Below are positions 1 through 64,000 of a DNA stretch of 64,000 nucleotides, one piece after another (positions within the stretch are counted from its first letter, which is position 1; every line of letters starts with the position of its first letter). Below the pieces are notes generated by a model, which made no database searches, was not told the DNA's origin, and saw only the letters and a program-made list of their open reading frames with translations. Both the position numbers and the translations under genes were made by a program. The DNA lies in contig JAOAPC010000011.1 of assembly GCA_025462735.1 (NCBI GenBank), forward strand, positions 248,001 through 312,000, read 5' to 3'. This DNA is from Acidobacteriaceae bacterium. Its GTDB lineage: Bacteria; Acidobacteriota; Terriglobia; Terriglobales; Acidobacteriaceae.

Positions 1-875
1 AGATTGACGATAGCGACCGCGAAGGCTTTTCCCAGTTGAAACAATTTCTCGGCAAAGACAATTATGAAACGCGGACTGTCGATCTGCTGCAGAAGCCAGA
101 AGTGCCAAGCGATTGCACTACGCTGGTGGTTGCCGGTCCCACCCGAAATTACGTGCAGCCCGAAGTTGACGCAATCAAAAAATACGTAGAAGAGGGTGGT
201 CGCGCCTTTTTCATGCTCGATCCTCCGCTAAAGATCGGCCGTTCACAAATTGCCGACAACGACGCGCTCACGAGTCTGCTGCAGAGTTGGGGTGTGACCG
301 TCGATAAGGATTTGATTCTTGATCTATCTGGGCTTGGCCCACAAGTGGCTCTCGTACGCAGCTACAGCTCTCAGCCGATCGTGGCGGAGATAAAACGGAC
401 CGGTACCCGTACTGGATTTCCCCTGGCTCGCTCCATTGAGATAAAGAACGGCGCCAAGACAAATGTCGAGAAGCTATTTGATTCTTCCACAAGCAGTCTA
501 GCAACGACGAATCTGAGCTCCGACCATGTGAATGTCCAGGATCCTAAGAACAAAAAGGGCCCGCTGACCATTGCCGCCGCCGGAACTTATAGCACGGGCC
601 AACAGAATTCGCAGGGACGTTTCGTCGTGATAGGCAACTCAGGTTGGGCGACTAATGGCTTCATCGATTTCGACGGAAACGGTGATCTCGCATTGAATGC
701 GGTGAACTGGCTGGCGTCCGACGAAGATTTGATCTCAATTCGACCGAAACAGCAGGAAGACCGTCGCATTTCCATGACGCAACGTCAGTTCAATGGTGTG
801 GTGGTAACCAGCCAGTTTTTGCTTCCGCTGATCGTGGTCGTTGCCGGCTTCGGTGTGTGGTGGAAGCGGCGTTAA
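1..875 (+). CDS. GldG-like ABC transporter auxiliary protein (5' partial)
   Basis: The reading frame is open from base 3, so the true start lies upstream of the window. The visible 291 residues resemble the GldG / ABC_transp_aux family: a soluble ThuA-like alpha/beta domain exported on the outside of the membrane, ending in one C-terminal membrane helix (hydrophobic run at about the last 25 residues) and a short basic tail, WWKRR. Segments such as VVAGPTRNYVQPEVDAIKKY and FMLDPP fit the family. It is followed by a DUF4340 gene, the usual partner; the ATPase and permease genes are expected just upstream. The substrate of these transporters is unknown. Family assignment is good, function is inferred. 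Confidence 0.8.
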   Translation, partial: IDDSDREGFSQLKQFLGKDNYETRTVDLLQKPEVPSDCTTLVVAGPTRNYVQPEVDAIKKYVEEGGRAFFMLDPPLKIGRSQIADNDALTSLLQSWGVTVDKDLILDLSGLGPQVALVRSYSSQPIVAEIKRTGTRTGFPLARSIEIKNGAKTNVEKLFDSSTSSLATTNLSSDHVNVQDPKNKKGPLTIAAAGTYSTGQQNSQGRFVVIGNSGWATNGFIDFDGNGDLALNAVNWLASDEDLISIRPKQQEDRRISMTQRQFNGVVVTSQFLLPLIVVVAGFGVWWKRR

Positions 876-910
876 CTCTAAGCCAGCCGCAAAGCGGCGG
901 AACAGGAAAG

Positions 911-930
911 CCCGGCACGGTAGTGCCGGG
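911..930 (+). terminator. Stem-loop after the GldG-like gene
   Basis: A perfect 8-bp stem (CCCGGCAC / GTGCCGGG) with a GGTA loop lies 35 bases after the stop codon. There is no T-tract, only TTAAG, so it could be a weak or factor-assisted terminator, an mRNA 3' stabiliser between the two genes of an operon, or a REP-like palindrome (a second GC-rich partly palindromic stretch follows at 950-970). Confidence 0.4.
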
Positions 931-1027
931 TTAAGTGCGCCAGTGAAACGAGTCCCGGAGGGGACGGCACATAGATCAGATCGTGGGTCGTTTCCTGATT
1001 AGTCCAGTTGTCCAATTAGAAAAAAGC

Positions 1028-2380
1028 ATGAAAATTCATAATCTCACCATCGCCGCTCTAATCTTGTTCATACTCTCCGGGGTCCTCTACTGGTCTGGAC
1101 ACCACAAGCCCGCGGAAGACTCCGCCAAGATTTCGGCCGACAGTCCTCCGCCAATCCTGAAGCTTGACGTAAATTCCATTACCCAGCTTGCGGTAAAAAA
1201 GAAAGACGCGGAACCAGTCCTACTCACCAAATCCAGCTCCGGGGACTGGCAGATCACCGGGCCCAAGACCCTCCGCGCGGACCAGAGCGCAGTCACGGGC
1301 ATCGCTTCCACGCTGTCATCGTTGAACTCCGAGCGCGTAATCGAAGACAAGGCTTCAGATTTGCAGACATTCGGCTTAGACCAGCCGCCTCTGGAAGTTG
1401 ATCTCACTCAGAAGGACAACAAGACGCAAAAGTTAATGCTCGGCGGTGACACGCCTGCCGGCGGCGCGATTTATGCTATGCTCGCCGGTGATCCGCGCCT
1501 TTTCACAATTGCGAGCTATACCAAAACCAGCCTTGATAAAACGCTGAATGATCTGCGTGACAAGCGGCTTCTGCCCGTCAATGCTGACAAGATCAGCCGG
1601 ATTGAACTTGTCCGGAAAAATGGAAGCATTGAATTCGCCCGCAACAAGAACAAAGATGACTGGCAAATCCTGAAGCCGACGCCAATGCGTGCGGACGGCA
1701 CTCAGGTCGGCGATCTGGTACGCGACTTGACCAATGCAAAGATGGACATCAGCAGCTCGGACGCAAAGGATGCCGCATCGGAGTTCGCTCATGCTACTCC
1801 GGTGGCGACCGCGAAAGTGACGGACGAATCCGGGACGCAGGAACTTCACGTTCGGGCGAACAAAAGCAAAGACAGCTATTACGCGAAGTCGAGCGCCGTT
1901 GATGGCGCATTCAAAATTGATTCCGGTCTCGGCAAGACGCTCGCAAAAGGCCTTGAGGATTTCCGCAACAAAAAACTTTTCGACTTTGGCTATAACGATC
2001 CCAACAAGATTGAGCTGCGCAATGGCGCCAAAGCCTTCTTCCTAACAAGAGGTACTGCCGGCAGCGAAGACTGGTGGTCAAACGGAAAGAAGATGGATGC
2101 AACCAACGTAGAATCGGTCATCTCGGATCTTCGCGATCTGACGGCCAGCAGCTTTCCCGCCACCGGATTTTCGAATCCGGCAATCGAAGCCATCGTCACC
2201 TCCGATGACGGAAAGCGCACGGAAAGAATCCTGATCGCGAAATCTGGCGACCATTACATCGCGCAGCGTGACAACGAACCGGCGCTGTATCAACTTGACT
2301 CCAGCGCGGTGGATCCCTTGCTCAAAGCTGCTGATGAGCTTCGGCCTGCGGCAATTCAAGCTGCGCAGAAAAAGCCGTAG
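1028..2380 (+). CDS. DUF4340 domain-containing protein
   Basis: A 451-residue protein. I start it at the ATG at 1028, because the signal-anchor MKIHNLTIAALILFILSGVL begins there; an open extension reaches back to 983 but adds an unlikely polar leader. After one N-terminal membrane helix the rest is extracytoplasmic and contains two related DUF4340 modules (about residues 60-240 and 250-440) with repeated phrases such as DWQI.GP / DWQILKP and KISRIELVR / NKIELRNG. DUF4340 proteins travel with GldG-like ABC transporter components, as here, but have no known biochemical role. The gene is convergent with the next gene, with only 11 bases between stops. Confidence 0.85.
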   Translation: MKIHNLTIAALILFILSGVLYWSGHHKPAEDSAKISADSPPPILKLDVNSITQLAVKKKDAEPVLLTKSSSGDWQITGPKTLRADQSAVTGIASTLSSLNSERVIEDKASDLQTFGLDQPPLEVDLTQKDNKTQKLMLGGDTPAGGAIYAMLAGDPRLFTIASYTKTSLDKTLNDLRDKRLLPVNADKISRIELVRKNGSIEFARNKNKDDWQILKPTPMRADGTQVGDLVRDLTNAKMDISSSDAKDAASEFAHATPVATAKVTDESGTQELHVRANKSKDSYYAKSSAVDGAFKIDSGLGKTLAKGLEDFRNKKLFDFGYNDPNKIELRNGAKAFFLTRGTAGSEDWWSNGKKMDATNVESVISDLRDLTASSFPATGFSNPAIEAIVTSDDGKRTERILIAKSGDHYIAQRDNEPALYQLDSSAVDPLLKAADELRPAAIQAAQKKP

Positions 2381-2391
2381 CAGCGTCCCGC

Positions 2392-4671
2392 TTAGGTACG
2401 TGGCGCGCGCCGCTCTTTAATCTCCTGCAAATGCTGTTTCAATCTCTCGACCACAACTTGTCGTTGCGAGTCATTCATCTCCTGCCGCAACTCTTGCAGC
2501 GCGAAATGCACCACATCATGGTGATGCAATTCTTCCGGCGCCACTGAACTGCTGAGTTCCAGCCAGATGGTGTGCAACAGATCAACTTCCTTGGGCGTGA
2601 GATGCGGTGCATGCGGCCCAAGATAAAAGATCTGTTCCTGGCCAGTAGGCGAATAAATGATGAGCGTTAGCTGCGGCTTGGGATCAGCCAGGTGCTCCCA
2701 GGCCAGTCCGGCCATCCGGGCCTCTTCCGCCACCGGCCGGTTCGGCGACACACCGAGCACAACTACTGCCGACTCCAGGCTCTGGGCCGAGCGCAAAATC
2801 GCGTCCCATTTTTCTGTTGCGCCCGCGACCGCAAGATGGATGCTTTTCCCTTTTTTCTCCGCCAGGGACAGCGCGCGGGTAAACAGAGTTTGCTCCTCGG
2901 AGCTGAAAAGCTGTTCTGGTTCGAGTTCGTACTCTCCCGCATCCGAGCGGTTCAGAAAGCGCAAGTGCAGCGTCACCACGTCCTGCTTGTGCGTGTCGAC
3001 CTGGTCGAGGGTTGCGCCGAGGTTATAAAGCGTGTTGTAGTTCCGCACCATCACCAACACATTTCCAGCACGCACGCCCAACGACCGGGGAGTGAGATCA
3101 TCACCCGGCTCAACATTGAACTGATCAAGTTCAGCGTGCTCGGAAGAATGCTTGCGAGTAATCGCCTCCGACACCTCGAAGACAGTAAAGAAAATGAGCG
3201 TGAACGCCAGCCCGGAAATCGTGGCGATCTCTTTCGTGAAAAGATTGATTACGCAAAGCGCGGTTAACGTCAGCGTGATCAGCGCCAAGCCCAGCGGGAT
3301 TTCAACCTTGCCTATGTGGAAGTTCAGCGGAACGCGGTACTCCCGTTTTCCCGGTTCGGTGTAGCGCAGCACCAGCACTGCCAGGCCCTTCATGGAGAAG
3401 CTCCACATCACTCCAAACGCATATGCTTCACCCAGCAGGAAAATGTTTCCTCGGCTCAGAATGATTGTGAGGATCTGAAGTCCTACAACCAGGTCGAGTA
3501 TGCGGTAAGAAGTCCCGAAACGCGGATGCGGTTTTCTGAACCATTGCGGAAGAATCCCATCCTCCGAGACCCGGTTCAGAACTCCATTCGAGCCTACGAT
3601 GGCGGTGTTGACAGCTCCCGCCAGCATCAGCACGCCCACGATCACAACGAAGCCGCGAAATGCCAGCCGCAGCGACACGGGTCCCACCAAATGCATCGCC
3701 AGCCCGCCAATCGGATTGTCCTGGAAGGTTGGGCGCACTGAATCAGGAACGATCATTACCGCGAAGAACGCAACCCCTGCCGTAAAAATCAGGCTGTAAA
3801 TGAAAATGACAATCGCGGCCTTTTTCAGGTTTGGAAGCTTTGGATGTTCAATTTCGCGATAAACCTGCGCCATCGTCTCTTCGCCGCTCATCGCAAGGAC
3901 CGAATGCCCAAGGCCGATCAGGATGCCGATGAGTCCAACGGTGTAGGGCAGGGAACTGTGACGCAACCACCCGAGTGCGCCGCCATGCTCGCCGGTGAGG
4001 TAACAACAGGTCAGGTTCCGAAGGTACGGCCAGGGCGGCAGGTGCGCTCCTTTCACCCAAAGCGTGTAGCAGCACCAGGTCACCAGCACGACCACCATCA
4101 CCGTAGTCACGTACATAATACGTAGCGCTTTTTCGCTTGATTCCGGAATTCCCTTGATGTTCTCCCGCCAGAAGTAGAGCGTCACGATGACGGCGAAAAC
4201 CGCGGCTCCGCCATTCATCGGTATGGACGTGTGCCAGTGCGCGTAGTGAAACAGTTCATTCAGCAAACCCACTAGATACAAGCCTGCCGAAACCCCGCTG
4301 ATCGGGCCAGTCAGAATGTAATCGAACATCAGGGCCGAAACAGAAAACTTGGCCAGCGTGCTGCCCATTGCTTCTTTCACTACGCGGTAAACGCCGCCGC
4401 GCACAAACATTCCGCAGCTCTCGATGTAAAGCGTAGCCACAGCGCCGGCCAGCAGCATGATGGCGAGGATGAACCAAGGCGCAGTCTTTCCCACGAAGTG
4501 TTCGGCAATTGCGCCGGCATAAAATGCCGACGAACCCATGTCATTGAGCACGATGGCAGCCACGCGCCAAAAAGAAATGAACGCCAGCATCGCGCTCGTG
4601 GCGACCAGAACGCGTGCCCCGACGTTAGGCGTCGCCACCTGGGAAGAAGCAGAAGGGTTGGAGGAATTCAT
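2392..4671 (-). CDS. KimA-like APC-superfamily permease, probable K+ importer
   Basis: A 759-residue protein: about 12 membrane helices (residues 20-490) followed by a 250-residue cytosolic domain with a UspA-like alpha/beta pattern (NVLVMVRNYNTLYNLG, then AVVVLGVSPNRP). Features shared with Bacillus KimA include the GGVYRVVKEAMG region, DYILTGPISGVSAG, the SGEET stretch, and NGVLNRVSEDGILP. It was probably once annotated simply as an amino acid permease. The strongest argument for potassium transport is the c-di-AMP riboswitch directly upstream, because KimA (formerly YdaO) gave that riboswitch its name. A paralogue of nearly the same length lies upstream on the same strand. Transport of K+ is inferred; amino acid transport remains possible. 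Confidence 0.8.
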   Translation of the reverse strand: MNSSNPSASSQVATPNVGARVLVATSAMLAFISFWRVAAIVLNDMGSSAFYAGAIAEHFVGKTAPWFILAIMLLAGAVATLYIESCGMFVRGGVYRVVKEAMGSTLAKFSVSALMFDYILTGPISGVSAGLYLVGLLNELFHYAHWHTSIPMNGGAAVFAVIVTLYFWRENIKGIPESSEKALRIMYVTTVMVVVLVTWCCYTLWVKGAHLPPWPYLRNLTCCYLTGEHGGALGWLRHSSLPYTVGLIGILIGLGHSVLAMSGEETMAQVYREIEHPKLPNLKKAAIVIFIYSLIFTAGVAFFAVMIVPDSVRPTFQDNPIGGLAMHLVGPVSLRLAFRGFVVIVGVLMLAGAVNTAIVGSNGVLNRVSEDGILPQWFRKPHPRFGTSYRILDLVVGLQILTIILSRGNIFLLGEAYAFGVMWSFSMKGLAVLVLRYTEPGKREYRVPLNFHIGKVEIPLGLALITLTLTALCVINLFTKEIATISGLAFTLIFFTVFEVSEAITRKHSSEHAELDQFNVEPGDDLTPRSLGVRAGNVLVMVRNYNTLYNLGATLDQVDTHKQDVVTLHLRFLNRSDAGEYELEPEQLFSSEEQTLFTRALSLAEKKGKSIHLAVAGATEKWDAILRSAQSLESAVVVLGVSPNRPVAEEARMAGLAWEHLADPKPQLTLIIYSPTGQEQIFYLGPHAPHLTPKEVDLLHTIWLELSSSVAPEELHHHDVVHFALQELRQEMNDSQRQVVVERLKQHLQEIKERRAPRT

Positions 4672-4704
4672 TGAAGCTTGGTTCAGCCCAAATGGCTGAA
4701 CGCG

Positions 4705-4860
4705 GCTCCTTTCTGCGTCGACGAGGTTAGCTGTCGGGCTCGGACTGAAAGGTGTCCTACCGTGTGCCGGTTGGGCCGGCCTAACGGATTCGCCCCGTCG
4801 GAAATTGCTTTCCGTTGCGGGTCCCCCGTTCCCGCTGAGATGCGGGATTGGACGTCAAAA
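4705..4860 (-). promoter_or_regulatory. c-di-AMP riboswitch (ydaO/yuaA type)
   Basis: Read on the minus strand, the intergenic RNA has the conserved ydaO blocks in order: CGGGGGACCC, GGGGCGAATCCG, GGTAGGACACC, TCCGAGCCCGACAGCTAACC, then GACGCAGAAAGGAG. The segment CCTTTC (about 4764-4769) can pair with GAAAGG (about 4706-4711) as in known structures. That second strand is also the best Shine-Dalgarno-like sequence for the downstream permease, so ligand binding would hide it: an OFF switch. A perfect 8-bp hairpin (GTTCAGCC / GGCTGAAC, 4681-4701) sits between this sequence and the ATG at 4671. If folded, it would bring AAGGAG to about 13 bases from the start. The match is seen; the mechanism is inferred. 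Confidence 0.9.
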
Positions 4861-4931
4861 TGATTCTACTGACGCACTACATACTTCTGCAACACAGGAT
4901 CCAAAGCGGACAGAGAAAAGCACTTGGATGC

Positions 4932-7184
4932 TTAGCTCTCGTCGTCGGACCGCTTCTGGAGTTCCTGCCAGAGTTTGTCCAAAACTTCGGTTTTCTTTTC
5001 GCTGTGCAACTCTTGCTCCAGCTCTTGGAGAGCGACGGCAATAACGTGGTAGTGGTGTGCGCCCGCAAACCGTGGATCGGAAGTCACCTCGAGCCACAGA
5101 TGATGAAGCAGATCGAGATCCTGGTCTCTTAATCGCGGAGTATGGGGGCCAAGATAGTACTCGCGCGAGACCCCGTTTGGCAGCCGGATTTCCATAACTA
5201 GCCGAGGCTTGGGCTCTGGCAGGCGTTCCCAGGCGTCGCCGGTCAGCTTGGCTTGTTCATCGGGGCTTAACTTATTGGAAAGGCCGCACACAATTCGGCT
5301 GGACTCAAGCCGCTGGGCGGTGACGATTATCGAGTCAAACACGTCAGTCGCTGGTACCACCAGCAGCGAGACTGGCCGGCCCTCCTTCTCTGCTGCGGCA
5401 ACCACGGACGTGAACAGTTCTTGCTCATACTGATCGAAAATCTGCTCCGTATCGAAAGTGCTGTTGCCGAACGAGGGCTCGCGGTGAAACAAACGAGCAG
5501 TCATCACCACAACGTCCTGCTGCTTTGTATCCGTTCTTCGCAACACGTCCCGCAAATAGTAGAGGTTCTTGGGATCGCGAACAGCCACCAGAATATTTCC
5601 GGGACGCACGCCTAGCGTTTCCGTGGCTGGCTGCTCGTTTCCATAAACCCGGAATTGGTCGAGGCACTCGAGTTTTCCTGCCCGGTGCTTGGCAACCCGG
5701 CGCTCTGAATAAGTAAATAGAGCAAAGAAAATAAGGCTAAACGTTACGCCACCGATCGTCGCCTCAACTTTTGTAAATAAGTTGACTAGAGCGGTGAGAA
5801 ACAAAACCGTAGCAATGAGTATCACGCCCAGCGGCAGTTCGCGTCCTTGCCCCAGTGGTATGTTTAAGGGCACTTTCCACTCGCGCCTGGTAGGCTCGGT
5901 GTAGCGCAAGATCAGCACCGCAAGCGCCATCATCGAAAAGCTCCAGATAACTCCAAAGGCGTAGAGCCCGGCCAGCGTGAAGACGTTACCTCCGGTGATG
6001 ATGATCGTGAGCAGTTGCAGTCCGACGACCATATTAATAATTCGGTAACTAGTGCCAAAACGCGGATGTGGCTTCTGAAATGCCTCTGTGAGCACGCCGT
6101 CTTCTGCAACCCGGTTGAGCACACCGTTCGCGCCCACGATGGAGGTGTTGTGCGCGCCCGAAAGAATCAGAACTCCCACCAGTGCGACAAAGCCATTGAA
6201 TACCAGTCTCGCCCACAGCGGGCCCCACAGATGCATCGCGATTCCGCCGATGAGATTGCCGAAGTACTCCGGCCTGCGAGCGTCGGGAATGATCATTACC
6301 GCAAAGAAGGAGGTTAGCGCGGTAAATAGAAGAGCGTAGATGCCGATGACTACTGCGGCCTTCTTTAAATTCTTCAGCTTGGGATGCGCAATCTCGCGAT
6401 TGACCTGGGCTAGAGTTTCCTCGCCGCTCATCGCCAGCACAGAGTGGCCGAAACCTACCAGCAGGATGAACAGTGTGAGGTGCGTCATCCAGGTATTCTT
6501 CAGCCCGCTCAACCATCCCAGCGATTCATGATTCAGAGTGATGCCGTACTTCAGCGGACTCGGCGGTAACGGCACCGGAGAATGCCACAAAGTAACCAGG
6601 CACCAGATGATCAGGATCACGACCATGACGGTTGTCACGATCATGATCTGTAGCGCCTTCCCACTGGATTCGTGAATGCCCTGGATATTTTTTCGCCAGA
6701 AATAAAGAGCCACGACGATGGCAAAGGCCGCTGCAAATAAGTTGTCTTGGAAGTGATAGAGAGGATGACCTAAATAGCGCGCAATGTCATGAATGAAGCC
6801 CGCCAGGTACTGCCCTGCGACTACGGAGCTCAAGGGACCAGTGAGAATGTAATCAAACAACAGCGCGGAAACCGAGAATTTTGCCAACTTGCCGCCCATC
6901 GCACGCCTGACCACGCGGTACACTCCACCCCGGACGAACATGCTCGTTGACTCGATGTAAAGCGCGCGCACGCAATTGGCGAACAGCATGACCGCGAGAA
7001 TGAACCACGGAGCGCTTTTTCCAATTACTTTTTCAGCATCGCCGCCTACGTAATAGGCAGAGGAGCCAAGGTCAGAAAGTACGATCGCGGCCGCGCGCCA
7101 GAACGAGATGAAGCTCAGCAGCACGGTGGTGGCTACAAAAACCTTTACTGCTGGTCGGGTTGTGTTTTCGAGAGTTTGGGGCAT
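4932..7184 (-). CDS. KimA-like APC-superfamily permease, second paralogue
   Basis: A 750-residue paralogue of the next gene downstream, with the same plan: about 12 membrane helices then a roughly 250-residue cytosolic UspA-like domain (NILVAVRDPKNLYYLRDVLR). Shared motifs include FRGGVYRVVRRAMG-like, DYILTGPLSSVVAGQ, SGEETLAQVNREIAHPKL and NGVLNRVAEDG. I see no riboswitch before this copy: its start is only about 45 bases from a divergent gene at 7229. The two copies may therefore respond differently, one under c-di-AMP control of expression and one not, though both proteins could bind c-di-AMP directly as KimA does. Potassium transport is inferred from family and context. Confidence 0.78.
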   Translation of the reverse strand: MPQTLENTTRPAVKVFVATTVLLSFISFWRAAAIVLSDLGSSAYYVGGDAEKVIGKSAPWFILAVMLFANCVRALYIESTSMFVRGGVYRVVRRAMGGKLAKFSVSALLFDYILTGPLSSVVAGQYLAGFIHDIARYLGHPLYHFQDNLFAAAFAIVVALYFWRKNIQGIHESSGKALQIMIVTTVMVVILIIWCLVTLWHSPVPLPPSPLKYGITLNHESLGWLSGLKNTWMTHLTLFILLVGFGHSVLAMSGEETLAQVNREIAHPKLKNLKKAAVVIGIYALLFTALTSFFAVMIIPDARRPEYFGNLIGGIAMHLWGPLWARLVFNGFVALVGVLILSGAHNTSIVGANGVLNRVAEDGVLTEAFQKPHPRFGTSYRIINMVVGLQLLTIIITGGNVFTLAGLYAFGVIWSFSMMALAVLILRYTEPTRREWKVPLNIPLGQGRELPLGVILIATVLFLTALVNLFTKVEATIGGVTFSLIFFALFTYSERRVAKHRAGKLECLDQFRVYGNEQPATETLGVRPGNILVAVRDPKNLYYLRDVLRRTDTKQQDVVVMTARLFHREPSFGNSTFDTEQIFDQYEQELFTSVVAAAEKEGRPVSLLVVPATDVFDSIIVTAQRLESSRIVCGLSNKLSPDEQAKLTGDAWERLPEPKPRLVMEIRLPNGVSREYYLGPHTPRLRDQDLDLLHHLWLEVTSDPRFAGAHHYHVIAVALQELEQELHSEKKTEVLDKLWQELQKRSDDES

Positions 7185-7228
7185 CGAGTGGGAGTGGTCG
7201 GTGGCGATTCCTAAGAATTTAGCACATC

Positions 7229-8854
7229 ATGGATGAAAGCCCCCTAGAAACCGCGCACCCTTGGCTAGACCCGCCAAAGCCCTGCCCAGAGCGCCCCGCC
7301 CGTTATGTCAGGCCGGCGATGATATCTTTGGAAGCAGATAGAATATTCATGGACGTTCTGAAGAAACTTTTCGAGCAGCATTTTCACTCTCCGGTCGACC
7401 GCGTTCAGCCGCTTCAGGGGCAGCTCGGAGGGTCCGGGCGGAACATCATTCGCCTTTCCGACGCCGAACGCAGCGCGATTGGAATCATTTACGGAGTGCG
7501 CGAGGAAAACGTCGCCTTTCTGGAGTTCTCGCGGCATTTCCGCCGTCACGGTTTGCCGGTACCCGAAATTTACGCTGAGGATTTAAAGCACGACGCATAC
7601 CTCGAGCAGGACCTCGGCGATGTTACGCTCTTCGATTTCCTCTCGAAAAATCACAGCGGTGAAAACATTGCTCCCGCCGTCATCGAAGCCTATCGCAAGG
7701 TCCTCGAAATCCTGCCGCGATTTCAAATCGAAGCTGGTCGCGATCTGAATTACAAAGTTTGTTATCCTCGCGCCAGCTTCGATCGGCAGTCCATCATCTG
7801 GGACCTGAATTACTTCAAATATTATTTTCTTCGGCTCGCCGGCATTCCGTTTAACGAACAGGCGCTGGAGCAGGATTTCAGCCGCCTGACCAAGTTCCTG
7901 CTGACAGCCGATCACGATTACTTTCTTTACCGGGACTTCCAGTCACGCAATGTCATGCTGCGCAATGGCGAGGCGTTCTTTGTGGATTATCAGGGAGGCC
8001 GCAGAGGCGCGCTGCAATACGACGTCGCTTCGCTTTTGTACGATGCCAAAGCCGATCTGCCTCCAGCTTTGCGTCAGCACCTGCTCGATCATTATCTGGA
8101 AACGCTCCGCAATTACGTTCCGACAAAGAGCGAAGTGTTCATGCAGCACTATTACGCCTTTGTTTATGTGCGCCTCATGCAGGCATTTGGCGCATACGGA
8201 TTTCGTGGCTTCTACGAGCGCAAAGCTCATTTCCTGCAGAGCGTTCCTTATGCGCTGAAAAATCTGCGCTGGCTGTTGCACAACGTTGTGCTGCCGATCG
8301 AACTTCCGACGCTCATGGAATCTTTCCGCGGCATGTTGGCCTCCGAGAAGCTGCTGAACTTACATTTTGAAGAGGCAAGAGGAGGGCTGTCCAAAACTGC
8401 TTCTGACTCCTCCCTCTCAGTCCGCATATACAGTTTTTCTTTTCACCGCGGCGGCGTGCCGAAGGATGAGACCGGAAACGGCGGCGGCTTCGTCTTTGAC
8501 GGCCGCGGTATACCCAATCCCGGACGTGAAGAGCGTTTCAAGAATCTCACCGGAAAAGATAAGCCGGTAATTGAATATTTAGATCAGCAGGAAAGCGCTC
8601 AACAGTTTCTCGATCATGTTCGCTCGCTAATCGATGCCAGCGTTGGCGAGTACCAGCGCCGCGGCTTTAAGCATCTGATGGTTTCCTTCGGCTGTACCGG
8701 TGGCCAGCACCGCTCCGTATATTTGGCCGAGCAGCTTGCGAAGCATCTGCGTGAAAAGAATGGCATCGAAGTGACCGTTCACCATCGTGAGCTGGAGAAA
8801 GCCGACGCTGAGTTGGAGACGGGTGCCGCCCAGGCGGGGACGGCGGCAGAATGA
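7229..8854 (+). CDS. AmgK-like sugar kinase fused to RapZ C-terminal domain
   Basis: A 541-residue two-domain protein. Residues about 40-370 are an aminoglycoside-phosphotransferase fold of the AmgK type (N-acetylmuramate/N-acetylglucosamine kinase): the catalytic loop YRDFQSRNVML and the metal aspartate in FVDYQGGRRG are present. Residues about 397-525 match the C-terminal domain of RapZ (FVFDGRGIPNPG, LTGKDKPVIEYL, SFGCTGGQHRSVYLAE), the part that senses glucosamine-6-phosphate in E. coli. The RapZ N-terminal P-loop ATPase is absent. The stop overlaps the next start (ATGA), so it is translationally coupled to a MurU-like gene. Start is uncertain: ATGs at 7319 and 7349 are alternatives, as the first 30 residues are proline-rich and unlike the family. 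Confidence 0.85.
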   Translation: MDESPLETAHPWLDPPKPCPERPARYVRPAMISLEADRIFMDVLKKLFEQHFHSPVDRVQPLQGQLGGSGRNIIRLSDAERSAIGIIYGVREENVAFLEFSRHFRRHGLPVPEIYAEDLKHDAYLEQDLGDVTLFDFLSKNHSGENIAPAVIEAYRKVLEILPRFQIEAGRDLNYKVCYPRASFDRQSIIWDLNYFKYYFLRLAGIPFNEQALEQDFSRLTKFLLTADHDYFLYRDFQSRNVMLRNGEAFFVDYQGGRRGALQYDVASLLYDAKADLPPALRQHLLDHYLETLRNYVPTKSEVFMQHYYAFVYVRLMQAFGAYGFRGFYERKAHFLQSVPYALKNLRWLLHNVVLPIELPTLMESFRGMLASEKLLNLHFEEARGGLSKTASDSSLSVRIYSFSFHRGGVPKDETGNGGGFVFDGRGIPNPGREERFKNLTGKDKPVIEYLDQQESAQQFLDHVRSLIDASVGEYQRRGFKHLMVSFGCTGGQHRSVYLAEQLAKHLREKNGIEVTVHHRELEKADAELETGAAQAGTAAE

Positions 8855-9609
8855 AGGCCATGGTCCTGGCTGCCGGCCTAGGCACGCGCTTGCGGCCGCT
8901 CACTAACCACCGCCCCAAAGCGCTGGTCGAAGTCGGAGGCCGAACTCTTCTCGAGATCACGCTAACTCGGCTGCGCGATTTCGGAGTTCGCGAAGTGATC
9001 ATTAACGTACATCACTTCGCCGATATGATCGAAGCCTACCTGAAAGCCAACAACAACTTTGACCTGCAAATTGAAATTTCTCGCGAAGAGGCCTTGTTAA
9101 ATACCGGCGGCGGACTCAAGAAAGCCGGCCATTTTTTTGGTGACAATTCGAAGAGGAAAGATTCGGGAAGGGAAGAGCCGTTCATCCTGCACAATGTCGA
9201 CGTCATCAGCAATATCGATTTCGCGCAGATGTTGAAGTTTCATACCGAAAAGAACGCGCTCGCAACCCTGGCCGTGCAAGACCGCGAAACTTCTCGCTAT
9301 TTGCTGTTCGATGATTCGCTCCAACTCAGTGGCCGGCAAACGGGAGGGAATGGCAAGCCAGAACTCGTTCGACCGACGCAAACCCAGCAACGTTTAGCAT
9401 TCTCCGGCATTCACGTCATCTCTCCCCGTTTTCTTGCCATGATGACCGAGCAGGACGCTTTCTCGATCATTGACAGCTATCTTCGACTTGCAGGTCAGGG
9501 AGAGAAAATTCTCGCCTTTCGCGCCGACAAATATTACTGGCGTGATCTCGGCAGACCGGAACACGTGGAGCAAGCTGCCAAAGATATTGCGCGGGGCGTT
9601 CTGCAGTAA
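8851..9609 (+). CDS. murU: MurU-like nucleotidyltransferase
   Basis: A 252-residue sugar-1-phosphate nucleotidyltransferase. The N-terminal signature VLAAGLGTRLRPLT...PKALVEVGG holds the nucleotide-binding loop and catalytic lysine; HNVDVISNID is the metal-binding region. Length fits MurU (about 220-250) rather than longer GlmU or GalU. In Pseudomonas, AmgK phosphorylates recycled N-acetylmuramic acid at C1 and MurU makes UDP-MurNAc, bypassing the early Mur pathway and fosfomycin. The four-base overlap with an AmgK-like gene makes this the best reading. Mannose-1-phosphate guanylyltransferase is the main alternative from sequence alone. Confidence 0.8.
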   Translation: MKAMVLAAGLGTRLRPLTNHRPKALVEVGGRTLLEITLTRLRDFGVREVIINVHHFADMIEAYLKANNNFDLQIEISREEALLNTGGGLKKAGHFFGDNSKRKDSGREEPFILHNVDVISNIDFAQMLKFHTEKNALATLAVQDRETSRYLLFDDSLQLSGRQTGGNGKPELVRPTQTQQRLAFSGIHVISPRFLAMMTEQDAFSIIDSYLRLAGQGEKILAFRADKYYWRDLGRPEHVEQAAKDIARGVLQ

Positions 9610-9637
9610 TTCAGGTCGGATGTGTGCTCTGTTGATC

Positions 9638-10174
9638 TTAGCTGAGGTATTTCTTCATGCACCGCACGCACGGAACGTACCCTTCGCGCAGCGCTTCACG
9701 TGCTGCAACCGTCTTCAAGTGTGCCCTGTCGAGGATGTACTCGCATCCCAACACATGGAATGTCTTTCCGTCGGGATAGACCCACACCATCATGTCCGGA
9801 GGCACTCCCCTCCCGGGTTGCGCATGTTCGGAGCGCAATTGAGTACGTCCAAAGCCCGAAGACCTCGCAGCCTCGAAGCTGCCGGCCACCAGGACTGCCG
9901 CCGCGGCAGCCACCATCCATCCAAAGAAAGTCCTTCTGCTCGGGTGCGCATTTTCGCCAAGCCTGCGCTGCAAGCGGTATCCGAATCCGAGCGGAGCCTC
10001 AACCATGCGCTCGTCTCCATACAACTGAACTACATTGCGCATTCCTTCGAGGACCGAGGTGCAGCGCTTGCATCCGCGAAAGTGCTCGTCCATGGCAGCG
10101 CGCCGCCCGGCATCTACTTCGCCGTCGAGATAATTTGAAAGTTCGCGCCACACCTCGTCGCAATTGACTACCAT
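9638..10174 (-). CDS. Zinc-finger anti-sigma factor with C-terminal Cys/His domain
   Basis: A 178-residue membrane protein. The N-terminus has a ZAS-type zinc site: Cys5, His31, Cys35, Cys38 (HFRGCKRC). A membrane helix follows at about residues 83-100. The periplasmic part ends in FHVLGCEYI...GYVPCVRC, a small Cys/His module like the metal-binding domain seen at the end of some secreted nucleases and in Ada. It overlaps the sigma factor gene by 7 bases (ATGGTAG), the usual arrangement for a cognate pair. The two Cys clusters suggest a redox- or metal-sensing input, which is inference. Confidence 0.85.
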   Translation of the reverse strand: MVVNCDEVWRELSNYLDGEVDAGRRAAMDEHFRGCKRCTSVLEGMRNVVQLYGDERMVEAPLGFGYRLQRRLGENAHPSRRTFFGWMVAAAAAVLVAGSFEAARSSGFGRTQLRSEHAQPGRGVPPDMMVWVYPDGKTFHVLGCEYILDRAHLKTVAAREALREGYVPCVRCMKKYLS

Positions 10175-10824
10175 GGTTTCGCCCCCTTCTCGAAGGACAG
10201 CCTGCTCATCCAGGGCCCGCCCAGCCCCGGCGCCAGCAGGTCGCGCAACATCAGTCGTGCCCGCAGCAGGCGTGTCTTCACCGACGCGGTTGAAATCCCC
10301 AGCGCTGCGGCAGTCTCTTCGATACTCAAGTGCTGCATATCACGCAATACAAATACGTCACGATAAATGTCGCCTAAAGACGCCAGCGCCTCCGCCAGCT
10401 TTTCGCGGATTTCCTTCCGCTCCAGCGTCTCCGAAGGAATCTCTCGCCAGTCGGCAAAGTCACGCGGCGTGTAGTTGCCGGACTCATCCTGCCGGTCTGC
10501 AATTGGCTCTATTAGCTCCGCATGATCTTTTCTTCTGCGCATGCGCGCCTCATTCACCGCGATCTGGATCAGCCATGTGCTGAACCGCGCTTCCTCGCGA
10601 AATTGCCGAATGTGCTTGAAAGCCTTCAGCATTGCCTCTTGAGCAGCGTCTTCGGCATCGGCTGCATTCCTCAAAATCGCAAACGCCGCCGCATATACCC
10701 GCCGTTCGTAAGGCCGGATCAGCTGGTAAAAAAGATCGCCTTCGCCGTCTCGCACGCGCCGGATCAGCTCTACCTCGCTCGATTGTTGCGCTGGATGCCC
10801 CAGCGAAGGTGCTGATTCTGGCAT
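10168..10824 (-). CDS. ECF-family RNA polymerase sigma factor
   Basis: A 218-residue sigma-70 family protein with regions 2 and 4 only. Region 2 spans about residues 28-95 (YAAAFAILRNAADAEDAAQEAMLKAFKHIRQF, here cited by its key DAEDAAQE core, and FSTWLIQIAVNEA). Region 4 spans about 150-205, with the helix-turn-helix LSIEETAAALGISTASVKTR. It lies 34 bases after the cytochrome b gene and overlaps its anti-sigma gene, so the four minus-strand genes from 12303 to 9638 may be one operon. That would link the regulator to periplasmic redox chemistry. Function of the family is certain, regulon unknown. Confidence 0.92.
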   Translation of the reverse strand: MPESAPSLGHPAQQSSEVELIRRVRDGEGDLFYQLIRPYERRVYAAAFAILRNAADAEDAAQEAMLKAFKHIRQFREEARFSTWLIQIAVNEARMRRRKDHAELIEPIADRQDESGNYTPRDFADWREIPSETLERKEIREKLAEALASLGDIYRDVFVLRDMQHLSIEETAAALGISTASVKTRLLRARLMLRDLLAPGLGGPWMSRLSFEKGAKPW

Positions 10825-10858
10825 CGTCCCTCATCACGAATTGAGCTCACTGGCCGTT

Positions 10859-11554
10859 CTATTCCGGCCTGTACTCCGGGTCTTTCTTCCATCCCGTAAA
10901 CATGGAAACGAAATTGTTCCACCCATGAAGAATGACCATCACCAGGTGTCCAAACACAAACGCGAGAAGCGCCCACATGATCACAAAATGCCAGAGTCGC
11001 GCATAATGAAATCCGCCCATCAGCCACGCCAGCCAGGAGAACTGCACCGGTTTCCAGATTGCGAGGCCCGTCAGAACGGAAAGAACACCGAGTACGATCG
11101 CCGAAGTGTACGCATGCTTCTGCAGCGGGTTGTAGGCTTCCTTTGCAGGCGGCTTTGGACCAAAGAAGAAATAATGCCGCACCATCGGCCACACGCCCGG
11201 TATGTCGCGCGGCACGAACAATATCTGTTTGTAATTTCCGCTGAAGAGCTGGTAGCCCACGTACACTAAGCCGCTCACGATGTAAATCCACATGAACGTC
11301 AGGTGCCATTGCAGCGCGCCTCCAAGCCATCCACCGATCGCGAATGCCTTCGGCCAATGGATCAAGTCTTTCTGCGGGATCTTGGCCCCAAAGCTGGGAA
11401 ACGCGCGAAAAATTTGCAGGCCGCTGCCCACCAGCACGAACAGAGAACCCGCATTCACCCAATGGCAGAGCCGCACAACAAATGGATGTTCATAAACGGC
11501 CTCCGTCACCTCGCCAGTTTTCGGATTTTCAATCTCAACCGCTTGGCTCGCCAT
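10859..11554 (-). CDS. Cytochrome b/b6-like membrane electron carrier
   Basis: A 231-residue membrane protein when started at the ATG at 11554, which has GGAG six bases upstream; an in-frame ATG at 11560 and a longer open frame to 11623 are less likely. It has four to five membrane helices and conserved His residues in HPFVVRLCHWVNAGSL, QWHLTFMWIY and HYARLWHFVIMWAL, typical of the b561/Ni-Fe-hydrogenase-type di-heme family. It follows a molybdopterin oxidoreductase gene on the same strand and most likely passes quinol electrons to or from it, as MsrQ does with MsrP or YedZ with YedY. Confidence 0.85.
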   Translation of the reverse strand: MASQAVEIENPKTGEVTEAVYEHPFVVRLCHWVNAGSLFVLVGSGLQIFRAFPSFGAKIPQKDLIHWPKAFAIGGWLGGALQWHLTFMWIYIVSGLVYVGYQLFSGNYKQILFVPRDIPGVWPMVRHYFFFGPKPPAKEAYNPLQKHAYTSAIVLGVLSVLTGLAIWKPVQFSWLAWLMGGFHYARLWHFVIMWALLAFVFGHLVMVILHGWNNFVSMFTGWKKDPEYRPE

Positions 11555-11583
11555 GGTCATCTCCGTCCTGGAAGATGCAACAA

Positions 11584-12303
11584 CTACAACCCGTAAAAAT
11601 CCGAGTAGCCCTGGTCTTCCCAATAGCCGACTTTCTGCAGCACATTGGTGACTTTCAAGCTGGTCAAATATTTTGCCTGTTTATACCCGATTTTTGTTGG
11701 AATCTGCAGCCGCAGTGGTGCCCCATGCTCGCGGGTCAATGGCTGCCCGTACATTTCGTAGCAAAGCAGCGTCTGCGGATGCAGTGCCGTAGCCATATCC
11801 AGCGACTCGTAATAGGCATCGGCGCATTCGACAAAAACGAAACGCGAAGTTGTATCAGCGCCAATCATCTTCAGAAAATCCGACAAGCGCGTACCGCCAA
11901 AGTTGCCGATCACATCCCAACCTTCCACGCACACGTGGCGCGTGTTTTGTGTCACCTTAGGCAAATTCTGGACTTTCGCCAACGTGTAATTTCCTGGCTT
12001 CTGTACTGCGCCCGCGACCGTTAGGTTCCACTGGTCGAAGTCAACCTCGGGATCGTCAACGTCGTAATCATTGATAGGAAATTTATTGAACGGCGTGACG
12101 TGAGCATCGGCAAAGGTAGGCGCCAAATGTCCGTGGCGAAAAAGCAGCCCAGAAGCCCAATCGCTGAAGCCCAAGCCGGCTTTCAGTAGCGGCTTTTGCA
12201 GCGTCGGTATGGCAAATGCTCCGAGGGCCACCATCGGCGTGAGCTTCAGCAATTCGCGCCGGTTAATGCTTTTGAATTTGCGTTGAGGAATTCGTAAGCC
12301 CAT
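11584..12303 (-). CDS. Exported molybdopterin-dependent oxidoreductase (sulfite oxidase fold)
   Basis: A 239-residue protein from the ATG at 12303. The N-terminus has a twin-arginine-type signal, SINRRELLKLTPMVALGAFA, so export is by Tat. The sulfite-oxidase-type molybdopterin domain follows; Cys in TRHVCVEGWDVIG is the expected molybdenum ligand, and REHGAPLRLQIPTKIGYK is the conserved binding loop. It lacks the dimerisation domain of full sulfite oxidases and resembles YedY/MsrP, which repairs methionine sulfoxide, although the substrate cannot be read from sequence. The cytochrome b gene 29 bases downstream is the likely redox partner. Confidence 0.87.
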   Translation of the reverse strand: MGLRIPQRKFKSINRRELLKLTPMVALGAFAIPTLQKPLLKAGLGFSDWASGLLFRHGHLAPTFADAHVTPFNKFPINDYDVDDPEVDFDQWNLTVAGAVQKPGNYTLAKVQNLPKVTQNTRHVCVEGWDVIGNFGGTRLSDFLKMIGADTTSRFVFVECADAYYESLDMATALHPQTLLCYEMYGQPLTREHGAPLRLQIPTKIGYKQAKYLTSLKVTNVLQKVGYWEDQGYSDFYGL

Positions 12304-12425
12304 GGCTCTGCTCGTTAAGGCATCCAATGCTACCCCAGATCGGGTTCCCCAAGCAGGCAAAAGTTACGAGAGAAAATTCGGGATCACAAAATAGTAGAAA
12401 CCTGTCGTTGTTGCTACCGAGTAAA

Positions 12426-13091
12426 ATGTTGTGGATGAAGAGCACACCACGATTTCATACTCCCGGGCCCGGAACGATATTTATCGACACCGGCAGGCTG
12501 TACATGATCGCTGTGGATGCAGCACGAAGCATCACGTCGCCGTCTAGAGAGGAAGGAGAATGGCAAGCCCTAGTCAGCATTGCGTTCTCAGTGATAACTC
12601 TTGAGGCATTCTTGAATGAGGCTACGGAATTTGCAGGAGGTCAGCCTTCAAATTCTGGCACCACTGCCGTTTTCGCTCAAGTGATGGGAACTTTTGAGAA
12701 GATGGCATCATTAGAGAAAAAGCTTTCTGTAGCGCACTCCTTACTAGCCGGAAAGCCAGCAAATTTTGGCGCCGCACCCTACCAGAATTTGAGCTTACTA
12801 GTAGCCGTGAGAAATGAGCTACTGCATTTCAAACCGACCGCACCACTGAGTTTTGAACCGGAGTACCACCCCGTCCGCGAGGGTTTGCGAAAGAGATTGT
12901 CATCGCTTCATGTACTGGCCGAGGGGGCCGATATTGAGAGTTGGATTTTTCACGTAGCAACGAGAGCGATGGCTGAATGGTCGTGCAATGTGGGCCGTGA
13001 TGTCGCAGTGGATCTATTGGACAACGCTAAAGCAGCGGGAGTTGCAGTGCTACACGGTTATCGGGAAACCTTTTCGCATAAGTTCTTCTGA
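12426..13091 (+). CDS. Hypothetical protein with HEPN-like Rx4H motif
   Basis: I do not recognise the family. The open frame reaches back to 12327, but the ATG at 12426 (or 12435) is a more natural start because the earlier codons overlap the divergent oxidoreductase start. The 221-residue product is mainly helical and has RNELLHF at about residue 135, which matches the R-x4-H active motif of HEPN ribonucleases, plus a conserved-looking [12 protein letters not shown] helix. It lies just beyond the 3' end of a tRNA-Arg gene, a common place for inserted genes, and its base composition looks less GC-rich than its neighbours. RNase activity is only a guess from the motif. Confidence 0.6.
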
Positions 13092-13131
13092 AGGTCCCGA
13101 CTGGTACCACGACTAGAAGCAGATCGAATAA

Positions 13132-13208
13132 TGGTGGGCCCGGAGAGATTCGAACTCCCGACCTAACGGTTCGTAGCCGTTCGCTCTATCCAACTGAGCT
13201 ACGGGCCC
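13132..13208 (-). tRNA. tRNA-Arg (anticodon ACG)
   Basis: A complete 77-base tRNA with encoded CCA, read on the minus strand. The acceptor stem GGGCCCG pairs with CGGGCCC, the D arm has GCTCAGTTGGATAGAGC, the anticodon stem AACGG/CCGTT holds the loop CTACGAA (anticodon ACG), and the T arm has GGGAGTTCGAATCTCTC. The anticodon A34 would be deaminated to inosine, giving the main CGN-reading tRNA. It is intact, with no sign of an inserted element at its 3' end apart from the unusual gene next door. Confidence 0.97.
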
Positions 13209-13398
13209 CACGAATTGAATTTTACTATCCCGCTCGCAAAAAGCGAAAGCGTTACGTAGTTCGAATTTCTCGGCGCGCGCCACCTTCACTCCGCACCGCC
13301 GTGTGATCTAGGGCTGGAAATTAAGGCAAAACGCCCCGAAATTTGCAATTATCGCTGCACCTTTCTAAGCTCGGAAGGGGAAACAGGAGAAAACCACA

Positions 13399-13779
13399 GT
13401 GACAGAGCAGCGGGAACCCAACCGTCGCATTCGATTCTTCGATCACGAAGGCAAACGAATTTTGCTTGTGGACCTATCGAACTGCACCCCGAGGGAAGCC
13501 GAGGAAACTACCCGTAAAGTTCCCGATTATGTGACAGCTGAGGCGCGCGGTTCAGTCCTGATTCTTACCAACTTTGCGGGAGGATCATTTGACAAGGCCG
13601 CTCTACGTGCGATCAAAGAGACGGCGGTCTTCGACAAACCCTTCGTAAAAAAATCAGCCCTGATTGGAACTTTGAGCCTTCCCCGCGAGTTCCACGATGA
13701 GATGAAAAGCTTTTCTCGGCGCGACTTTGGGATTTTCAGCAACCGTGAGGAAGCCTTGCGTTGGTTGGTTGATGATTAG
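13399..13779 (+). CDS. Hypothetical protein, SpoIIAA/STAS-like
   Basis: A 126-residue protein starting at GTG 13399 with AGGAG about 8 bases upstream. The alternation of strands and helices (RILLVDLSNC, SVLILTNFAGGSF, AALRAIKETAVFDKPFVKKSALIG, then FSNREEALRWLVDD at the C-terminus) resembles the SpoIIAA-like / STAS-type fold that occurs as single-domain proteins in soil bacteria. There is no conserved phosphorylatable Ser that I can place with confidence. It stands alone, with 190 bases upstream and 209 downstream that hold no recognisable gene. Function unknown. Confidence 0.7.
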   Translation: MTEQREPNRRIRFFDHEGKRILLVDLSNCTPREAEETTRKVPDYVTAEARGSVLILTNFAGGSFDKAALRAIKETAVFDKPFVKKSALIGTLSLPREFHDEMKSFSRRDFGIFSNREEALRWLVDD

Positions 13780-13988
13780 ACGCATATGTACGAGAAAGGC
13801 CGGACTGGCTCCCAGCCACTACGGCGCATATACCCGGCGGCATTGCGAGAAGCGCACCCCATTTAGCCACCCCCAAATCGTGCAGTGACCTTCGTAATTT
13901 TCAGTGCGCCACCTCACCCGGCACAATAGTAAAGACTTGTCAGCACAGGCCAAGAAACAAAGGCGAGAACGAGGCCGAGGAACGAAGA

Positions 13989-14354
13989 ATGGACGCGATC
14001 GAAGTTGTTAGGGAGCAAGTTCGAAAGGGATACATAATGGGCCAGTGGGAGGCCCTTGGCAAGCGAGGCATCTCGCTTACCGACAGGATGAGCTTTTTAG
14101 AAGACCTGTTCCTTTGCGGCTTTCAAACTGCTCAGTGCGCGGCAGGGCTTACGCCCAGTTCGCCTGAGTTCGTGGTGGACGTTCACATTGAATTAATGCG
14201 GAGCGGGATGCAGGCGACCGGGGAGATTAAATCCTGGCACATTCACCGGAAGAACGGAACTGCCGAACTTCTGGAGTTTAAGCCTGTGAGCCGTAGCGAC
14301 CGGAGGAACCGTCCAGCCGCTAAGCCGGGAAATGCAAAGGGCCAGGGCGCATAA
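13989..14354 (+). CDS. Hypothetical protein
   Basis: A 121-residue soluble protein that I do not recognise. It starts at ATG 13989, preceded by the purine-rich GAGGAACGAAG. It contains two Cys close together (FLCGFQTAQCAAG) in a helical N-terminal half, a central FVVDVHIELMRSG, and a basic, disordered tail rich in Arg, Pro and Gly (SDRRNRPAAKPGNAKGQG). No neighbour suggests a role. Codon use looks like that of the surrounding genes, so I take it as a real gene. Confidence 0.55.
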   Translation: MDAIEVVREQVRKGYIMGQWEALGKRGISLTDRMSFLEDLFLCGFQTAQCAAGLTPSSPEFVVDVHIELMRSGMQATGEIKSWHIHRKNGTAELLEFKPVSRSDRRNRPAAKPGNAKGQGA

Positions 14355-14674
14355 CCGGCAAGTTTTCCAGCACTGAATCCCTAGTCGAACGGACCGCATT
14401 AACGGCAGCGTGAGAGTGCCTGCCCTAAGGCGAGGAACCCAGGATTTCCTTCGGTTGGCCTGTCGATCTACAAGCCAGTAATTCTTTCCGCCCCACTGGC
14501 AATTCCTACCGAGGCGATCTCCACCGCCCGTCAGTATTTTCAATCACTTGCGAATGGCACCAGGGATGCAACCCTCTTACCAGACGAAGTGGCGCGCAAC
14601 GGGGCGCACTTGAGAATAACTTCGGCCAGAGGTTTTCTTGGGCGCCCCTTGCATTTATAGGCTCTCCCCCAAAA
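14355..14674. other. Intergenic stretch, nothing recognised
   Basis: About 320 bases between convergent genes. A minus-strand frame (14193-14543) runs through part of it but overlaps the upstream gene and has an unlikely Trp/Arg-rich composition. No tRNA, terminator with a T-tract or repeat was found. Confidence 0.5.
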
Positions 14675-14902
14675 TCACGCCAGCGCCAACCGCTCCAAAA
14701 TATCTACTCCGGCTCTGCGCAATAAGTTTGCTACCACCGGCTCTTTGAACCGCGACGCATCGTATTCCACCCGCACCGTTTGTTGCTTCTCATTAAAGCT
14801 GACGCGCCGAATCCCGTACACTTCGCGCATACTATCAACCGCCCGTATGGCATTTTCAGTTGGCGGGCCCGCATACCGGTAAGCCACTTCCATCTGTGTC
14901 AT
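14675..14902 (-). CDS. HMA-like small protein lacking the CxxC metal site
   Basis: A 75-residue protein started at the ATG at 14902, preceded by GGGAGGAA about 13 bases away; the frame is open to 14998. The pattern MEVAYRYAGPPTENAIRAVDSMREVYGIRRVSFNE (key parts: a first strand, a helix with ENAIRAVDSMREVYGI, then VRVEYD and a second helix) fits the beta-alpha-beta-beta-alpha-beta ferredoxin-like fold of heavy-metal-associated domains. The usual metal loop CxxC is replaced by AGPPTENA, so it should not bind Cu(I) the classical way. It is divergent from the copper ATPase gene at 15126, which suggests a linked role, but this is inference. Confidence 0.6.
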   Translation of the reverse strand: MTQMEVAYRYAGPPTENAIRAVDSMREVYGIRRVSFNEKQQTVRVEYDASRFKEPVVANLLRRAGVDILERLALA

Positions 14903-15125
14903 TCTGTGGTGAGTTCCTCCCAAATTAAGATACACCAGGGCGTGCTGGATTCCATCGCTCCCATGTTCAGAGGACGCAAAGACAATGTTTGATGGCAATC
15001 GGCACGAATCATAATCTGTCTCGATTGAATCTATGAATGGAAGCTGCGACGCACGGGTAGAGTTTTTTTCTCTTCATACTGTCCGAAGTCTCTGGGACCA
15101 CAGCGGTTAAAGGTTTTTTGCACTC

Positions 15126-17618
15126 ATGACGACGTCACCTGCCACTCTCGAAAAAGATCCAGTCTGCGGGATGACTGTCGATCCTGCCACGGCCAAAGCG
15201 AAGGTGGAACACGCGGGCCGCACCTATTATTTCTGCTGCTCGGGTTGTGCCCAGAAATTCCAGTCAAATCCCGATGAGTATCTGAAGCCGAAATCTCCGA
15301 AGCCCAATCTAGTGACGCTCGGCGGATCAGCCTCGACCAAACCCCCAGCGCAGGAGACTTCCGCAAAAGAGGCCTGGCATTCCGGCCACAAGCCCGATGC
15401 GGCCTACGTGTGCCCGATGTGCCCGGAAGTTCGTGAATCGAAACCGGGACCTTGCCCCAGTTGCGGCATGGCGCTGGAAGCGGAATTTCCGACCGCACTC
15501 ACAAAAACCGAATACACCTGCCCCATGCACCCGCAGATCGTCCGCGACCAGCCCGGCACTTGCCCGATCTGTGGCATGGCGCTCGAGCCGCGTACCGTCA
15601 CGGCAACCGAAGAGGACAATCCCGAACTGCGCGACATGACTCGCCGCTTCTGGATCAGTGTCGCGCTAACAGTCCCGCTGCTCGTTATCGCCATGGCAGA
15701 CATGCTCCCAGGCATGCCGGTGCAGCGTGTTTTTCCTGGGGCCTGGCTCCCTTGGATCGAATTGCTGCTTGCAACCCCGGTCGTCCTTTGGGGCGGGTGG
15801 CCTTTTTTTCAGCGCGGCTGGGCCTCTATCGTCAATCGCTCCAGCAACATGTTCACCCTTATCGCGATGGGCACCGGCGTGGCGTATTTCTACAGCCTCA
15901 TAGCTACGCTTTTCCCTGGAATTTTCCCCGCTTCATTTCGTGAAATGAGCGGCCGCCCGGCAGTCTATTTCGAAGCCGCCGCAGCAATCGTCACGTTAGT
16001 TCTCCTCGGGCAGGTGCTCGAACTCCGTGCACGCAGCCGAACTGGGGCAGCGATCCGGGCGTTGCTCGATCTCGCTCCGCGCACCGCACGGGTGCTCCGC
16101 AACGGTACGGAAGAAGATGTTCCGCTTGACCAGGTTCACGTAGGCGACCGCCTGCGCGTTCGTCCCGGCGAAAAGGTTCCGGTGGATGGAATTGTGCTCG
16201 AAGGTCGTAGTTCGGTCGATGAGTCCATGATCACCGGCGAATCCATCCCTGTCGAAAAAACCGAAGGCGCACGAGTGATCGGCGCGACCGTGAACGGCTC
16301 TGGGTCATTCGTCATGCGCGCCGAACGCGTCGGGAGCGAAACTCTGCTGGCGCAGATCGTCAACATGGTCAGCCAGGCCCAGCGCAGCCGCGCGCCCATC
16401 CAGCGTCTCGCCGATAAAGTTGCCGGATGGTTTGTCCCTGCCGTCATTGCAATCGCCGCGCTCACATTCATCGCCTGGGCAGTCTTCGGTCCCCAGCCGC
16501 GCTTTGCCTACGCAATCGTTAACGCCGTGGCCGTCCTGATTATCGCCTGCCCCTGCGCGCTGGGACTGGCGACGCCCATGGCCATTATGGTCGGCACCGG
16601 ACGCGGAGCTCACGCCGGAGTGCTGATCAAGAATGCCGAGGCGCTGGAGACACTAGAAAAAGTCGACACGCTGGTCATCGACAAGACGGGAACGTTAACG
16701 GAAGGCAGGCCGCGGGTTATTTCAATTGATCCTGCTCAGGGTATTTCAGAACCAGAACTCTTACGCCTGTTAGCTTCGCTGGAACAGGGGAGCGAGCACC
16801 CGCTGGCTTCGGCAATTTTGTCAGCGGCGAGGGAACGTGGTCTCACGCTCGCGAGCGTCAGCGAGTTTCGCTCTTATGCAGGGAAGGGAATCAGCGGAAA
16901 AATCGAAGGCAAATTGCTTGCCGCCGGAAACGAACAATTGTTCTCCGAGATGAAGATTCCAATCTCGAATCTATCGGCGAAGGCGAACGACCTTCGGTCC
17001 CTTGCGCAGTCCGTAGTCTTCGTTGGGATTGATGGAAAACCCGCTGGCCTGGTCGGAATTGCGGATCCCATCAAGCCATCCACGCTGGCAGCGCTGGGTG
17101 CGTTAAAACAAGAAGGTTTGCGCATCGTCATGATCACCGGTGACGGCAAAGCGACCGCCGCAGCGGTCGCACGGGACTTAGGGATAGATGAGTTCGAAGC
17201 CGAAGTCCTGCCTGAGACTAAGCGCGACGTTATCGCAAACCTGCAAAAGCAGGGCCGCATAGTCGCGATGGCGGGAGACGGCATCAACGACGCACCGGCG
17301 CTCGCGCAAGCAGACGTTGGCATTGCAATGGGCACCGGTACCGATGTCGCCATCGAAAGTGCCGGAATCACGCTCGTCAAAGGAGACCTGGCGGGGATCG
17401 TCCGGGCGAGAAAACTAAGCCGCGCGACCATGAAGAACATTCGCCAGAACCTGTTCTTCGCTTTCGTCTATAACTCCATCGGGGTCCCGATTGCCGGCGG
17501 AGTTCTTTATCCATTCTTCGGAATTTTATTGAGCCCAATTTTCGCCGCCGCGGCCATGAGCTTCAGTTCCGTTTCGGTGATCGCCAACTCGTTGCGTCTT
17601 CGTCATGCCAAGCTATAA
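15126..17618 (+). CDS. copA: Copper-type P1B ATPase with YHS and two heavy-metal-binding domains
   Basis: An 830-residue heavy-metal efflux pump. Domains in order: YHS domain (residues about 10-53, DPVCGM...CCSGC), two short Cys-rich heavy-metal-binding modules (about 94-118, CPMCPEV...CPSCGM; about 130-154, CPMHPQI...CPICGM), then the membrane and ATPase core. The transport motif CPC is at residues 475-477, the phosphorylation site DKTGT at Asp519, with TGES and [10 protein letters not shown] also intact. There is no classical HMA domain in the protein; the YHS and Cys-rich modules replace it. CPC indicates monovalent Cu/Ag export. It ends shortly before a convergent DUF190 gene. Confidence 0.95.
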
Positions 17619-17653
17619 GCGTCAACAGCCGTCTTCGCAAGACTAAAGGCAGA

Positions 17654-17977
17654 TCAGTCCAAATTCCCCTGCTCCAGCACCACGTTCTCTCTCACGATCA
17701 GCCGGTGCGCGGCCATCTCTTTCAACTTCGGCAGCACCCGGTTCACGTGTTCATCGGTATCCACAAAAACAATAATGACGGGCAGCTTGCCGCCTGCGTC
17801 CACTAGATGGCTGGTCTTCACCCGCTGCCGTCCGAGGAAGCCTGCAACCGCGTGGAGCACGCAGGCAGCAAACACATTCTCCTCATGGAGATAGTTCAAC
17901 ACCGCCAGATGCAGCGGCTTGCCCTGCCATCTGTCGGATTCATTCGAGTAAATCGTTACCTGAACTGCCATAGGCAT
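17654..17977 (-). CDS. DUF190 family protein
   Basis: A 107-residue protein from the ATG at 17977 (MPMAVQVTIY). It has the DUF190 pattern: a first strand with S.ESDRW.GKPLH, a helix LNYLHEENVFAACVLHAVAGFLG, and PVIIVFVDTDEHVNRVLPKL. The fold is PII-like, a trimeric ferredoxin-type signalling protein. It lies 7 bases downstream of crcB and is expected on the same fluoride-controlled transcript; DUF190-crcB pairs are common. The frame is open upstream to 18154, but that region is inside crcB. Its role in fluoride resistance is not established. Confidence 0.88.
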   Translation of the reverse strand: MPMAVQVTIYSNESDRWQGKPLHLAVLNYLHEENVFAACVLHAVAGFLGRQRVKTSHLVDAGGKLPVIIVFVDTDEHVNRVLPKLKEMAAHRLIVRENVVLEQGNLD

Positions 17978-17984
17978 AGCGATT

Positions 17985-18368
17985 CTATAGCACGCGTGCC
18001 AGCGCCATTCCCGCAAGGGCCGCACCCAGGCACAGCAGATTGTTTGAAACAAAATTGGCGAGCAGCAGCATCCATTGCCCTTGCGCAAAGTACGCCATGG
18101 TTTCAAACGCAAAGCTGGAGAAAGTCGTGAATGCGCCGCAGAATCCGACCACAATCAGCAAACGCCATCGCGGATCCAGCAGCACCCGTTGCGTGCTCCA
18201 GATCATGAAGAATCCGACGATGAAACTTCCACTGACATTGATGAACAGCGTGCCGATGGGAAATACCGGGCCGACATACTTCGCCGCCCAGCGGCTGATG
18301 AGCCACCGGCAATTTGCGCCGAAGATGGCGCCGATGGAAATAATGACCACATCACTTAAGCTGCGCAC
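17985..18368 (-). CDS. crcB: Fluoride channel CrcB/FluC
   Basis: A 127-residue membrane protein with four helices. Hallmarks of the Fluc family are all present: GAIFGANCRWLISRW near the N-terminus, FPIGTLFINVSGSFIVGF with the pore Asn, and GFCGAFTTFSSFAFE with the conserved TTFSSF phenylalanines and threonine. The dual-topology dimer exports fluoride. The start is GTG at 18368, with GAGGAG 9 bases upstream; that sequence is part of a fluoride riboswitch expression platform. The DUF190 gene follows 7 bases downstream. Confidence 0.95.
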   Translation of the reverse strand: MRSLSDVVIISIGAIFGANCRWLISRWAAKYVGPVFPIGTLFINVSGSFIVGFFMIWSTQRVLLDPRWRLLIVVGFCGAFTTFSSFAFETMAYFAQGQWMLLLANFVSNNLLCLGAALAGMALARVL

Positions 18369-18377
18369 AATGGAATT

Positions 18378-18443
18378 CTCCTCACCGAGTGGTAGGAGTT
18401 ATCAGCGCGCAGGAGGCGGGCGGTTATGGCGAACTCCATCGCC
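18378..18443 (-). promoter_or_regulatory. Fluoride riboswitch (crcB motif) controlling translation
   Basis: On the minus strand the leader begins GGCGATGGAGTTCGCCATAA, the conserved first hairpin of the crcB aptamer, followed by CCGC, then CTGATAACTCCTACC. The hairpin loop TGGAGT can pair with AACTCC to form the known pseudoknot. Immediately after, CTCCTACC can instead pair with GGTGAGGAG, which contains the Shine-Dalgarno sequence of crcB (18378-18383). No T-tract is present. The likely logic is that fluoride stabilises the pseudoknot, freeing GAGGAG and turning translation on. Aptamer match is seen; the switching scheme is inferred. Confidence 0.93.
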
Positions 18444-18533
18444 GTAATTTCTTTTTACCACAGGACGGGCGGCCTGAAAACGTTCGCCGGTTACTTGCGG
18501 TTGGCTGGTGCGCGATCTCTATGGGAGCAACGC

Positions 18534-20258
18534 TTACACCCGCGCTTCCGGCACCGCAACCTCCCGATTCATTTTGTAAGCATTGGCGATATATTGCAGC
18601 AGCATGCGCTGGGTATTAAAGAAAGATCCATTCAACGCAATCGAGTTGCGCATGATCTCGATGTAGCGGTTTGGCCGGCCGTAAAACATGGGCACGATTT
18701 CACGCTCAAGCTTGTCGTAAAGCGCAGCCATCTCAATCGACGGGTCCTCGGCAAGCTCGCTGCTGCCAATCGCCCAGCCAGTGACGCCTTCAATGTGCCC
18801 TTCCGCCCACCAGCCGTCAACCACGCTGAAACTGGGGACGCCATTCATCGCGGCTTTCATTCCGCTGGTGCCAGATGCTTCCTGCGGCCGCATCGGTGTG
18901 TTCAGCCACAGGTCCACACCCGAGGTGATAAGTCTTCCCCAGCGCATGTCGTAGTTTTCTACGTATACTGTATGGATCACATCTGCCAACGAGCTTGCTC
19001 CACCGACCACTCGCCGGATCAAGTTTTTGCCGCCCTCATCATGAGGATGCGCCTTACCCCCATACACCAGCTGAATAGGGCCGACCTCACGCGCGATCTT
19101 TCGCAGCCGCTCCGGATCCTGGAACAGCAAATCCGCGCGTTTGTAAGTGCTGGCGCGTCGTGCGAAGCCAAGCGTCAGCAGCTTCGGGTCAAGCTGGACG
19201 CCAAATGTCCGGCCGATCTGTTCAAACAATTCAGTCTTAGTCTCAGCGTGGGCTTCGCGTATAGCCGGCAGCGGAATGCTGATCGCGTAGCGCAGGTAAT
19301 TGTTGTCAGTTCGCCAACCCGGAATGTAGGAGTCAAAAAGCTGGCTAAATGCCGGCGAAATCCAGGTGATCGCATGGACCCCATTCGTAATCGCGCTGAT
19401 CTCGTAGGTCGGAAACATCCCGCGCGAAACTTCTCCGTGCCGCATCGCGACTCCGTTCACATACCCAGAGAAGCGAAGTGCGAGATAAGTCATGTTCAGC
19501 GCGTCGCCTTCCCAAGCTTCGGCTTCGTCCAATAACCCGAGTTGCTCCCGCCCTAAGATTTGCGAAACCAGGCTACGTGGAAACTGGTCATGCCCGGCCG
19601 GCACCGGCGTGTGTGTAGTGAAGATGCACATGTTGCGCACGCCATCAATGTCGAGCTGCTTCAAGCGCCCTGCAAAGCTCTGGTCCAGCCTGCGCTCCAG
19701 GAGACCAAGCGAGAGCAGCGCCGAATGCCCTTCATTCATGTGGAAAGTTTCGATCTGGCCAGAATAGATTTTTTGCAAAAGCTGGAAGCCTCCCAGCCCT
19801 AGCACGATTTCCTGCGCCAAACGATAGCGCTGGTCGCCTCCATAAAGAGAATCCGTCAGCGCCCGATCATACTCACTGTTTTCCGGCAGGTTTGTATCCA
19901 GCAGGTAAACCGGAACCGTGTCTCCGGAGATTCCGGTTATGGTGTACTTCCACGCGCGAACCGAAACCGGTCGCCCTTCAATCTCTACCGTGGCCCGCGG
20001 CCCCACGGCAGTGAGCTGATTTTGCGGGTCCCAATCTTGCGGCTGCTCAAACTGGTTTCCTGCGGGATCTAGAATTTGCCGGAAATACCCTTTGCGGTAA
20101 ACCAACGTTACGGCCACCACAGGGGTGCCAAGGTCGGCAGCTGAGCGCAGCGTGTCGCCGGCCAAAATGCCCAAGCCTCCCGAATAGGTAGGGATGTCTG
20201 GCTCCAGCGCAATTTCCATCGAAAAGTACGCGATCCGTGGAGAAACTGTTTTCCTCAT
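18534..20258 (-). CDS. glgP: Alpha-glucan (glycogen) phosphorylase, short form
   Basis: A 574-residue GT35-family phosphorylase. It releases glucose-1-phosphate from glycogen or other alpha-1,4-glucans. The pyridoxal phosphate region EASGTSGMKAAMNGVPSFS is intact, with the N-terminal YFSMEIALEPDIPTYSGGLG and HMNEGHSAL motifs. The length is that of the short bacterial form, lacking both the long regulatory N-terminus of the E. coli enzyme and a DUF3417 domain. A long plus-strand frame (18426-19535) is its antisense shadow. No other glycogen gene is nearby. Confidence 0.92.
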   Translation of the reverse strand: MRKTVSPRIAYFSMEIALEPDIPTYSGGLGILAGDTLRSAADLGTPVVAVTLVYRKGYFRQILDPAGNQFEQPQDWDPQNQLTAVGPRATVEIEGRPVSVRAWKYTITGISGDTVPVYLLDTNLPENSEYDRALTDSLYGGDQRYRLAQEIVLGLGGFQLLQKIYSGQIETFHMNEGHSALLSLGLLERRLDQSFAGRLKQLDIDGVRNMCIFTTHTPVPAGHDQFPRSLVSQILGREQLGLLDEAEAWEGDALNMTYLALRFSGYVNGVAMRHGEVSRGMFPTYEISAITNGVHAITWISPAFSQLFDSYIPGWRTDNNYLRYAISIPLPAIREAHAETKTELFEQIGRTFGVQLDPKLLTLGFARRASTYKRADLLFQDPERLRKIAREVGPIQLVYGGKAHPHDEGGKNLIRRVVGGASSLADVIHTVYVENYDMRWGRLITSGVDLWLNTPMRPQEASGTSGMKAAMNGVPSFSVVDGWWAEGHIEGVTGWAIGSSELAEDPSIEMAALYDKLEREIVPMFYGRPNRYIEIMRNSIALNGSFFNTQRMLLQYIANAYKMNREVAVPEARV

Positions 20259-20359
20259 TTATCCTTTGTCGACTGGCTTCGAGGCCTGCTGAAGTGCGCT
20301 TCCGAGGGCGTCTGGCCGTAAGTATAACGTCAAGGTGCCCGTGAGTTCCAGAATTGAGC

Positions 20360-21241
20360 TCAGCTCTCCCTCTCGATCAGGAAACATGCCAGCGCGTTCA
20401 GCGTTTCAGCCCGGAAACCAAAACTCTGCAAGCTGTTATACGCATCATCCAGTAACCCTCTCGCTTTTTTGCGTGACTCATCGAGTCCAAACAACGCCGG
20501 GTAAGTGGCCTTTTCCGATGCGATATCTTTTCCCGCCGTCTTTCCTAGTTGCTCCGAGGTCTGGGTCACATCCAGAATGTCGTCAACAATCTGGAATGCC
20601 AAGCCGATCGCCTGCCCAAAGCGCCGCAAGTTCTCGACTGCCTCCGCGCTCCCATTTCCATAGATGCCACCCGTAACCACGCTTGCCGCGATTAGCGCGG
20701 CAGTCTTCGACCGGTGAATGTATTCGAGCGTCTCGGCATTAGGCTTACTGCGCTCAGCCTCCAGGTCGACGACCTGCCCGCCAATCATTCCGTTCACCGT
20801 CCCGGTTCCTCGCGCGATTTCTTCAATGATCTTCACTCGCGCCTCTGCCGAGCACCGCAGTTGCGAGAGCACCTCATAAGCCTGAGTTTGCAACGCGTCG
20901 CCTGCCAGGATCGCGATTGCCTCACCATAAACCTTGTGGCAGGTCGGTCGCCCCCGTCGCAAATCATCATTGTCGAGCGCCGGAAGATCATCGTGGATCA
21001 GAGAATAGGTGTGCAGCATTTCGAGCGCTGCGCCCAACTCTTCAATTCCCTCCTGTAATGTTCCCGCAACTGAGCGCCCTGCTTCCAGGCAGAGAATTGG
21101 GCGGATTCTTTTTCCTCCGGCGAAAACGCTGTGCCGCATCGCTTGGTGAATGGAAACCGGACGCACACCCGCCGCGGGCAGCAGGCGTTCGAGCGCCGCA
21201 TCGGTGAGCTTGCGCCCGTCTTCAAGCGTTTGCGTCAACAT
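20360..21241 (-). CDS. ispA: Short-chain polyprenyl diphosphate synthase
   Basis: A 293-residue class I prenyltransferase from the ATG at 21241; a TTG at 21262 is possible. The first aspartate-rich motif is DDLPALDNDDLRRG and the second is FQIVDDILDVTQ, both complete, and GGKRIRP binds pyrophosphate. The four residues between the first aspartates and the size indicate farnesyl or geranylgeranyl diphosphate synthesis. In many bacteria this gene neighbours xseB and dxs; here xseB is 4 kb away with unrelated genes between, suggesting a broken-up ancestral cluster. Product chain length is not certain. Confidence 0.9.
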   Translation of the reverse strand: MLTQTLEDGRKLTDAALERLLPAAGVRPVSIHQAMRHSVFAGGKRIRPILCLEAGRSVAGTLQEGIEELGAALEMLHTYSLIHDDLPALDNDDLRRGRPTCHKVYGEAIAILAGDALQTQAYEVLSQLRCSAEARVKIIEEIARGTGTVNGMIGGQVVDLEAERSKPNAETLEYIHRSKTAALIAASVVTGGIYGNGSAEAVENLRRFGQAIGLAFQIVDDILDVTQTSEQLGKTAGKDIASEKATYPALFGLDESRKKARGLLDDAYNSLQSFGFRAETLNALACFLIERES

Positions 21242-21291
21242 GGAGGTGAGTATAACAATCAACTTTTGCTATCATCCACGCACCCATTCCT

Positions 21292-23028
21292 ATGATCTCC
21301 AAACGACAATCCTCTTGCATACGTAGCGGCGGGCGTCCACACCCGTCCGCTTTGTTCTGTCTCCTGATCAGCTTCTGTTTCGCCGCGCTCTCAGCAAGCG
21401 CCCAGCCACCCAATTACGATTTCATCATTTCCGGCGCACGCGTCGTCGATGGTACCGGTGCAGCCTGGTTCTACGCAGACGTCGGCATCAGGGGTGACCG
21501 TATCGCAGCGCTTGGCGATCTGCGAAATGCCAATGCGAAGGAACGAGTTGACGCCAGAGGCCTAGTTGTTTCGCCCGGATTCATCGATGTACAAGGCCAA
21601 TCCGAATTCAACATTCTTGTGGATGGCCGCGCGGCCAGCAAAATCACTCAAGGCGTGACCACGGAAATCACCGGCGAGGGCACATCCATCGCGCCCGTGA
21701 ACGATCGCTTGCTCGAAGACCTTCGTCCAGAAGCAGAGAAGTATCACGTCGACCTCGATTGGCGCTCGCTCGACGAATATGTCAAACATTTCGAGCGCGC
21801 CAGGCCGGCCATTAATCTGGGTACCTTCGTCGGCGCTGGAGGGCTGCGTAATTACGTCATCGGAAAAGATAACCGCCCCGCCACAACCGCCGAGCTCGAG
21901 CAAATGCGACAGCTGGTTGCGCAAGCCATGCAGCAAGGCGCATTTGGCATCAGCACCGCGTTGCAATACGTTCCTGACGTATTTGCCTCAACCGATGAAA
22001 TTGTGGAACTGGCAAAAGTCGCGCGCAGTTACGGAGGAGTGTACTTCACGCACCAGCGTTCGGAATCGGACAAGATTTTCGCTTCGCTTGACGAAGTTTT
22101 CACCATCTCGCGGGGCGCAAATATCTCGACTACCATCTGGCACCTCAAAACGGCTTACAGCGAAAACTTTGGCAAAATGCCAGAGGTGCTTCGGCGAATC
22201 GAAGCCGCCCGCGCGAAGGGAATTGACGTTGCCGCCAGCGTTTATCCGTACACTCGCGCCTCCAACGACCTGATTGCCTGCTTCCCGAGCTGGGTAGTCG
22301 AGGGCGGAACCGAGAAAATGCTGGTTCGTCTCAAAGATCCCGCGCAGCGCACCCGGGCCCAAAAAGAAATGGATTCGCCAAGCGCAACCTGGGAGAACCA
22401 GTGGCTCGGCTCTGGAGGCGGCAAGGGCGTGATGCTGGTGCACATCTTGAATCCAAGCCTGCACAAATACGAGGGCATGAACCTCGAGGAAATCGGCCGG
22501 CAGATGGCCGAGGATCCCAAAGACGCGGCAATGGACATCGCCATCGCCGACCGCGGTAAGAGTCAGGTCGTAATCTCAATCATGGGCGAAGCTGACGTGC
22601 GCGCCGCCGTCTCGAATCCGCTGGTCACATACGGCTCGGATTCCGAAGAGCAAGCCGAAGACGGTCCGCTCAGCATGACCAAAGCCCACCCACGCGCCTT
22701 CGGCACATTCTCACACGTGCTGTCTGAGTACGTCCGCAAGGAGCCGACCATGAGCCTGGAGGACGCCGTGCGCAAGATGACCTCGCTCGCCGCAAGCCGC
22801 GTCGGAATCACCGATCGCGGAATCCTGCGCCCCAGCATGATGGCCGATATCACTGTCTTCGATCCATCAACCATTCAAGACGTCGCCAACTACAACGATC
22901 CGCTTCGCTACTCGGTCGGCGTGAAGTACGTTTTTGTGAACGGCACGCCGGTCGTGCGCGATGGCAAAATTACTGCGGAACGTCCAGGCCGACCCCTCCG
23001 CGGCCCTGGGTACAAACCCTCGCAGTAG
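21292..23028 (+). CDS. Secreted D-aminoacylase-like amidohydrolase with altered metal motif
   Basis: A 578-residue protein with a Sec signal peptide ending near SASAQP (residue 38). The rest matches the N-acyl-D-amino-acid deacylase branch of amidohydrolases: YDFIISGARVVDGTG, SPGFIDV, KITQGVTTEITGEG, and the late metal-loading region LRPSMMADITVFDP. The usual metal-binding HxH after PGFIDV is replaced by Gln101-Gly-Gln103 (VQGQSE). Later candidate ligands remain (FTHQRSE, TIWHLKTAY, THGSDSEE-like VTYGSDSEEQ). The change may mark a subfamily with a single metal or another substrate. It is divergent from ispA. Confidence 0.85.
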   Translation: MISKRQSSCIRSGGRPHPSALFCLLISFCFAALSASAQPPNYDFIISGARVVDGTGAAWFYADVGIRGDRIAALGDLRNANAKERVDARGLVVSPGFIDVQGQSEFNILVDGRAASKITQGVTTEITGEGTSIAPVNDRLLEDLRPEAEKYHVDLDWRSLDEYVKHFERARPAINLGTFVGAGGLRNYVIGKDNRPATTAELEQMRQLVAQAMQQGAFGISTALQYVPDVFASTDEIVELAKVARSYGGVYFTHQRSESDKIFASLDEVFTISRGANISTTIWHLKTAYSENFGKMPEVLRRIEAARAKGIDVAASVYPYTRASNDLIACFPSWVVEGGTEKMLVRLKDPAQRTRAQKEMDSPSATWENQWLGSGGGKGVMLVHILNPSLHKYEGMNLEEIGRQMAEDPKDAAMDIAIADRGKSQVVISIMGEADVRAAVSNPLVTYGSDSEEQAEDGPLSMTKAHPRAFGTFSHVLSEYVRKEPTMSLEDAVRKMTSLAASRVGITDRGILRPSMMADITVFDPSTIQDVANYNDPLRYSVGVKYVFVNGTPVVRDGKITAERPGRPLRGPGYKPSQ

Positions 23029-23030
23029 CC

Positions 23031-24260
23031 TTACCAATACTTTTTGAGCACGCTCAGCGCGGCGCTGGTACTTCCGTCTGGACGCACCACCCACAACCCA
23101 CGACAATTTCCGTCGCCGGGACGCGCCGGGTTTCCTATCGGTGTGTCAACCGATGCGCTTTTCCCATCGGGCTGCTTGCATTCGTTGTCATACAAATTCC
23201 ACAGGAATGCTCCATAAACCCCGGCCTGACTGGCAGTGCTGAGAATCGCCTGCGAACGCCAACTGGTCCCTCCCGCGAGTTGGTTTTCGTACAAGCCATA
23301 CTCAGAAATCAGAATTCTGCGGTTCCCCATACCTAACGGATCCGGCGCCAGTTTCTGAATTGTTTGCAGCGCCAGGTTGAAAGCCTTTTCCATCGATGCC
23401 GCGTCGTTGCCGATCGCCGTCGAGTCGTACGAAGAGTATGTGACCATGTCGGCTCCGACCTGCGGCACCACTGCATTGATCACCCGCGTCAGTCCTTGTT
23501 GGGCATAATCCAGCACGCGGTTCACCTCGGCCCCATTAAGCACGTGCACGCTGGAATCGTTAGCTTCTTTGCGCGCTCTGGTCACTCCCGCCTGCCGCGC
23601 CTTGAGCCACGCGATCATGTCCTGTACGGTGTTCGCGGGAACATTCCCCGCGGTAATCCCTTGACCTCCCATGGCCACCCAATCGCCCTCCCAGTTTTTC
23701 AGGACGAAGGTTTTTCCCGTTCCCGAGAACCGCGAATAGAGATATTTCGTGAGCTGATAGAACTCGTTCTCTTCAGCGCTCTGCCGCTGCGGTGATTGCG
23801 CCATGCCGGGAAGGGAGTCCGAGTTGGCAAACGTGTACGTGGTCAGGACGATAGTCTTGAACGGCATGTGAAACACTTGGTCGTAAGGCCCACTTTGCGC
23901 CAATTGCGCAACGTTGGTTGGGGTCGCCGCCAGCCAGTTGGCGGTGGATTTATCCGGATACTGGCTCCGAAACCAGGGCGTCAAGTAAACAAAGATTGAG
24001 TCGCTACCGAGCTGGCTGATTTTCTGCGCCCCCTCGACGAGAAAATTGTTTTGGCTAAATCCGTAATTTCCTGCCACGTGGGCAATGCCAGCTGTGAATT
24101 TTGCGGGAACGGACACCGCGTTCGACCCTGAACCCGTCGTCGATCCCGAACCCGTCGTCGATCCTGAACCCGCGTTTGATCCTGACCCAATGTGACCTCC
24201 GCCGCAGGCGACCGCGATGGAAGCTAAACCTACAACGCTTGTTAAGAGAATTTTCCTCAC
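23031..24260 (-). CDS. Lipoprotein with glycosidase-like TIM-barrel features
   Basis: Started at GTG 24260 (409 residues), with AAGGGG seven bases upstream; the frame is open to 24299. The signal peptide ends in a lipobox, ASIAVACGGG. A linker of Gly-Ser-Gly-Ser repeats follows, encoded by an 18-bp tandem repeat. The remaining 350 residues contain phrases typical of barrel glycosidases, such as FVLKNWEGDW, NGAEVN, ILISEYGLYEN and GAFLWNLYDNE, where the Glu residues could be the catalytic pair. I cannot assign a family or substrate. It is convergent with the amidohydrolase gene, three bases apart. Confidence 0.7.
   Translation of the reverse strand: MRKILLTSVVGLASIAVACGGGHIGSGSNAGSGSTTGSGSTTGSGSNAVSVPAKFTAGIAHVAGNYGFSQNNFLVEGAQKISQLGSDSIFVYLTPWFRSQYPDKSTANWLAATPTNVAQLAQSGPYDQVFHMPFKTIVLTTYTFANSDSLPGMAQSPQRQSAEENEFYQLTKYLYSRFSGTGKTFVLKNWEGDWVAMGGQGITAGNVPANTVQDMIAWLKARQAGVTRARKEANDSSVHVLNGAEVNRVLDYAQQGLTRVINAVVPQVGADMVTYSSYDSTAIGNDAASMEKAFNLALQTIQKLAPDPLGMGNRRILISEYGLYENQLAGGTSWRSQAILSTASQAGVYGAFLWNLYDNECKQPDGKSASVDTPIGNPARPGDGNCRGLWVVRPDGSTSAALSVLKKYW
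24120..24185 (-). repeat. 18-bp tandem repeat encoding the lipoprotein linker
   Basis: Three to four copies of an 18-bp unit (plus-strand core GAACCCGTCGTCGATCC, with variants ending GCGTTTGATCC). It encodes GSGSTT / GSGSNA hexapeptides. Because the unit is a multiple of three, copy number can change by slippage without breaking the reading frame. Confidence 0.8.
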
Positions 24261-24517
24261 CCTTGCACCCCTTGAGTAACTCAGGCGTAGCGGACACACT
24301 CCCGCCGCAGCAAGTACCCCGGGATTTACACCCTTAGGGAAAACCAGGTAGGAGGCCGTCCGGAGAAGACCTGAGATTCTGAGTTATTGGACGGTATGCT
24401 ACCAGAGACTCTCAAACAGGAAAGTTCATTTGTTACTTGAGATGTACTGGTGAGTATATTGATGGTAAGTAGGTTACTCGCACCAGCGAGTATGGGGCAG
24501 TTGCGGCCTCTCCCGAA

Positions 24518-24553
24518 GCGCACAAAAAACAAAAGGCGCCCGCAGGCGCCTTA
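24518..24553 (-). terminator. Rho-independent terminator of the receiver-domain gene
   Basis: On the minus strand, AAGGCGCC-tgcg-GGCGCCTT forms an 8-bp stem and is followed by TTTTGTTTTTTG. It lies about 20 bases after the stop of the gene ending at 24574. The rest of the 313-base gap (24261-24573) holds only the leader of the lipoprotein gene, with no motif I recognise. Confidence 0.85.
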
Positions 24554-24573
24554 ATTCGCAAAATGTAATCTTC

Positions 24574-24945
24574 TTAAGCTGCCATGTGACGGGAGAGCTG
24601 GTCCGTTCTTACCGCGGCCGACAAAATACCGCGCGTATCGGACGATGGGCAGCAATCGTCTGCTCCTGCGCTGAGTGTGCGCGTCCACATCTCTTCATCC
24701 GCCACGCGGTGGTTGCAGATCACGCGGACCCCATCGAACTCCTTTTTCAAGGTCTCGACATCGGTCAAGCTAGCGGACTCTAAATCCAACACAATTGCAG
24801 CCGGGTGATGCTTAACCGCGTTATAGCGGAGTTCTTCCACCGACTTGGCTACGTGCACGTGATGAAAAGAATCCGAGAGCAACGTGGCAAGCGTTTGAGC
24901 GATTTTGGGATCACTTTGGAGCAGGACTATGTTGGTCTGTTGCAT
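24574..24945 (-). CDS. Stand-alone receiver-domain protein
   Basis: A 123-residue CheY-like protein with a good ribosome binding site (AAGGAG, 8 bases before ATG). IVLLQSDPKIAQTLATLL is the first strand and helix, and Asp54 in AIVLDLESAS is in the phosphoacceptor position. The acidic pair after the first strand is reduced to SDP, and the usual C-terminal switch lysine is not evident (RVICNHRV at strand 4), so phosphorylation may be lost or atypical. There is no output domain. It has its own terminator. Confidence 0.75.
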   Translation of the reverse strand: MQQTNIVLLQSDPKIAQTLATLLSDSFHHVHVAKSVEELRYNAVKHHPAAIVLDLESASLTDVETLKKEFDGVRVICNHRVADEEMWTRTLSAGADDCCPSSDTRGILSAAVRTDQLSRHMAA

Positions 24946-25052
24946 GGGGAGAGCTCCTTAATAGTTCTCGCCGCTTAGTACGGCTGGCTGCGCTCCGTCA
25001 GACATACTGAAGAGCAGGGAAGTTTTACCGCAACGCGCGTTCGCTGCCAATT

Positions 25053-25283
25053 TCAGCGTTCGAACGGCTCGGCCTGAATCTTGCCATTCTGTTTGAGCAA
25101 TATCTCCACTTTGCCTTCAGCTTCTTCAAGTTCCTTGCGGCAGGAACCTGAAAGCTGCATTCCTTCTTCAAACAAGGTCAGCGACTTCTCGAGCGGGACC
25201 TCACCTTGTTCTAGCTCCTGAACGATCTTTTCCAGGCGCTGAATGCATTCCTCAAACTTCGGCAAACTAGAGTTGCTCCTCAC
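25053..25283 (-). CDS. xseB: Exodeoxyribonuclease VII small subunit
   Basis: A 76-residue helical hairpin protein: FEECIQRLEKIVQELEQGEVPLEKSLTLFEEGM (key core LEKIVQELEQG, SLTLFEEG) is diagnostic for XseB. It partners XseA in degrading single-stranded DNA; xseA is not in the window. The listed start is GTG 25283, but a TTG at 25265 has AGGAG ten bases upstream and may be the true start, giving 70 residues. The 214 bases on its far side, to 25497, hold nothing recognised. Confidence 0.9.
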   Translation of the reverse strand: MRSNSSLPKFEECIQRLEKIVQELEQGEVPLEKSLTLFEEGMQLSGSCRKELEEAEGKVEILLKQNGKIQAEPFER

Positions 25284-25497
25284 TTAGATTCTACATAGAT
25301 ACCTAGTATTTTCTATAGGGGAAAAACTGTAGCAATAACGATTGGGCGACTAAGGTGTAGTTGTACTTTGGATACCGGGCTAGTAGGGAGGGTGCTGCAT
25401 CGAACCTGGGCTTGTGGCAAGCTATGGCGGAATTGAACTTATACAACGCAGGCCTTGATCCAAACCTTGTTACCAAGCCCGGATTGCTCCCGCAATC

Positions 25498-27357
25498 CTA
25501 GCCAGCCCTCGCACCCGAACTGCCTAATGCCTCAAGCACATCCACGGCGGAAGCATACCGTCCCTGGGGCGCACTGATCTGCGCTCCTTGAACCATGTTC
25601 CGAACCGCGATGAGCATGTCGCGAGCAATCGAAATGCCTTCTTCTCTCGCAGCTTCGGGCGACGCAGCACGCGTCATTCGGTCCATGATGCTCTCCGGCA
25701 CCGAGACCCGCAGCTCATTCTTCATGAATTCCGCATTGCGCGCGCTGACCAGCGGCCAAATGCCGGCAACCACGGGAATCTTGAAATGCTCGATTCGCCG
25801 CAAAAAAGCCTCGAGCAGCGAAAGATCGAACACCGGCTGAGTGACCGCATATTCCGCTCCCGCTTCCACTTTGTATTCGAAGCGGCGAATCTCCTCATCA
25901 ATATTAGGAACGCCCGGGTTAGCGCCGATTCCTATCACAAAGCCCGTACCCGCGCCCATCGGGTTGCCGCCAATATCCAACCCGCGATTCAGGTTGTGAA
26001 CAATGTTGACCAGGCCGATTGCATCGACATCGAATACCGCGGTCGCGTCGGGATAGCCGCCCATCTTTGGCGGATCGCCAGTAATGCAAATTAAATTGCG
26101 AATTCCAATCGCTGCTGCACCCAGCAGGTCTGACTGTATGCAAAGCACATTCCGGTCGCGGCAGGTATAGTGCAGGATCGCCTCGATCCCAGCCTGCTGC
26201 TGCAAGAGCAATGACAATGCCTGATTGCTCATGCGCGCCGAGGCTCGCGGACTATCGGGAATGTTGATCGCGTCCACTCCTACGGTCTTCAGGAACTTCG
26301 CACCCTCGAGCTCTTTGTGAATGTTCGTTCCCTTCGGAGGAACAATCTCGACCATTGTCACAAACTGGCCGCGGGCAATCTTTGCGCCCAGCCGCGACCT
26401 CTGCTCAAGCGGGGTCGACGCCACCACCGGGGCCGCAGGTTGCGCTTTTGCGGTTGCATCACCGGTCCGCGCGCGTGCTTGGGTCATGCGTAGCGCCGAC
26501 TTCATCACCCGGATATGCTCCGGCGTGCTCCCGCAGCATCCGCCAACCAGCCGCACTCCGGCGGTCACAAATTTCCGTGCGTAGCTCGCCATATATTCCG
26601 GCGAGCACAGGTAAATATTTCTACCCTCGACCGACCGTGGAATCCCGGCGTTCGGTTGCGCAGAAAGTGGCAGAGTGGTCGCAGCTCGGATTCGCTCCAC
26701 GGAGTCCAGCATCGTTACCGGGCCCACACTGCAGTTACACCCGATCACGTCCGCTCCCCACTCTTCGATCCGTGGCGCGAAAATCTCCGGCGTCGAACCA
26801 TCCAGGCAGTTCGACTCTTCGTCCAGTGTGACCTGCGCCACGACAGGAACTCGCGGATCAACCTCCCGCGCGGCATGAATTGCCTGGTGTAGCTCGTCGA
26901 TGTAACCGAAGGTTTCCAGAATCAGGATGTCGACGCCGCCCTCAAGCAAAGCCGCAATCTGCTCGCGAAAAATATCTCGCGCTTCCTGAAATGAGGTCTT
27001 GCCCAAGGGCTCAATGCGAATGCCCAGCGGTCCGACTGCGCCTGCCACCCAACCGTCGAAACTCTTGGCTGCTTCTTTGGCCAGCCGCGCGCCATGGAAA
27101 TTTATGTCGTGGACTTTGTCGCGCAGCCCATGCCGCTCCAGACGGATCGCGTTTCCACCGAAGGTGTTGGTTTCGATTACCTCGGCCCCGGCCTGAAGAT
27201 ATTCGTGGTGAATGCCGCGTATCAGGTCCGGTTGGGAGACGTTCAGTTCGTCATAGCAGCGGTTAATGAAAATGCCTTTCGAGTAAAGCAGCGTGCCCAT
27301 GGCCCCATCGCACAGAACGGGCGAGACCTTAAGTCGCGCTAAAAAGTTCCCTGGCAT
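25498..27357 (-). CDS. Bifunctional homocysteine S-methyltransferase / methylenetetrahydrofolate reductase
   Basis: A 619-residue fusion of the YitJ type. Residues about 1-290 are a homocysteine methyltransferase barrel with the zinc cysteines in IGCNCSVGP and GGCCGSTPEHI. Residues about 330-610 are a MetF-like flavoprotein (VEIVPPKGTNI, NIPDSPRASARMSNQAL, CRDRNVLCIQSDLLGA). One enzyme thus makes 5-methyl-THF and the other methylates homocysteine; whether methyl transfer is coupled within the protein is not known. An SD-like AAAGGA lies just before the ATG at 27357. No SAM riboswitch is visible upstream. Confidence 0.93.
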   Translation of the reverse strand: MPGNFLARLKVSPVLCDGAMGTLLYSKGIFINRCYDELNVSQPDLIRGIHHEYLQAGAEVIETNTFGGNAIRLERHGLRDKVHDINFHGARLAKEAAKSFDGWVAGAVGPLGIRIEPLGKTSFQEARDIFREQIAALLEGGVDILILETFGYIDELHQAIHAAREVDPRVPVVAQVTLDEESNCLDGSTPEIFAPRIEEWGADVIGCNCSVGPVTMLDSVERIRAATTLPLSAQPNAGIPRSVEGRNIYLCSPEYMASYARKFVTAGVRLVGGCCGSTPEHIRVMKSALRMTQARARTGDATAKAQPAAPVVASTPLEQRSRLGAKIARGQFVTMVEIVPPKGTNIHKELEGAKFLKTVGVDAINIPDSPRASARMSNQALSLLLQQQAGIEAILHYTCRDRNVLCIQSDLLGAAAIGIRNLICITGDPPKMGGYPDATAVFDVDAIGLVNIVHNLNRGLDIGGNPMGAGTGFVIGIGANPGVPNIDEEIRRFEYKVEAGAEYAVTQPVFDLSLLEAFLRRIEHFKIPVVAGIWPLVSARNAEFMKNELRVSVPESIMDRMTRAASPEAAREEGISIARDMLIAVRNMVQGAQISAPQGRYASAVDVLEALGSSGARAG

Positions 27358-27443
27358 ATCCTTTGAGAATACAGGAGGAGTACCTGATTTGCATGGCGGG
27401 AGTCGCCCGCGAGCGCTAACTTATGCAGAACGGGGTAGAAGTT

Positions 27444-27491
27444 GACCCTGCCGAGTCGGTTTCTGGGCGGTAACTTCCGAGCAGCCGACAA
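27444..27491 (+). repeat. 48-bp direct repeat, copy 1
   Basis: The segment from GACCCTGCCGAGTCGG to CAGCCGACAA matches 29738-29785 at 44 of 48 positions, in the same orientation. It lies inside a roughly 220-bp non-coding stretch bounded by short inverted repeats (CGAGCGCTAACTT at 27410 and AAGTTAGCGCGCG at 27614). Confidence 0.8.
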
Positions 27492-27616
27492 TCGGGCAGT
27501 TGTCCGTGGGCCAGAAGCCCGACCCCGGTGAACAACTCCCGCTTGGGCGAGCAGCCAGCGCAATGAGGTGACCCTTCTTGCCGTGGCGCGCCAAGAGGAA
27601 TGCCGTTTCGAGGAAG

Positions 27617-28174
27617 TTAGCGCGCGCGGACCCGCCACGGCGCCATGCGGCTGAGCATACCGTCTCGCACAATCAGCGCGTGAAACAGAATGGCTCCAAA
27701 ATGGGCGACGAATGCGAGGAATAGGAGATAGGCGAGAAATGTGTGCGTCCTCCGCAAGACCGCGTACAGCATCACGCTGTGCGGAAGGATGGGAAAAAGA
27801 TGCAGTGACCCGAACAGGACGATCGGATATCGCGCGGCGGACAACATCCCCCACCCGACGAGCGGCTGCACAAGCAGCAACGTATACAACAGAGCTTCTG
27901 ACGCGCGCGCAGCAAAGCGCTCCTGCGGCGACATCGTGGCAGGAAACGGCGGCAAGCTGCTCAAGCGCCGGTTCACGAACCGGATCACCACCAGAATTAG
28001 GATCAGAATCCCCAACGGGCGATGGATCGATACAAGGCGGCGATAGTCGCCGAGCGACGCGACCATCGCAATGCCGATGCCGAGCATAGCCAATACCATC
28101 GCGGCCATCAGCCAGTGCAGGAACCGCATGGACCCAGTGAATTGCTGCCGGTCGGTCGTCGTCCTGGCGCTCAC
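27617..28174 (-). CDS. Cytochrome b561-type membrane protein
   Basis: A 185-residue protein started at GTG 28174, whose first bases overlap the catalase stop (GTGA). It has four membrane helices with paired histidines (MRFLHWLMAAM, SIHRPLGILIL, RRTHTFLAYLL, AHFGAILFHALI), as in bacterial b561 di-heme quinol oxidases. Coupling to the preceding catalase-like gene is typical: the cytochrome probably supplies electrons from the quinol pool to the peroxidase. The frame extends to 28411 but that part is antisense to catalase coding and unlikely. Confidence 0.87.
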   Translation of the reverse strand: MSARTTTDRQQFTGSMRFLHWLMAAMVLAMLGIGIAMVASLGDYRRLVSIHRPLGILILILVVIRFVNRRLSSLPPFPATMSPQERFAARASEALLYTLLLVQPLVGWGMLSAARYPIVLFGSLHLFPILPHSVMLYAVLRRTHTFLAYLLFLAFVAHFGAILFHALIVRDGMLSRMAPWRVRAR

Positions 28175-29319
28175 TTTCGCACCTCTGAAGGCGTGATTTC
28201 GCTTGGCTCTTTCGTTTCGCCTGCGCGCCTCGTAAACGATTGCGAGTAAACAGCCGACCGCGCGCTCAGCAAGGGATCGTTGGACGGCGCCATGCCGGCC
28301 GGCAAAACCAGCGGATCGAAATTGATGTCGCGCGCAGGATTGGTTTCCTCGCTTTCCACAGAATCGAGCGTCAGCGTTCCCACGTCCACCTGCTCCCGCC
28401 CTTCCGGCCACTGGATAGTAGCGTTGTCGGTTGGATCACCGGGCTGTGCGACCGTCATGATCAAGTGCCATTGCAACGGGTGCTGCTGGATGCTCGCGAT
28501 CAGCCCATCGAAGAGGAAATTCTTGTCCTGGCTTGCCCCGGTCCCGGCCTCATACGGCTGCACGGGCGCGAGCGTCCAGCGCACGTAGGTGGACGCGCCC
28601 TCCGCGTTGACGAATCGAAACGCATTGAGACTGTAGTAGGCGGTGTTGTCGAAACCGGACGACGGCGCATGGCTCTTGATAATTGCGAGCGCCCGCGCGG
28701 TTTCCGGGTGGCTCGCGAGGAACGCCGCCCCTTTCGCCGGATCGGGTTGATGCGTGTTGGGGTCGCGTTGCGATGCCACCAGGTTGTCGTAAAAGGCCTG
28801 CGGGTCCTTGAACGGGAACACCGGCAGATCGATCATTGCGGTCCGCCACTGTTCGCCGTCGGGCAGAGAAAACTGAAGCCCCAAGCCGCGGACGGTGCTC
28901 AGATCGTCGGTGGCGTGGGGATCGCCGCCGCCCAGGGAAAAGCGGCCGACCACTGGCACGCGGCCGCTCTGGAAGGCCACAGCCTTCGAGAGGCGCGCCC
29001 CCTGCCCGTTGCTATCGAAAAATCCTCGAACGCATACGCCTTTCGCGTGATTGCGACGGAAACCCGAGTGGATGCCGCTCACCCGCTCAAACTCATCGAC
29101 GAACCGCGCAGGCGTCAGTTTCTGCGGGCTGAACCACCCGCCCAGATAGAGAAACGCTCCCACAACACCTAAAAGCAGAACGCCAATACCCGCCAATCGG
29201 GCGAACATGTTTCTTGCGGTCAGGGGCGCTGGATGCTTTTCCATCGGTGCGGTTTCACTCAGCAACTCTCCGCTGCCGTTTGTGGTTTTTGCGTCCTCGT
29301 TGGCTCCTAACGGTGCCAT
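28171..29319 (-). CDS. Catalase-related peroxidase (SrpA-like), membrane-anchored
   Basis: A 382-residue protein with one N-terminal membrane helix (about residues 40-60, LAGIGVLLLGVVGAFLYLGG). The catalase core is shortened, as in the srpA/KatA-like minimal catalases: the distal His is in RRNHAKGVCVRGFF and the proximal heme Tyr in RSAVYSQSFTRR. RGLGLQFSLPDG and PVFPFKDPQAFYD are also family features. Anchored and paired with a b561 cytochrome, it more likely acts as a periplasmic peroxidase than as a true catalase. The ATG at 29319 has AAGG close upstream. Confidence 0.9.
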   Translation of the reverse strand: MAPLGANEDAKTTNGSGELLSETAPMEKHPAPLTARNMFARLAGIGVLLLGVVGAFLYLGGWFSPQKLTPARFVDEFERVSGIHSGFRRNHAKGVCVRGFFDSNGQGARLSKAVAFQSGRVPVVGRFSLGGGDPHATDDLSTVRGLGLQFSLPDGEQWRTAMIDLPVFPFKDPQAFYDNLVASQRDPNTHQPDPAKGAAFLASHPETARALAIIKSHAPSSGFDNTAYYSLNAFRFVNAEGASTYVRWTLAPVQPYEAGTGASQDKNFLFDGLIASIQQHPLQWHLIMTVAQPGDPTDNATIQWPEGREQVDVGTLTLDSVESEETNPARDINFDPLVLPAGMAPSNDPLLSARSAVYSQSFTRRAGETKEPSEITPSEVRK

Positions 29320-29551
29320 TGCGCCTTACCTTTGGTTCGGAGATACGACTTTGATGCAAAAGCAAAGCAAAAAGGGGGCGCGTTTTTTGTGTGCCGCTCC
29401 GTAATCGGGCCGATGAGCTCTCAATGCGGTTCATGCGACCTTTCCCTTTTGCACGACAGGTTCTGTCTTGGCTCGCATTGATTTAACGAGATCGGCCGCG
29501 CGATCTGCTTTCGCAGAATTCCTGGAGGGGAAGCTGGTGGTAAGCTCTCGG

Positions 29552-29785
29552 CTATTGTGTAGTGAAGGTTTTTATCGGACCGGTGACTCCGTCGCTCTTG
29601 CCGCTAGAATCCATCGATTCCACTGTGTAGTAGTAGGTCGTCTTCGGCGGGAGGTCGTACAGGTTCACGCGGAACACGGTCGATTGCACAAGCCCGTAGT
29701 GCACGGGCAAGCCACCGAGATTGCTTACCGTCCATCGGACCCTGCCGGGCCGGTTTCTGGGCGGCAACTTCCGAGTAGCCGACAA
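29552..29785 (-). pseudogene. Fibronectin type III domain remnant
   Basis: A 77-residue frame whose last 50 residues read as the end of an Fn3 domain: VQSTVFRVNLYDLPPKTTYY then YTVESMDSSGKSDG and KTFTT. There is no signal peptide, start region or other domain, and its first part lies in the 48-bp repeat shared with 27444-27491. I take it as the tail of a lost secreted protein. The surrounding gap (29320-29981) has no intact gene. Confidence 0.55.
29738..29785 (+). repeat. 48-bp direct repeat, copy 2
   Basis: Second copy of the repeat at 27444-27491, with four base differences. The pair brackets the catalase/cytochrome b561 gene pair at a distance of 2294 bp. Confidence 0.8.
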
Positions 29786-29981
29786 CCAGGAAAATCGAAC
29801 CTGCGATCGCCGCCAGCAGCCGCTCTGCGCCTTATTACACGCCTATTTCAAAATTATGCGTATTTCAAAAATCGAAGGTCGTAAACAATCGCAATCAAAC
29901 CTCAATCCCGGAGCCGAGGATTGTATATGGAGAGAGCCATGCTTTCACCAGCGTGGCTTTTGCAAGCCGAAAGATATGCTT

Positions 29982-31907
29982 CTAATTAAGCCCGACGCGG
30001 CGGAGCAGGTCCTGAAACCGCGGGTCGCCGCGCACGGGATCGAAGAGGGGGTCTACTTTGAGCCACTGCAAGATAGCAGATTGCTCTTTGTAGGCCTCGT
30101 CGCACCAGAAGAATGCGTGATCGTAATCGTCGAGCGCCAAGTAAGGAGTAATAAAGGCACCTGACGGAACATAGTCTCTCTGTCGGCGCTTCTTTAGTTC
30201 ATTAATCAGGCTAAACGCATCTTTGCGGCGCCCTGCATGCGCGTAGGCCGCGGCCAGCATCTCAAGCGAGCCGGGACTGCGATTCATCATGGCAACCGTT
30301 TTTTCCAGCTCGGGAATTGCCTGATCCGTCTGATTGTTCACGATCAGTGCGAAACCGAGGCCCCAACGAGCATTCGTATAATCCGGGTGCACGGCTAGCA
30401 CGCTCCGGTATTCCCGAATGGATTCATCGTACCGGCGTGCCATGAGCAAGACAAACCCAATGGTGTCTGCGCTGCCCAGCGGATCGAGCTCGCGGCCGCG
30501 TTCAACCCAGGCCAGAGCTTCTTGTGTGCGGCCCTGGCAGGCCAGCCAATATGCATATCCACGGTGGGCTGACGCGTCGTTGGGCTTCAACTCCAGCGCT
30601 CTATTGTATTCCGCTTCGGACTCGGCCCACTTCCACTGCTTCTGGTACATCTCTGCAAGAATGGCGTGGGCTTCAGCCAACTTCGGGTCGAGCTCCAGTG
30701 CCTTGCGAGCAGCGCTAGTCGCTTTCGGACGAATCTCAGATGGGGGAGCCCCTACAAAAATGTTCTGGTAGCTGATATAGGTTCCTGCCAGGCCAACGTA
30801 AGCGGGAGCAAACGTCGGGTCCATTCCGATCGCATCCTGGAAGTCAGCAATGCGATGCTCAATTTGAGCCTTCGTGTATTCCGGATCGTTGCTGCCCTTT
30901 ACGTAGCTCTCATACACTTCGGGCGCCACCGAGCGCGCGGCTACTAACTGAGAGCGTTCCTGTGGCGTAATCGTAACCTCTATCTTTTCGGCGATCGCTT
31001 GCGCCACCTCGCTCTGCAGGGCAAGCACGTCGCGCAAGTCCCGGTCATACGACTCGGACCAGAAGTGCTCGTCAGTTGCAGCGCGGATCAACTGCGCATG
31101 AATGCGGATCCGGCTCCCTTCCCGTATCATCGACCCCTCGACCACAGCATCGACCCTGAGGCTTTTTGCGATCTCCGGAACCGAGAGCTGTGTGTCTTTC
31201 AAGCGCATCACCGAGGTGCGGGAAATGACGCGCAGATTGTGGATTGCGGCAAGGCGTCCGATAAGCTCCTCAGTCATGCCGTCGGCGAAGTAATCCTGCG
31301 ACGGATCTCCGCTCAAGTTCTGCAACGGAAGCACAGCGAGCGAACGAACCACAAGGGCAGCAGAGCTTGCCGGTTTTCTCCATTGACGCCAGTCCCAGCC
31401 GATCACGGCCACGGCGAACAATGCCAGCGCGGCTTTGATCCACCACCTCCGTCCGCGGGGGTCGGCTGGCGCCTGCACAGGCGATGGAACCGCAATGGAG
31501 GCGTGCTCTTCAATCGGAGCATCGGTGCCGTTTATCGGCGCAATGAAGCGGTATCCTCGGCGTGCCAGAGTCTCAATGTAGCGGGGATGCTCGGCGGAGT
31601 CGTTTAATGTCGCCCGCAACCGTTTGACTGCCGCGTTCAGGCTGTGCTCGAAATCGACAAAAGTATCCGCCGGCCAAAGGTCTTTCTGTAGCTCCTCGCG
31701 CGTGACGAGTTCGCCTGGCCGATCAAGCAGCATTTTCAAAATTGCAACCGGCTGGCCCTCCAAGCGGACGTGCAACCCTCCCCTGCGCAATTCTTTGGCA
31801 TGCGGCTCGAACTCATAGACGCCAAAGCGGATGACATTTGACTTGGCTGGGCTCGCCACTATTTTCAAGTCCTGATAAGGCGAAGTATATCCCGTTTGTA
31901 AAGGCAT
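29982..31907 (-). CDS. CadC-type winged-helix regulator with membrane helix and TPR domain
   Basis: A 641-residue one-component regulator. Residues about 25-120 form an OmpR-type winged helix (ELRRGGLHVRLEGQPVAIL, DLWPADTFVDFEHSLNAAVK, IETLARRGYRFIAPI). One membrane helix lies at about 150-170, then an adenylate-cyclase-associated-type domain (RSLAVLPLQNLSGDPSQDYF, FADGMTEELI) and several TPR repeats (ALELDPKLAEAHAILAEMY, ALELKPNDASAHRGYAYW). A GTG at 31859 is a plausible alternative start. This architecture is very common in Acidobacteriota; target genes and signal are unknown. Confidence 0.9.
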   Translation of the reverse strand: MPLQTGYTSPYQDLKIVASPAKSNVIRFGVYEFEPHAKELRRGGLHVRLEGQPVAILKMLLDRPGELVTREELQKDLWPADTFVDFEHSLNAAVKRLRATLNDSAEHPRYIETLARRGYRFIAPINGTDAPIEEHASIAVPSPVQAPADPRGRRWWIKAALALFAVAVIGWDWRQWRKPASSAALVVRSLAVLPLQNLSGDPSQDYFADGMTEELIGRLAAIHNLRVISRTSVMRLKDTQLSVPEIAKSLRVDAVVEGSMIREGSRIRIHAQLIRAATDEHFWSESYDRDLRDVLALQSEVAQAIAEKIEVTITPQERSQLVAARSVAPEVYESYVKGSNDPEYTKAQIEHRIADFQDAIGMDPTFAPAYVGLAGTYISYQNIFVGAPPSEIRPKATSAARKALELDPKLAEAHAILAEMYQKQWKWAESEAEYNRALELKPNDASAHRGYAYWLACQGRTQEALAWVERGRELDPLGSADTIGFVLLMARRYDESIREYRSVLAVHPDYTNARWGLGFALIVNNQTDQAIPELEKTVAMMNRSPGSLEMLAAAYAHAGRRKDAFSLINELKKRRQRDYVPSGAFITPYLALDDYDHAFFWCDEAYKEQSAILQWLKVDPLFDPVRGDPRFQDLLRRVGLN

Positions 31908-32041
31908 GGAAACCTGTCACCACACGCCTGAAGCCCAAGCCAGTCAATAACTTTCACTTTCACCTACGTTTCACCTCCGTGGTATTGACTCCAAGAGCGG
32001 TCTGGACAATTCTCGTGCAAACCTGATTCCGTGGAGGAGCC

Positions 32042-32331
32042 ATGACGTCGGTATTCGCATCACAATTTCGCTTACCTCTCTGTCGTTGTGCATTACTGAT
32101 TTCTATCCTTCTTCCGCTTTCCGCATTGGCGGACAACTGGAACTGCAGGTCGGCGCGCAGAACGGCAACAGGGGCCATCAGGCACTTGCTTTCTTTTCCA
32201 ACGAGACATGGATTCACTCCGGCGACAGCATCACCTAGGCGTTTCCTAGCAATGAGGTTCACACCGTCACTTTCCTGACGCCGGGGCTGGTGCGCCGCCA
32301 GACGATAGAACGCCCGATTTCTAAAACCTAA
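32042..32331 (+). pseudogene. Broken cupredoxin gene, N-terminal half
   Basis: Starts with ATG and a good signal peptide (LISILLPLSALADN). At about 32136 the frame shifts; the other frame then reads LQVGAQNGNRGHQALAFFSN, then ETWIHSGDSIT, stop, AFPSNEVHTVTFLTPG, which is a plastocyanin-like domain. The in-frame TAG at 32236-32238 stands where the family has Trp (TGG to TAG). The domain ends early at TAA 32329 before the copper Cys/His/Met region. One frameshift, one nonsense change and truncation make it a pseudogene. Confidence 0.75.
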
Positions 32332-32357
32332 TTTGGACAAGAGTGAATGGAGGGTAT

Positions 32358-32840
32358 ATGAAGCGCAAGATTACTCAGACGTTATTCGCGATGGCCGTTG
32401 TGGCATTGGCGTTAGCGGGAGCGGCGGTGTTCAAGGCGCGTGCCACCGCGCCGTCCCCACCGCCGATATTTACGCAACTCGCCTTGGCGCGTGGCACCGA
32501 TGTGTCAGATGGGACGATCCCGCTTCAAGTCGGAACCGACGTTGCCATGGCGCAGATCACGGTTGATGTGGGCGGCTTCTCTGGCTGGCACTCGCATCCG
32601 GGAGGCGCGATCATCATCGTCAAGCAGGGCTCGCTCACAGTTTACGGATCGAATGGCGGCCAATGCGAGGTCGCCACGTACAGCGCGGGGCAGGCCTTTA
32701 TCGAACGACCAGGGGAGGTAGACCAAGTCGTCAACACCGGCACGATGCCGTATGTGCTATTCGTTACTTTCCCGCGTGTACCTCCGGGCGCATCCCCAAG
32801 AATCGACCAGCCGGACCCCGGAACCTGCCCAGGTGTCTGA
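32358..32840 (+). CDS. Exported cupin-domain protein
   Basis: A 160-residue protein from ATG 32358, preceded by GGAGGG. A signal peptide or anchor spans residues 1-30 (FAMAVVALALAGAAVFKARA). The cupin barrel shows WHSHPGGAIIIVKQGSLTVY, with the His pair and Gly-rich turn of the first cupin motif, and QAFIERPGEVDQVVNTG for the second. Metal binding by these His residues is likely; the reaction is unknown. It is the only intact gene between two halves of a broken cupredoxin. Confidence 0.82.
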   Translation: MKRKITQTLFAMAVVALALAGAAVFKARATAPSPPPIFTQLALARGTDVSDGTIPLQVGTDVAMAQITVDVGGFSGWHSHPGGAIIIVKQGSLTVYGSNGGQCEVATYSAGQAFIERPGEVDQVVNTGTMPYVLFVTFPRVPPGASPRIDQPDPGTCPGV

Positions 32841-32911
32841 CGACCTAACCGAGCGCGGCGTCCTCTGCGGCGGGCGTCGCGCCACATCTATCTGCGGGAA
32901 TCCTGCAACAT

Positions 32912-32993
32912 GATCTCAGTTTCAAGCTGGGTTGGAAGGACATTAACTGGCTACGCGGTCTTACGAAAATGCGCGTTCTGCTAAAAGGCATAG
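32912..32993 (+). pseudogene. Fragment of an FMN-dependent alpha-hydroxyacid dehydrogenase
   Basis: In one frame this reads DLSFKLGWKDINWLRGLTKM, then RVLLKGI, which matches the conserved segment around the active-site lysine of glycolate oxidase/lactate dehydrogenase ([20 protein letters not shown] in spinach glycolate oxidase). Nothing upstream or downstream continues the family. It is a scrap of about 27 codons. Confidence 0.5.
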
Positions 32994-33056
32994 GACGGAT
33001 TCGCATTGGAACTGGAGAGATCAGTCCCTGGTCCCTTTACCGAGAGTTCTGAGCCC

Positions 33057-33338
33057 ATGAGCTTCAGTTTTGGCCGCGATTTGGTGGCTGCCGGGTTGGG
33101 ATCGAGTTCAAGATTCGATCCAATCACAGGCATCGAGATGACCGAGTTCCAAGCCTCCCCCTTCACGAAAGGCAGCCACCACGACATGGTGGTCATCCGC
33201 TTTGACTACTACGTTGACAGAGACATTTTCACGTATCACCACGAATGGCTGCAACAGAATGTGATTGCTACTCTCTACATCAAAGGCAGTCCGCCGATGA
33301 GGGTTCAAAAGCCGATGTCCGAATTGCAAGAGTTCTAG
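33057..33338 (+). CDS. Hypothetical protein (uncertain)
   Basis: A 93-residue frame from ATG 33057 (open from TTG 33006). I do not recognise it. The composition is protein-like: GSSSRFDPITGIEMTEFQAS, VVIRFDYYVDRDIFTYHHEW and a C-terminal KPMSELQEF suggest a small beta-rich domain. No good ribosome binding site is present, and it lies among gene remnants, so it could itself be a fragment. Confidence 0.35.
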   Translation: MSFSFGRDLVAAGLGSSSRFDPITGIEMTEFQASPFTKGSHHDMVVIRFDYYVDRDIFTYHHEWLQQNVIATLYIKGSPPMRVQKPMSELQEF

Positions 33339-33934
33339 CCGCGTCGCTACGCCCATTGAACTGAAGCTGCAATCGGCTTGTCACTGAGGGGACTCCCCTT
33401 GTAGCCGAAGGAGCGACGCCGATTCTGGCATCGTCAAGAGCAAATCCCTCCTGCGTTGGAACATAGCTTCGAGTACGCTCGTCGGCCTAAGCCACCTGAT
33501 GCCACGTCAGTTTTCACGAGGCCATTGAGCACGTTGCAAAGATGAGGGACGTGATCGTCTTTGCCCCACGAGTGTCCCCACGATAACGAAAATGGTCCGA
33601 ACGGGCTTGTGAGAAGTCGGCGAAAGACTCTGCTGATGAAGCTGCGCTACCAGCGAAGGAGCAAACACGACGAACGGTCTCTCGTGTTTCTCTTGTGTTA
33701 CTTCACGACTCAACGACGGCCCCGCCCGAATACTGGGGCTGCAACACGCATTTGACGCGCCCTCACGAGTGTAAGCTTTTGATAATGCGGGCTTAACCAG
33801 ATTCCGCCTTCGGCCAACGTCACCACGGATGCTGACGGCGCCCGCGACGCCTTCATCAGCTCTCCTTCTGACGTTGTACACTCTGGGTTTATTACCCAGT
33901 CGCCGCAAGATCGTATTGGTTTGCGACAAGCCCG
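33339..33934. other. Gene-poor degenerate region
   Basis: About 600 bases with only short, low-quality frames on both strands. Weakly protein-like phrases appear in shifting frames near 33830-33930, probably worn-down coding sequence leading into the cupredoxin fragment that follows. Confidence 0.45.
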
Positions 33935-34045
33935 TTGAGCGCGACCCGCTTCCGCGTGACCTTCACGCAGCCCGGCGTTTACCAGTACGAATGGGTGCTG
34001 CACGACCAATTGGGAATTGTAGGAGTAATCATCGTCTTGCCATAA
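33935..34045 (+). pseudogene. Cupredoxin C-terminal remnant
   Basis: One frame reads LSATRFRVTFTQPGVYQYEW then VLHDQLGIVGVIIVLP and stops. This is the last strand pair of a plastocyanin-like domain, where the copper loop is normally C-x-x-H-x(4)-M. Here the Cys position is Trp and the Met position is Ile, while His is kept, so copper binding would be lost. It could be the far end of the gene broken at 32042-32331, or a second copy. Confidence 0.6.
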
Positions 34046-34288
34046 TTTAAGAACCCCAGAGACGGAGTCCGCTGGATATCTTCCGGTGACAGGCGATACC
34101 GCATCCTATCTTGGAACTCTGGGCCTAGCCGAGTTCGTTTACTCCCGAGTGACGGGCAAACCGGAATGAATCCTTAACTTAGCGCTTAAAGGGCGCCACG
34201 CGATGAGAAAATCTGCCGCAACCCTCTGGTATAATCCGCTCTTCGCGCATCTAACTCTCTATCCATCAATGCTCTTGGAGTCCCAGGG

Positions 34289-35602
34289 TTGAAAAGAACC
34301 TTAAGCTCTTTTTTTGTCCTCATTGTGCTCAGCACGGGCCTGATTTCATGCGGAGGTTCAAAAGCCGCCACGACTACCAGCGGCTTAACTTTCCGCGCCT
34401 TCGTTTCGAATCCTGTCAATGTGAACCCTAACGGCGGCGGTTTTCCCGCCCTGAACATCGTCGATGCCACCAAAGACCTGCTGAGTCCGTTTTCCGTTTC
34501 TCTTTCCGGGACGGTCGGTAGCGCCGGTATGATGGTCGAAAGCCCCAAGCGGGACCGGACTGTGGTGTTCAGTTCCACGGGAGCCTTTACCGCCGGTAGC
34601 GCTTTGGGCATCGTGAACAACGCCACGGAGAGCGCTTCTTCTTCCGTCGCCCTGCCTGGCCCTACCGAGAGCATGTTCGTCTGGATCGACAACACCACTC
34701 TTTTCGCCGCCATTCCCAGTGCTCCGGTCAGCGGTCAACTTGCTGGCGCGATAATTCAAGCGAACATTTCAAATTCGGCGATCACCGCCACTATTCCCGT
34801 TGCCGGCGCGCACTACCTAATCCCAAGTCCCACCGGCAATCAGATTTTGGTTCTCTCCGATACCGCAAACACCGCTACCGTGCTGTCGCCTACCCTAATT
34901 AGTACGGGAAACGCACTCACGCCTGTCGTCCTAAATACCGGAACTTATTTTGATAAACCGGTGTGGGCAGTCTTCAGCTCAGATGGTTCTACCGCTTACG
35001 TGATGAATTGTGGCCCGGAATGCGGCGGAACGACGCCGAAGGCAAGCATTTCAGTTATAGATATGACGCAGAGTTCGCCAACCGTAACTTTGGTTGTCCC
35101 CGTTTCTGGCGGGGCAACGACTGGTCTCCTTAGCGGCGGCAATCTCTACGTCGCCGGAACCGCCCCTGTGGCTGGGACGGACTGTCAGGTGACCCTCTGC
35201 GGAACTCTTACCGTATTCCCGTCCGCCAACCTCAGCGCAACCCCAGGCACTTTCCAGATTACCGATGGTTATCACAACAACCTGGTGATGGGCCCAAACA
35301 ACCAGTTGTTTATAGGCTCGCGTACTTGTACTGATGTAATTGCAGCTGGCTCGACCCCCGGACGTGGGTGTCTGTCGGTTTTCAATTCTGCGGGTAATAT
35401 CGTTTACACCGCGGCGCAGAGCGGTGACGTGACCGGAATTGAACCGATTACTCACCGCAATGTGGTCTACGTTTGCGAAGGCGGCGCCCTCACGATTTAT
35501 GACACGGCACTCGACTTAGGCACCCAGCGGCAGCTTCAACCTCAAAAGACCCAAGTCACCCTCGTAGGCCAGGCCGTTGACGTGAAGCTAGCTGACTTTT
35601 GA
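34289..35602 (+). CDS. Lipoprotein with beta-propeller-like repeats
   Basis: A 437-residue protein starting at TTG 34289. The signal peptide ends in a lipobox (LSTGLISCGGSK), so it is predicted to be membrane-anchored outside the cytoplasm. The rest is a series of short beta-strand repeats with phrases typical of YVTN/WD-like propellers: PVWAVFSSDGSTAYVMNCG, SISVIDMTQ, GNLYVAGTAPVAG, LTIYDTALDLG. Two Cys pairs may form disulfides. Such proteins are abundant in Acidobacteriota, with no known function. It is convergent with the penicillin acylase gene. Confidence 0.75.
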   Translation: MKRTLSSFFVLIVLSTGLISCGGSKAATTTSGLTFRAFVSNPVNVNPNGGGFPALNIVDATKDLLSPFSVSLSGTVGSAGMMVESPKRDRTVVFSSTGAFTAGSALGIVNNATESASSSVALPGPTESMFVWIDNTTLFAAIPSAPVSGQLAGAIIQANISNSAITATIPVAGAHYLIPSPTGNQILVLSDTANTATVLSPTLISTGNALTPVVLNTGTYFDKPVWAVFSSDGSTAYVMNCGPECGGTTPKASISVIDMTQSSPTVTLVVPVSGGATTGLLSGGNLYVAGTAPVAGTDCQVTLCGTLTVFPSANLSATPGTFQITDGYHNNLVMGPNNQLFIGSRTCTDVIAAGSTPGRGCLSVFNSAGNIVYTAAQSGDVTGIEPITHRNVVYVCEGGALTIYDTALDLGTQRQLQPQKTQVTLVGQAVDVKLADF

Positions 35603-35623
35603 TTAGGTTATTTGTGATTGGGA

Positions 35624-38074
35624 CTACTTCGGCCGCATCATCAAGCGATGCGCCGCCGAGTTCTCTACCGCCGAGGGTGAGAATGGCAGCACAAAGGTAG
35701 AGCCCGTGTACCATGCGTTCCATTGGTCCATGTAATAGGGGCTGAGATAATTTCCCGAGTTCCCGGTAACCACGTTCAACGTCGAAGTATCCAAATTAGA
35801 TAGATCCGCGGTGAATCTTTCCGAGGGCCCGTAGTCCCGTCCCGCGGCTTTCACGGTGTAAACGCTTCCTGATTGCGATTGTTCACCTGGCCCAGTCCAT
35901 CGGCGCAGAAAGGGAATTCGTCCCAGTACCGGATTCTGGATCGTCACGGAATTCACATGGCCCCATTTCCACGAACTGATATCGCCAGGCGATTTCTTCG
36001 CAGCCTCTTCCAGCGCAGCTGCCAGCATGTCGTCATAAGTTGCAAATTCAGGCGGCAACCAGCGGGCCGGCTGTTGTAATAAAACATTCTCCAGCCAGGC
36101 TGTTTCCATCATCCAGTGATAACTCTTCCAACTGAGGGCCGAATCGGATCCATCCGCCGGAGCCGGCCCTAGCTTTGGCTCGAGCAGCAAGCGCATCAGT
36201 TCTGTCCTGCCTTGGGACGCTATGGTCGGGGCAGCCGAATTTGCATCCATCTGACCATTCCAATCCCGCAGGAGCTCAGCCGCCACGTGTGCCTGCAACG
36301 AAACAGTTTTTGTCGCATGATCGACCGCATAGACGAGCTTGTCCGCCACGAAGCGGTCCAGTTCGGAATGAACATCCATCTCGAGACTCAGCATGTCAGC
36401 TGACGAAAACTTCCTGCCCGATGCCAGCACACCGTAAATCCGGTCGGTGCGCCACGGCGCTTCCCACTCAACGCTGATCGAATATGGATATCCGTCTGGC
36501 GCAATGCGCCCATTCGCCGTCGCAATTAATCCCGAAGTTGGATTCAGAACGCTAGGAAGCTTGTCGGAGGGGATGTATCCGGTCCACTCATGAGCGTTGT
36601 TGCTGCCATCAACTGGAAGGCTGCCATCGCCCGACGCGCGAATCGGGACTTTGCCGGTCGCCTGATATCCGATATTTCCATCGACGTCGGCATAGACCAG
36701 GTTCTGTCCCGGCGCGTCGAATTCCGAAAGCGCAGCGCGAAACTCTTGCCAATTCTGTGCCGAATCCACATGAAAGAATGGATTGCGAATTCCATCGTAA
36801 AGCGTCCATCGCAAAGCTATCTTCCGCGTTTCGCCCGGAGCCAGGTCACTCACAATGGGACCGTGTCTGGTGACTTGCACATCGATAACCACGTCCGGCT
36901 TGCCCTTGACGTGAATGACTTCGCGCCGCACCTCGGGTGACTTCCAACCCTCGGGCGTCAGATATTGTCCCCGTCCGTTAAAAGTTTCGACATATGAATC
37001 CTCGACCGTAGGCTCGACGTTGGTGCATCCCCACGCAATTCGGCGGTTGTGTCCCACCAACACGTAAGGGGAACCGGGAAGCGTGACTCCAACAACGTCG
37101 AAATCTCCGGCGTGCAGATGCGCCTCGTACCACAGGTTCGGCACCTGATGGCCCAGGTGCATATCATTTGAGAGCAGCGGCTTGCCGGTCGTCGTATGCT
37201 CGCCCGAAACTACCCAATTGTTCGACCCCAGGGGCGCAGGTTGGTCCTGCATAAAAGGCTCCAGCCAAGGCTGCAATAGTTCGGGAACCGGCTCCGATGA
37301 AGCCACTGCCCCCACCGTCTTTTCCGGTACATGCCTTACCGGAGCGCCGTGAGACGTGGGAGGAGCCATAGTGGGCGGGTGGTCCCGCCACGAGGTGTTT
37401 ACGTAAAGATCCGCCGTCAGCTCAGGCCCGATTTTCGCAAGAATCCTCTCTCGATTCAGTGCAGCTTTTGGGCTTGTGCTCAGAGTCTCCACCATCTGAT
37501 ACCCAATTGCGACCGAGTCCTCGAGCGTCCAGGGTTGGGGCGAGTAGCGCAGAACCCGAAATTCCAGCGGCAGCCGGTCGCGATGAGATTTTATATACGC
37601 GTTCACTCCCCGCGCATAAGCTCCGAAGTGCTGCCCGTCTTCTGGCGTTGACACCAGCGCCCACTTTTCAGCCGCTGCCCTGATCCCCAAAATCCTTTGC
37701 TGCCGGTCATGTTTCAGTGCCACCTCGCCAACAATTTCGGAGAGCTCGCCGTTTGCCGCGCGCCGCATCAGATCCATCTGAAACAGCCGGTCTTCAGCCG
37801 TAACGTAACCTTGCGCGAAAAACAGATCATCCATCGTGTTCGCGTCAATCGTCGGAACCCCATGGCCATCACGTGCAACCCTGACTGGCCCTGAGAGTCC
37901 GGCGACAGCAACCGTCCCGTCGATTTCTGGTAGCGCGGAGTACGCGATTGAGAAAAGCCAGATAAATAGCGCGGCGACGATTAAAAACGAAACCAGCACG
38001 GAAATGCCGGCAATTCGCCAGACCCTGACTCGCGGATGGGAAGATTTCACAGGAGAAAGCGTATCGGCTTTCAT
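35624..38074 (-). CDS. Penicillin acylase family amidohydrolase (Ntn hydrolase)
   Basis: An 816-residue protein from the ATG at 38074; an upstream open frame to 38149 is less likely. A membrane anchor lies at residues about 20-45. The precursor has an alpha chain, then the autocleavage site at APLGSNNWVVSG, where the Ser of SNNW becomes the N-terminal nucleophile of the beta chain. DMHLGHQVPNLWYEAHL, IAWGCTNVEPTVED and GYPYSISVEWEAPWRTDRIY are also family features. Substrates of this group include penicillins, acyl-homoserine lactones and other amides; which one applies cannot be told. Confidence 0.92.
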   Translation of the reverse strand: MKADTLSPVKSSHPRVRVWRIAGISVLVSFLIVAALFIWLFSIAYSALPEIDGTVAVAGLSGPVRVARDGHGVPTIDANTMDDLFFAQGYVTAEDRLFQMDLMRRAANGELSEIVGEVALKHDRQQRILGIRAAAEKWALVSTPEDGQHFGAYARGVNAYIKSHRDRLPLEFRVLRYSPQPWTLEDSVAIGYQMVETLSTSPKAALNRERILAKIGPELTADLYVNTSWRDHPPTMAPPTSHGAPVRHVPEKTVGAVASSEPVPELLQPWLEPFMQDQPAPLGSNNWVVSGEHTTTGKPLLSNDMHLGHQVPNLWYEAHLHAGDFDVVGVTLPGSPYVLVGHNRRIAWGCTNVEPTVEDSYVETFNGRGQYLTPEGWKSPEVRREVIHVKGKPDVVIDVQVTRHGPIVSDLAPGETRKIALRWTLYDGIRNPFFHVDSAQNWQEFRAALSEFDAPGQNLVYADVDGNIGYQATGKVPIRASGDGSLPVDGSNNAHEWTGYIPSDKLPSVLNPTSGLIATANGRIAPDGYPYSISVEWEAPWRTDRIYGVLASGRKFSSADMLSLEMDVHSELDRFVADKLVYAVDHATKTVSLQAHVAAELLRDWNGQMDANSAAPTIASQGRTELMRLLLEPKLGPAPADGSDSALSWKSYHWMMETAWLENVLLQQPARWLPPEFATYDDMLAAALEEAAKKSPGDISSWKWGHVNSVTIQNPVLGRIPFLRRWTGPGEQSQSGSVYTVKAAGRDYGPSERFTADLSNLDTSTLNVVTGNSGNYLSPYYMDQWNAWYTGSTFVLPFSPSAVENSAAHRLMMRPK

Positions 38075-38223
38075 TACGGATTTCCGATTGTAGGCTGCAG
38101 ATTCAGAAATAACAATTTGCCGCCTGCTCGTAGAACAACCGCGGTGCAAAGGTCGCTAAACGGCCACCCGCCGCCCGGCATTTGGCCTAGCCTGCAGTCG
38201 CCCAGTATGATCTAAGTATCAAA

Positions 38224-38661
38224 ATGATCTGTTCCAATTGCGACGCCCCCATGCCCGACGTCAGCGTGTTCTGCCCAGCTTGCGGCCAATCCGTTATTGA
38301 GGAATCCGCCGGAACCGATCCTCGAGAGAAGATTGTGGGTGCGCTGGCTTATGTAGGCCTAATTCCAGCCATTGTCCTTCTTGTTATTCCGGCGCTCCGG
38401 GATAAGCGGTTCATCCGCTTCCACGCGTGGCACTCTGTGTTCTTTTCCGTTTCGTCGGTCCTCTTGGGGCTCGGGCTGAGATTGCTTTTTATTATTTTTT
38501 CAATGCTGCCAGTAGTGGGATTTCTCCTGGCCTGGCTCTCCTTTGGAATCGGCGCCCTCGGCATCCTCATTCTCTGGGTGGTGCTGGTGGTCAAGGCCGC
38601 GCAGGGTCAGCATTATGAGCTGCCGTTAATCGGTCCGCTGGCCGCGCAGTTTGCATCCTAG
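38224..38661 (+). CDS. Zinc-ribbon membrane protein (DUF4870-like)
   Basis: A 145-residue protein. It begins with a small zinc ribbon, CSNCDAPMPDVSVFCPACG, followed by a linker and three membrane helices (about 45-60, 75-95, 100-125). The phrase ALRDKRFIRFHAWHSVFF is typical of DUF4870/Tic20-like proteins. Function is unknown. It stands alone, divergent from the acylase gene. Confidence 0.78.
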   Translation: MICSNCDAPMPDVSVFCPACGQSVIEESAGTDPREKIVGALAYVGLIPAIVLLVIPALRDKRFIRFHAWHSVFFSVSSVLLGLGLRLLFIIFSMLPVVGFLLAWLSFGIGALGILILWVVLVVKAAQGQHYELPLIGPLAAQFAS

Positions 38662-38807
38662 GCAAAATTCGCGCTGATTCTTTGGGACTTAGCTTCGAGT
38701 ACACGTTCGTAGCTTGACACACCCCCCTATGAGATGGCATTCCTATTTACTTTTACCTTGTGCCTCTAAAGTGAGCTCAGGGGCTGGTCGGATGAAAAGG
38801 GGAGCCC

Positions 38808-39785
38808 GTGAAAGTTAAGGTTTTCTATCATGATCGATGTTTCGACGGCGCTTCTTCAGCAGCGCTCTTCTCGCGCTTTTATGCTGAGCGCATCCGCAAC
38901 GATGTTGACTTCGTCTATTCAGGGCTGCTGCACCGGGCCGGCTCTCTTTTCAACGAGGCTGACTTTGATGGAGACGAGAACGCAATTGTAGATTTTAAGT
39001 ATTCCAGCTCTCCTAAGATCACATGGTGGTTCGACCATCACCAGAGCGCATTTTTGTCGCCCGAAGACGCCGAGCATTTCGAGCAGGACCAGAGCAGCCG
39101 TAAGTTCTACGATCCTGATTTCAAGTCCTGCACCAGCTTCATTTCGACCATTGCCGAGCAGCGCTTCGGCTTCAATCCGGCTTCGGTTGCCGAATTGGTG
39201 CAGTGGACCGATGTTATTGACGGCGCCCTATATCCCGATGCGAAAACGGCCGTAGAAATGAAAGAGCCTGCCATGCAGCTCACCATGGTGATCGAATCTA
39301 CCCAGGACCGTGAGTTCATTCCCCGCCTGATCCCGCTGCTAGCGACTCAGCCCCTGGGCGAGGTTGTGCGAAACTCTCTTGTCGCGCCTCTCCTGCCGCC
39401 ATTGCTCGAACGCCACGGCAAATCGACGAACGTCCTAAAGGAACGAATTGAATCCCGCGACCACACGCTTTTTTTTGACATCACTGATCACGATCTCGAA
39501 GGCTATAACAAATTCGTGCCTTATTATTTGCATCCCGAGTCGATCTATAGTGTTGGGCTGAGCAAGAGCAGCTTCCGCGTGAAAGTTTCCGTTGGATCCA
39601 ACCCCTGGGCACCGAGCCCTCCAACTGTGAATCTCGCAAAGGTTTGCGAGCGCTACGGCGGCGGAGGGCATGCCCGCGTCGGCGCAATTTCCTTCGACGT
39701 GACCCAGCACACGGCGGCCAGCAAAGCTGCACGAGAAATCGTGGAGGAGCTGCGGGCCAGCGTTCGTTCTACCGTTTCGCAATGA
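38808..39785 (+). CDS. DHH-family phosphoesterase-like protein
   Basis: A 325-residue protein from GTG 38808. Near the N-terminus YHDRCFDGASSAALF resembles the DxD-containing first motif, WWFDHHQS is the DHH signature, and the C-terminal GGGGHARVGAISF is the DHHA1 substrate-binding loop. These features place it with phosphodiesterases that cleave nanoRNA, pAp or cyclic dinucleotides. The domain order fits a single-subunit soluble enzyme; the substrate is open. A link to the c-di-AMP system at 4.7 kb is conceivable but unsupported. Confidence 0.82.
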   Translation: MKVKVFYHDRCFDGASSAALFSRFYAERIRNDVDFVYSGLLHRAGSLFNEADFDGDENAIVDFKYSSSPKITWWFDHHQSAFLSPEDAEHFEQDQSSRKFYDPDFKSCTSFISTIAEQRFGFNPASVAELVQWTDVIDGALYPDAKTAVEMKEPAMQLTMVIESTQDREFIPRLIPLLATQPLGEVVRNSLVAPLLPPLLERHGKSTNVLKERIESRDHTLFFDITDHDLEGYNKFVPYYLHPESIYSVGLSKSSFRVKVSVGSNPWAPSPPTVNLAKVCERYGGGGHARVGAISFDVTQHTAASKAAREIVEELRASVRSTVSQ

Positions 39786-39852
39786 GCAATTTGAGGGGAA
39801 CCTTGCTTTGGCGTTTACACTGAATTCGCCATCCAAACCATTTCGGTCGCAG

Positions 39853-40368
39853 ATGCACACAGCCTTGCACATCCAAACCGTCGCGCTTTCAACTCAGGAG
39901 CGCCGCCGCCTTCAAGCCCTGCGCACGGTCGCTTTCATGGAGTTCGCTAAAGGCGTTGCGGTTTTGGCGGCAGCCATCAGTCTCTACTGGGTCGATCCCA
40001 CCGACGTCGTAGGGGCATTCCTTGATTTTCTACACATAAGTCCGGATCACCATCTCGCCCAGATGCTCCTTCATTCTGCCGATAGCTTAAGCAATGCCAG
40101 ACTCTGGACGGTCATCCTTGTGGCTTGTATCTATTCGGCTCTTCGTTTTACAGAAGCAGCTGGTTTGTGGCGGGCAAGACCGTGGGCGGAATGGATCGCG
40201 CTCATATCAGGCGCTATGTACCTTCCTTTTGAAGTATTAAAACTTGCGCACAAAGTCACTCCACTACATGTCAGCATATTGCTTATCAATCTTGCGGTGG
40301 TTGCCTACATGTTCTATTTGAGGATCTACCTCCCGCGTCTCTCAAAAACTGCCAGCCACGTCCGTTAG
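39853..40368 (+). CDS. DUF2127 membrane protein
   Basis: A 171-residue protein from ATG 39853 (TTG 39808 is an alternative that gives 186). It has four membrane segments and the DUF2127 pattern: RTVAFMEFAKGVAVLAAAIS, FTEAAGLWRARPWAEWIALI and a YLPFEVLKLAHKV stretch. The family occurs widely in soil bacteria and has no known role. The next gene starts 35 bases downstream. Confidence 0.85.
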   Translation: MHTALHIQTVALSTQERRRLQALRTVAFMEFAKGVAVLAAAISLYWVDPTDVVGAFLDFLHISPDHHLAQMLLHSADSLSNARLWTVILVACIYSALRFTEAAGLWRARPWAEWIALISGAMYLPFEVLKLAHKVTPLHVSILLINLAVVAYMFYLRIYLPRLSKTASHVR

Positions 40369-40403
40369 AATTGTGTTAGCAGGTTTTTCTTCGCGACGCA
40401 TCT

Positions 40404-41264
40404 TTGCTTACCAGAAGACAATTTCTCTATACCGGGGCTGCTGCCATCGCCGGCGCGGCAACGCTGGGCATGGACGGATACCTCGAGTCGTGCCGTCTTC
40501 AGCTCAAACGAATTGAAATCCCGTTGCGGCGTCTGCCGCACGAGTTTGACGGATTTACCATCGCCCAACTGAGCGATTTTCACTACGAAGAAAAATTTTC
40601 AGCCGTCCCGATTCGCCGTTCCGTCGACCTGGTGAACAATCTTCATCCCGATCTGGTGGTCTTCACCGGCGATTTCATCACCGTGCCGCTCGTGAAGCTC
40701 GGCTCCCGTGCTACCCGCGAGGCAGCGAAAACCGTATTTCCCTGCGCCGAAATACTGCACCACATCCAGGCGCGTCACGGGTCGTTTGCGGTCCTCGGCA
40801 ACCATGACGCTTGCTCGAACCCTGCGTTGGTGACAAACGCGCTCCGATCGCATGGCATCCCTGTGTTGAAGAACGCCTGCCTCCCCATTGAGCAAGGCTC
40901 GGCGCGTTTCTGGCTTGCGGGGATAGACGACGCGCTTGAGGGGAGACCGGATCTGGGAGGCGCCACCCAGAAAATTCCGCCGAGCGAGACTATCGTTCTG
41001 TTAGCTCACGAACCGGATTTCGCTGAAGAATCGGCGTTGGTTTCGGTTGATCTTCAACTCTCGGGCCACTCTCACGGAGGCCAGATCTGGATTCCTGGCT
41101 TTGGGGCACCGTGGTTGCCGCCCCTGGCGAGAAAATATCCGCGCGGCCTTTACAAAGTCGGAAACATGACTCTGTACACCAACATCGGAATCGGAACCAT
41201 TCGCGCTCCGATTCGCATCAACTGCGTCCCCGAAGTCACTCTGATTACCTTGCGGAGCTTATAG
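40404..41264 (+). CDS. Exported metallophosphoesterase
   Basis: A 286-residue protein from TTG 40404. The N-terminus carries a twin-arginine-type signal (TRRQFLYTGAAAIAGAATLG). Calcineurin-like motifs are complete: Asp58 and His60 in LSDFHYEE, VVFTGDFI, GNHDACSN, and the C-terminal SGHSHGGQ. The layout matches the YkuE/YaeI group, which cleaves UDP-2,3-diacylglucosamine-like or other phosphodiesters at the membrane. Substrate not determined. Confidence 0.88.
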   Translation: MLTRRQFLYTGAAAIAGAATLGMDGYLESCRLQLKRIEIPLRRLPHEFDGFTIAQLSDFHYEEKFSAVPIRRSVDLVNNLHPDLVVFTGDFITVPLVKLGSRATREAAKTVFPCAEILHHIQARHGSFAVLGNHDACSNPALVTNALRSHGIPVLKNACLPIEQGSARFWLAGIDDALEGRPDLGGATQKIPPSETIVLLAHEPDFAEESALVSVDLQLSGHSHGGQIWIPGFGAPWLPPLARKYPRGLYKVGNMTLYTNIGIGTIRAPIRINCVPEVTLITLRSL

Positions 41265-41336
41265 GGAGCACGCTCTCCCTCGCCCACCACTATCCACGCA
41301 AGGGCGGACGCACTCGTTTGCCCAGACAGCCAGAAG

Positions 41337-41726
41337 TCACGCGATCAAAAAGGAACCGAACAAGCTATACAACAACACCGCCAGCACGATCAGCGTGAAC
41401 CCGACATACATGCGGTCGCCCTCAACCGCGAACGCCCCCGCCGAAAACACCACACGCGCAATCGGTGTCGCAATCAAAAGCAATAACCCCAGTTGCATAA
41501 TGCCGCGCGGGTTGCCCGAGAACGCATTTGGAATAATCTCGTGAACGGCCTTGAGTTCATTCGGCTCGCCATGAAATGCTCGATAGCTCACATGCGCCCA
41601 CGGGTGTTCTGCGAGATACGGCACCGCACCGCCGATCACTACCAGCGCGGCAATCACCACGCCGGCCCGCAGAAGGTTCGCAATAAGCCCCTCTACCCGC
41701 TCATCATTCAGCGGCTTCATGGTCAT
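41337..41726 (-). CDS. DUF1634 membrane protein
   Basis: A 129-residue protein with three membrane helices (about 18-38, 78-98, 105-125). NLLRAGVVIAALVVIGGA and GIMQLGLLLLIATPIARVVF are typical of DUF1634. It begins within the stop of the preceding TauE/SafE-type gene (TAATG), so the two are translationally coupled. This pairing is common and suggests an accessory subunit of the exporter. Confidence 0.88.
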   Translation of the reverse strand: MTMKPLNDERVEGLIANLLRAGVVIAALVVIGGAVPYLAEHPWAHVSYRAFHGEPNELKAVHEIIPNAFSGNPRGIMQLGLLLLIATPIARVVFSAGAFAVEGDRMYVGFTLIVLAVLLYSLFGSFLIA

Positions 41727-42583
41727 TACAATCCTCCGGTCAATCCCTTGAACATCATCTCCAGGCCAAGCAGCACAATGACGACACTAAACACCAGGCG
41801 CAATCGTTTGGTTTGCGTTTTTACCAGCACGCGTGTTCCGAGGAGAGAACCCATCAGCACCCCAATCATCACTGGCATCGCCAGTGACGGGTCGATGTAG
41901 CCCCTGCTCAAATAGACTCCCGCGCTGGCTGCCGCCGTCACTCCGATCATGAAATTGCTCGTCGTGGTTGAGACTTTGAACGGAATTTTCATCGCCTGGT
42001 CCATCGCCACCACCTTCAGCGCCCCCGAGCCAATTCCGAGCAAGCCGGAGAGTGTCCCCGCAATGAACATCACGCCAAAACCCGACGGCACGTTATAGAC
42101 GTTGTACTGCCGAACTCCGCTCGTGTCCGGAAAGCTGCCGTTCATCTTCAGCTTTGTCGCCAGCGGATCAGGAGGCTGCTCCACATCGGTTCTGGGCCGC
42201 GTGCGCCGAGACACGTAGGCCGAATAAAGCAGCACAATTCCGAAAATAATTGCGATTGCGTTGGCCGGCACCTTGACCGTCAAGTAGGCTCCGAGCAGCG
42301 CACCGATGGTAGTAGCGATTTCAAGAAACATTCCAATGCGTATGTTCGAGAATCCTTCTTTAACGTACGCCGCCGCCGATCCTGACGATGTTGCGATCAC
42401 CGAAACCAGTGATGCTCCAATCGCATATCGCAAATCCACGTGGAAGAAAATCGTAAGCAGCGGCACCAGTACCACGCCGCCACCCAGTCCCGTCAGGGCA
42501 CCAAGAAATCCGGCAACCAGCGAACCGGCCCAGACCAGGAAAGTGAATTCGAGGACGTTCATTCGAATCAATAAGTCTGCCAC
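41726..42583 (-). CDS. TauE/SafE family anion exporter
   Basis: A 285-residue membrane protein with eight predicted helices. The two repeated family motifs are seen: GALTGLGGGVVLVPLLTIF near the N-terminus and GTLSGLLGIGSGALKVVAM in the second half. Members export sulfite, sulfoacetate or related organosulfur anions; some import. A DUF1634 gene overlaps its stop. Substrate is unknown; a molybdopterin sulfite-oxidase-like protein exists in the window but is 30 kb away. Confidence 0.9.
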   Translation of the reverse strand: MADLLIRMNVLEFTFLVWAGSLVAGFLGALTGLGGGVVLVPLLTIFFHVDLRYAIGASLVSVIATSSGSAAAYVKEGFSNIRIGMFLEIATTIGALLGAYLTVKVPANAIAIIFGIVLLYSAYVSRRTRPRTDVEQPPDPLATKLKMNGSFPDTSGVRQYNVYNVPSGFGVMFIAGTLSGLLGIGSGALKVVAMDQAMKIPFKVSTTTSNFMIGVTAAASAGVYLSRGYIDPSLAMPVMIGVLMGSLLGTRVLVKTQTKRLRLVFSVVIVLLGLEMMFKGLTGGL

Positions 42584-42660
42584 AGACTAGCAATCAATCT
42601 GCCACGGCAGTCCCTTCTAAGTTACTTCTCTGTTTTCCGATCACAGGCGAACCTAGTTAT

Positions 42661-43212
42661 ATGACTCACCCGAAGCTGGTAGAAAAGGCGGTCGCCTGGT
42701 TGCGCCGCTATGGATGCAGTGTTGTGCTTTCCGAGCAGTGTTGCGCCAGCGGCGAAACTCCAGATGCCATCGGCTGGAAGCGCGGCTGCCATTCTGTGGT
42801 GTTGGAGTGCAAAATTTCCCGCTGCGACTTCCTCGCAGACAGAGAAAAACCATTTCGCGTAAAGCCGAACATCGGCATGGGATGCGAGCGCTTTTACTTG
42901 GCTCCGGCCGGAATCATCCGTGCTGACGAACTACCTGCGGGCTGGGGATTGCTCGAGCTGCGAGGAAGGGAAGTCGCTGTCGCGCATAAGTCCGCCACTG
43001 ATTTGCGATCGACGAGAGGCTTTCGCTACGAAATGAACCTGCTGCTCGCGAGCCTTAGAAGGGTCGAGGTTCGCATCGAGCCGCAATCGATAACCGACTT
43101 TCTCAAGTGGAAAAATCGCATGGCGGAATACAATCGCGGATCGATGCCCCAAGGCCTCACTCCACCACAGGACGAGCCTAATCCCTTCCTCCATTCTGAA
43201 ATTCTTGAGTGA
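42661..43212 (+). CDS. PD-(D/E)XK nuclease-like protein
   Basis: A 183-residue soluble protein. TPDAIGW (Asp35) followed by VVLECKISRCDF (Glu49, Lys51) forms a PD-x(13)-ExK arrangement, the metal-binding core of restriction-type nucleases. The next part, FRVKPNIGMGCERFYLAPAG, with Cys and basic residues, resembles MmcB-like or phage-borne relatives. No methyltransferase or other restriction gene is adjacent, so a repair or housekeeping role is as likely as defence. Function is predicted from the motif only. Confidence 0.65.
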   Translation: MTHPKLVEKAVAWLRRYGCSVVLSEQCCASGETPDAIGWKRGCHSVVLECKISRCDFLADREKPFRVKPNIGMGCERFYLAPAGIIRADELPAGWGLLELRGREVAVAHKSATDLRSTRGFRYEMNLLLASLRRVEVRIEPQSITDFLKWKNRMAEYNRGSMPQGLTPPQDEPNPFLHSEILE

Positions 43213-43469
43213 TCTGAGGAATGTACCTCCAGGTGCTCTGGATTTTTTTATTCATGCTAGACTTCGTTTCGTGATGACGTACGCAAATTAAAGGGGTTGC
43301 CTGTCATCACTTTGCGGCGTATTTGGGTGGCCGTTGCTCAGGTACCCTTCGCCGGCAAAGCCGGTTCAGTTTCAGAGAAGGTACTTCGCTATTTCGCGCA
43401 CAGGGTGTATTTTCCCGCTCAGGTTTTCTGGCCCGATCAGTACTCGCACGAACCTGAGAAGGAGGTCCG

Positions 43470-44261
43470 ATGGGTGTCGCGCTGCACCAGGACGTATGCG
43501 CCGCTTTTTTCGACCGCTTGCGCCAAGCCCCGTCTCGTGCTTTGCTGCTCGATTATGACGGCACGCTTGCGCCCTTCACCGCCGACCGAGAGCGGGCATT
43601 TCCGTATCCCGGGATTCCTGAGCTGGTCGCGAAGATTATGCGTACCGGAACCCGGGTCGTGCTCATCAGCGGGCGTCCAGCGACTGAGTTGTTGTTTCTG
43701 AGCGGCATCCATCCTCATCCTGAAATCTGGGGAAGTCATGGCTGCGAGAGGCTTCTCCCAGATGGGTCCTATCAGGTGGAACCGCCGTCGCCGAGTCACC
43801 AGTCGGCATTGCAGGCTACCGCACACTCTTTGAACGCCTGTGGTCTTGCATCTCAAATGGAGATCAAGCCCGGCGGCATCGCGGTCCATTGGCGCGGTTT
43901 GTCGCCGGAACAACGCGCGCCCGTCGAAGCGAAAGTAAGAAGCTTGTTCGCATCCGCGGTCGAGGACCACGGCTTACACCTGCTTCCATTCGACGGCGGC
44001 TTGGAATTGCGCGCGCCCGGCAAGAATAAAGGAGACGCTGTTGCAGCAATTATCTCCGAAGCCGGATCCGAAGTAGCTGCTGCTTATTTAGGCGACGATC
44101 AGACTGACGAGAATGCCTTTCGTGCCATCAAACGATGGGGCATTGCAATTCTGGTGCGTACTGAACCCCGGCCAACTGAGGCAGATATCTGGTTGCGGCC
44201 GCCGGAAGAACTGGGTCGTTTCTTTCGCGATTGGCTCACAGCCTGTGGAGCGGAAGCATGA
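43470..44261 (+). CDS. otsB: Trehalose-6-phosphate phosphatase
   Basis: A 263-residue HAD-family phosphatase, preceded by a near-perfect ribosome binding site, AAGGAGGT. LLLDYDGTLAPF holds the nucleophile and acid/base aspartates; LISGRPATEL, LELRAPGKNKGDAV and YLGDDQTDENAF complete the HAD core. It dephosphorylates trehalose-6-phosphate to trehalose, a compatible solute. The stop overlaps the otsA start (ATGA). The 257-base gap upstream probably holds the promoter; no clear boxes were found. Confidence 0.93.
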   Translation: MGVALHQDVCAAFFDRLRQAPSRALLLDYDGTLAPFTADRERAFPYPGIPELVAKIMRTGTRVVLISGRPATELLFLSGIHPHPEIWGSHGCERLLPDGSYQVEPPSPSHQSALQATAHSLNACGLASQMEIKPGGIAVHWRGLSPEQRAPVEAKVRSLFASAVEDHGLHLLPFDGGLELRAPGKNKGDAVAAIISEAGSEVAAAYLGDDQTDENAFRAIKRWGIAILVRTEPRPTEADIWLRPPEELGRFFRDWLTACGAEA

Positions 44262-45781
44262 AGCTGCTGGAAGGGCGACTGATCAACGTGTCGAACCGCT
44301 TGCCGGTTGAAATTAAGAACCGGGGCGGAAAGCCGCGTCTTACGGCCAGCGCCGGCGGACTAGCCTCCGCACTCGATAGCATTTGGCGTCATCATCACGG
44401 GCTCTGGATAGGGTGGGCTGGCCCGGTCGAAGCCGAGGCCGCAATCCCGCTTCTGCAAAAGGCCGCGCGTGGACGCCCCTATGGCTTTCGCGCTGTACCG
44501 CTCTCTTCCCAGGAAATTTCAAAGTTCTATGCTGGGTTCGCCAACGAGATTATTTGGCCGCTCTTCCACGACATGCCGTCGCGCTGCAACTTCGATCCCG
44601 AATATTGGGAGGTCTATCAGCGCGTCAACCGCAAATTCGCGCAGGCCACGGCTGATAGCGTTAACGGCAAGGACTTCATTTGGGCGCACGACTACCACTT
44701 GATGCTGATGGGCCATTACCTGCGCGAGACCGGCTGTACCACGCGCGCCGGATTTTTTCTGCACATTCCATTTCCGGCACCCGACATGTTTGAGAAATTG
44801 CCTTGGCGAAAAAATATCCTGCGCGGTTTGCTCGGGTACCACCTTCTCGGATTTCAGACCGACCGCGATCGTTTCAATTTCCTCAGCTGTGTGGAACGAA
44901 TTCTCCCTGCAGCTTCGTCGGAACGGGAGCAGTCTCACAATATAGTCGCTTATGAGAATCACCGGACCACGGTTGCGACATTCCCCATCAGCATCGCCTT
45001 TGACGAGTTTGCAGGTCACGCCGCCAGCCACGACGTCGAAGCTGCCGCGAATCAACTCCGCCGCGAGCTGTCGAACAATTTCATGGTCCTCGGCGTCGAC
45101 CGCATGGATTACACCAAAGGCATACCTGAGCGCCTCAAGGCGTTCCGCATCCTGCTGCACCGCTATCCTGAGTTGCGTCACCGCGTCACTTTCGTGCTGG
45201 TCGTGGTTCCCAGCAGGGAAGACATAAAGGAATACAAAGCTCTGCGCAGGGAAGTCGAACTGCTGGTCAGCCAGATCAATGGCGAATTCACCGACGCCGG
45301 CTGGGTCCCCATTCACTACATTCACCGCAACCTGTCTCGCAAGCAGTTGCTCAGTTACTATCGCGCCGCCGATATTGGATTGATCACTTCTCTGAAAGAT
45401 GGAATGAACCTGGTGGCGAAGGAATTCTGCGCCGCTCAAATCGATGAACAAGGTGTAGTCATAATCAGCGAATTTGCCGGAGCCGCCGCCGAGCTGCGTC
45501 ACGGAGCGCTGGTGGTTAATCCCAATGACCTTGCCGGAGTTGCCGAGGCCATTCACCGCGCCTGTGTAATGCCGGTGGAAGAGAAACGCGCGCGGATGAA
45601 ACTTCTGCGAGATGTGGTCCGCACTTACAACGTTCAGGGCTGGGCGGAATCTTTCCTGGAAGCGGCCCTCTCGCCGGATGGGCACTTCCGGCGCAGCAGC
45701 GGCGCTGCTGCCGCCTCGATTGAAGGCAGCGACTTCCCGCTTGTTGCCTCCTCCGCTACCGAAGACCAAAGAATCGCGTAG
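44258..45781 (+). CDS. otsA: Trehalose-6-phosphate synthase
   Basis: A 507-residue GT20 glycosyltransferase from ATG 44258, overlapping otsB. VSNRLPVEI, WAHDYHLMLMG, DRMDYTKGIPERL and SLKDGMNLVAKEF are the donor- and acceptor-binding motifs. It joins UDP- or GDP-glucose to glucose-6-phosphate; OtsB then removes the phosphate. The order otsB-otsA with overlap guarantees co-translation and is probably for osmotic and desiccation tolerance, alongside the potassium transporters at 2-7 kb. Confidence 0.95.
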   Translation: MKLLEGRLINVSNRLPVEIKNRGGKPRLTASAGGLASALDSIWRHHHGLWIGWAGPVEAEAAIPLLQKAARGRPYGFRAVPLSSQEISKFYAGFANEIIWPLFHDMPSRCNFDPEYWEVYQRVNRKFAQATADSVNGKDFIWAHDYHLMLMGHYLRETGCTTRAGFFLHIPFPAPDMFEKLPWRKNILRGLLGYHLLGFQTDRDRFNFLSCVERILPAASSEREQSHNIVAYENHRTTVATFPISIAFDEFAGHAASHDVEAAANQLRRELSNNFMVLGVDRMDYTKGIPERLKAFRILLHRYPELRHRVTFVLVVVPSREDIKEYKALRREVELLVSQINGEFTDAGWVPIHYIHRNLSRKQLLSYYRAADIGLITSLKDGMNLVAKEFCAAQIDEQGVVIISEFAGAAAELRHGALVVNPNDLAGVAEAIHRACVMPVEEKRARMKLLRDVVRTYNVQGWAESFLEAALSPDGHFRRSSGAAAASIEGSDFPLVASSATEDQRIA

Positions 45782-45812
45782 TCCCTTATCACCACTTCAT
45801 ATTGTTTCGGAT

Positions 45813-46271
45813 CTATTGTCGAGTTGCGGTTCCGAGTTTCTTACGCGTTCTTTTTCTCTTGGCTAATTCCTTCGCCGAATACATGCTTCCGCGGCATCTC
45901 TTCGCGCTGCACCAGCATGGGGCTGGATCATCCGGATCGCCGTCATAGAGGTTGTAGTCATACGCGAGCTCCTCGCCTGCAGCGATGTTCCGAATTGCCT
46001 GGATAATCACCCGCCCTCGGATCTCGTCAGCTTCACAGTTCGGATCGCAACAGTGGTTAATGAAGGCTGCAATGCTATCGCCATCAACCACATGCTCGCC
46101 GTCGACTAATCCAAAAAGATAGGTTCGCGGGGAATGCTCGTAAATATCGTCCGCCTGTGAATTGGTCAGCCGTGGGCCGGTGTATTCAGCAACGATCGCG
46201 CGTTTCTTGATGGGTGTGGTGGTATAGACGCCATCTGCGTGGATCTGCGATCGCCGGATAACCAGTGCCAT
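45813..46271 (-). CDS. SET-domain protein (predicted lysine methyltransferase)
   Basis: A 152-residue protein consisting almost entirely of a SET domain. Seen motifs are VAEYTGPRLT, FINHCCDPNCE (SAM-binding NH.C.PN), GEELAYDYNLYD (catalytic Tyr), and the post-SET cysteines CWCSAKRCRG. The final 20 residues are Lys/Arg-rich (ELAKRKRTRKKLG). Such single-domain SET proteins in bacteria are thought to be ancient transfers from eukaryotes; substrates are mostly unknown. A basic tail suggests nucleic acid or nucleoid-protein contact. Confidence 0.88.
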   Translation of the reverse strand: MALVIRRSQIHADGVYTTTPIKKRAIVAEYTGPRLTNSQADDIYEHSPRTYLFGLVDGEHVVDGDSIAAFINHCCDPNCEADEIRGRVIIQAIRNIAAGEELAYDYNLYDGDPDDPAPCWCSAKRCRGSMYSAKELAKRKRTRKKLGTATRQ

Positions 46272-46293
46272 CTATTGAGATTAGCATTGGGAA

Positions 46294-46311
46294 GCGGAGC
46301 CGCTGCTCCGC
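46294..46311 (-). terminator. Weak stem-loop after the histidine kinase gene
   Basis: A 6-bp stem GCGGAG/CTCCGC with a 6-base loop, about 27 bases after the kinase stop on the minus strand. It is followed only by TTCCC, so termination is uncertain. Confidence 0.3.
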
Positions 46312-46337
46312 AGCTCGCGGGTAAGCTCAATCACAGC

Positions 46338-48215
46338 TTAAGCTGCGCTAGTGCGCTCCTCAGAAGTGGTATTCTGCTGCTCGATCTCCGGCCGCGCCTG
46401 CTTTCGTGGGACCACCGCACGCACCATTGCGCCCTTGTTCGCCGGTTTCAGTTCCAGGCTCCCGCCTAACTCGCCCATGCGTTCGTTCATGCCGCGCAAG
46501 CCAACTCCAAATGCCGAGGGTAGGTCCTCGCTGTTCTCGTCTAGCATCGCCAGCGGAAAGCCTTTGCCTTCGTCTTCAACTTCCAGTACTACTAAGCCGT
46601 TTTCCTCGAATAATCGTATTAGCGCTGTCTCGCTCTCAGAGTGCCGGTGCACATTCGTCAAACTCTCTTGTAAGACTCTGAACAGTGCCAGCTCTACCGG
46701 CCGCGGAAGCCGCTCCAAATCAGGCGCGACCTCGAAGCTCATCTTGATCTGACTGCGGCTCGAAAATCCTTCCAGGTACCATTGGATCGCCGACGTCAAA
46801 CCCATCTCCTCGAGCATCGGTGGATACAACAAGTAGGCAATCGTTCGCACCTCTCTTATCGCTTCTTCCGAGAGCTGCACGCATTGCGCGACCTTCGATA
46901 GAGCCTGTCCTTCGCTGGATGGTAGCGAGAGTTGCAGCGAATCCAAATTAATTTTGAGCATGGCCAAACATTGACCTAGGCTGTCATGAAGGTCGCGGCC
47001 GATGCGCTTGCGTTCTTCATCCTGGGAGCGTAGCAGGTGTAGGGAGAGTTGGCGCAGTGATTCCTCGGACCTGTGTAGCCGCTTCTCGGCCTTCCTTCGC
47101 TCGATTACCTCTTGCTCCAAGTGTTCGTGCGCTCGTTCCAGGTCCTGATGAGCACTCTTCTTCTCGGTCAAGTCGCGCGTTACTTTGCCGAAGCCCAGCA
47201 ACCGGCCGCTTTCATCTTTGATCGCTGTGATGATCACATTGGCCCAGAACATCGAGCCATCTTTCCTGAGCCGCCAGCCTTCGTCTTCGAACCGCCCTTC
47301 GGCGGCTGCGATCCTCAGCTCCCGCGCCGGCTTGTCCGCCCTCAAATCTTCTGCCGGATAAAACACCGAAAAATGTTGCCCAATGATCTCCCAAGGTTTG
47401 TATCCCTTAATCCGTTCGGCTCCAGCGTTCCACGTCGCAATGTTCCCTTGGGTATCTAACATGAACATGGCGTAATCGCGTACTGCTTCTACAAAGAGCC
47501 GGAAGCGTTGTTCGCTCTGCAATAGCGCGGCTTCGTTCTGCAACGCTACTGCTTGCTGCTGCAGCAGGCTCACGCTGCGCAGCCGGTCCTCTTCGCGCGA
47601 CATTGCTAGAAAACTCTCAGACGGAAAAACCGCTGAATGCTCGGCGCAGATTTTCAGAAATGCTTCCGTATGCTTTGCGCTGTTGAATCCGGAAATCGGA
47701 TACGCGCACAGCAGTGAAAACGAATGTTTATCCGCCAGCTGGTTCCAGAGTTGTTCCAGGCGCAATGCGGCCTCGTAATTTCCCGTGGCCCACAGGATGT
47801 TCACCATCTCTCCGAAGGCCGCGACCCGACGCCTATCTCCCACGACGCTCGACGCCGCTTGCGCAAGCGGAGCGCCAATGACTTCCTTGAAACGTTCTTC
47901 ATCCGGAAAGCCATCCACCATGAACTTGGATAAAGTCTCGCTCGCGTCCAAAGCCAGAAACCGCCCCTGACGAGCCGCCTTGCCGACCTCCAGCCCGCGT
48001 TGTTTCAGGACCTGCTCGATCGCTTCCCGATGCGCTCCGGTCGCGATCAAGACCGCTGCATCGCCGGCAGCTAGCGCGGAGCCTACGAATCCGCTCACCG
48101 CATCAATTAGGAATTTATCGTCCTGATAAAACTGGACAACGTGCTCAGGCTTGTTGTTTGTTGAGGACGGTAGGTTGTCGCCCGTCTCAGCGGAAGTAGA
48201 AGGTGAACTTGACAT
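46338..48215 (-). CDS. MEDS-PAS-HisKA_3 sensor histidine kinase
   Basis: A 625-residue soluble kinase. Residues about 20-185 are a MEDS domain (HVVQFYQDDKFLIDAVSGFV), the sensory module first described in DcmR and methanogen proteins. A PAS domain spans about 235-350 (AMFMLDTQGNIATWNAGAER, EDEGWRLRKDGSMFWANVII). A coiled coil follows, then the NarL-type dimerisation domain with the phosphorylated His in RDLHDSLGQC and the ATPase domain (VLQESLTNVHRHS, DEGKGFP). No response regulator gene is adjacent. The ATG has AGGAAATCTG before it. Confidence 0.92.
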   Translation of the reverse strand: MSSSPSTSAETGDNLPSSTNNKPEHVVQFYQDDKFLIDAVSGFVGSALAAGDAAVLIATGAHREAIEQVLKQRGLEVGKAARQGRFLALDASETLSKFMVDGFPDEERFKEVIGAPLAQAASSVVGDRRRVAAFGEMVNILWATGNYEAALRLEQLWNQLADKHSFSLLCAYPISGFNSAKHTEAFLKICAEHSAVFPSESFLAMSREEDRLRSVSLLQQQAVALQNEAALLQSEQRFRLFVEAVRDYAMFMLDTQGNIATWNAGAERIKGYKPWEIIGQHFSVFYPAEDLRADKPARELRIAAAEGRFEDEGWRLRKDGSMFWANVIITAIKDESGRLLGFGKVTRDLTEKKSAHQDLERAHEHLEQEVIERRKAEKRLHRSEESLRQLSLHLLRSQDEERKRIGRDLHDSLGQCLAMLKINLDSLQLSLPSSEGQALSKVAQCVQLSEEAIREVRTIAYLLYPPMLEEMGLTSAIQWYLEGFSSRSQIKMSFEVAPDLERLPRPVELALFRVLQESLTNVHRHSESETALIRLFEENGLVVLEVEDEGKGFPLAMLDENSEDLPSAFGVGLRGMNERMGELGGSLELKPANKGAMVRAVVPRKQARPEIEQQNTTSEERTSAA

Positions 48216-48459
48216 CAGATTTCCTCGCTCCGTAACAGCCGGTCCCGCTCAATGAAGACTAAGAGGAACAACCACGGACAAAGCTGCTGTAACCGGCATA
48301 CAGTCAACGCCTTAATCGTAGAACCGGGCTGAAACACAGGTCTATACATGAAAACCTGTAGTCGCCATCTCCAGTGTACAAGAAAGCCCAGGCAGAGGAG
48401 ACGAGAAGCTAATCAGGTGGGCCCAGCCGTACTACAGCGGTTGTAGAAAATAGAAGTTG

Positions 48460-48494
48460 TAGAAAGAAGAGGGGCGAGCAGGGCGACTCGCCCC
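48460..48494 (-). terminator. Rho-independent terminator of the phosphoesterase gene
   Basis: On the minus strand GGGGCGAG pairs with CTCGCCCC across an 8-base loop, followed by TCTTCTTTCT. It lies 56 bases after the stop at 48550. The remaining gap to 48216 holds the kinase leader, with nothing else recognised. Confidence 0.75.
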
Positions 48495-48549
48495 ATATTT
48501 TCTCGTCTCACAATTTAAAAATACCCAACTTTAAAGAGACCTCCGCCGA

Positions 48550-49803
48550 CTACTCGAGTTCTCTCTCGCCGCCGAACAGGTCGGACATTACTTTCACGCT
48601 CGCGTCGCAGGCATGGTTCAGGCACGGCAGTCCCAAACCCGATTCAAGGGACTTCAACAAGGAAAAGTGGGTGTAAAACTGTCCACTTCGCACGCCGTGA
48701 AGGCCGTAATTCGTGTCCACGATTGTCAGTACCTGGTTGGTGTTCGGTGCCAGGCTATAGTCGTTTTCGTCCCACAGCACGACAATCGCATTGTTGCCAT
48801 TGTGCCATGCTCTGGAACTCTTGATCGCTGTTACCAGCCGTTGTACGGTCACGTCTCCCAGGTAAATGAGCGCTGGATTCAGCCCGGCTTGGCTCCCATC
48901 GCTAATCGGATCGAAGTTGCAGAATGCGCCGGCGTTGCCGCGGCCGTGCTGGTCATTGCACTGGTTCGGAGCAATAAACGAGAACGTCGGCACCTTGCCA
49001 GAGCCAAGGTCGGTATACAGACTTTCAAATCCGACGGTATTCGCTAAGCTGTTGTTCGGTTCTGTGCCTTCCTGTACGTTCTGGAAGTACGCGAACGGGT
49101 TGTGCTTCACAGCATATTGTTTTACGACGTCGCCCTGCGACAGCGGCGGATTCAATGTCGGGAAAATTTGAGTGAAGTCAGTGCTGTCGGTGTAGAAGCC
49201 GTCGCTGTAGTTCACATTGTCAGCGCCGCTGAGTGGCAGGCTTTCTTGATAGCTCTTCCAGCTCTTGTTCGCATTCACCAGTTGATCTCCAATCGTCTTG
49301 CCCAAGGTGTTATTGGCGGCTGGAATGGATAGTGTGCCATCAATATTATTTTCTCCAGGAGTTCCGCTCGTCTCGTTCGTGTAATCGATCGCCGGTGTCG
49401 CCGCGTCCGTCCCAGTCCCCGCAATCGGGCAAATCGCTGAGCTCGCCGGATTGTCAGTATCAGCGATTCCGGAGGCTAGGTTTGTGACGCAGGTCAGATT
49501 GTGCCAGTCTGGATTGTTGTCGCTATGCACTCCGAAATTCGATCCGCCCACGACCTCCAGGTAGTTGGTCAGACTGGGATGTGCGATCGCAAAGTAGTTG
49601 GTCGCGGTATTGGCTGATGCAGCATATTTATTAATGAACGGCGCATTCGGATTGCCCACGATTTGTCCGTAGCCATGATTCTCCATCATGATCACGAATA
49701 CGTGATCGAGGTGTGTTACGCCCTTGGGCACAGGCCCTTCGGCGGCAAACAGGGTGCTCGTGAAAGCAGCAGCAAGCAAAGAAAGAATTGCCTTTCTTGT
49801 CAT
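48550..49803 (-). CDS. Secreted phosphoesterase (phospholipase C / acid phosphatase superfamily)
   Basis: A 417-residue protein from ATG 49803 (GTG 49812 is possible). The Sec signal peptide spans MTRKAILSLLAAAFTSTLFA and ends near AAEG. The alkaline-phosphatase-like core shows HVFVIMMENHGYGQIVG (metal ligands and the Asn/Thr region), HPSLTNYLEVVGGS and VVLWDENDYS. These match the phosphoesterase family PF04185, which includes non-haemolytic phospholipase C and acid phosphatases. Likely role is phosphate scavenging outside the cell; substrate unknown. Confidence 0.88.
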   Translation of the reverse strand: MTRKAILSLLAAAFTSTLFAAEGPVPKGVTHLDHVFVIMMENHGYGQIVGNPNAPFINKYAASANTATNYFAIAHPSLTNYLEVVGGSNFGVHSDNNPDWHNLTCVTNLASGIADTDNPASSAICPIAGTGTDAATPAIDYTNETSGTPGENNIDGTLSIPAANNTLGKTIGDQLVNANKSWKSYQESLPLSGADNVNYSDGFYTDSTDFTQIFPTLNPPLSQGDVVKQYAVKHNPFAYFQNVQEGTEPNNSLANTVGFESLYTDLGSGKVPTFSFIAPNQCNDQHGRGNAGAFCNFDPISDGSQAGLNPALIYLGDVTVQRLVTAIKSSRAWHNGNNAIVVLWDENDYSLAPNTNQVLTIVDTNYGLHGVRSGQFYTHFSLLKSLESGLGLPCLNHACDASVKVMSDLFGGERELE

Positions 49804-50059
49804 AAAATTCACCTTTTCCAGGGATGAGAATTCGGGCGTCGCGCAGTGGTTTCTGCCCGCTAGCAGCCAACCTTATCAGCGGAATCGTGAGAAGAAAGTT
49901 AGGAAGAAGTTAAGGGTTAATGAATCTGGCGCCGAGTTGCGCGATTTGTTCCGATCGACCGCTCTTTCCCCTTACTCAAGAAGCTGTTAGGATATTTTCT
50001 GTCGCGAGCGGTAAATTCCGCACCATTGCTGGATTTTCCATCTCATCGATTTGGCGAGT

Positions 50060-50092
50060 GGGGACGTAGTTCAGTTGGTTAGAACGCTGCCC
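50060..50092 (+). tRNA. 5' half of a tRNA gene (Asp-like), cut at the anticodon loop
   Basis: GGGGACG-TA-GTTC...GAAC-G-CTGCC is a complete acceptor 5' strand, D arm and anticodon-stem 5' strand of a tRNA. After C32 the sequence departs: no U33, no matching GGCAG, and no T arm follows. The acceptor and D arm resemble tRNA-Asp. The break is 156 bases before an integrase start, so I read it as the attachment junction of the element to the right, with the missing half at the far end outside the window. The surrounding gap 49813-50248 holds no gene. Confidence 0.65.
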
Positions 50093-50248
50093 CCTAACCG
50101 CTTTTCTTTGTTTTCATACCCTTAGATCACTTCCTGTCCAGCTTCCTGTCCATAAAATCGCGACAACTGTGTCAATTCCTTCCACTCAGTTCCTTTATTT
50201 GACCGAGCCTGCAACCAACGTTATCTTCGGCGCCGCCACGAGGAAAAC

Positions 50249-51493
50249 ATGGCGAGACCGAAGCAATACGCAGAACGAGTCAACGTAGTGAAGTACATCA
50301 AGTCGGGCGATGCCTGGCGGTTTGCCCCTGTCATCGAGAGAAACGGGAAGATTGTGCGTGACCACGTGCTCATTGCAGGCCACGATGAATTGCACCCCGA
50401 AGGCACTTACTATCTGGAGTGGCGGATCGATCATCGCCGGCGGCGTAAAGCCATTTCAAACTTCACCGATCTCGTCGAGGAAGCTCGCCGCAAATCGATC
50501 GAACTGGACGCCAGGCGCGCCGGCGTGATCGCATCCCCAGCCCCGTCTCCATCGTCAGGTGCTGCCACAAGGCGGATGCGCGTGGCTTCAGCCATTGATA
50601 CCTACCTTGATTTCGTCAAACATCACCGAGCAGATCGGACATATCTGACGTATCGATACACGCTGAACGTACTGCTGCGCCAGTCCTGCTCGACTCCGTT
50701 TGTCGAAGACGTTTCGCGGGACGACATTTTGAAGTTCATGACCGACTGCTACAAGCTGGGTCTTGGCGGCCGGACCGTTTACGACAAGCTCGTCGTTGTT
50801 TTGCAAATGTTCAAGCGCTACGGCAGAACGAAACTGATTGAACCGAACGACTGGCCTGACTACGTCGATAAAATCCGCCCCATCTATGAACCGGAGGAAA
50901 TCCAGACACTGCTCCACCGTGCCGAGCCAGACGAGGCAATCTTTCTGAAATTCATGGTGGGTTCCGGCTTTCGTGACCGGGAAGCGCAGCATGTCACATG
51001 GCGTGACCTCGATTTTCATAACAGCGTGGTCCGCGTCACGGCAAAGCCCATCTGGGGCTTCAAGCCGAAGAACTGGGAGGAGAGGGCCGTGCCCTTGCCA
51101 ACGGCGCTGATCGATCAATTGCGGTTATTCAGAGAAGGCCGCAAGGGGCTGCCGGCGCAACTGGTTTTTCCCAATTCCAAGGGAAATCCTGATACAGAAA
51201 ATGACATGATCGTGAAACGTGTTGCCGAGCGCGCAAAACTGAATTGCGGCCAATGCCTCACCCGCCACGGCAATCGCTGCGCAGAAGGGCCTCACTGCCA
51301 GCATTTCTTCCTGCATAAGTTTCGGCACACCTTCGCGACAGAGCACTTGCGACATGGCGTTGACATCCGCACCCTGCAGAACTGGATGGGGCACAGGGAC
51401 ATTAAATCGACGATGGTCTACTTGAAAGGCGTGCAATCGAAAGACGCATTGGCCAAAGTCAATGCCGGAGCCCTGGCCGGATATGTGGCTTGA
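50249..51493 (+). CDS. Tyrosine recombinase/integrase with Cys/His insert
   Basis: A 414-residue integrase. An N-terminal SAM-like arm-binding domain covers about residues 110-200 and the catalytic domain about 215-405. Catalytic residues: Arg in GSGFRDREAQHVTW, HKFRHTFATEHL (HxxR), the late His in WMGHRD and the Tyr nucleophile in TMVYLKG. Between them, CGQCLTRHGNRCAEGPHCQH inserts four Cys and two His just before HxxR, suggesting a zinc-stabilised loop. Its position next to the cut tRNA makes it the enzyme that integrates the element. Confidence 0.93.
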   Translation: MARPKQYAERVNVVKYIKSGDAWRFAPVIERNGKIVRDHVLIAGHDELHPEGTYYLEWRIDHRRRRKAISNFTDLVEEARRKSIELDARRAGVIASPAPSPSSGAATRRMRVASAIDTYLDFVKHHRADRTYLTYRYTLNVLLRQSCSTPFVEDVSRDDILKFMTDCYKLGLGGRTVYDKLVVVLQMFKRYGRTKLIEPNDWPDYVDKIRPIYEPEEIQTLLHRAEPDEAIFLKFMVGSGFRDREAQHVTWRDLDFHNSVVRVTAKPIWGFKPKNWEERAVPLPTALIDQLRLFREGRKGLPAQLVFPNSKGNPDTENDMIVKRVAERAKLNCGQCLTRHGNRCAEGPHCQHFFLHKFRHTFATEHLRHGVDIRTLQNWMGHRDIKSTMVYLKGVQSKDALAKVNAGALAGYVA

Positions 51494-51804
51494 GCCCATT
51501 CGATGGAGGAAGTTGAATCCGCGGCCGTGGGGTCAAGACGCTGCATGAACAGATCTTATAACCACTTACAAATACGCAGGGACTGCCAAACGCCGCGCGA
51601 GTCTTACAAGACAGCGCATTTTGTTGGGTTGAGTGGTGGGTTGGGAAAATAGGGCACCACAGCGAAGAACCAATGCTCGCGTAAGCGGATAAGCGAAAAG
51701 GCTCCTTCTTGCTGTTTTCGTCGACCAAGTCTCCTTGCCTTGATTCCATCAACCTCACCGCGTGAACCTGGCAGTTTGCCTGGATCCATTTTCAGCTATC
51801 GCAG
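51494..51804. other. Intergenic stretch between integrase and cargo operon
   Basis: About 310 bases between convergent genes. No stem-loop with a T-tract, small gene or repeat was recognised. Confidence 0.4.
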
Positions 51805-52641
51805 TTAGATGAAGTCAGCCAGAAGTTGCTCAGCGCTCTGATAGCGCGCATCACGATCCTTTTGCAGCAATTTACCAATCACGGCGCAGAGAAGGTCTGG
51901 CAAGGTCGAGAGCCACTCGCGTGGATCAGGAGCTTCAAGCTCCACGATGTTGCGAAAGATGTTGACCCGTGGCAATGCCTCATTGAGAAAGGGGTGCTCT
52001 CCAGTTGCGCACTCGTACATCGTCATACCAAGGGAAAACAGGTCAGACCTGGGATCGAGTTCACGAGATGCCAGCATGATCTGCTCTGGCGAATAGTATG
52101 CCGGCGTACCTACAGGGCCACTTCCCGCGAAGCTAAGTGCCTCGCCATCGAGGTCCAACGCCAAACCTGCATCAATAAGCACGTAGGTTGACGAAGTCTG
52201 CTGCATTATGTTCATGGGCTTCACGTCTCGATGTACGTAACGGTTGGTCGCAAGTATCCGGAGAGCTTCTCCGACACACCGCCCGAGGGAGATAACCTGC
52301 TCCGGTCGCATGGGAATCCGCACGGATGCCAGGGGGACGCCATCAATGTACTCCTCAAGGAAATAAACCAGTTTCTCGCCAGTGGGGACAATCAACTCTC
52401 GGAGAGAAATCGGGCCCAACTTGGGTAAGTAAGGCGAGCTGCACCGTTGCATAATCTCAATCTCCCGCGCTACGCGACGCAACGCGCGGTCACTCGCCAT
52501 TATCGCTTTCAGGACATACGCCTGATTTTGAAATGCACAGGCCCAGACACTCTTTTGCCCGCCGATTTTGAGGTGCGGTCCCAGCGCTAGCCCCTGACAG
52601 TCGGCCACAAAGATTTGCCCATCAATCTGACTTAATTCCAT
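51805..52641 (-). CDS. Eukaryotic-type serine/threonine protein kinase in a ubiquitin-like operon
   Basis: A 278-residue kinase from ATG 52641, with GGAG 10 bases upstream and 13 bases after the E1-like stop; an open extension to 52698 overlaps that gene. Kinase residues: Lys45 (YVLKAI), Glu60 (REIEIM), HRDVKPMNIM (Asp139, Asn144), and the activation segment with SGPVGTPAYYSPEQ. The DFG motif reads DAG (Asp157-Ala-Gly), and the Gly-rich loop is reduced to KIGGQKSV. There is no membrane helix or sensor domain. It is the last gene of the operon, and could phosphorylate the conjugation proteins or an effector; this is inference. Confidence 0.88.
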   Translation of the reverse strand: MELSQIDGQIFVADCQGLALGPHLKIGGQKSVWACAFQNQAYVLKAIMASDRALRRVAREIEIMQRCSSPYLPKLGPISLRELIVPTGEKLVYFLEEYIDGVPLASVRIPMRPEQVISLGRCVGEALRILATNRYVHRDVKPMNIMQQTSSTYVLIDAGLALDLDGEALSFAGSGPVGTPAYYSPEQIMLASRELDPRSDLFSLGMTMYECATGEHPFLNEALPRVNIFRNIVELEAPDPREWLSTLPDLLCAVIGKLLQKDRDARYQSAEQLLADFI

Positions 52642-52654
52642 CTCACCGCACTCC

Positions 52655-53446
52655 TCAGAGCACTGGCTCGCCGACAAAGTCAGCGGCGAAGTGCGCACAA
52701 TGCTTTGGCGCGTATTCCAACCTCGGACTGCGAGTAATTACATGTTCGTTCGCGTCAAAATGGAGATACTCTGCTCGAAAGTGGCGGCGTTGCCACCCGG
52801 TCAGAAGCTCTACAAGTAGTCCGACCGCAACGCTCGCGAGCACACCGTTGGACCAAACGACTTGCGGCCTACCGCCAGCGGCGCCGTACAATTCTGCCTC
52901 TTGGCGCAGGTTTTCGTCGGTGAGGAAACCGAGGCAGCGGAAGCACGGACCACCAGGTACTGAGAGAATTACCTGTCCCGTCATGTGCGGCTGCTCGTTG
53001 ACCAGGTGAACATCCATCCCAATGTCGATCAGAGGCGTCAGAAACCGGCGAACACTGACTTCCAAGTCTTGGCGGGCGGCGTAAGAATCAAGGCAGCTGA
53101 TAACAACGTCCGCTTCGCGGAGCGCGTCCGCAGCCAGTTGCCACTGGACGGCATACGTGTGTACCTCTGCAGCGGGATTAATAGCAACAAACATTCGGCG
53201 GGCAATCTCCACCTTTTCCGTCCTCGCCCCTACATCCGCTGCTGTCCCACCAATGAGTCTGTTGAGATTACTCAATTCAAGACTGTCGGGATCAAAGAGC
53301 AACACGCGCCCAATGCCAATATGCGCTAGCTGCTGGGCAACATGCGAGCCACCGCCACCGAGGCCGACAATTGCGATCGTCGCATTCTGTAGTAGCTCTC
53401 CTGATTTCGCGCCTAGGAAAGACTGTCGGGTGTACTGATCCGTCAT
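52655..53446 (-). CDS. E1-like ThiF-family adenylyltransferase
   Basis: A 263-residue protein with the ThiF/MoeB/E1 fold. AIVGLGGGGSHVAQQL (residues 25-40) is the nucleotide-binding loop, LNRLIGG (Asn62-Arg63) supplies the adenylation arginine, Lys78 and SCLDSY (Asp120) complete the ATP site. GGPCFRC (Cys168, Cys171) and YAPKHCAHF at the C-terminus offer candidate catalytic or zinc cysteines. It overlaps the JAB gene by 4 bases. In this operon it is expected to adenylate the C-terminus of the ubiquitin-like protein. Confidence 0.9.
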   Translation of the reverse strand: MTDQYTRQSFLGAKSGELLQNATIAIVGLGGGGSHVAQQLAHIGIGRVLLFDPDSLELSNLNRLIGGTAADVGARTEKVEIARRMFVAINPAAEVHTYAVQWQLAADALREADVVISCLDSYAARQDLEVSVRRFLTPLIDIGMDVHLVNEQPHMTGQVILSVPGGPCFRCLGFLTDENLRQEAELYGAAGGRPQVVWSNGVLASVAVGLLVELLTGWQRRHFRAEYLHFDANEHVITRSPRLEYAPKHCAHFAADFVGEPVL

Positions 53447-53940
53447 GAGAGCACCTTGATGCGATCCCCAACTGAAGTTATGCGCGAGACGTCAACGCCA
53501 CTCGTTTCTAATGCCGTACCCCATACGCGGGCGTAGGCCCGGTCAACACTCATTACAAGGGCTCCGTGCAAACGCTCGGGACAGACATTCACAAAACAAG
53601 GCATCAGTTGCTGCATCTCACGTGTATCGACTCGACTCATGCGAGGCACACCTGCGTGCTCGTGGACATGTACGTGAAACACGCTTGCCTCTTCGGTAAG
53701 GGCCAGCTGCATTCCCGTTCTGATTGCGGTCGCATCAAAGCGTGCTCCCACTGACTTGTCCCGCAGATACCTGTCGTCTTCGATTGCGACGTACCGGTAG
53801 CCAAGAAGGAGGTATCCAGCGGGCACTCTGCTCTGCTTGCAGCACAAGAAGCCGATGCGCTCGTAGGCAAATGGATGTGGCCGGCGAAGATCCGCACGGA
53901 TCGCCTCGACCAGCGTCGTGAGCATCCGGAGGCGGATCAT
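53443..53940 (-). CDS. JAMM/JAB-domain isopeptidase
   Basis: A 165-residue protein; ATG 53925 is an alternative start. The JAMM zinc motif is complete: Glu27 (AYERIGF), His91-x-His93 (VFHVHVHEH), then eight residues, Ser102-x-x-Asp105 (MSRVD). RRPHPFAYERIGF is characteristic of the JAB proteins that sit in ubiquitin-like operons. It likely trims the ubiquitin-like precursor and/or removes it from targets, like Rpn11 or BilC. It overlaps both the E2 and the E1 genes by 4 bases. Confidence 0.88.
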   Translation of the reverse strand: MIRLRMLTTLVEAIRADLRRPHPFAYERIGFLCCKQSRVPAGYLLLGYRYVAIEDDRYLRDKSVGARFDATAIRTGMQLALTEEASVFHVHVHEHAGVPRMSRVDTREMQQLMPCFVNVCPERLHGALVMSVDRAYARVWGTALETSGVDVSRITSVGDRIKVLS

Positions 53941-54275
53941 AGTCTCAACCCTTTCAAGTGTCCGATCAACAATTCAATGGGTCGCAATCCATTGGGGACA
54001 CGCCAGGAGTACGCGAACCAATTGCGCTCGAAGATGCGTACGTTCTGCGTGTTCCAATTCCGACCGGTGGGAGCGTTCGCCACGCCGGCGAAAAATAGCC
54101 GGTTTTCGTAGCCGTCGCGGGCACCCATGCAAAGCAGGCAATCCATCACGTCCGGATTGCAGCCTGCAGGAAGTCGCAGGGATGGCAAGAAAACGTAATC
54201 GTTACCTGCTTCAGTGCACGCGCGCGCTTCGGGACAAAGGGCACGCAACTCGTCGATATGCGCTTCCGGGATCAT
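53937..54275 (-). CDS. E2-like protein (prokaryotic E2 family E type)
   Basis: A 112-residue protein. LPAGCNPDVMDCLLCMG corresponds to the first E2 strands, and IFERNWFAYSWRVPNGLRPI followed by HLKGL is the C-terminal signature of the Prok-E2_E family, which occurs with multiubiquitin, JAB and ThiF genes. Cysteines at 14, 20, 39, 46 and 49 are all in the N-terminal half; no Cys lies in the region where canonical E2s carry theirs, nor is there an HPN motif. Whether it is a true thioester carrier is open. It starts 2 bases after the ubiquitin-like stop and overlaps JAB. Confidence 0.75.
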   Translation of the reverse strand: MIPEAHIDELRALCPEARACTEAGNDYVFLPSLRLPAGCNPDVMDCLLCMGARDGYENRLFFAGVANAPTGRNWNTQNVRIFERNWFAYSWRVPNGLRPIELLIGHLKGLRL

Positions 54276-54277
54276 CG

Positions 54278-54532
54278 CTACGAGGATGCTCCCGCACGCG
54301 GATGGCTGACGAACCGCTCCCCACCTTTCAGCACGACATGCCCGTCATCGCGCAGTGGTGTTAGCGTGCCATTGACTATTTGCTCGAGTTCGTACGCGGC
54401 TGGAACGCCCCCTAGAGCCTTCAATTCAGAGACCGTGATGTCTCCGCGATGGACAGTGAAGGGCTTATTGTCAATGGTGATAGTTACATCAGGTCCAGCT
54501 TGGGGATTATCTGGGTGGTCAGGCTGTGCCAT
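54278..54532 (-). CDS. Ubiquitin-like protein, single multiubiquitin-family domain
   Basis: An 84-residue protein from ATG 54532; GTG 54568 is the only earlier in-frame start and adds a basic leader. Residues about 15-78 are a beta-grasp domain: VTITIDNKPFTVHRGDI, VSELKALGGVPAAYELE, then VVLKGGERFVSHP. This is the pattern of the Multi_ubiq family, usually present in tandem copies; here there is one. The C-terminus is RAGASS rather than GG, so processing to RAG or RAGA may be needed. The E2-like gene starts 2 bases after the stop. An operator-like sequence lies 53 bases upstream. Confidence 0.85.
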   Translation of the reverse strand: MAQPDHPDNPQAGPDVTITIDNKPFTVHRGDITVSELKALGGVPAAYELEQIVNGTLTPLRDDGHVVLKGGERFVSHPRAGASS

Positions 54533-54584
54533 ATTTTTGTTCCAACCTTTCTGGATCAGCCCTGGCACGCCAGTCAGCCGATCT

Positions 54585-54597
54585 GCTGATTAGCGTA
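54585..54597. promoter_or_regulatory. Operator-like site before the ubiquitin-like gene
   Basis: GCTGATTAGCGTA is identical to a site before the XRE repressor gene at 55662-55674; the match extends imperfectly to both sides. Its centre GCTgattAGC is an inverted repeat. It lies in the 94-base gap between the ImmA/IrrE stop and the ubiquitin-like start, so it may control an internal promoter. Confidence 0.65.
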
Positions 54598-54626
54598 TCG
54601 CAGTTCACAAAAAAATGCAAATCATC

Positions 54627-55340
54627 TCAGACGAGTCCAACTCCGAAATCTGAACCGACAAGGTTGCCGCGCTGTTGCAAACGTACCCGTGCCGCATCGC
54701 GTGAGACTTCATAAGCGGTGCACACCGTCTGAATGAGCGCTTGGCCCTCCCCGGAATTCAAACCAAACCTCGCTACGCTCAACCCGCATAAGTTAAGGAA
54801 ATCCCGGATCGTGGCCGCGAGCGCAGTTGCTGGCATGAGAAATGCTCCACAGGCGTATCCGGCTTGCCATTCAATCCAGTCTGTCTGCACAGTTTGTAAT
54901 ATTGCTGCACGAGTACACTTGTTGGACCGCGGTTCTGCCTGGACACTGAACAGATCACCGGATCGCTCCCCATCGAAGAGAGACGAGTGAAAGTGAACGT
55001 GACCCAGCTCGTGAGTCAGCGTTGTTCTGAACCGATTTGTCATTCGCATATCTTCCGTTAATCTCTTGGAAATTCTGACTTGTGGACGTTGATGCGGAAT
55101 AAAGTCAGTCACTCCTTCGACTTCGCCTTCTTCGCCAGACAGATCGGCGTACAGGTCAAGGCTGTCAGTCATGCTTTCCATGAGAACTGTAAGATCGTCG
55201 GTCGCGATCGGGTACGTAACGGAGCTATGGCGCGATTTCAGAAATGTCGCAACCAATTGTTCGCATTCTTCGTCGAGTTCCGCTGGTAAATAATGCGGCC
55301 GTTTTATGAATCTACCAGTACGATCCTTTACCCATTTCAT
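54627..55340 (-). CDS. ImmA/IrrE-family metalloprotease
   Basis: A 237-residue protein. LTHELGHVHFHSSLF contains the zinc motif HExxH (His110, Glu111, His114), and WIEWQAGYACGAFLMPATAL carries the downstream Glu and the conserved ALMP-like phrase of the family. It overlaps the XRE repressor gene by 4 bases. In ICEBs1 and Deinococcus, such proteases cleave the partner repressor (ImmR, DdrO) after DNA damage, so this is probably the release switch for the operon. Confidence 0.9.
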   Translation of the reverse strand: MKWVKDRTGRFIKRPHYLPAELDEECEQLVATFLKSRHSSVTYPIATDDLTVLMESMTDSLDLYADLSGEEGEVEGVTDFIPHQRPQVRISKRLTEDMRMTNRFRTTLTHELGHVHFHSSLFDGERSGDLFSVQAEPRSNKCTRAAILQTVQTDWIEWQAGYACGAFLMPATALAATIRDFLNLCGLSVARFGLNSGEGQALIQTVCTAYEVSRDAARVRLQQRGNLVGSDFGVGLV

Positions 55341-55648
55341 TTGATCGTCCGGCGGAACGCGCGGAAGGCGCGCTCGATGGCGTCAGGATCGGAATCGCTA
55401 AGCCGGGCTGCCAAATCGCTCGGGACGGTTCCCGCCGCAAGCAATAGGTAATCTTTGGAGAGCTCGAGCTCTTTAGCGAATTGTGCTATCAAATACTCCG
55501 AAGGGGGATTCCTGCGATCGCGCTCAATGTCGTTGAGGTATTGGGGCGAAATTGGCTGGCCATCTTCCTTCTTTATTCGTTCCGCCAGCGTCTTTTGGCT
55601 GATTCCCAATTTCTTGCGACCCTCTACAATAATCTGTCCAAATGACAT
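55337..55648 (-). CDS. XRE-family repressor
   Basis: A 103-residue protein with a Cro/CI helix-turn-helix in the first 65 residues (GRKKLGISQKTLAERI, SPQYLNDIERDRRNPP) and a helical C-terminal tail ending in ERAFRAFRRTIK, a possible cleavage or dimer region for the protease next to it. It is the first gene of the operon. The candidate operator lies 14-26 bases before its start codon, so it is likely autoregulated. Confidence 0.92.
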   Translation of the reverse strand: MSFGQIIVEGRKKLGISQKTLAERIKKEDGQPISPQYLNDIERDRRNPPSEYLIAQFAKELELSKDYLLLAAGTVPSDLAARLSDSDPDAIERAFRAFRRTIK

Positions 55649-55661
55649 AATCTCATTATCC

Positions 55662-55674
55662 GCTGATTAGCGTA
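55662..55674. promoter_or_regulatory. Operator-like site before the XRE repressor gene
   Basis: CGCTGATTAGCG is an inverted repeat (CGCT-gatt-AGCG), here followed by TA. The core GCTGATTAGCGTA recurs exactly at 54585-54597. The position right before the repressor start fits an autoregulatory site; TCATTATCC next to it could be part of a -10 region. Confidence 0.65.
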
Positions 55675-55812
55675 CCACGGACAAGTTTTTGGGATTGTCG
55701 TCGAAGATGACACCCAACCCGGCACTGCGGTCCCACGGGCCGGGGATCTCTTATAGAAGTGCTCTCCTGCCGATTTGCTCATTTGCAAATGCTGCAGTTC
55801 GGTCCCCCATTA

Positions 55813-56100
55813 TCAGACTGCGATCCGGGGCCGTTCGGGAGCGACTACAGGTTTTGGCATCTTTCGACGAAGCCATTCTGCAACAAGCGCGGGATCAAAA
55901 CGCACTGACGCCCCCACACGAAATGAAGGAATCGCTCCCTCCGCCGCCATCTTGTAAACATGCTGCCGGGTTACACCCAGCAGTTTTGCCAGTTCTCTCG
56001 CTCTCATGGCCCCGTCCCGGGCTTCCAATGCCTGAATGATCTTCGGTACAGCCGGGAATGTGCTGTCCAAAAAGCTGATCCGATCGACTGATCTCGTCAT
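55813..56100 (-). CDS. Excisionase-like helix-turn-helix protein
   Basis: A 95-residue protein with GGAG seven bases before ATG 56100. Residues about 30-80 are an HTH_17/MerR-type domain: MRARELAKLLGVTRQHVYKM, then GAIPSFRVGASVRFDPALVAEWL, the form seen in element excisionases (Xis). It is divergent from the secretion locus and may act as directionality factor, regulator of transfer genes, or both. Confidence 0.82.
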   Translation of the reverse strand: MTRSVDRISFLDSTFPAVPKIIQALEARDGAMRARELAKLLGVTRQHVYKMAAEGAIPSFRVGASVRFDPALVAEWLRRKMPKPVVAPERPRIAV

Positions 56101-56182
56101 CCGCTTTCTCCATCCTGCTCAGAGCGTTTTACGCCGAATCCGGATTTCAAGCAAAAATCACCCAAATCGAACCGCGATTTGA

Positions 56183-57664
<1,482 letters not shown>

Positions 57665-57672
<8 letters not shown>

Positions 57673-57702
57673 AAATCTGCCGAAATTTGTTTCATCTCAT
57701 AA
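57665..57702 (-). repeat. 37-41 bp palindromic repeat, copy A (start of virB9-like gene)
   Basis: Reverse complement matches the copy at 60232-60272 exactly over 35 bases. The copy includes the ATG of the VirB9-like gene and encodes its first residues MKICRNLFHLI. Confidence 0.85.
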
Positions 57703-58598
57703 CGCCCCTGGCATGCTTCGCCCTGGCGGCTGCACAAGCCGATCTCGCTCCAGGGAGGATTCTCAGCCTCAATCTGGATCCACAGAGCGTTACCACTCTC
57801 CAATTGCGACCTGGATTTGTAACGTCAGTTCGCCTGCCCGAAGCTGTCAGTTCCGTGGTCCTTGGTGATCCTGGTGCATTCAAAGCTGAACATTCGGAGG
57901 CCGAGCCGCAATTGGTGTTTTTTAAGCCCAGTACCCCCAGTGCGTCTCGCACCAATGCCTTAATCACAACCCGTACGGGCCGTGAAGTCTCTTTGGCGCT
58001 GGTAAGCCGAGGAACTGCGGATCGGTCGATGCCAGTCGATTACGTTCTGAAATACGAACCGCCGCGCAGTTTGTTTATTGAGGCGAGCCGTCCCAGTTTT
58101 GTGATCGAGGAGACAAAAAGCCTCGACTCGGCGAAATTGCCGGGAGCCAGCCCGCCGCAGCGAGACGCCATTGGTCCAGAGGAAAGCATGCTCCGAGATC
58201 AGCAAACCGAGCCTCCACATTGGGAAGGCGGGCAGTTGCGCGTAAGTGTTGGACGCTCTACCAAAAACGGCGATGAGCTCGCAGTGGCGTTCTCAGTGCT
58301 CAATGCCTCTGCGAATACGATCGAGTTACTTCCACCACAGATTGAGCTAACCGATACGATGAAGAACCGTCACCACAAGGCGATTAAGGCAGAGCCGGTG
58401 GCCATCAAGAGCTACCGACTGACATCCCGCAAATTGGCGCCGGGCGAGAGGGCCGATGGCGTCGCCATGTTCGAGAGACCCGCATTTAAAGCATCGTCGG
58501 AACGGCTGATGCTGCAAGTTGCACAAGTCGAACAGGTAGATCGCCCCGTGCTGGTGGCGGTGTCTTTTGTTCCAGCCGCCAAAGGAGGTGCGAGATGA
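57669..58598 (+). CDS. virB9: VirB9/TrbG-like secretion channel protein
   Basis: A 309-residue protein with a signal peptide (LITPLACFALAAAQA). The N-terminal half, LRPGFVTSVRLPEAVSSVVLGD and LVFFKPSTPSASRTNALITT, follows the VirB9/CagX pattern. The C-terminal beta domain (about 185-300, LRVSVGRSTKNGDELAVAFS) is less conserved. It is expected in the outer-membrane core complex with the VirB10-like protein. Its first eleven codons lie in a palindromic repeat that recurs at 60.1 and 60.2 kb. The start and stop overlap the neighbours. Confidence 0.75.
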
Positions 58599-59947
58599 CG
58601 CAGAACAATGGAAACAGAAACGATCACGCGACCCTCATCATGGAAGACCAAACTTCACCACAGGTGAGCGCGCCAACCGTGCAGCCGGATCTTGAAGCAG
58701 AAGCCGAATTGGCTACAAGAACCAAACTGCGGGCCAGGCAAAAGATCCGACAGAACCGGTTCGTGATTGTTGCCGCTGGTGCAGTCGTATTTGCGCTACT
58801 CATCTTTGCTGTTGTCTCTGCTCCGCGCATGTCCGTCCCGCGCAGTGGAAGCGCGCAGAAAGCATCAAGCAATCCTGCGAATGGCAATCGGGACGCGGAG
58901 TCTCAGGCGACATCTCCGGGCGAAAAAAGCCTCCTCCCGATCACCGATTCAGGACGTCCAGTTCCCAAAGAGGGCCGCGAGGGATATCTGAACGAACAGG
59001 ATCTCGAGCGAAGCGCTACCAAGAGATCGCCTACAAGAACTTTTACGCAGCCCGCGCAATCTGAAAACACTCCGGGCACATTAGGCTCCATTCCGCCGTT
59101 TGGCGAGCAGCCCTGGCAGGCTCCGCCATATCAGCCCGGCATGGTGCCGAATGTTGCGTCCGAGACCGCACAAAATAAGAGCGAGCGCGAGGCATTAGAG
59201 AAATCATCCCTGATATTTGTCCGAAATGTTTCCAGCGCTCCGCCTGCCGCCCAGCGCCACGAGGATACGACCGCTCTGACTGAATATGGCCTGGGTCTTC
59301 CAACGGGCACACGGCTTCGCGCACGACTGGAATCGTCAGCTAGCACGGCGGTGCGCACGCCGGTGCTGGCAGTGATTGAATACAACTATGAACGCGATGG
59401 AGAAATTATTGTTCCCGCGGGAGCCAAGGCGGTGGGGCAGATCCAGGAAGCGGACCGTTCCGGTTACATGAGAATCCAATTCGACTCCCTGATGTTGCCA
59501 GACGGAGCCACTGTTCCCATCCAGGCTGCTGCAACCGATCTCGCGATGAGTCCGGTCAAAGGCAAGGTCGAGGGCAAGAATACCGGCAAAAACGTACTTG
59601 TCCGTTCATTATCGGGAATAGGTCAAGCGGGCACCATGCTTCTCGGGCGTGGCAGCCTGAACCAACCATTGAGCGAATCCGACCTTATTCGCGAGCGGGT
59701 CAGCAACAATATCGGGCAGGCCTCCGACGAACAAATATCAAGGCTCGCCGTGACGGCTCGCATCGTTGTCAGCGTTTCAGCCGGCACACAGATCTATGTT
59801 GTGCTCGAACAATCGTCTAAATCTGTGCCGGCTTTCAGAGCCTCCACGTCAGACGCACAAGGAGCCAATTCGGAGAGTGTGGATCAGCTTCGACAGCTCT
59901 TGCGTTTGCAACAGGAATTAAACCAGACAGGCACAACAAATCAGTGA
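58595..59947 (+). CDS. virB10: VirB10/TrbI-like secretion channel protein
   Basis: A 450-residue protein with AAAGGAGG before ATG 58595. A cytoplasmic N-terminus is followed by one membrane helix (about residues 55-78, VIVAAGAVVFALLIFAVVSA), a Pro/Ser-rich periplasmic linker, and the VirB10 beta-barrel domain (about 215-420): LPTGTRLRARLESS, PVLAVIEYNYERDGEIIVPA, GAKAVGQIQEADRSGYMRI. VirB10 spans both membranes and links the ATPases to the outer-membrane core. Confidence 0.92.
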   Translation: MTQNNGNRNDHATLIMEDQTSPQVSAPTVQPDLEAEAELATRTKLRARQKIRQNRFVIVAAGAVVFALLIFAVVSAPRMSVPRSGSAQKASSNPANGNRDAESQATSPGEKSLLPITDSGRPVPKEGREGYLNEQDLERSATKRSPTRTFTQPAQSENTPGTLGSIPPFGEQPWQAPPYQPGMVPNVASETAQNKSEREALEKSSLIFVRNVSSAPPAAQRHEDTTALTEYGLGLPTGTRLRARLESSASTAVRTPVLAVIEYNYERDGEIIVPAGAKAVGQIQEADRSGYMRIQFDSLMLPDGATVPIQAAATDLAMSPVKGKVEGKNTGKNVLVRSLSGIGQAGTMLLGRGSLNQPLSESDLIRERVSNNIGQASDEQISRLAVTARIVVSVSAGTQIYVVLEQSSKSVPAFRASTSDAQGANSESVDQLRQLLRLQQELNQTGTTNQ

Positions 59948-60096
59948 CATCCAACAGGCCAAAAAATATGTGCCGCGCCCTTTGCGTCAGGCGCGGCCCA
60001 TTTAGCGTGGGGGTAGAAGGTAAAAGCCCAGCACAACAAAGATATCCCAAGCTGCCAGGCAGCAAACTCGCAGCTTCGATATTAAATCGCGAGCAG

Positions 60097-60137
60097 TTAT
60101 AAGATGGAACAAATTTCGGCAGATTTTCATCTCATAT
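60097..60137 (+). repeat. Palindromic repeat, copy B
   Basis: Matches copy C at 39 of 41 bases, same orientation, 135 bases away. The long gap 59948-60505 carries copies B and C and otherwise no recognised gene; small frames there reproduce the start of the VirB9-like protein because the repeat encodes it. Confidence 0.85.
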
Positions 60138-60231
60138 CATCTTGCAACCGGCGAATGCCCGTTCAACTTTTGCTCAGACGAAAGACTCGCGGCTGTTTCA
60201 ATTCGTTAGCGTCGAGTGATTCATGTCCGGC

Positions 60232-60272
60232 TTATGAGATGAAACAAATTTCGGCAGATTTTCATCTCATAT
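60232..60272 (+). repeat. Palindromic repeat, copy C
   Basis: The cleanest copy: arms ATGAGATGAAA and TTTCATCTCAT pair perfectly (11 bp) around a 15-base loop containing TTTCGGCAGA. It could act as DNA (protein binding, transfer origin) or as an RNA hairpin. Confidence 0.88.
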
Positions 60273-60505
60273 CTTGGTTGAGTGGCAGCCACCTCAACTG
60301 CCATTCCTATAAGTCTCACTGAAAACCACGAATGTTGATAACACCACGACCGGCTGCAGATCGTCTCGCCCGCCATTGCCCGGTCCATATCTACTTTTGA
60401 ACACACCGAGTGGCTTGCTCATCATTTGATCGAAATCTGAAACCGACTTATGTTCTCGCCTGCAACGCGGGAAATTAGTTCAACGCGTCGCAGAAGAGGA
60501 CCTGC

Positions 60506-60877
60506 ATGAAACTTTCGAGTTGGAGAGCGACGCGGAGGCGATTCGCTCTTCTTTATCTCCTGGCCATTGTTTCGCTTCAACTTTCTCCGTTGATGTCCTA
60601 CGCGCAAAACCTTGGACAACAGCCAGCAACGGGCCAAGCGGTACAGGGACAAACCGCAGCCCAACCTGAAGGTACCGTTTTGAACCTAGTCAACTGGGTG
60701 GGGAATGTAATCGCGCCCGTGGGTGCCGCACTCGCCGTCGTCATGGCCGTAGTGGCGTATTCGCAGGGACGCGGAGCCATGCGCTGGGCAGTCACCGCAG
60801 GTGGGCTGCTCGTGGTGTCCGGGCTCACACGTTTAATTGAGTTCTGGATCGCGCAAGGCACAGCCGGCGTGCAATAG
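60506..60877 (+). CDS. VirB2-like small membrane protein (single unit)
   Basis: A 123-residue protein with GAGGACC before the ATG. A signal peptide (LLYLLAIVSLQLSPLMSYAQ) is followed by a Gln-rich segment and two membrane helices: LNLVNWVGNVIAPVGAALAV and WAVTAGGLLVVSGLTRLIEF. Size and plan fit a VirB2/TrbC-type pilin. The NWVGNV unit recurs twice in the gene at 61583, and a related unit appears in the gene between. Confidence 0.7.
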   Translation: MKLSSWRATRRRFALLYLLAIVSLQLSPLMSYAQNLGQQPATGQAVQGQTAAQPEGTVLNLVNWVGNVIAPVGAALAVVMAVVAYSQGRGAMRWAVTAGGLLVVSGLTRLIEFWIAQGTAGVQ

Positions 60878-60900
60878 GAAGATCTTCGGAGTTTAGAGCC

Positions 60901-61563
60901 ATGACGTTGCCGCAAATCCTGGTCGACCTGATGAAGCTGCTGTTCGATATGGCAGTTCCAGTAGCCATCTGCACGATGGTGCTCGCCGGAATGGCGCTGC
61001 GACACGAAGGCGGCGTGAATTTCGAGACGGGCGGTCGATTTCAACGATGGGCATTGTGGTCGGTCATCATGCTCACCCTCCCCCAGTTCCTGTCCTGGTT
61101 TGCGGCACAAGGGATTTCGATGCCGCCCCAGGGCGGGAACATCTCGAGTCCTTGGGTGAATAGCGTGGAAACCAGCTTTACAGGTTTCATTTCGAACGTT
61201 GTCGTCGCACGGCTTATTCCAGTACTTGCAGCGTTCTGCATTTTGAAGGCGGCGCTTGATGCGGCGGAGGGACACAGCCCACTCGGATCGATCATCGCCG
61301 GGATCTTCCTGCTGTCCGTGTCCGGCACGGTGCAGTTGATGCAGAGCTGGAACAGCGGCTCAACTTTTGCGACGACGGACATGCTTACTTCGGCGTGGAA
61401 TTTTCTGGCCGGAACGATTCTGCCGGAAGCTGCGGGGCTGGCGGTGGCAGGAGCGATCTTCAACTACGCGCGCCACCGGCCGTTCATGCCGTTGGTTGCG
61501 TCCGGGCTGGCATTCCTGAGTGTTTCAGGAATTTGGAAGCTGGTTCAAGCCATGGTCGGCTGA
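60901..61563 (+). CDS. Multi-spanning membrane protein of the transfer locus
   Basis: A 220-residue protein with about six membrane helices. It can be read as three units of the VirB2-like two-helix type; the last (WNFLAGTILPEAAGLAVAGA, FLSVSGIWKLVQAM) aligns with the unit in the gene before it, and GIFLLSVSGTVQLMQSW ends the second. By position it might replace VirB6/TrbL, which is otherwise missing, but the sequence does not prove this. Both flanking genes are about 20 bases away. Confidence 0.65.
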   Translation: MTLPQILVDLMKLLFDMAVPVAICTMVLAGMALRHEGGVNFETGGRFQRWALWSVIMLTLPQFLSWFAAQGISMPPQGGNISSPWVNSVETSFTGFISNVVVARLIPVLAAFCILKAALDAAEGHSPLGSIIAGIFLLSVSGTVQLMQSWNSGSTFATTDMLTSAWNFLAGTILPEAAGLAVAGAIFNYARHRPFMPLVASGLAFLSVSGIWKLVQAMVG

Positions 61564-61582
61564 TCAGGAAAGGAGGCTAAAG

Positions 61583-62038
61583 GTGAATCTTGCGAATGGA
61601 CTGCTCAACCTCACGAACTGGGTGGGTAATGTGATTATGCCGACCGTGGCCGGCCTGTTTGCTGCCGCAGCGATCTTCCACTTCAGCAAGGGCCGAAATT
61701 ATCAGCACCTCATATATGCGGCGCTGGCCTCACTGATGTGCTCGGGTTTGTTACGCGTCCTTGAGTCTTTCAGCAACCAAGCCGCCTGGAACAATCCTGA
61801 TCGGTACTGGATCTCGATTCTGACACTGGTGAATTGGGTGGGTAACGTCCTGCTGCCGCTTTACGGCGTGTTGCAGGTGGTGCTGGCGATAACGCACTAC
61901 GCCGGCTTGCTGGAAAGGATGACTGTCGGCGAAGCATGGGTGCGGAACCTCATCGCAGCGATGTGCTCGTTCGGATTATCGGGACTACTGCGCCTGGGGG
62001 AGTTTTGGATACAACATGGCACGGCGGGCGTACCTTAA
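61583..62038 (+). CDS. Duplicated VirB2-like membrane protein (two units)
   Basis: A 151-residue protein from GTG 61583 with AAAGGAGG before it; the frame is open to 61520. It holds two copies of the two-helix unit: LTNWVGNVIMPTVAGLFAAA with LASLMCSGLLRVLESF, then LVNWVGNVLLPLYGVLQVVL with FGLSGLLRLGEFWIQHGTAG. The second copy ends with the same HGTAGV-type tail as the single-unit protein (QGTAGVQ). It lacks a signal peptide. It probably arose by gene duplication and fusion. Confidence 0.7.
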   Translation: MNLANGLLNLTNWVGNVIMPTVAGLFAAAAIFHFSKGRNYQHLIYAALASLMCSGLLRVLESFSNQAAWNNPDRYWISILTLVNWVGNVLLPLYGVLQVVLAITHYAGLLERMTVGEAWVRNLIAAMCSFGLSGLLRLGEFWIQHGTAGVP

Positions 62039-62053
62039 CAAGGAGTTTGAGAA

Positions 62054-62386
62054 ATGCCTTTACACGTGACACCGGTTAACCGAAATCTGCAAACGCGAGT
62101 GACCTTCATGTTCCTGGAGTTTGAGGACCTGTTTGTGGTGCTCGGAGCGGCAGCAGTGATGAATGTCGTAGGTCATTTCGTTGGTGGGGAGATCGCGGGC
62201 ATGCCCATGAACCTGGTCCTCCAATACGGTGTGCCTCTGTTTATGGTGCCCGTGCTGATGGCATTTAAGTACGGGAAGCCACGCGGATATGTCCGCGATC
62301 TCGCTTTCTGGTACTTGAGGCCGCGCGCCTATTGCGCGCTGGCAAGAGACCGGCAACTGCAATCGGAATATTTGCGGAAGGAGTAA
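62054..62386 (+). CDS. virB3: VirB3/TrbD-like protein
   Basis: A 110-residue protein with AAGGAG before the ATG. It starts with a polar segment (VTPVNRNLQTRVTFMFLEFE), has two membrane helices (about residues 28-45 and 55-75), and ends KPRGYVRDLAFWYLRPRAYC. Size, topology and position just before VirB4 fit VirB3/TrbD, although the sequence itself is weakly conserved. Confidence 0.65.
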   Translation: MPLHVTPVNRNLQTRVTFMFLEFEDLFVVLGAAAVMNVVGHFVGGEIAGMPMNLVLQYGVPLFMVPVLMAFKYGKPRGYVRDLAFWYLRPRAYCALARDRQLQSEYLRKE

Positions 62387-62388
62387 AC

Positions 62389-64000
62389 GTGCCACTCACG
62401 CTGACACAACACGAGAAGCGTCTTCAAGACCCAGCAATCTGTGAACTACTGCCGGTTCGCGATTACCTCGACAATGTCATGGTTCGCATCGATGGCAGCT
62501 TGGTGGCCGGATACGAACTCAATGGACTCACTACCTATTTCGCGAGTGATGAGGGCCGCGACCGGGGCAAGTTGATGCTCGAAGCCCTATTGCGATCTTT
62601 GCCCGAGCAGAGCATGCGCGTGCAGTTCCGGTACGAAGTAGTGGAAGACTTGGGTGATGTCCTTGAAGACTATGTTAGCGGCCAACGGCCGGAGTCCAGT
62701 GCGGTCATTGAACTCGATGCCCTGCGTGTCGAGCGATGGAAGACCAAGGAAGAAGCGGGCGCCTACACACGGCCCATCCTGCATGTGTACTTCATCTGGG
62801 ATCCGGTCCTGCATCACCGCATTATTGGAAAACCATCGAAGCCTAAGGGCGAGATCTTTAGCCTGTCGGCGCACAAATGCGTTGAGCGCTCGCGGCAAGA
62901 GCACCAAGACCTGTTGGCCGAATTTGAGAGCCTTCTTCACGGCGTCGAGACTGCTCTTCAGGCTGCTGAATTGGGTGCTCGGCGACTCACGGATCACGAA
63001 CTCTTCCTCGAACTTAAGCGTGCCCTCAATCCTCTTTCACCTGACAGACGCCCCTATCGCCGCCCTGAGGAGCAACTCAGATATTCGAGTGCTCGGGAGC
63101 AGATGGCCGATGTAAGCATTGTGGACGAGACAGATGGATACCTGAATGTCAGCGGCGTTCTGTACTCATTTGTAAGCTTGAAGGACCTGCCGGATGCGAC
63201 CTTCCCCGGGGTATTGCGGGAGCTAATCGGTCTTGATTTTCCAATCATCGTCAACGGACAGATTACGATTCCCGACCAGGCGAAGGTGCTCAAAGGCTAC
63301 AAAGGCCGGCTGCGAAAGATGCAGGCAGCACAAAAGGACGCGAACGGCGGCTTCCGTGTCAATGTCGAGGCACGGGTCGCCGAAGAACAGTTGGTACGGG
63401 TTCAGCAGGACATCATTTCAAGCTCTGTGAAGGCGGCGAAGCTGAGCCTGGTCATCGGAACGCGCAGTTCTCAACGTGCGGTAACAACATCTGAACTGGA
63501 ACAGGCCGAGCGCACAATCGACAATCGCCGTCAGCAGCTCCTTTATGCAATCGCGCGCATGAACGGGGCCAAAGCAGTAGCCGAGACCCTGGCCAAGCGG
63601 CGTCTCTTTATTAGTTCACTCCCCGGGATGGCCGAGGCCGACAAGCGAGACCAGGACCTGCTCACATCAAATGCCGCCGATTTGCTGCCGGTCGAGGCGC
63701 CGTGGAACGGAACGCCCCGCTCTCCGCTTTTCCTGTTTGAGACGCCGTACCGCCAGCTCATTCCTTTTTCATTGTTCGATCCCGGCCTAAGCGACGCCAA
63801 CATGCTCGTCATGGCCAAGTCGGGCGGCGGAAAAACGTTCATGGTGCAGCAATTTCTGCTGATGGCGGCACGTGACAACCCATTGATCTCGATTATCGAA
63901 CGCGGTGACTCCTATCAACCTTTGGTTGAGCTGATGGGTGGGCGCATGATCACCATGTCCCTCGACGCCGATCAATCGATTAATCCCTGGGACCTTCCGG
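62389..64000 (+). CDS. virB4: VirB4/TrbE-family ATPase (3' partial)
   Basis: Starts at GTG 62389 with AAGGAG 6 bases before, and the frame is open through the window end (537 codons seen of about 800-850). The N-terminal VirB4 domain (about residues 1-420) is followed by LFDPGLSDANMLVMAKSGGG and GKT, the Walker A loop at about residue 475, and then MVQQFLLMAARDNPLISIIE. VirB4 powers pilus assembly and DNA transfer. It is the most diagnostic gene for calling the locus a conjugative type IV system. Confidence 0.93.
   Translation, partial: MPLTLTQHEKRLQDPAICELLPVRDYLDNVMVRIDGSLVAGYELNGLTTYFASDEGRDRGKLMLEALLRSLPEQSMRVQFRYEVVEDLGDVLEDYVSGQRPESSAVIELDALRVERWKTKEEAGAYTRPILHVYFIWDPVLHHRIIGKPSKPKGEIFSLSAHKCVERSRQEHQDLLAEFESLLHGVETALQAAELGARRLTDHELFLELKRALNPLSPDRRPYRRPEEQLRYSSAREQMADVSIVDETDGYLNVSGVLYSFVSLKDLPDATFPGVLRELIGLDFPIIVNGQITIPDQAKVLKGYKGRLRKMQAAQKDANGGFRVNVEARVAEEQLVRVQQDIISSSVKAAKLSLVIGTRSSQRAVTTSELEQAERTIDNRRQQLLYAIARMNGAKAVAETLAKRRLFISSLPGMAEADKRDQDLLTSNAADLLPVEAPWNGTPRSPLFLFETPYRQLIPFSLFDPGLSDANMLVMAKSGGGKTFMVQQFLLMAARDNPLISIIERGDSYQPLVELMGGRMITMSLDADQSINPWDLP

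Follow-up and report, generated by a model that had tools for sequence, protein, structure and literature searches.

The window, meaning the whole stretch of 64,000 nucleotides analysed here, carries a two-gene unit in which an AmgK-like kinase fused to the C-terminal domain of RapZ is followed by a gene for a MurU-like nucleotidyltransferase (Table 1). Divergent to the fusion are two tandem amino-acid permease genes (2392-7184, minus strand), whose products of ~750 aa have long extensions at the C-terminus, and a pair of genes encoding an ECF sigma factor and a zinc-finger anti-sigma-like protein converges on the MurU-like gene (9638-10824, minus strand). Pfam searches placed the APH family (PF01636, residues 93-293, E=1.9e-11) and the RapZ C-terminal domain (PF22740, E=2.1e-36) on the same open reading frame, and the N-terminal P-loop domain of RapZ (PF03668) was absent from the 541-aa protein; likewise, the NCBIfam RapZ match was confined to the C-terminal part of RapZ. 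Since relatives align only from residue ~35-41, the real coding sequence probably starts at ATG 7349 rather than at 7229, and would span 7349-8854 (501 aa). A canonical full-length RapZ is encoded in one copy on another contig of the same genome, indicating that the fusion is an addition and not a replacement. The first-pass annotation had described an AmgK-like kinase joined to a RapZ domain, devoid of the ATPase half of RapZ and coupled to a MurU-like gene, and this description is borne out in all three respects.

Table 1. Features of the fusion gene and of its MurU-like partner in the window.
Feature	Position	Strand	Basis
Fusion gene, AmgK-like kinase + RapZ C-terminal domain	7229..8854	+	Longest ORF, 541 aa
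APH-fold AmgK-like kinase domain, residues 41-380	7349..8368	+	PF01636, NCBIfam, 3csv, AmgK homologue alignment
Catalytic loop Y-R-D-F-Q-S-R-N (D236, N241)	7928..7951	+	RD[FY]Q.RN in 112/112 fusions
Metal-binding DYQGG motif (D253)	7985..7999	+	D[FY]Q common to AmgK homologues and 3csv
Flexible interdomain linker	8375..8404	+	pLDDT < 50, model residues 343-352
RapZ C-terminal (phosphosugar-binding) domain, residues 397-523	8417..8797	+	PF22740; 5o5s
Gly-rich loop DETGNGGG (G[NH]GGG), fusion-specific insertion	8465..8488	+	112/112 fusions
NPGR, RapZ His190 position = Gly432, then Arg433	8516..8527	+	Alignment
Phosphate-binding loop GCTGGQHRS (= E. coli RapZ 246-254; incl. C489, H494, R495)	8690..8716	+	CTGG[QR]HRS, 112/112
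MurU-like nucleotidyltransferase	8851..9609	+	NF045761 best family; PF00483

AmgK was the best kinase name given to the fusion by NCBIfam, with scores of 47.4 and 42.6 bits against equivalog cut-offs of 500 and 550 bits, respectively. An AlphaFold2 model built from a 63-sequence alignment (mean pLDDT 92, pTM 0.73) is to be read domain by domain, as the relative placement of its two domains is not to be trusted. The best match of the kinase part was 3csv (Z 28.8, 2.8 Å over 309 residues), and the protein displays an APH fold equipped with the catalytic Asp and the metal-binding Asn and Asp. Its catalytic loop aligns with the RD[FY]H..N loop of AmgK homologues. With the AmgK of Pseudomonas/Caulobacter/Legionella-type recycling it has in common the APH fold, the RD[FY]xxxN and D[FY]Q motifs and a murU gene placed after it; by contrast, the AmgK-type sequences compared carry no RapZ domain. 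Joining of an AmgK-type kinase to a second domain upstream of a MurU-like gene is also seen in Alphaproteobacteria (L159), but there the partner is TsaE and is N-terminal, whereas here it is the C-terminal domain of RapZ.

A separate model of the C-terminal part (pLDDT 94) had its best match in the C-terminal domain of E. coli RapZ (5o5s; Z 19.2, 1.5 Å over 123 residues, 40% identity). In E. coli RapZ, H190, T248, G249, H252 and R253 form a sulphate/malonate pocket (PMC5737377) that is thought, by tentative assignment, to be the GlcN6P site (PMC9841335), and the C-terminal domain binds GlcN6P with a KD of about 10 nM (PMC7073468). The first-pass annotation had let its GlcN6P-sensor proposal hinge on such pocket residues. 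T248, G249, H252 and R253 are invariant in the fusions, but the position of H190 is occupied by Gly, followed by Arg or Lys, in 112 of 112, where canonical RapZ has His, Tyr or Phe. In addition, the inserted Gly-rich loop was found in none of 20 canonical acidobacterial RapZ sequences. The H190A substitution inactivates E. coli RapZ in vivo, in an assay that reads RNA processing and not GlcN6P binding (PMC9841335). The basic tail through which RapZ binds RNA is an enterobacterial feature (PMC7073468), and in most fusions the columns of K270 and R282 are not basic while K281 is partly kept, K283 falling outside the reference used. Thus, the fusion shares with RapZ/YvcJ the C-terminal fold and the phosphate loop, but differs from them by the lack of the N-terminal P-loop domain, the His190-to-Gly exchange, the Gly-rich insertion and the lack of conservation of K270 and R282. 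Another position, D444 in a TG-x-D motif (8558-8560), is invariant in the fusions and corresponds to a D/H/S site in canonical RapZ, making it a candidate ligand-binding or catalytic residue.

Since the phosphate loop is intact while H190 is lost and a loop is inserted, phosphate binding is likely kept and specificity likely changed, and the ligand is probably a sugar phosphate related to that of RapZ. Ligands do vary within the family, as the RapZ homologue YvcJ binds UDP-GlcNAc (PMC7525490). Hence, the claim that the domain senses GlcN6P is not supported as originally worded, for the ligand may differ; we consider that it is most likely a sugar-phosphate-binding regulatory domain, a GlcN6P sensor being one option.

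The start of the MurU-like gene overlaps the stop of the fusion gene by 4 bp, in the form ATGA. Its product scored 137.2 bits with the MurU family NF045761, its best NCBIfam family, for an equivalog cut-off of 250 bits, and MurU entries were among its best PDB matches. Among the 77 fusion loci with enough downstream sequence, 74 have a MurU-like gene starting at most 400 nt downstream, most commonly with the same ATGA overlap, and three fusions (L137, L144, L146) have none directly downstream. The MurU-like gene is the only widely conserved neighbour of the fusion; a search for a second one among the fusion loci returned no widespread candidate. An AmgK-MurU-like pair in Legionella adelaidensis (L157) has the same gene order and 4-bp overlap.

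The survey of domain fusions that the first-pass annotation had proposed as a check yielded 112 unique fusions of the same architecture, from Acidobacteriota, Bacteroidota, Elusimicrobiota, Calditrichota and Neomarinimicrobiota. Such recurrence excludes a chance arrangement, and the fusion, widespread in Bacteroidota, is no local oddity. It occurs in about 60 of 150 sampled genomes of the window's own family (58-79% identity), and a plasmid search turned up copies in Parabacteroides, Bacteroides, Phocaeicola and Prevotella that align over 84-89% of the protein at 40-44% identity. When the kinase part was used to scan GTDB genomes, at least 508 relatives were returned; the best 80 cover the same five phyla, and 78 of them have the full fusion. 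The range of phyla suggests that, outside Proteobacteria, AmgK commonly takes this fused form. We conclude that it is a real AmgK variant bearing a RapZ-type domain, conserved in multiple phyla and coupled to MurU, the two-gene module being present in at least five bacterial phyla. In trees built for each domain, the fusions formed one group, with a support of 0.85 for its separation from canonical RapZ and of 0.97 for that from the two proteobacterial AmgK-type sequences, a topology that fits a single old fusion event. The N-terminal domain of RapZ is present in the acidobacterial and elusimicrobial carriers tested, and was not found in the sequence searched for the tested carriers of Bacteroidota, Calditrichota and Neomarinimicrobiota. 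Two apparent variants were discarded: an apparently natural split, with the halves on different contigs (G270), is an assembly break, both halves lying at contig ends, and RapZ_C frames of 598-671 aa from other Acidobacteriota were rejected as fusions, the extra length in the two that were read being an apparently unrelated frame in front of a canonical RapZ.

Where the pair sits points to the sugar that it handles. In the window's genome, genes for a serine hydrolase of the beta-lactamase family (PF00144), murQ and murA stand in a row (G000:C16:50165-53560; L168 2166-5561), and many genomes of the family have murQ and murA side by side. In a relative (G225:C8:1-9000; L167), the order is serine hydrolase, fusion, murU and murA, with flanking genes 62% (serine hydrolase) and 84% (murA) identical to those of the window's genome; the pair occupies the place of murQ, and this genome has anmK and no murQ above the family cut-off. 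Such a swap at a single locus, with a kinase and a uridylyltransferase standing in for the MurNAc-6P etherase MurQ, is expected if the two routes are alternative exits from one and the same sugar. In two further loci (G320 and L076), the pair adjoins murQ. Across the family, murQ above the cut-off was missing from 6 of 40 carriers and 1 of 40 non-carriers, a difference that is not significant (p=0.11), and the sole non-carrier without murQ also has no MurA match. At least two murQ copies were found in 2 of 40 carriers versus 17 of 40 non-carriers (p=1e-4, a statistic that ignores phylogeny). A link between the fusion and AnmK was considered and set aside as uninformative, anmK being present in 80 of 80 family genomes.

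A second line of evidence comes from Tannerella forsythia, which depends on external MurNAc, imports it in free form and is reported to lack murA, murB, glmS and glmU (PMC5790795). In the genome of strain ATCC 43037, no MurA match was found, the fusion is the sole AmgK-like match at E<=1 and the gene adjoining it is the best MurU match. When 'T. forsythia AmgK and MurU' are expressed in E. coli, the cells incorporate MurNAc probes (PMC13041923). By elimination, the 'AmgK' of MurNAc salvage in T. forsythia would be the RapZ-domain fusion; the literature we found treats it as an AmgK and does not mention a RapZ domain. Two other fusion carriers, from Neomarinimicrobiota (G338; L120) and Calditrichia (G340; L143), gave only weak MurA matches, which are perhaps AroA; these organisms may depend on the salvage route through the fusion, or their assemblies may be incomplete.

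Because both proteins score far short of the equivalog cut-offs for AmgK and MurU, we infer the substrate from context. The first-pass proposal of a tie to cell-wall recycling is upheld on three grounds: adjacency to MurU, T. forsythia, and the pair's position in place of murQ or beside it. Genomics gives good support to a MurNAc-salvage kinase feeding MurU, and the kinase very probably phosphorylates MurNAc, recycling this cell-wall sugar. More broadly, we think it reasonably likely that the fusion and MurU constitute a two-gene MurNAc-salvage module, the C-terminal domain of which binds a metabolite and tunes the kinase. AnhydroMurNAc would be converted into MurNAc by AnmK, which the genome encodes, and a putative MurNAc-6-phosphate phosphatase; the N-terminal APH-fold domain would phosphorylate C1 of MurNAc and perhaps of GlcNAc as well; and the MurU-like enzyme, whose translation is coupled to that of the fusion and which is presumed to use MurNAc-1-phosphate, would convert the latter into UDP-MurNAc, bypassing MurA/MurB. 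The C-terminal domain would most likely bind an amino-sugar phosphate of the branch point, namely MurNAc-6P, GlcNAc-6P or GlcN6P, and ligand binding would tune the kinase, keeping salvage in step with the MurQ/GlcN6P route. In this scheme, the substrate of the kinase, the ligand of the domain and the direction of regulation are given as we infer them.

Several other readings were weighed against this module. The C-terminal domain might bind GlcN6P exactly as RapZ does and feed back on the kinase. The nanomolar affinity of the E. coli domain and the conservation of four of the five pocket residues speak for such feedback, but the exchange of His190, a residue that RapZ needs in vivo, in every fusion and the Gly-rich insertion speak against it, and T. 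forsythia, reported to lack glmS (PMC5790795), keeps the domain intact. Transferring the GlcN6P property from RapZ by analogy is therefore tentative at best, and we hold this version of the feedback to be rather doubtful. A purely structural part, in dimerisation of the kinase or in docking of MurU for channelling, with no metabolite involved, would agree with the dimerisation of the E. coli RapZ C-terminal domain on its own (PMC5737377) and with the coupling to a MurU-like gene at 74 of 77 loci; it is nevertheless improbable, as residues of the phosphate loop that are invariant over five phyla predict ligand binding. The kinase, for its part, might act mainly on another sugar, such as GlcNAc en route to UDP-GlcNAc or a mannose-type sugar, with a nucleotidyltransferase to match. 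The scores under the AmgK and MurU cut-offs leave room for this, as do the diversity of APH-fold kinases, which include anomeric GlcNAc kinases, and the annotation of AmgK for both MurNAc and GlcNAc. Yet the pair lies in place of murQ or beside it, and the fusion is the sole AmgK-like gene of the MurNAc-dependent, murA-less T. forsythia, so that a different main substrate appears quite unlikely.

C-x5-R-[ST] is the pattern of Cys-dependent phosphatases, and the phosphate loop of the fusions (CTGG[QR]HRS) fits it; in the predicted secondary structure, its Cys ends a strand and its Arg begins a helix. The RapZ-type domain could then be a Cys-dependent sugar-phosphate enzyme acting before the C1 kinase, for instance by converting MurNAc-6P into MurNAc, the job of MupP. 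The loop Cys, equivalent to Cys247 of E. coli RapZ, is invariant in 112 of 112 fusions; in E. coli, the C247S variant is inactive, and the authors of that work propose that the -SH group is catalytic and report that, with GlcN6P present, they saw density for a product that had been chemically transformed (PMC9841335). Moreover, carriers with anmK but without murQ need a MurNAc-6P step of this kind. On the other hand, the structural matches listed for the domain include no C-x5-R phosphatase and show a weak likeness to phosphofructokinase, no catalytic activity is known for the domain, HAD phosphatases of the MupP type could perform the step, and T. forsythia imports free MurNAc (PMC5790795). 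The odds thus appear to be well against a catalytic domain; if it were one, a single bifunctional protein and MurU would replace MurQ, and the same chemistry would explain why E. coli RapZ requires C247.

In the fusion, a RapZ-type sugar-phosphate domain is used on an enzyme instead of an RNA adapter, in phyla to which abundant bacteria of gut and soil belong. The salvage of MurNAc, our favoured reading, also has a bearing on tolerance to fosfomycin. Our literature search found no paper mentioning both RapZ and AmgK, and no published test of what the RapZ-like domain of the fusion senses or does. Being free of the sRNA and two-component complications, the fusion offers a simple system in which to study the ligand, or the reaction, of the RapZ C-terminal domain. 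Finally, the fusion is frequently mislabelled as RapZ: the two annotated fusions from the plasmid search (L063 and L064) bear the public name 'RNase adapter RapZ', a label that can now be corrected for Bacteroidota carriers, whose protein is devoid of the RapZ N-terminal domain.

What the first reader, a model, noticed from the sequence alone, without database searches (positions are those of the whole stretch)
51805..55648. Ubiquitin-like conjugation operon with kinase, repressor and protease on a conjugative element
Seven minus-strand genes in order XRE, ImmA/IrrE, ubiquitin-like (Multi_ubiq), E2-like, JAMM/JAB, E1-like ThiF, Ser/Thr kinase. Overlaps are 4 bases (XRE/IrrE, E2/JAB, JAB/E1) and gaps 2 and 13 bases, except for 94 bases before the ubiquitin-like gene. 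Ubl-E2-JAB-E1 sets are known from comparative genomics, and the related BIL systems (BilA-D) act against phages. The addition of a eukaryotic-type kinase as last gene, and the XRE/IrrE switch at the front, make this version unusual. I infer an inducible defence or stress module.
Basis: partly seen in the sequence, partly recalled or inferred. Interest (0 to 1): 0.92.

Follow-up and report, generated by a model that had tools for sequence, protein, structure and literature searches.

The report
Bacterial ubiquitin-like operon with protein kinase
A bacterium's mobile element carries a known kind of bacterial ubiquitin-like tagging system under a known type of protease-repressor switch, but with an extra protein kinase that has stayed attached to it in a few relatives and may add a new layer of control.

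Summary
In detail: seven minus-strand genes with the stated order, overlaps and gaps. The core is a Bub-type (bacterial ubiquitination-like) operon: the Ubl matches Multi_ubiq, the E2 model's best PDB match is Citrobacter BubB (Z 11.4, next 6.3), and JAB and E1 best match Citrobacter BubCD. The XRE/IrrE pair is not unusual: it resembles CapH/CapP, published Bub regulators (PMC13373217), and 50 of 81 loci (window included) have a similar protease gene upstream. A 17-base site lies before xre and before the Ubl gene, nowhere else in this assembly at up to 1 mismatch, and at the same places in relative L096. The kinase is the new part. L096, from another family of the class, has the same seven genes in the same order (57-76% protein identity); a third, damaged or misassembled locus keeps JAB-E1-kinase. 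Their three E1s form one clade (SH-aLRT 100). The link is rare: 1 of 80 loci of the E1 scan. Function is inference: an inducible protein-tagging stress or defence module with a kinase as control or effector arm. New variant of a known kind.

The parts
55337..55648 (-). XRE-type repressor (CapH-like)
   Evidence: HTH_3 3e-9; PADLOC HTH_VI 1e-7, capH 9e-5; 76% identical to its counterpart in L096
54627..55340 (-). ImmA/IrrE (M78) metallopeptidase with HELGH motif (CapP-like)
   Evidence: Peptidase_M78 2e-5; PADLOC capP 4e-7, RmrA 3e-6; 60% identical in L096
54278..54532 (-). Ubiquitin-like protein (BubA-like), one beta-grasp domain, C-terminus AGASS
   Evidence: Multi_ubiq 3e-8; G-x-S-S end in 65 of 87 listed Ubl frames
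53937..54275 (-). E2-like protein (BubB-like) without a conserved cysteine
   Evidence: AF2 pLDDT 95; best PDB fold BubB 9eae_C; alignment A5
53443..53940 (-). JAB/JAMM protease (BubC-like)
   Evidence: E27, H91, H93, S102, D105 invariant in 28 sequences; AF2 pLDDT 94; best PDB fold BubCD 9ea4
52655..53446 (-). E1/ThiF-type adenylating enzyme (BubD-like); invariant cysteines only C168, C171, C250, read as zinc ligands
   Evidence: ThiF 7e-37; BubCD best PDB hit, E 1e-25; alignment A9 of 34 sequences
51805..52641 (-). Hanks-type Ser/Thr kinase, 13 bases after the E1 gene; Lys, HRD and DAG motifs present
   Evidence: Pkinase 5e-27; alignment of four kinases; same place in L096 and L011
55658..55674 (-). 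Operator-like site TACGCTAATCAGCGGAT just before xre
   Evidence: One of only two such sites in the assembly at up to 1 mismatch; same place in L096
54581..54597 (-). Operator-like site TACGCTAATCAGCAGAT before the Ubl gene, at a possible -10 position
50249..51493 (+). Tyrosine integrase of the mobile element
   Evidence: Phage_integrase 1.5e-23
50060..50092 (+). First 33 bases of a tRNA-Asp gene, likely integration site
   Evidence: Identical to an intact tRNA-Asp on another contig up to this point
55813..56100 (-). AlpA/excisionase-type HTH protein
   Evidence: HTH_17 1.6e-11, excise 2e-12
57166..59947 (+). Type IV secretion-type genes: SLT transglycosylase, CagX/VirB9-like, TrbI/VirB10-like
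   Evidence: SLT 1e-24, CagX 9e-7 (below cut-off), TrbI 5e-10

Best explanation
This is a Bub-type ubiquitin-like conjugation operon on an integrative element with type IV secretion-type genes, controlled by a CapH+CapP-like repressor/protease pair and extended by a Hanks-type kinase. Proposed working: the XRE protein sits on two sites, before its own gene and before the Ubl gene, and keeps both promoters low. On DNA damage or infection the M78 protease cuts the repressor (inferred from CapH/CapP). The five-gene transcript Ubl-E2-JAB-E1-kinase is made: JAB trims the Ubl tail at its G-x-S-S end, E1 adenylates it, and the E1/E2 pair, which has no conserved catalytic cysteine, attaches it to target proteins. 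The kinase phosphorylates a pathway component or a target and so gates or carries out the response. Shown: gene and fold identities, the two shared sites, the conserved place of the kinase in one clade. Inferred: repressor binding, induction signal, tail cleavage, conjugation, kinase substrate, benefit to the host.
For: Core: best PDB relatives of E1, JAB and E2 are BubCD and BubB; Ubl is Multi_ubiq; all four core genes were found together in 79 of 83 loci. Switch: PADLOC capH and capP matches; M78 protease with HExxH upstream in 50 of 81 loci; two sites found only here in the 4.36 Mb assembly at up to 1 mismatch and at both positions in L096. Kinase: same seven genes in L096, 57-76% identical; JAB-E1-kinase in L011; E1s of the three in one clade, SH-aLRT 100; of 4 genomes in 399 with this kinase at E <= 1e-40, 3 have it next to the E1 gene; Lys, HRD and DAG kept in all four. 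No such site lies before the kinase and the gap is 13 bases, so a shared transcript is likely.
Against: The capH match is weak (9e-5; HTH_VI is better) and the capP match moderate, with RmrA close behind. L011, one of the three kinase loci, has only the C-terminal part of the E2, joined in frame to what reads as a TonB-receptor stretch, no Ubl hit and no site: a broken copy or an assembly chimera. Only 1 of 80 loci of the E1 scan (L011) has a kinase directly after the E1 gene (three end within 100 bases of it), so Bub operons do not need it. L098's related kinase (42%) has no Ubl genes near. L096 was found through its kinase. BubCD lacks the CxxC seen here at the aligned place, so the chemistry may differ.
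Confidence: 0.7

Rival explanations
1. The kinase is an independent toxic or defence kinase that shares the transcript but does not act on the Ubl pathway.
For: It matches PADLOC PD-T4-6 profiles (8e-36), a single-gene defence kinase (recalled); a 42% relative stands without Ubl genes; other related operons are followed by unrelated defence-type genes such as IetAS.
Against: Same place, strand and close spacing in three loci whose E1s are only 61-64% identical to the window's. The PD-T4-6 profiles also match the quite different L060 kinase, so the match is not specific.
Confidence: 0.3
2. The XRE/ImmA pair is the mobile element's own excision/transfer switch (as ImmR/ImmA of ICEBs1, recalled), and the Ubl genes are cargo next to it.
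For: The pair lies between an integrase and type IV secretion-type genes, next to an excisionase-type gene.
Against: The site occurs only before xre and before the Ubl gene, not at the integrase, excisionase or secretion genes. Pair and both sites stand with the Ubl genes in L096 too, and M78 genes stand upstream of Ubl operons in 50 of 81 loci.
Confidence: 0.12
3. The Ubl is a sulfur carrier (ThiS/MoaD-like) in a metabolic pathway rather than a protein tag.
For: E1 is in the ThiF/MoeB superfamily.
Against: The Ubl ends in AGASS, not GG; an E2-fold protein and a JAB protease are present, nearest to BubB and BubCD; no sulfur-metabolism gene in the operon.
Confidence: 0.03

Closest known systems
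Bub (bacterial ubiquitination-like) operons; Citrobacter BubA, BubB, BubCD (PDB 9ea4, 9ea5, 9ea8, 9eae, 9eav)
   Same: E2, JAB and E1 have BubB and BubCD as nearest solved relatives; Ubl is Multi_ubiq; CapH/CapP-like pair upstream.
   Different: JAB and E1 are separate genes here; E1 has a CxxC where BubCD has none in the alignment (the C-x-H part was not aligned); extra kinase. Whether the Bub authors count this subgroup could not be checked: their papers are not held.
CapH+CapP regulators (PMC13373217 and papers cited there)
   Same: XRE repressor gene next to an M78 protease gene, in front of an immune-type operon.
   Different: Same direction as the operon, with a second site before the Ubl gene; among the 50 loci with the protease, 44 have it on the opposite strand.
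Class 6e operons of PMC1779556 (polyUbl, inactive E2/RWD-like protein, JAB fused to E1, metal-binding protein)
   Same: Multi_ubiq-type Ubl, E2-like protein without conserved cysteine, JAB and E1.
   Different: JAB not fused to E1, one Ubl domain, no metal-binding protein in the operon.
BIL (BilA-D)
   Same: Ubl-E1-E2-JAB theme (recalled).
   Different: E2 here has no conserved cysteine; nearest folds are Bub.

Membership tests
Bub operon | Multi_ubiq/beta-grasp Ubl (BubA) | tested here: met
   PF14452 3e-8, over cut-off; the only one in the genome
Bub operon | E2-fold partner BubB | tested here: met
   AF2 model; 9eae_C Z 11.4, rmsd 2.9 over 109, next 6.3; Foldseek E 1.4e-3. No sequence hit in the PDB
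Bub operon | JAB protease BubC with JAMM motif | tested here: met
   E, H, H, S, D invariant in 28 sequences; fold TM 0.79 to BubCD; sequence hit only 0.007
Bub operon | E1 BubD | tested here: met
   BubCD is the best PDB hit, 1e-25; ThiF/MoeB 2e-17 and weaker
Bub operon | Bub-type conjugation chemistry | not testable with these tools
   Needs biochemistry; no conserved E2 cysteine and no spare invariant E1 cysteine would fit a non-cysteine route
CapH+CapP switch | XRE protein next to M78 protease with HExxH | tested here: met
   HELGH in the sequence
CapH+CapP switch | Repressor site at the operon promoter | tested here: inconclusive
   Conserved 17-base site at both promoters, unique in the assembly; binding not tested
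CapH+CapP switch | ssDNA-activated cleavage of the repressor | not testable with these tools
   Needs biochemistry
BIL | E2 with catalytic cysteine (recalled) | tested here: not met
   The only candidate, C49, is absent in 9 of 32 sequences, among them L096, the closest full operon
Class 6e of PMC1779556 | JAB fused to E1, and a metal-binding protein gene | tested here: not met
   Separate genes; no such gene in the operon
Active Hanks kinase | Lys, HRD-Asp and DxG motifs | tested here: met
   VLK, HRDVKPMN, DAGLA in the window; the same Lys, HRD and DAG in L096, L011 and L098

The most novel reading that the evidence does not exclude
Phosphorylation and ubiquitin-like conjugation are wired together in one damage-inducible bacterial operon: the kinase gates the Bub enzymes or acts on Ubl-tagged targets, a bacterial counterpart of eukaryotic phospho-ubiquitin cross-talk.
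Probability: 0.3. Interest if true: 0.78.

Novelty: new variant of a known kind. Interest (0 to 1): 0.52.

Why it matters
[quoted passage not shown] A lineage that has kept a kinase at the end of the operon gives a handle: its substrate may reveal what the pathway acts on. The two conserved sites give a simple reporter for the inducing signal. IetAS-like genes directly downstream of eight related operons point to defence.

Tried and rejected
Rejected: that XRE/IrrE makes the operon unusual; that the kinase is unique to this genome; BIL membership; a sulfur-carrier role; the pair as the element's own switch.

Led nowhere: PDB sequence searches with E2 (none), Ubl (one hit at 0.8) and the single M78 protein (one hit at 0.005). 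Kinase on plasmids at 1e-20 and E1 on phages at 1e-15: no match. Viral contigs: one E1 relative, L095, a Ubl operon without kinase. Rfam, 49500-57000: none. Promoter and terminator scans: 4 and 9 sites against 3.3 and 4.7 in shuffles; the Ubl promoter was not among them. The 3' half of the split tRNA-Asp: the single hit is the intact gene. Empty site: the neighbouring gene was found in 1 of 26 genomes, the own one. Equivalence of invariant E1 Tyr187 with BubCD Tyr370 (mutated in 9eav by its title) is a guess and was not tested.

Limits and rows left out: the E1 scan kept the best 80 of 124 relatives. Neighbourhoods were read in 83 loci (window, L096, L011-L090, L095); L001-L010, L091-L094 and L097-L103 were left out, most of them short or copies, L099 and L103 without such a reason. 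E1 tree: quick method, SH-aLRT only; left out L001-L006, L092, L093, L097, L100, L101 and loci without an E1 hit; four pairs of identical rows remain; L007 and L009 have long branches, L099 is 33% filled. Gene calls are my own ORF rules. Of 54 M78 hits, 4 without HExxH were not counted; the 81 loci include the window and L096. The Ubl ends (87 frames) include a few wrong frames (such as L018's second and L059) and near-copies. In some searches at most 6 candidates per genome were scored, so those counts are lower bounds.

Papers: PMC13373217, passages; PMC1779556, passages and table rows; other papers, search listings only. Ye 2026 and Gong 2025: only their entries in a reference list were seen. 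Searches that bear on a Hanks kinase with Bub operons are (20 of 819 listed) and the text search; none showed one, but the two main Bub papers could not be read, so I do not claim absence from print.
Full report
Observation. Five pass Pfam cut-offs; E2 and JAB match nothing on their own in Pfam, NCBIfam or PADLOC. Scanning relatives changes little: of 31 E2 sequences one matches Prok-E2_E at 0.14 and one E1-N at 0.02; of 22 JAB sequences four match Prok-JAB, best 1e-4.

Core identity. A phylum search with the JAB protein hit 9 of 396 genomes, own included; L003-L006 from it show the same Ubl-E2-JAB-E1 set, and an E1 profile was made from them and the window. A scan of genome contigs with it returned the best 80 of 124 relatives, from many phyla. 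With own profiles all four core genes were found in 79 of 83 loci; JAB and E1 are one protein in 10 of them, Bacteroidota and Melainabacteria. The E1 profile's best solved relative is Citrobacter BubCD (1e-25), ahead of ThiF and MoeB (2e-17 and weaker). Structure models of E2 (pLDDT 95) and JAB (94) have BubB and BubCD as best folds; the Foldseek E-value for BubB is only 1.4e-3, but the second aligner gives Z 11.4 against 6.3 for the next chain. So the core is Bub-like: BubA Ubl, BubB E2, BubC JAB, BubD E1. On plasmids 20 records have an E1 match, 17 of them predicted conjugative or mobilizable; in the three regions I opened the genes are annotated as multiubiquitin, hypothetical and ThiF proteins.

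Chemistry hints. In 32 E2 sequences the invariant residues are Y56, W74, W86, S90 and L107; C49 is present in 23 and absent in 9, L096 among them. In 34 E1 sequences the only invariant cysteines are C168, C171 and C250, with H252, which look like zinc ligands; Y187 is also invariant. Of 87 listed Ubl frames 65 end exactly in G-x-S-S: GGSS 29, GQSS 10, GASS 10, GHSS 8, GSSS 5, GTSS 2, GKSS 1. This suggests cleavage by JAB near that glycine and a route without a conserved cysteine; both are inference.

Switch. The XRE protein matches PADLOC HTH_VI (1e-7) and capH (9e-5), the M78 protein capP (4e-7) and RmrA (3e-6); the L096 pair matches capH at 9e-4 and capP at 6e-6. PMC13373217 reports that 219 of 544 Bub operons have CapW or CapH+CapP. 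In my set 50 of 81 loci with an upstream gene, window and L096 included, have an M78 protease with HExxH among the three upstream genes, 6 in the operon's direction and 44 opposite. The site TACGCTAATCAGC(G/A)GAT occurs before xre and before the Ubl gene: two matches with up to 3 mismatches in the window against 0.07 expected, and only these two in the 4.36 Mb assembly with up to 1 mismatch. L096 has the same two places with one and two mismatches; L011, which lacks the front of the operon, has none. TTGCAT lies 17 bases before TACGCT at the Ubl gene (read), so the site may cover the -10; the consensus scan did not list this promoter but found TTGTCC-18-GATAAT before xre, which the site overlaps.

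Kinase. In the class, 4 of 399 genomes hold a kinase at E <= 1e-40: the window's, L096 (58%), L097 (54%, same contig as L011) and L098 (42%). L096, from another family, has the complete seven-gene operon, proteins 76, 60, 66, 61, 57, 61 and 58% identical in operon order. L011 has JAB, E1 and kinase, but only the last part of the E2, joined to what I read as a TonB-receptor stretch, and no Ubl hit: broken or misassembled. L098's kinase has no Ubl genes near. A second sample found the kinase only in the window's genome (1 of 396); in L096's order only L096's genome has it (1 of 40). On an E1 tree of 89 rows the three kinase loci form one clade, SH-aLRT 100, one change needed. L096 was found through its kinase, so the unbiased rate is 1 of 80 in the E1 scan; L019, L030 and L070 end within 100 bases of the E1 gene. 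Four more of these 80 have some kinase hit at a distance: L029, L060, L084 and L020. The kinase keeps Lys, HRD and DAG and lies 13, 18 and 21 bases after the E1 gene in window, L096 and L011.

Other neighbours. Eight related operons are followed by an AAA ATPase and a subtilase; the pair in L057 matches IetA (5e-76) and IetS (4e-38), the other seven are similar to it. Three Melainabacteria/Cyanobacteria loci have a DisA-type cyclase gene there. In Mucilaginibacter (L029) a 154-residue protein and a different kinase follow; the same pair lies upstream in Paraburkholderia (L060), whose kinase best matches MAD6 (2e-53) and is 45% identical to L029's. So accessory genes vary by lineage, and kinases may have been recruited more than once.

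Element. The integrase at 50249-51493 begins about 157 bases after the first 33 bases of a tRNA-Asp gene at 50060, identical to an intact copy on contig C16 and split in the anticodon arm. The operon lies between integrase and excisionase-type gene; secretion-type genes follow. The contig ends at base 314342 with a long frame that I read as VirB4-like, not profile-tested. The genes scanned left of 50 kb look chromosomal.

Verdict. A known kind of system with a known kind of switch, plus a rare, clade-specific kinase kept in the same order with the rest. Interest 0.52. Everything beyond gene and fold identities, sites and linkage is inference.

Noticed in passing
window 50060-50092: First 33 bases of a tRNA-Asp gene, split in the anticodon arm next to the integrase; the other half was not found elsewhere in the assembly apart from the intact gene.
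   Followed up: partly
L057:8879-12426 and the same place in L037, L039, L040, L061, L062, L073, L086: IetAS-like ATPase and subtilase pair directly after the E1 gene in eight related operons; PADLOC-tested in L057 only, the rest by similarity.
   Followed up: partly
L022:8904-10355, L023, L025: DisA-type diadenylate cyclase with sensor domains directly after the Ubl operon (Pfam on L022).
   Followed up: partly
L029:8865-10393 and L060:4427-5906: A 152-154 residue protein without Pfam match paired with a kinase (MAD6-like in L060) beside Ubl operons in two phyla; the small protein also occurs in 5 plasmid records of Klebsiella (2), E. coli, Providencia and Mesorhizobium.
   Followed up: partly
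Ubl C-termini, 87 frames: G-x-S-S end in 65 of 87 instead of GG, with x = G, Q, A, H, S, T or K.
   Followed up: partly
window 60097-60273: Two copies of a 42-base repeat, 135 bases apart, inside the element.
   Followed up: no
L011:6147-7505: C-terminal part of the E2 joined in frame to what reads as a TonB-receptor stretch: broken gene or assembly chimera.
   Followed up: no
L098:7816-9996: A 42% relative of the kinase followed about 10 bases later by a 396-residue protein without PADLOC match: perhaps another partner for this kinase type.
   Followed up: no
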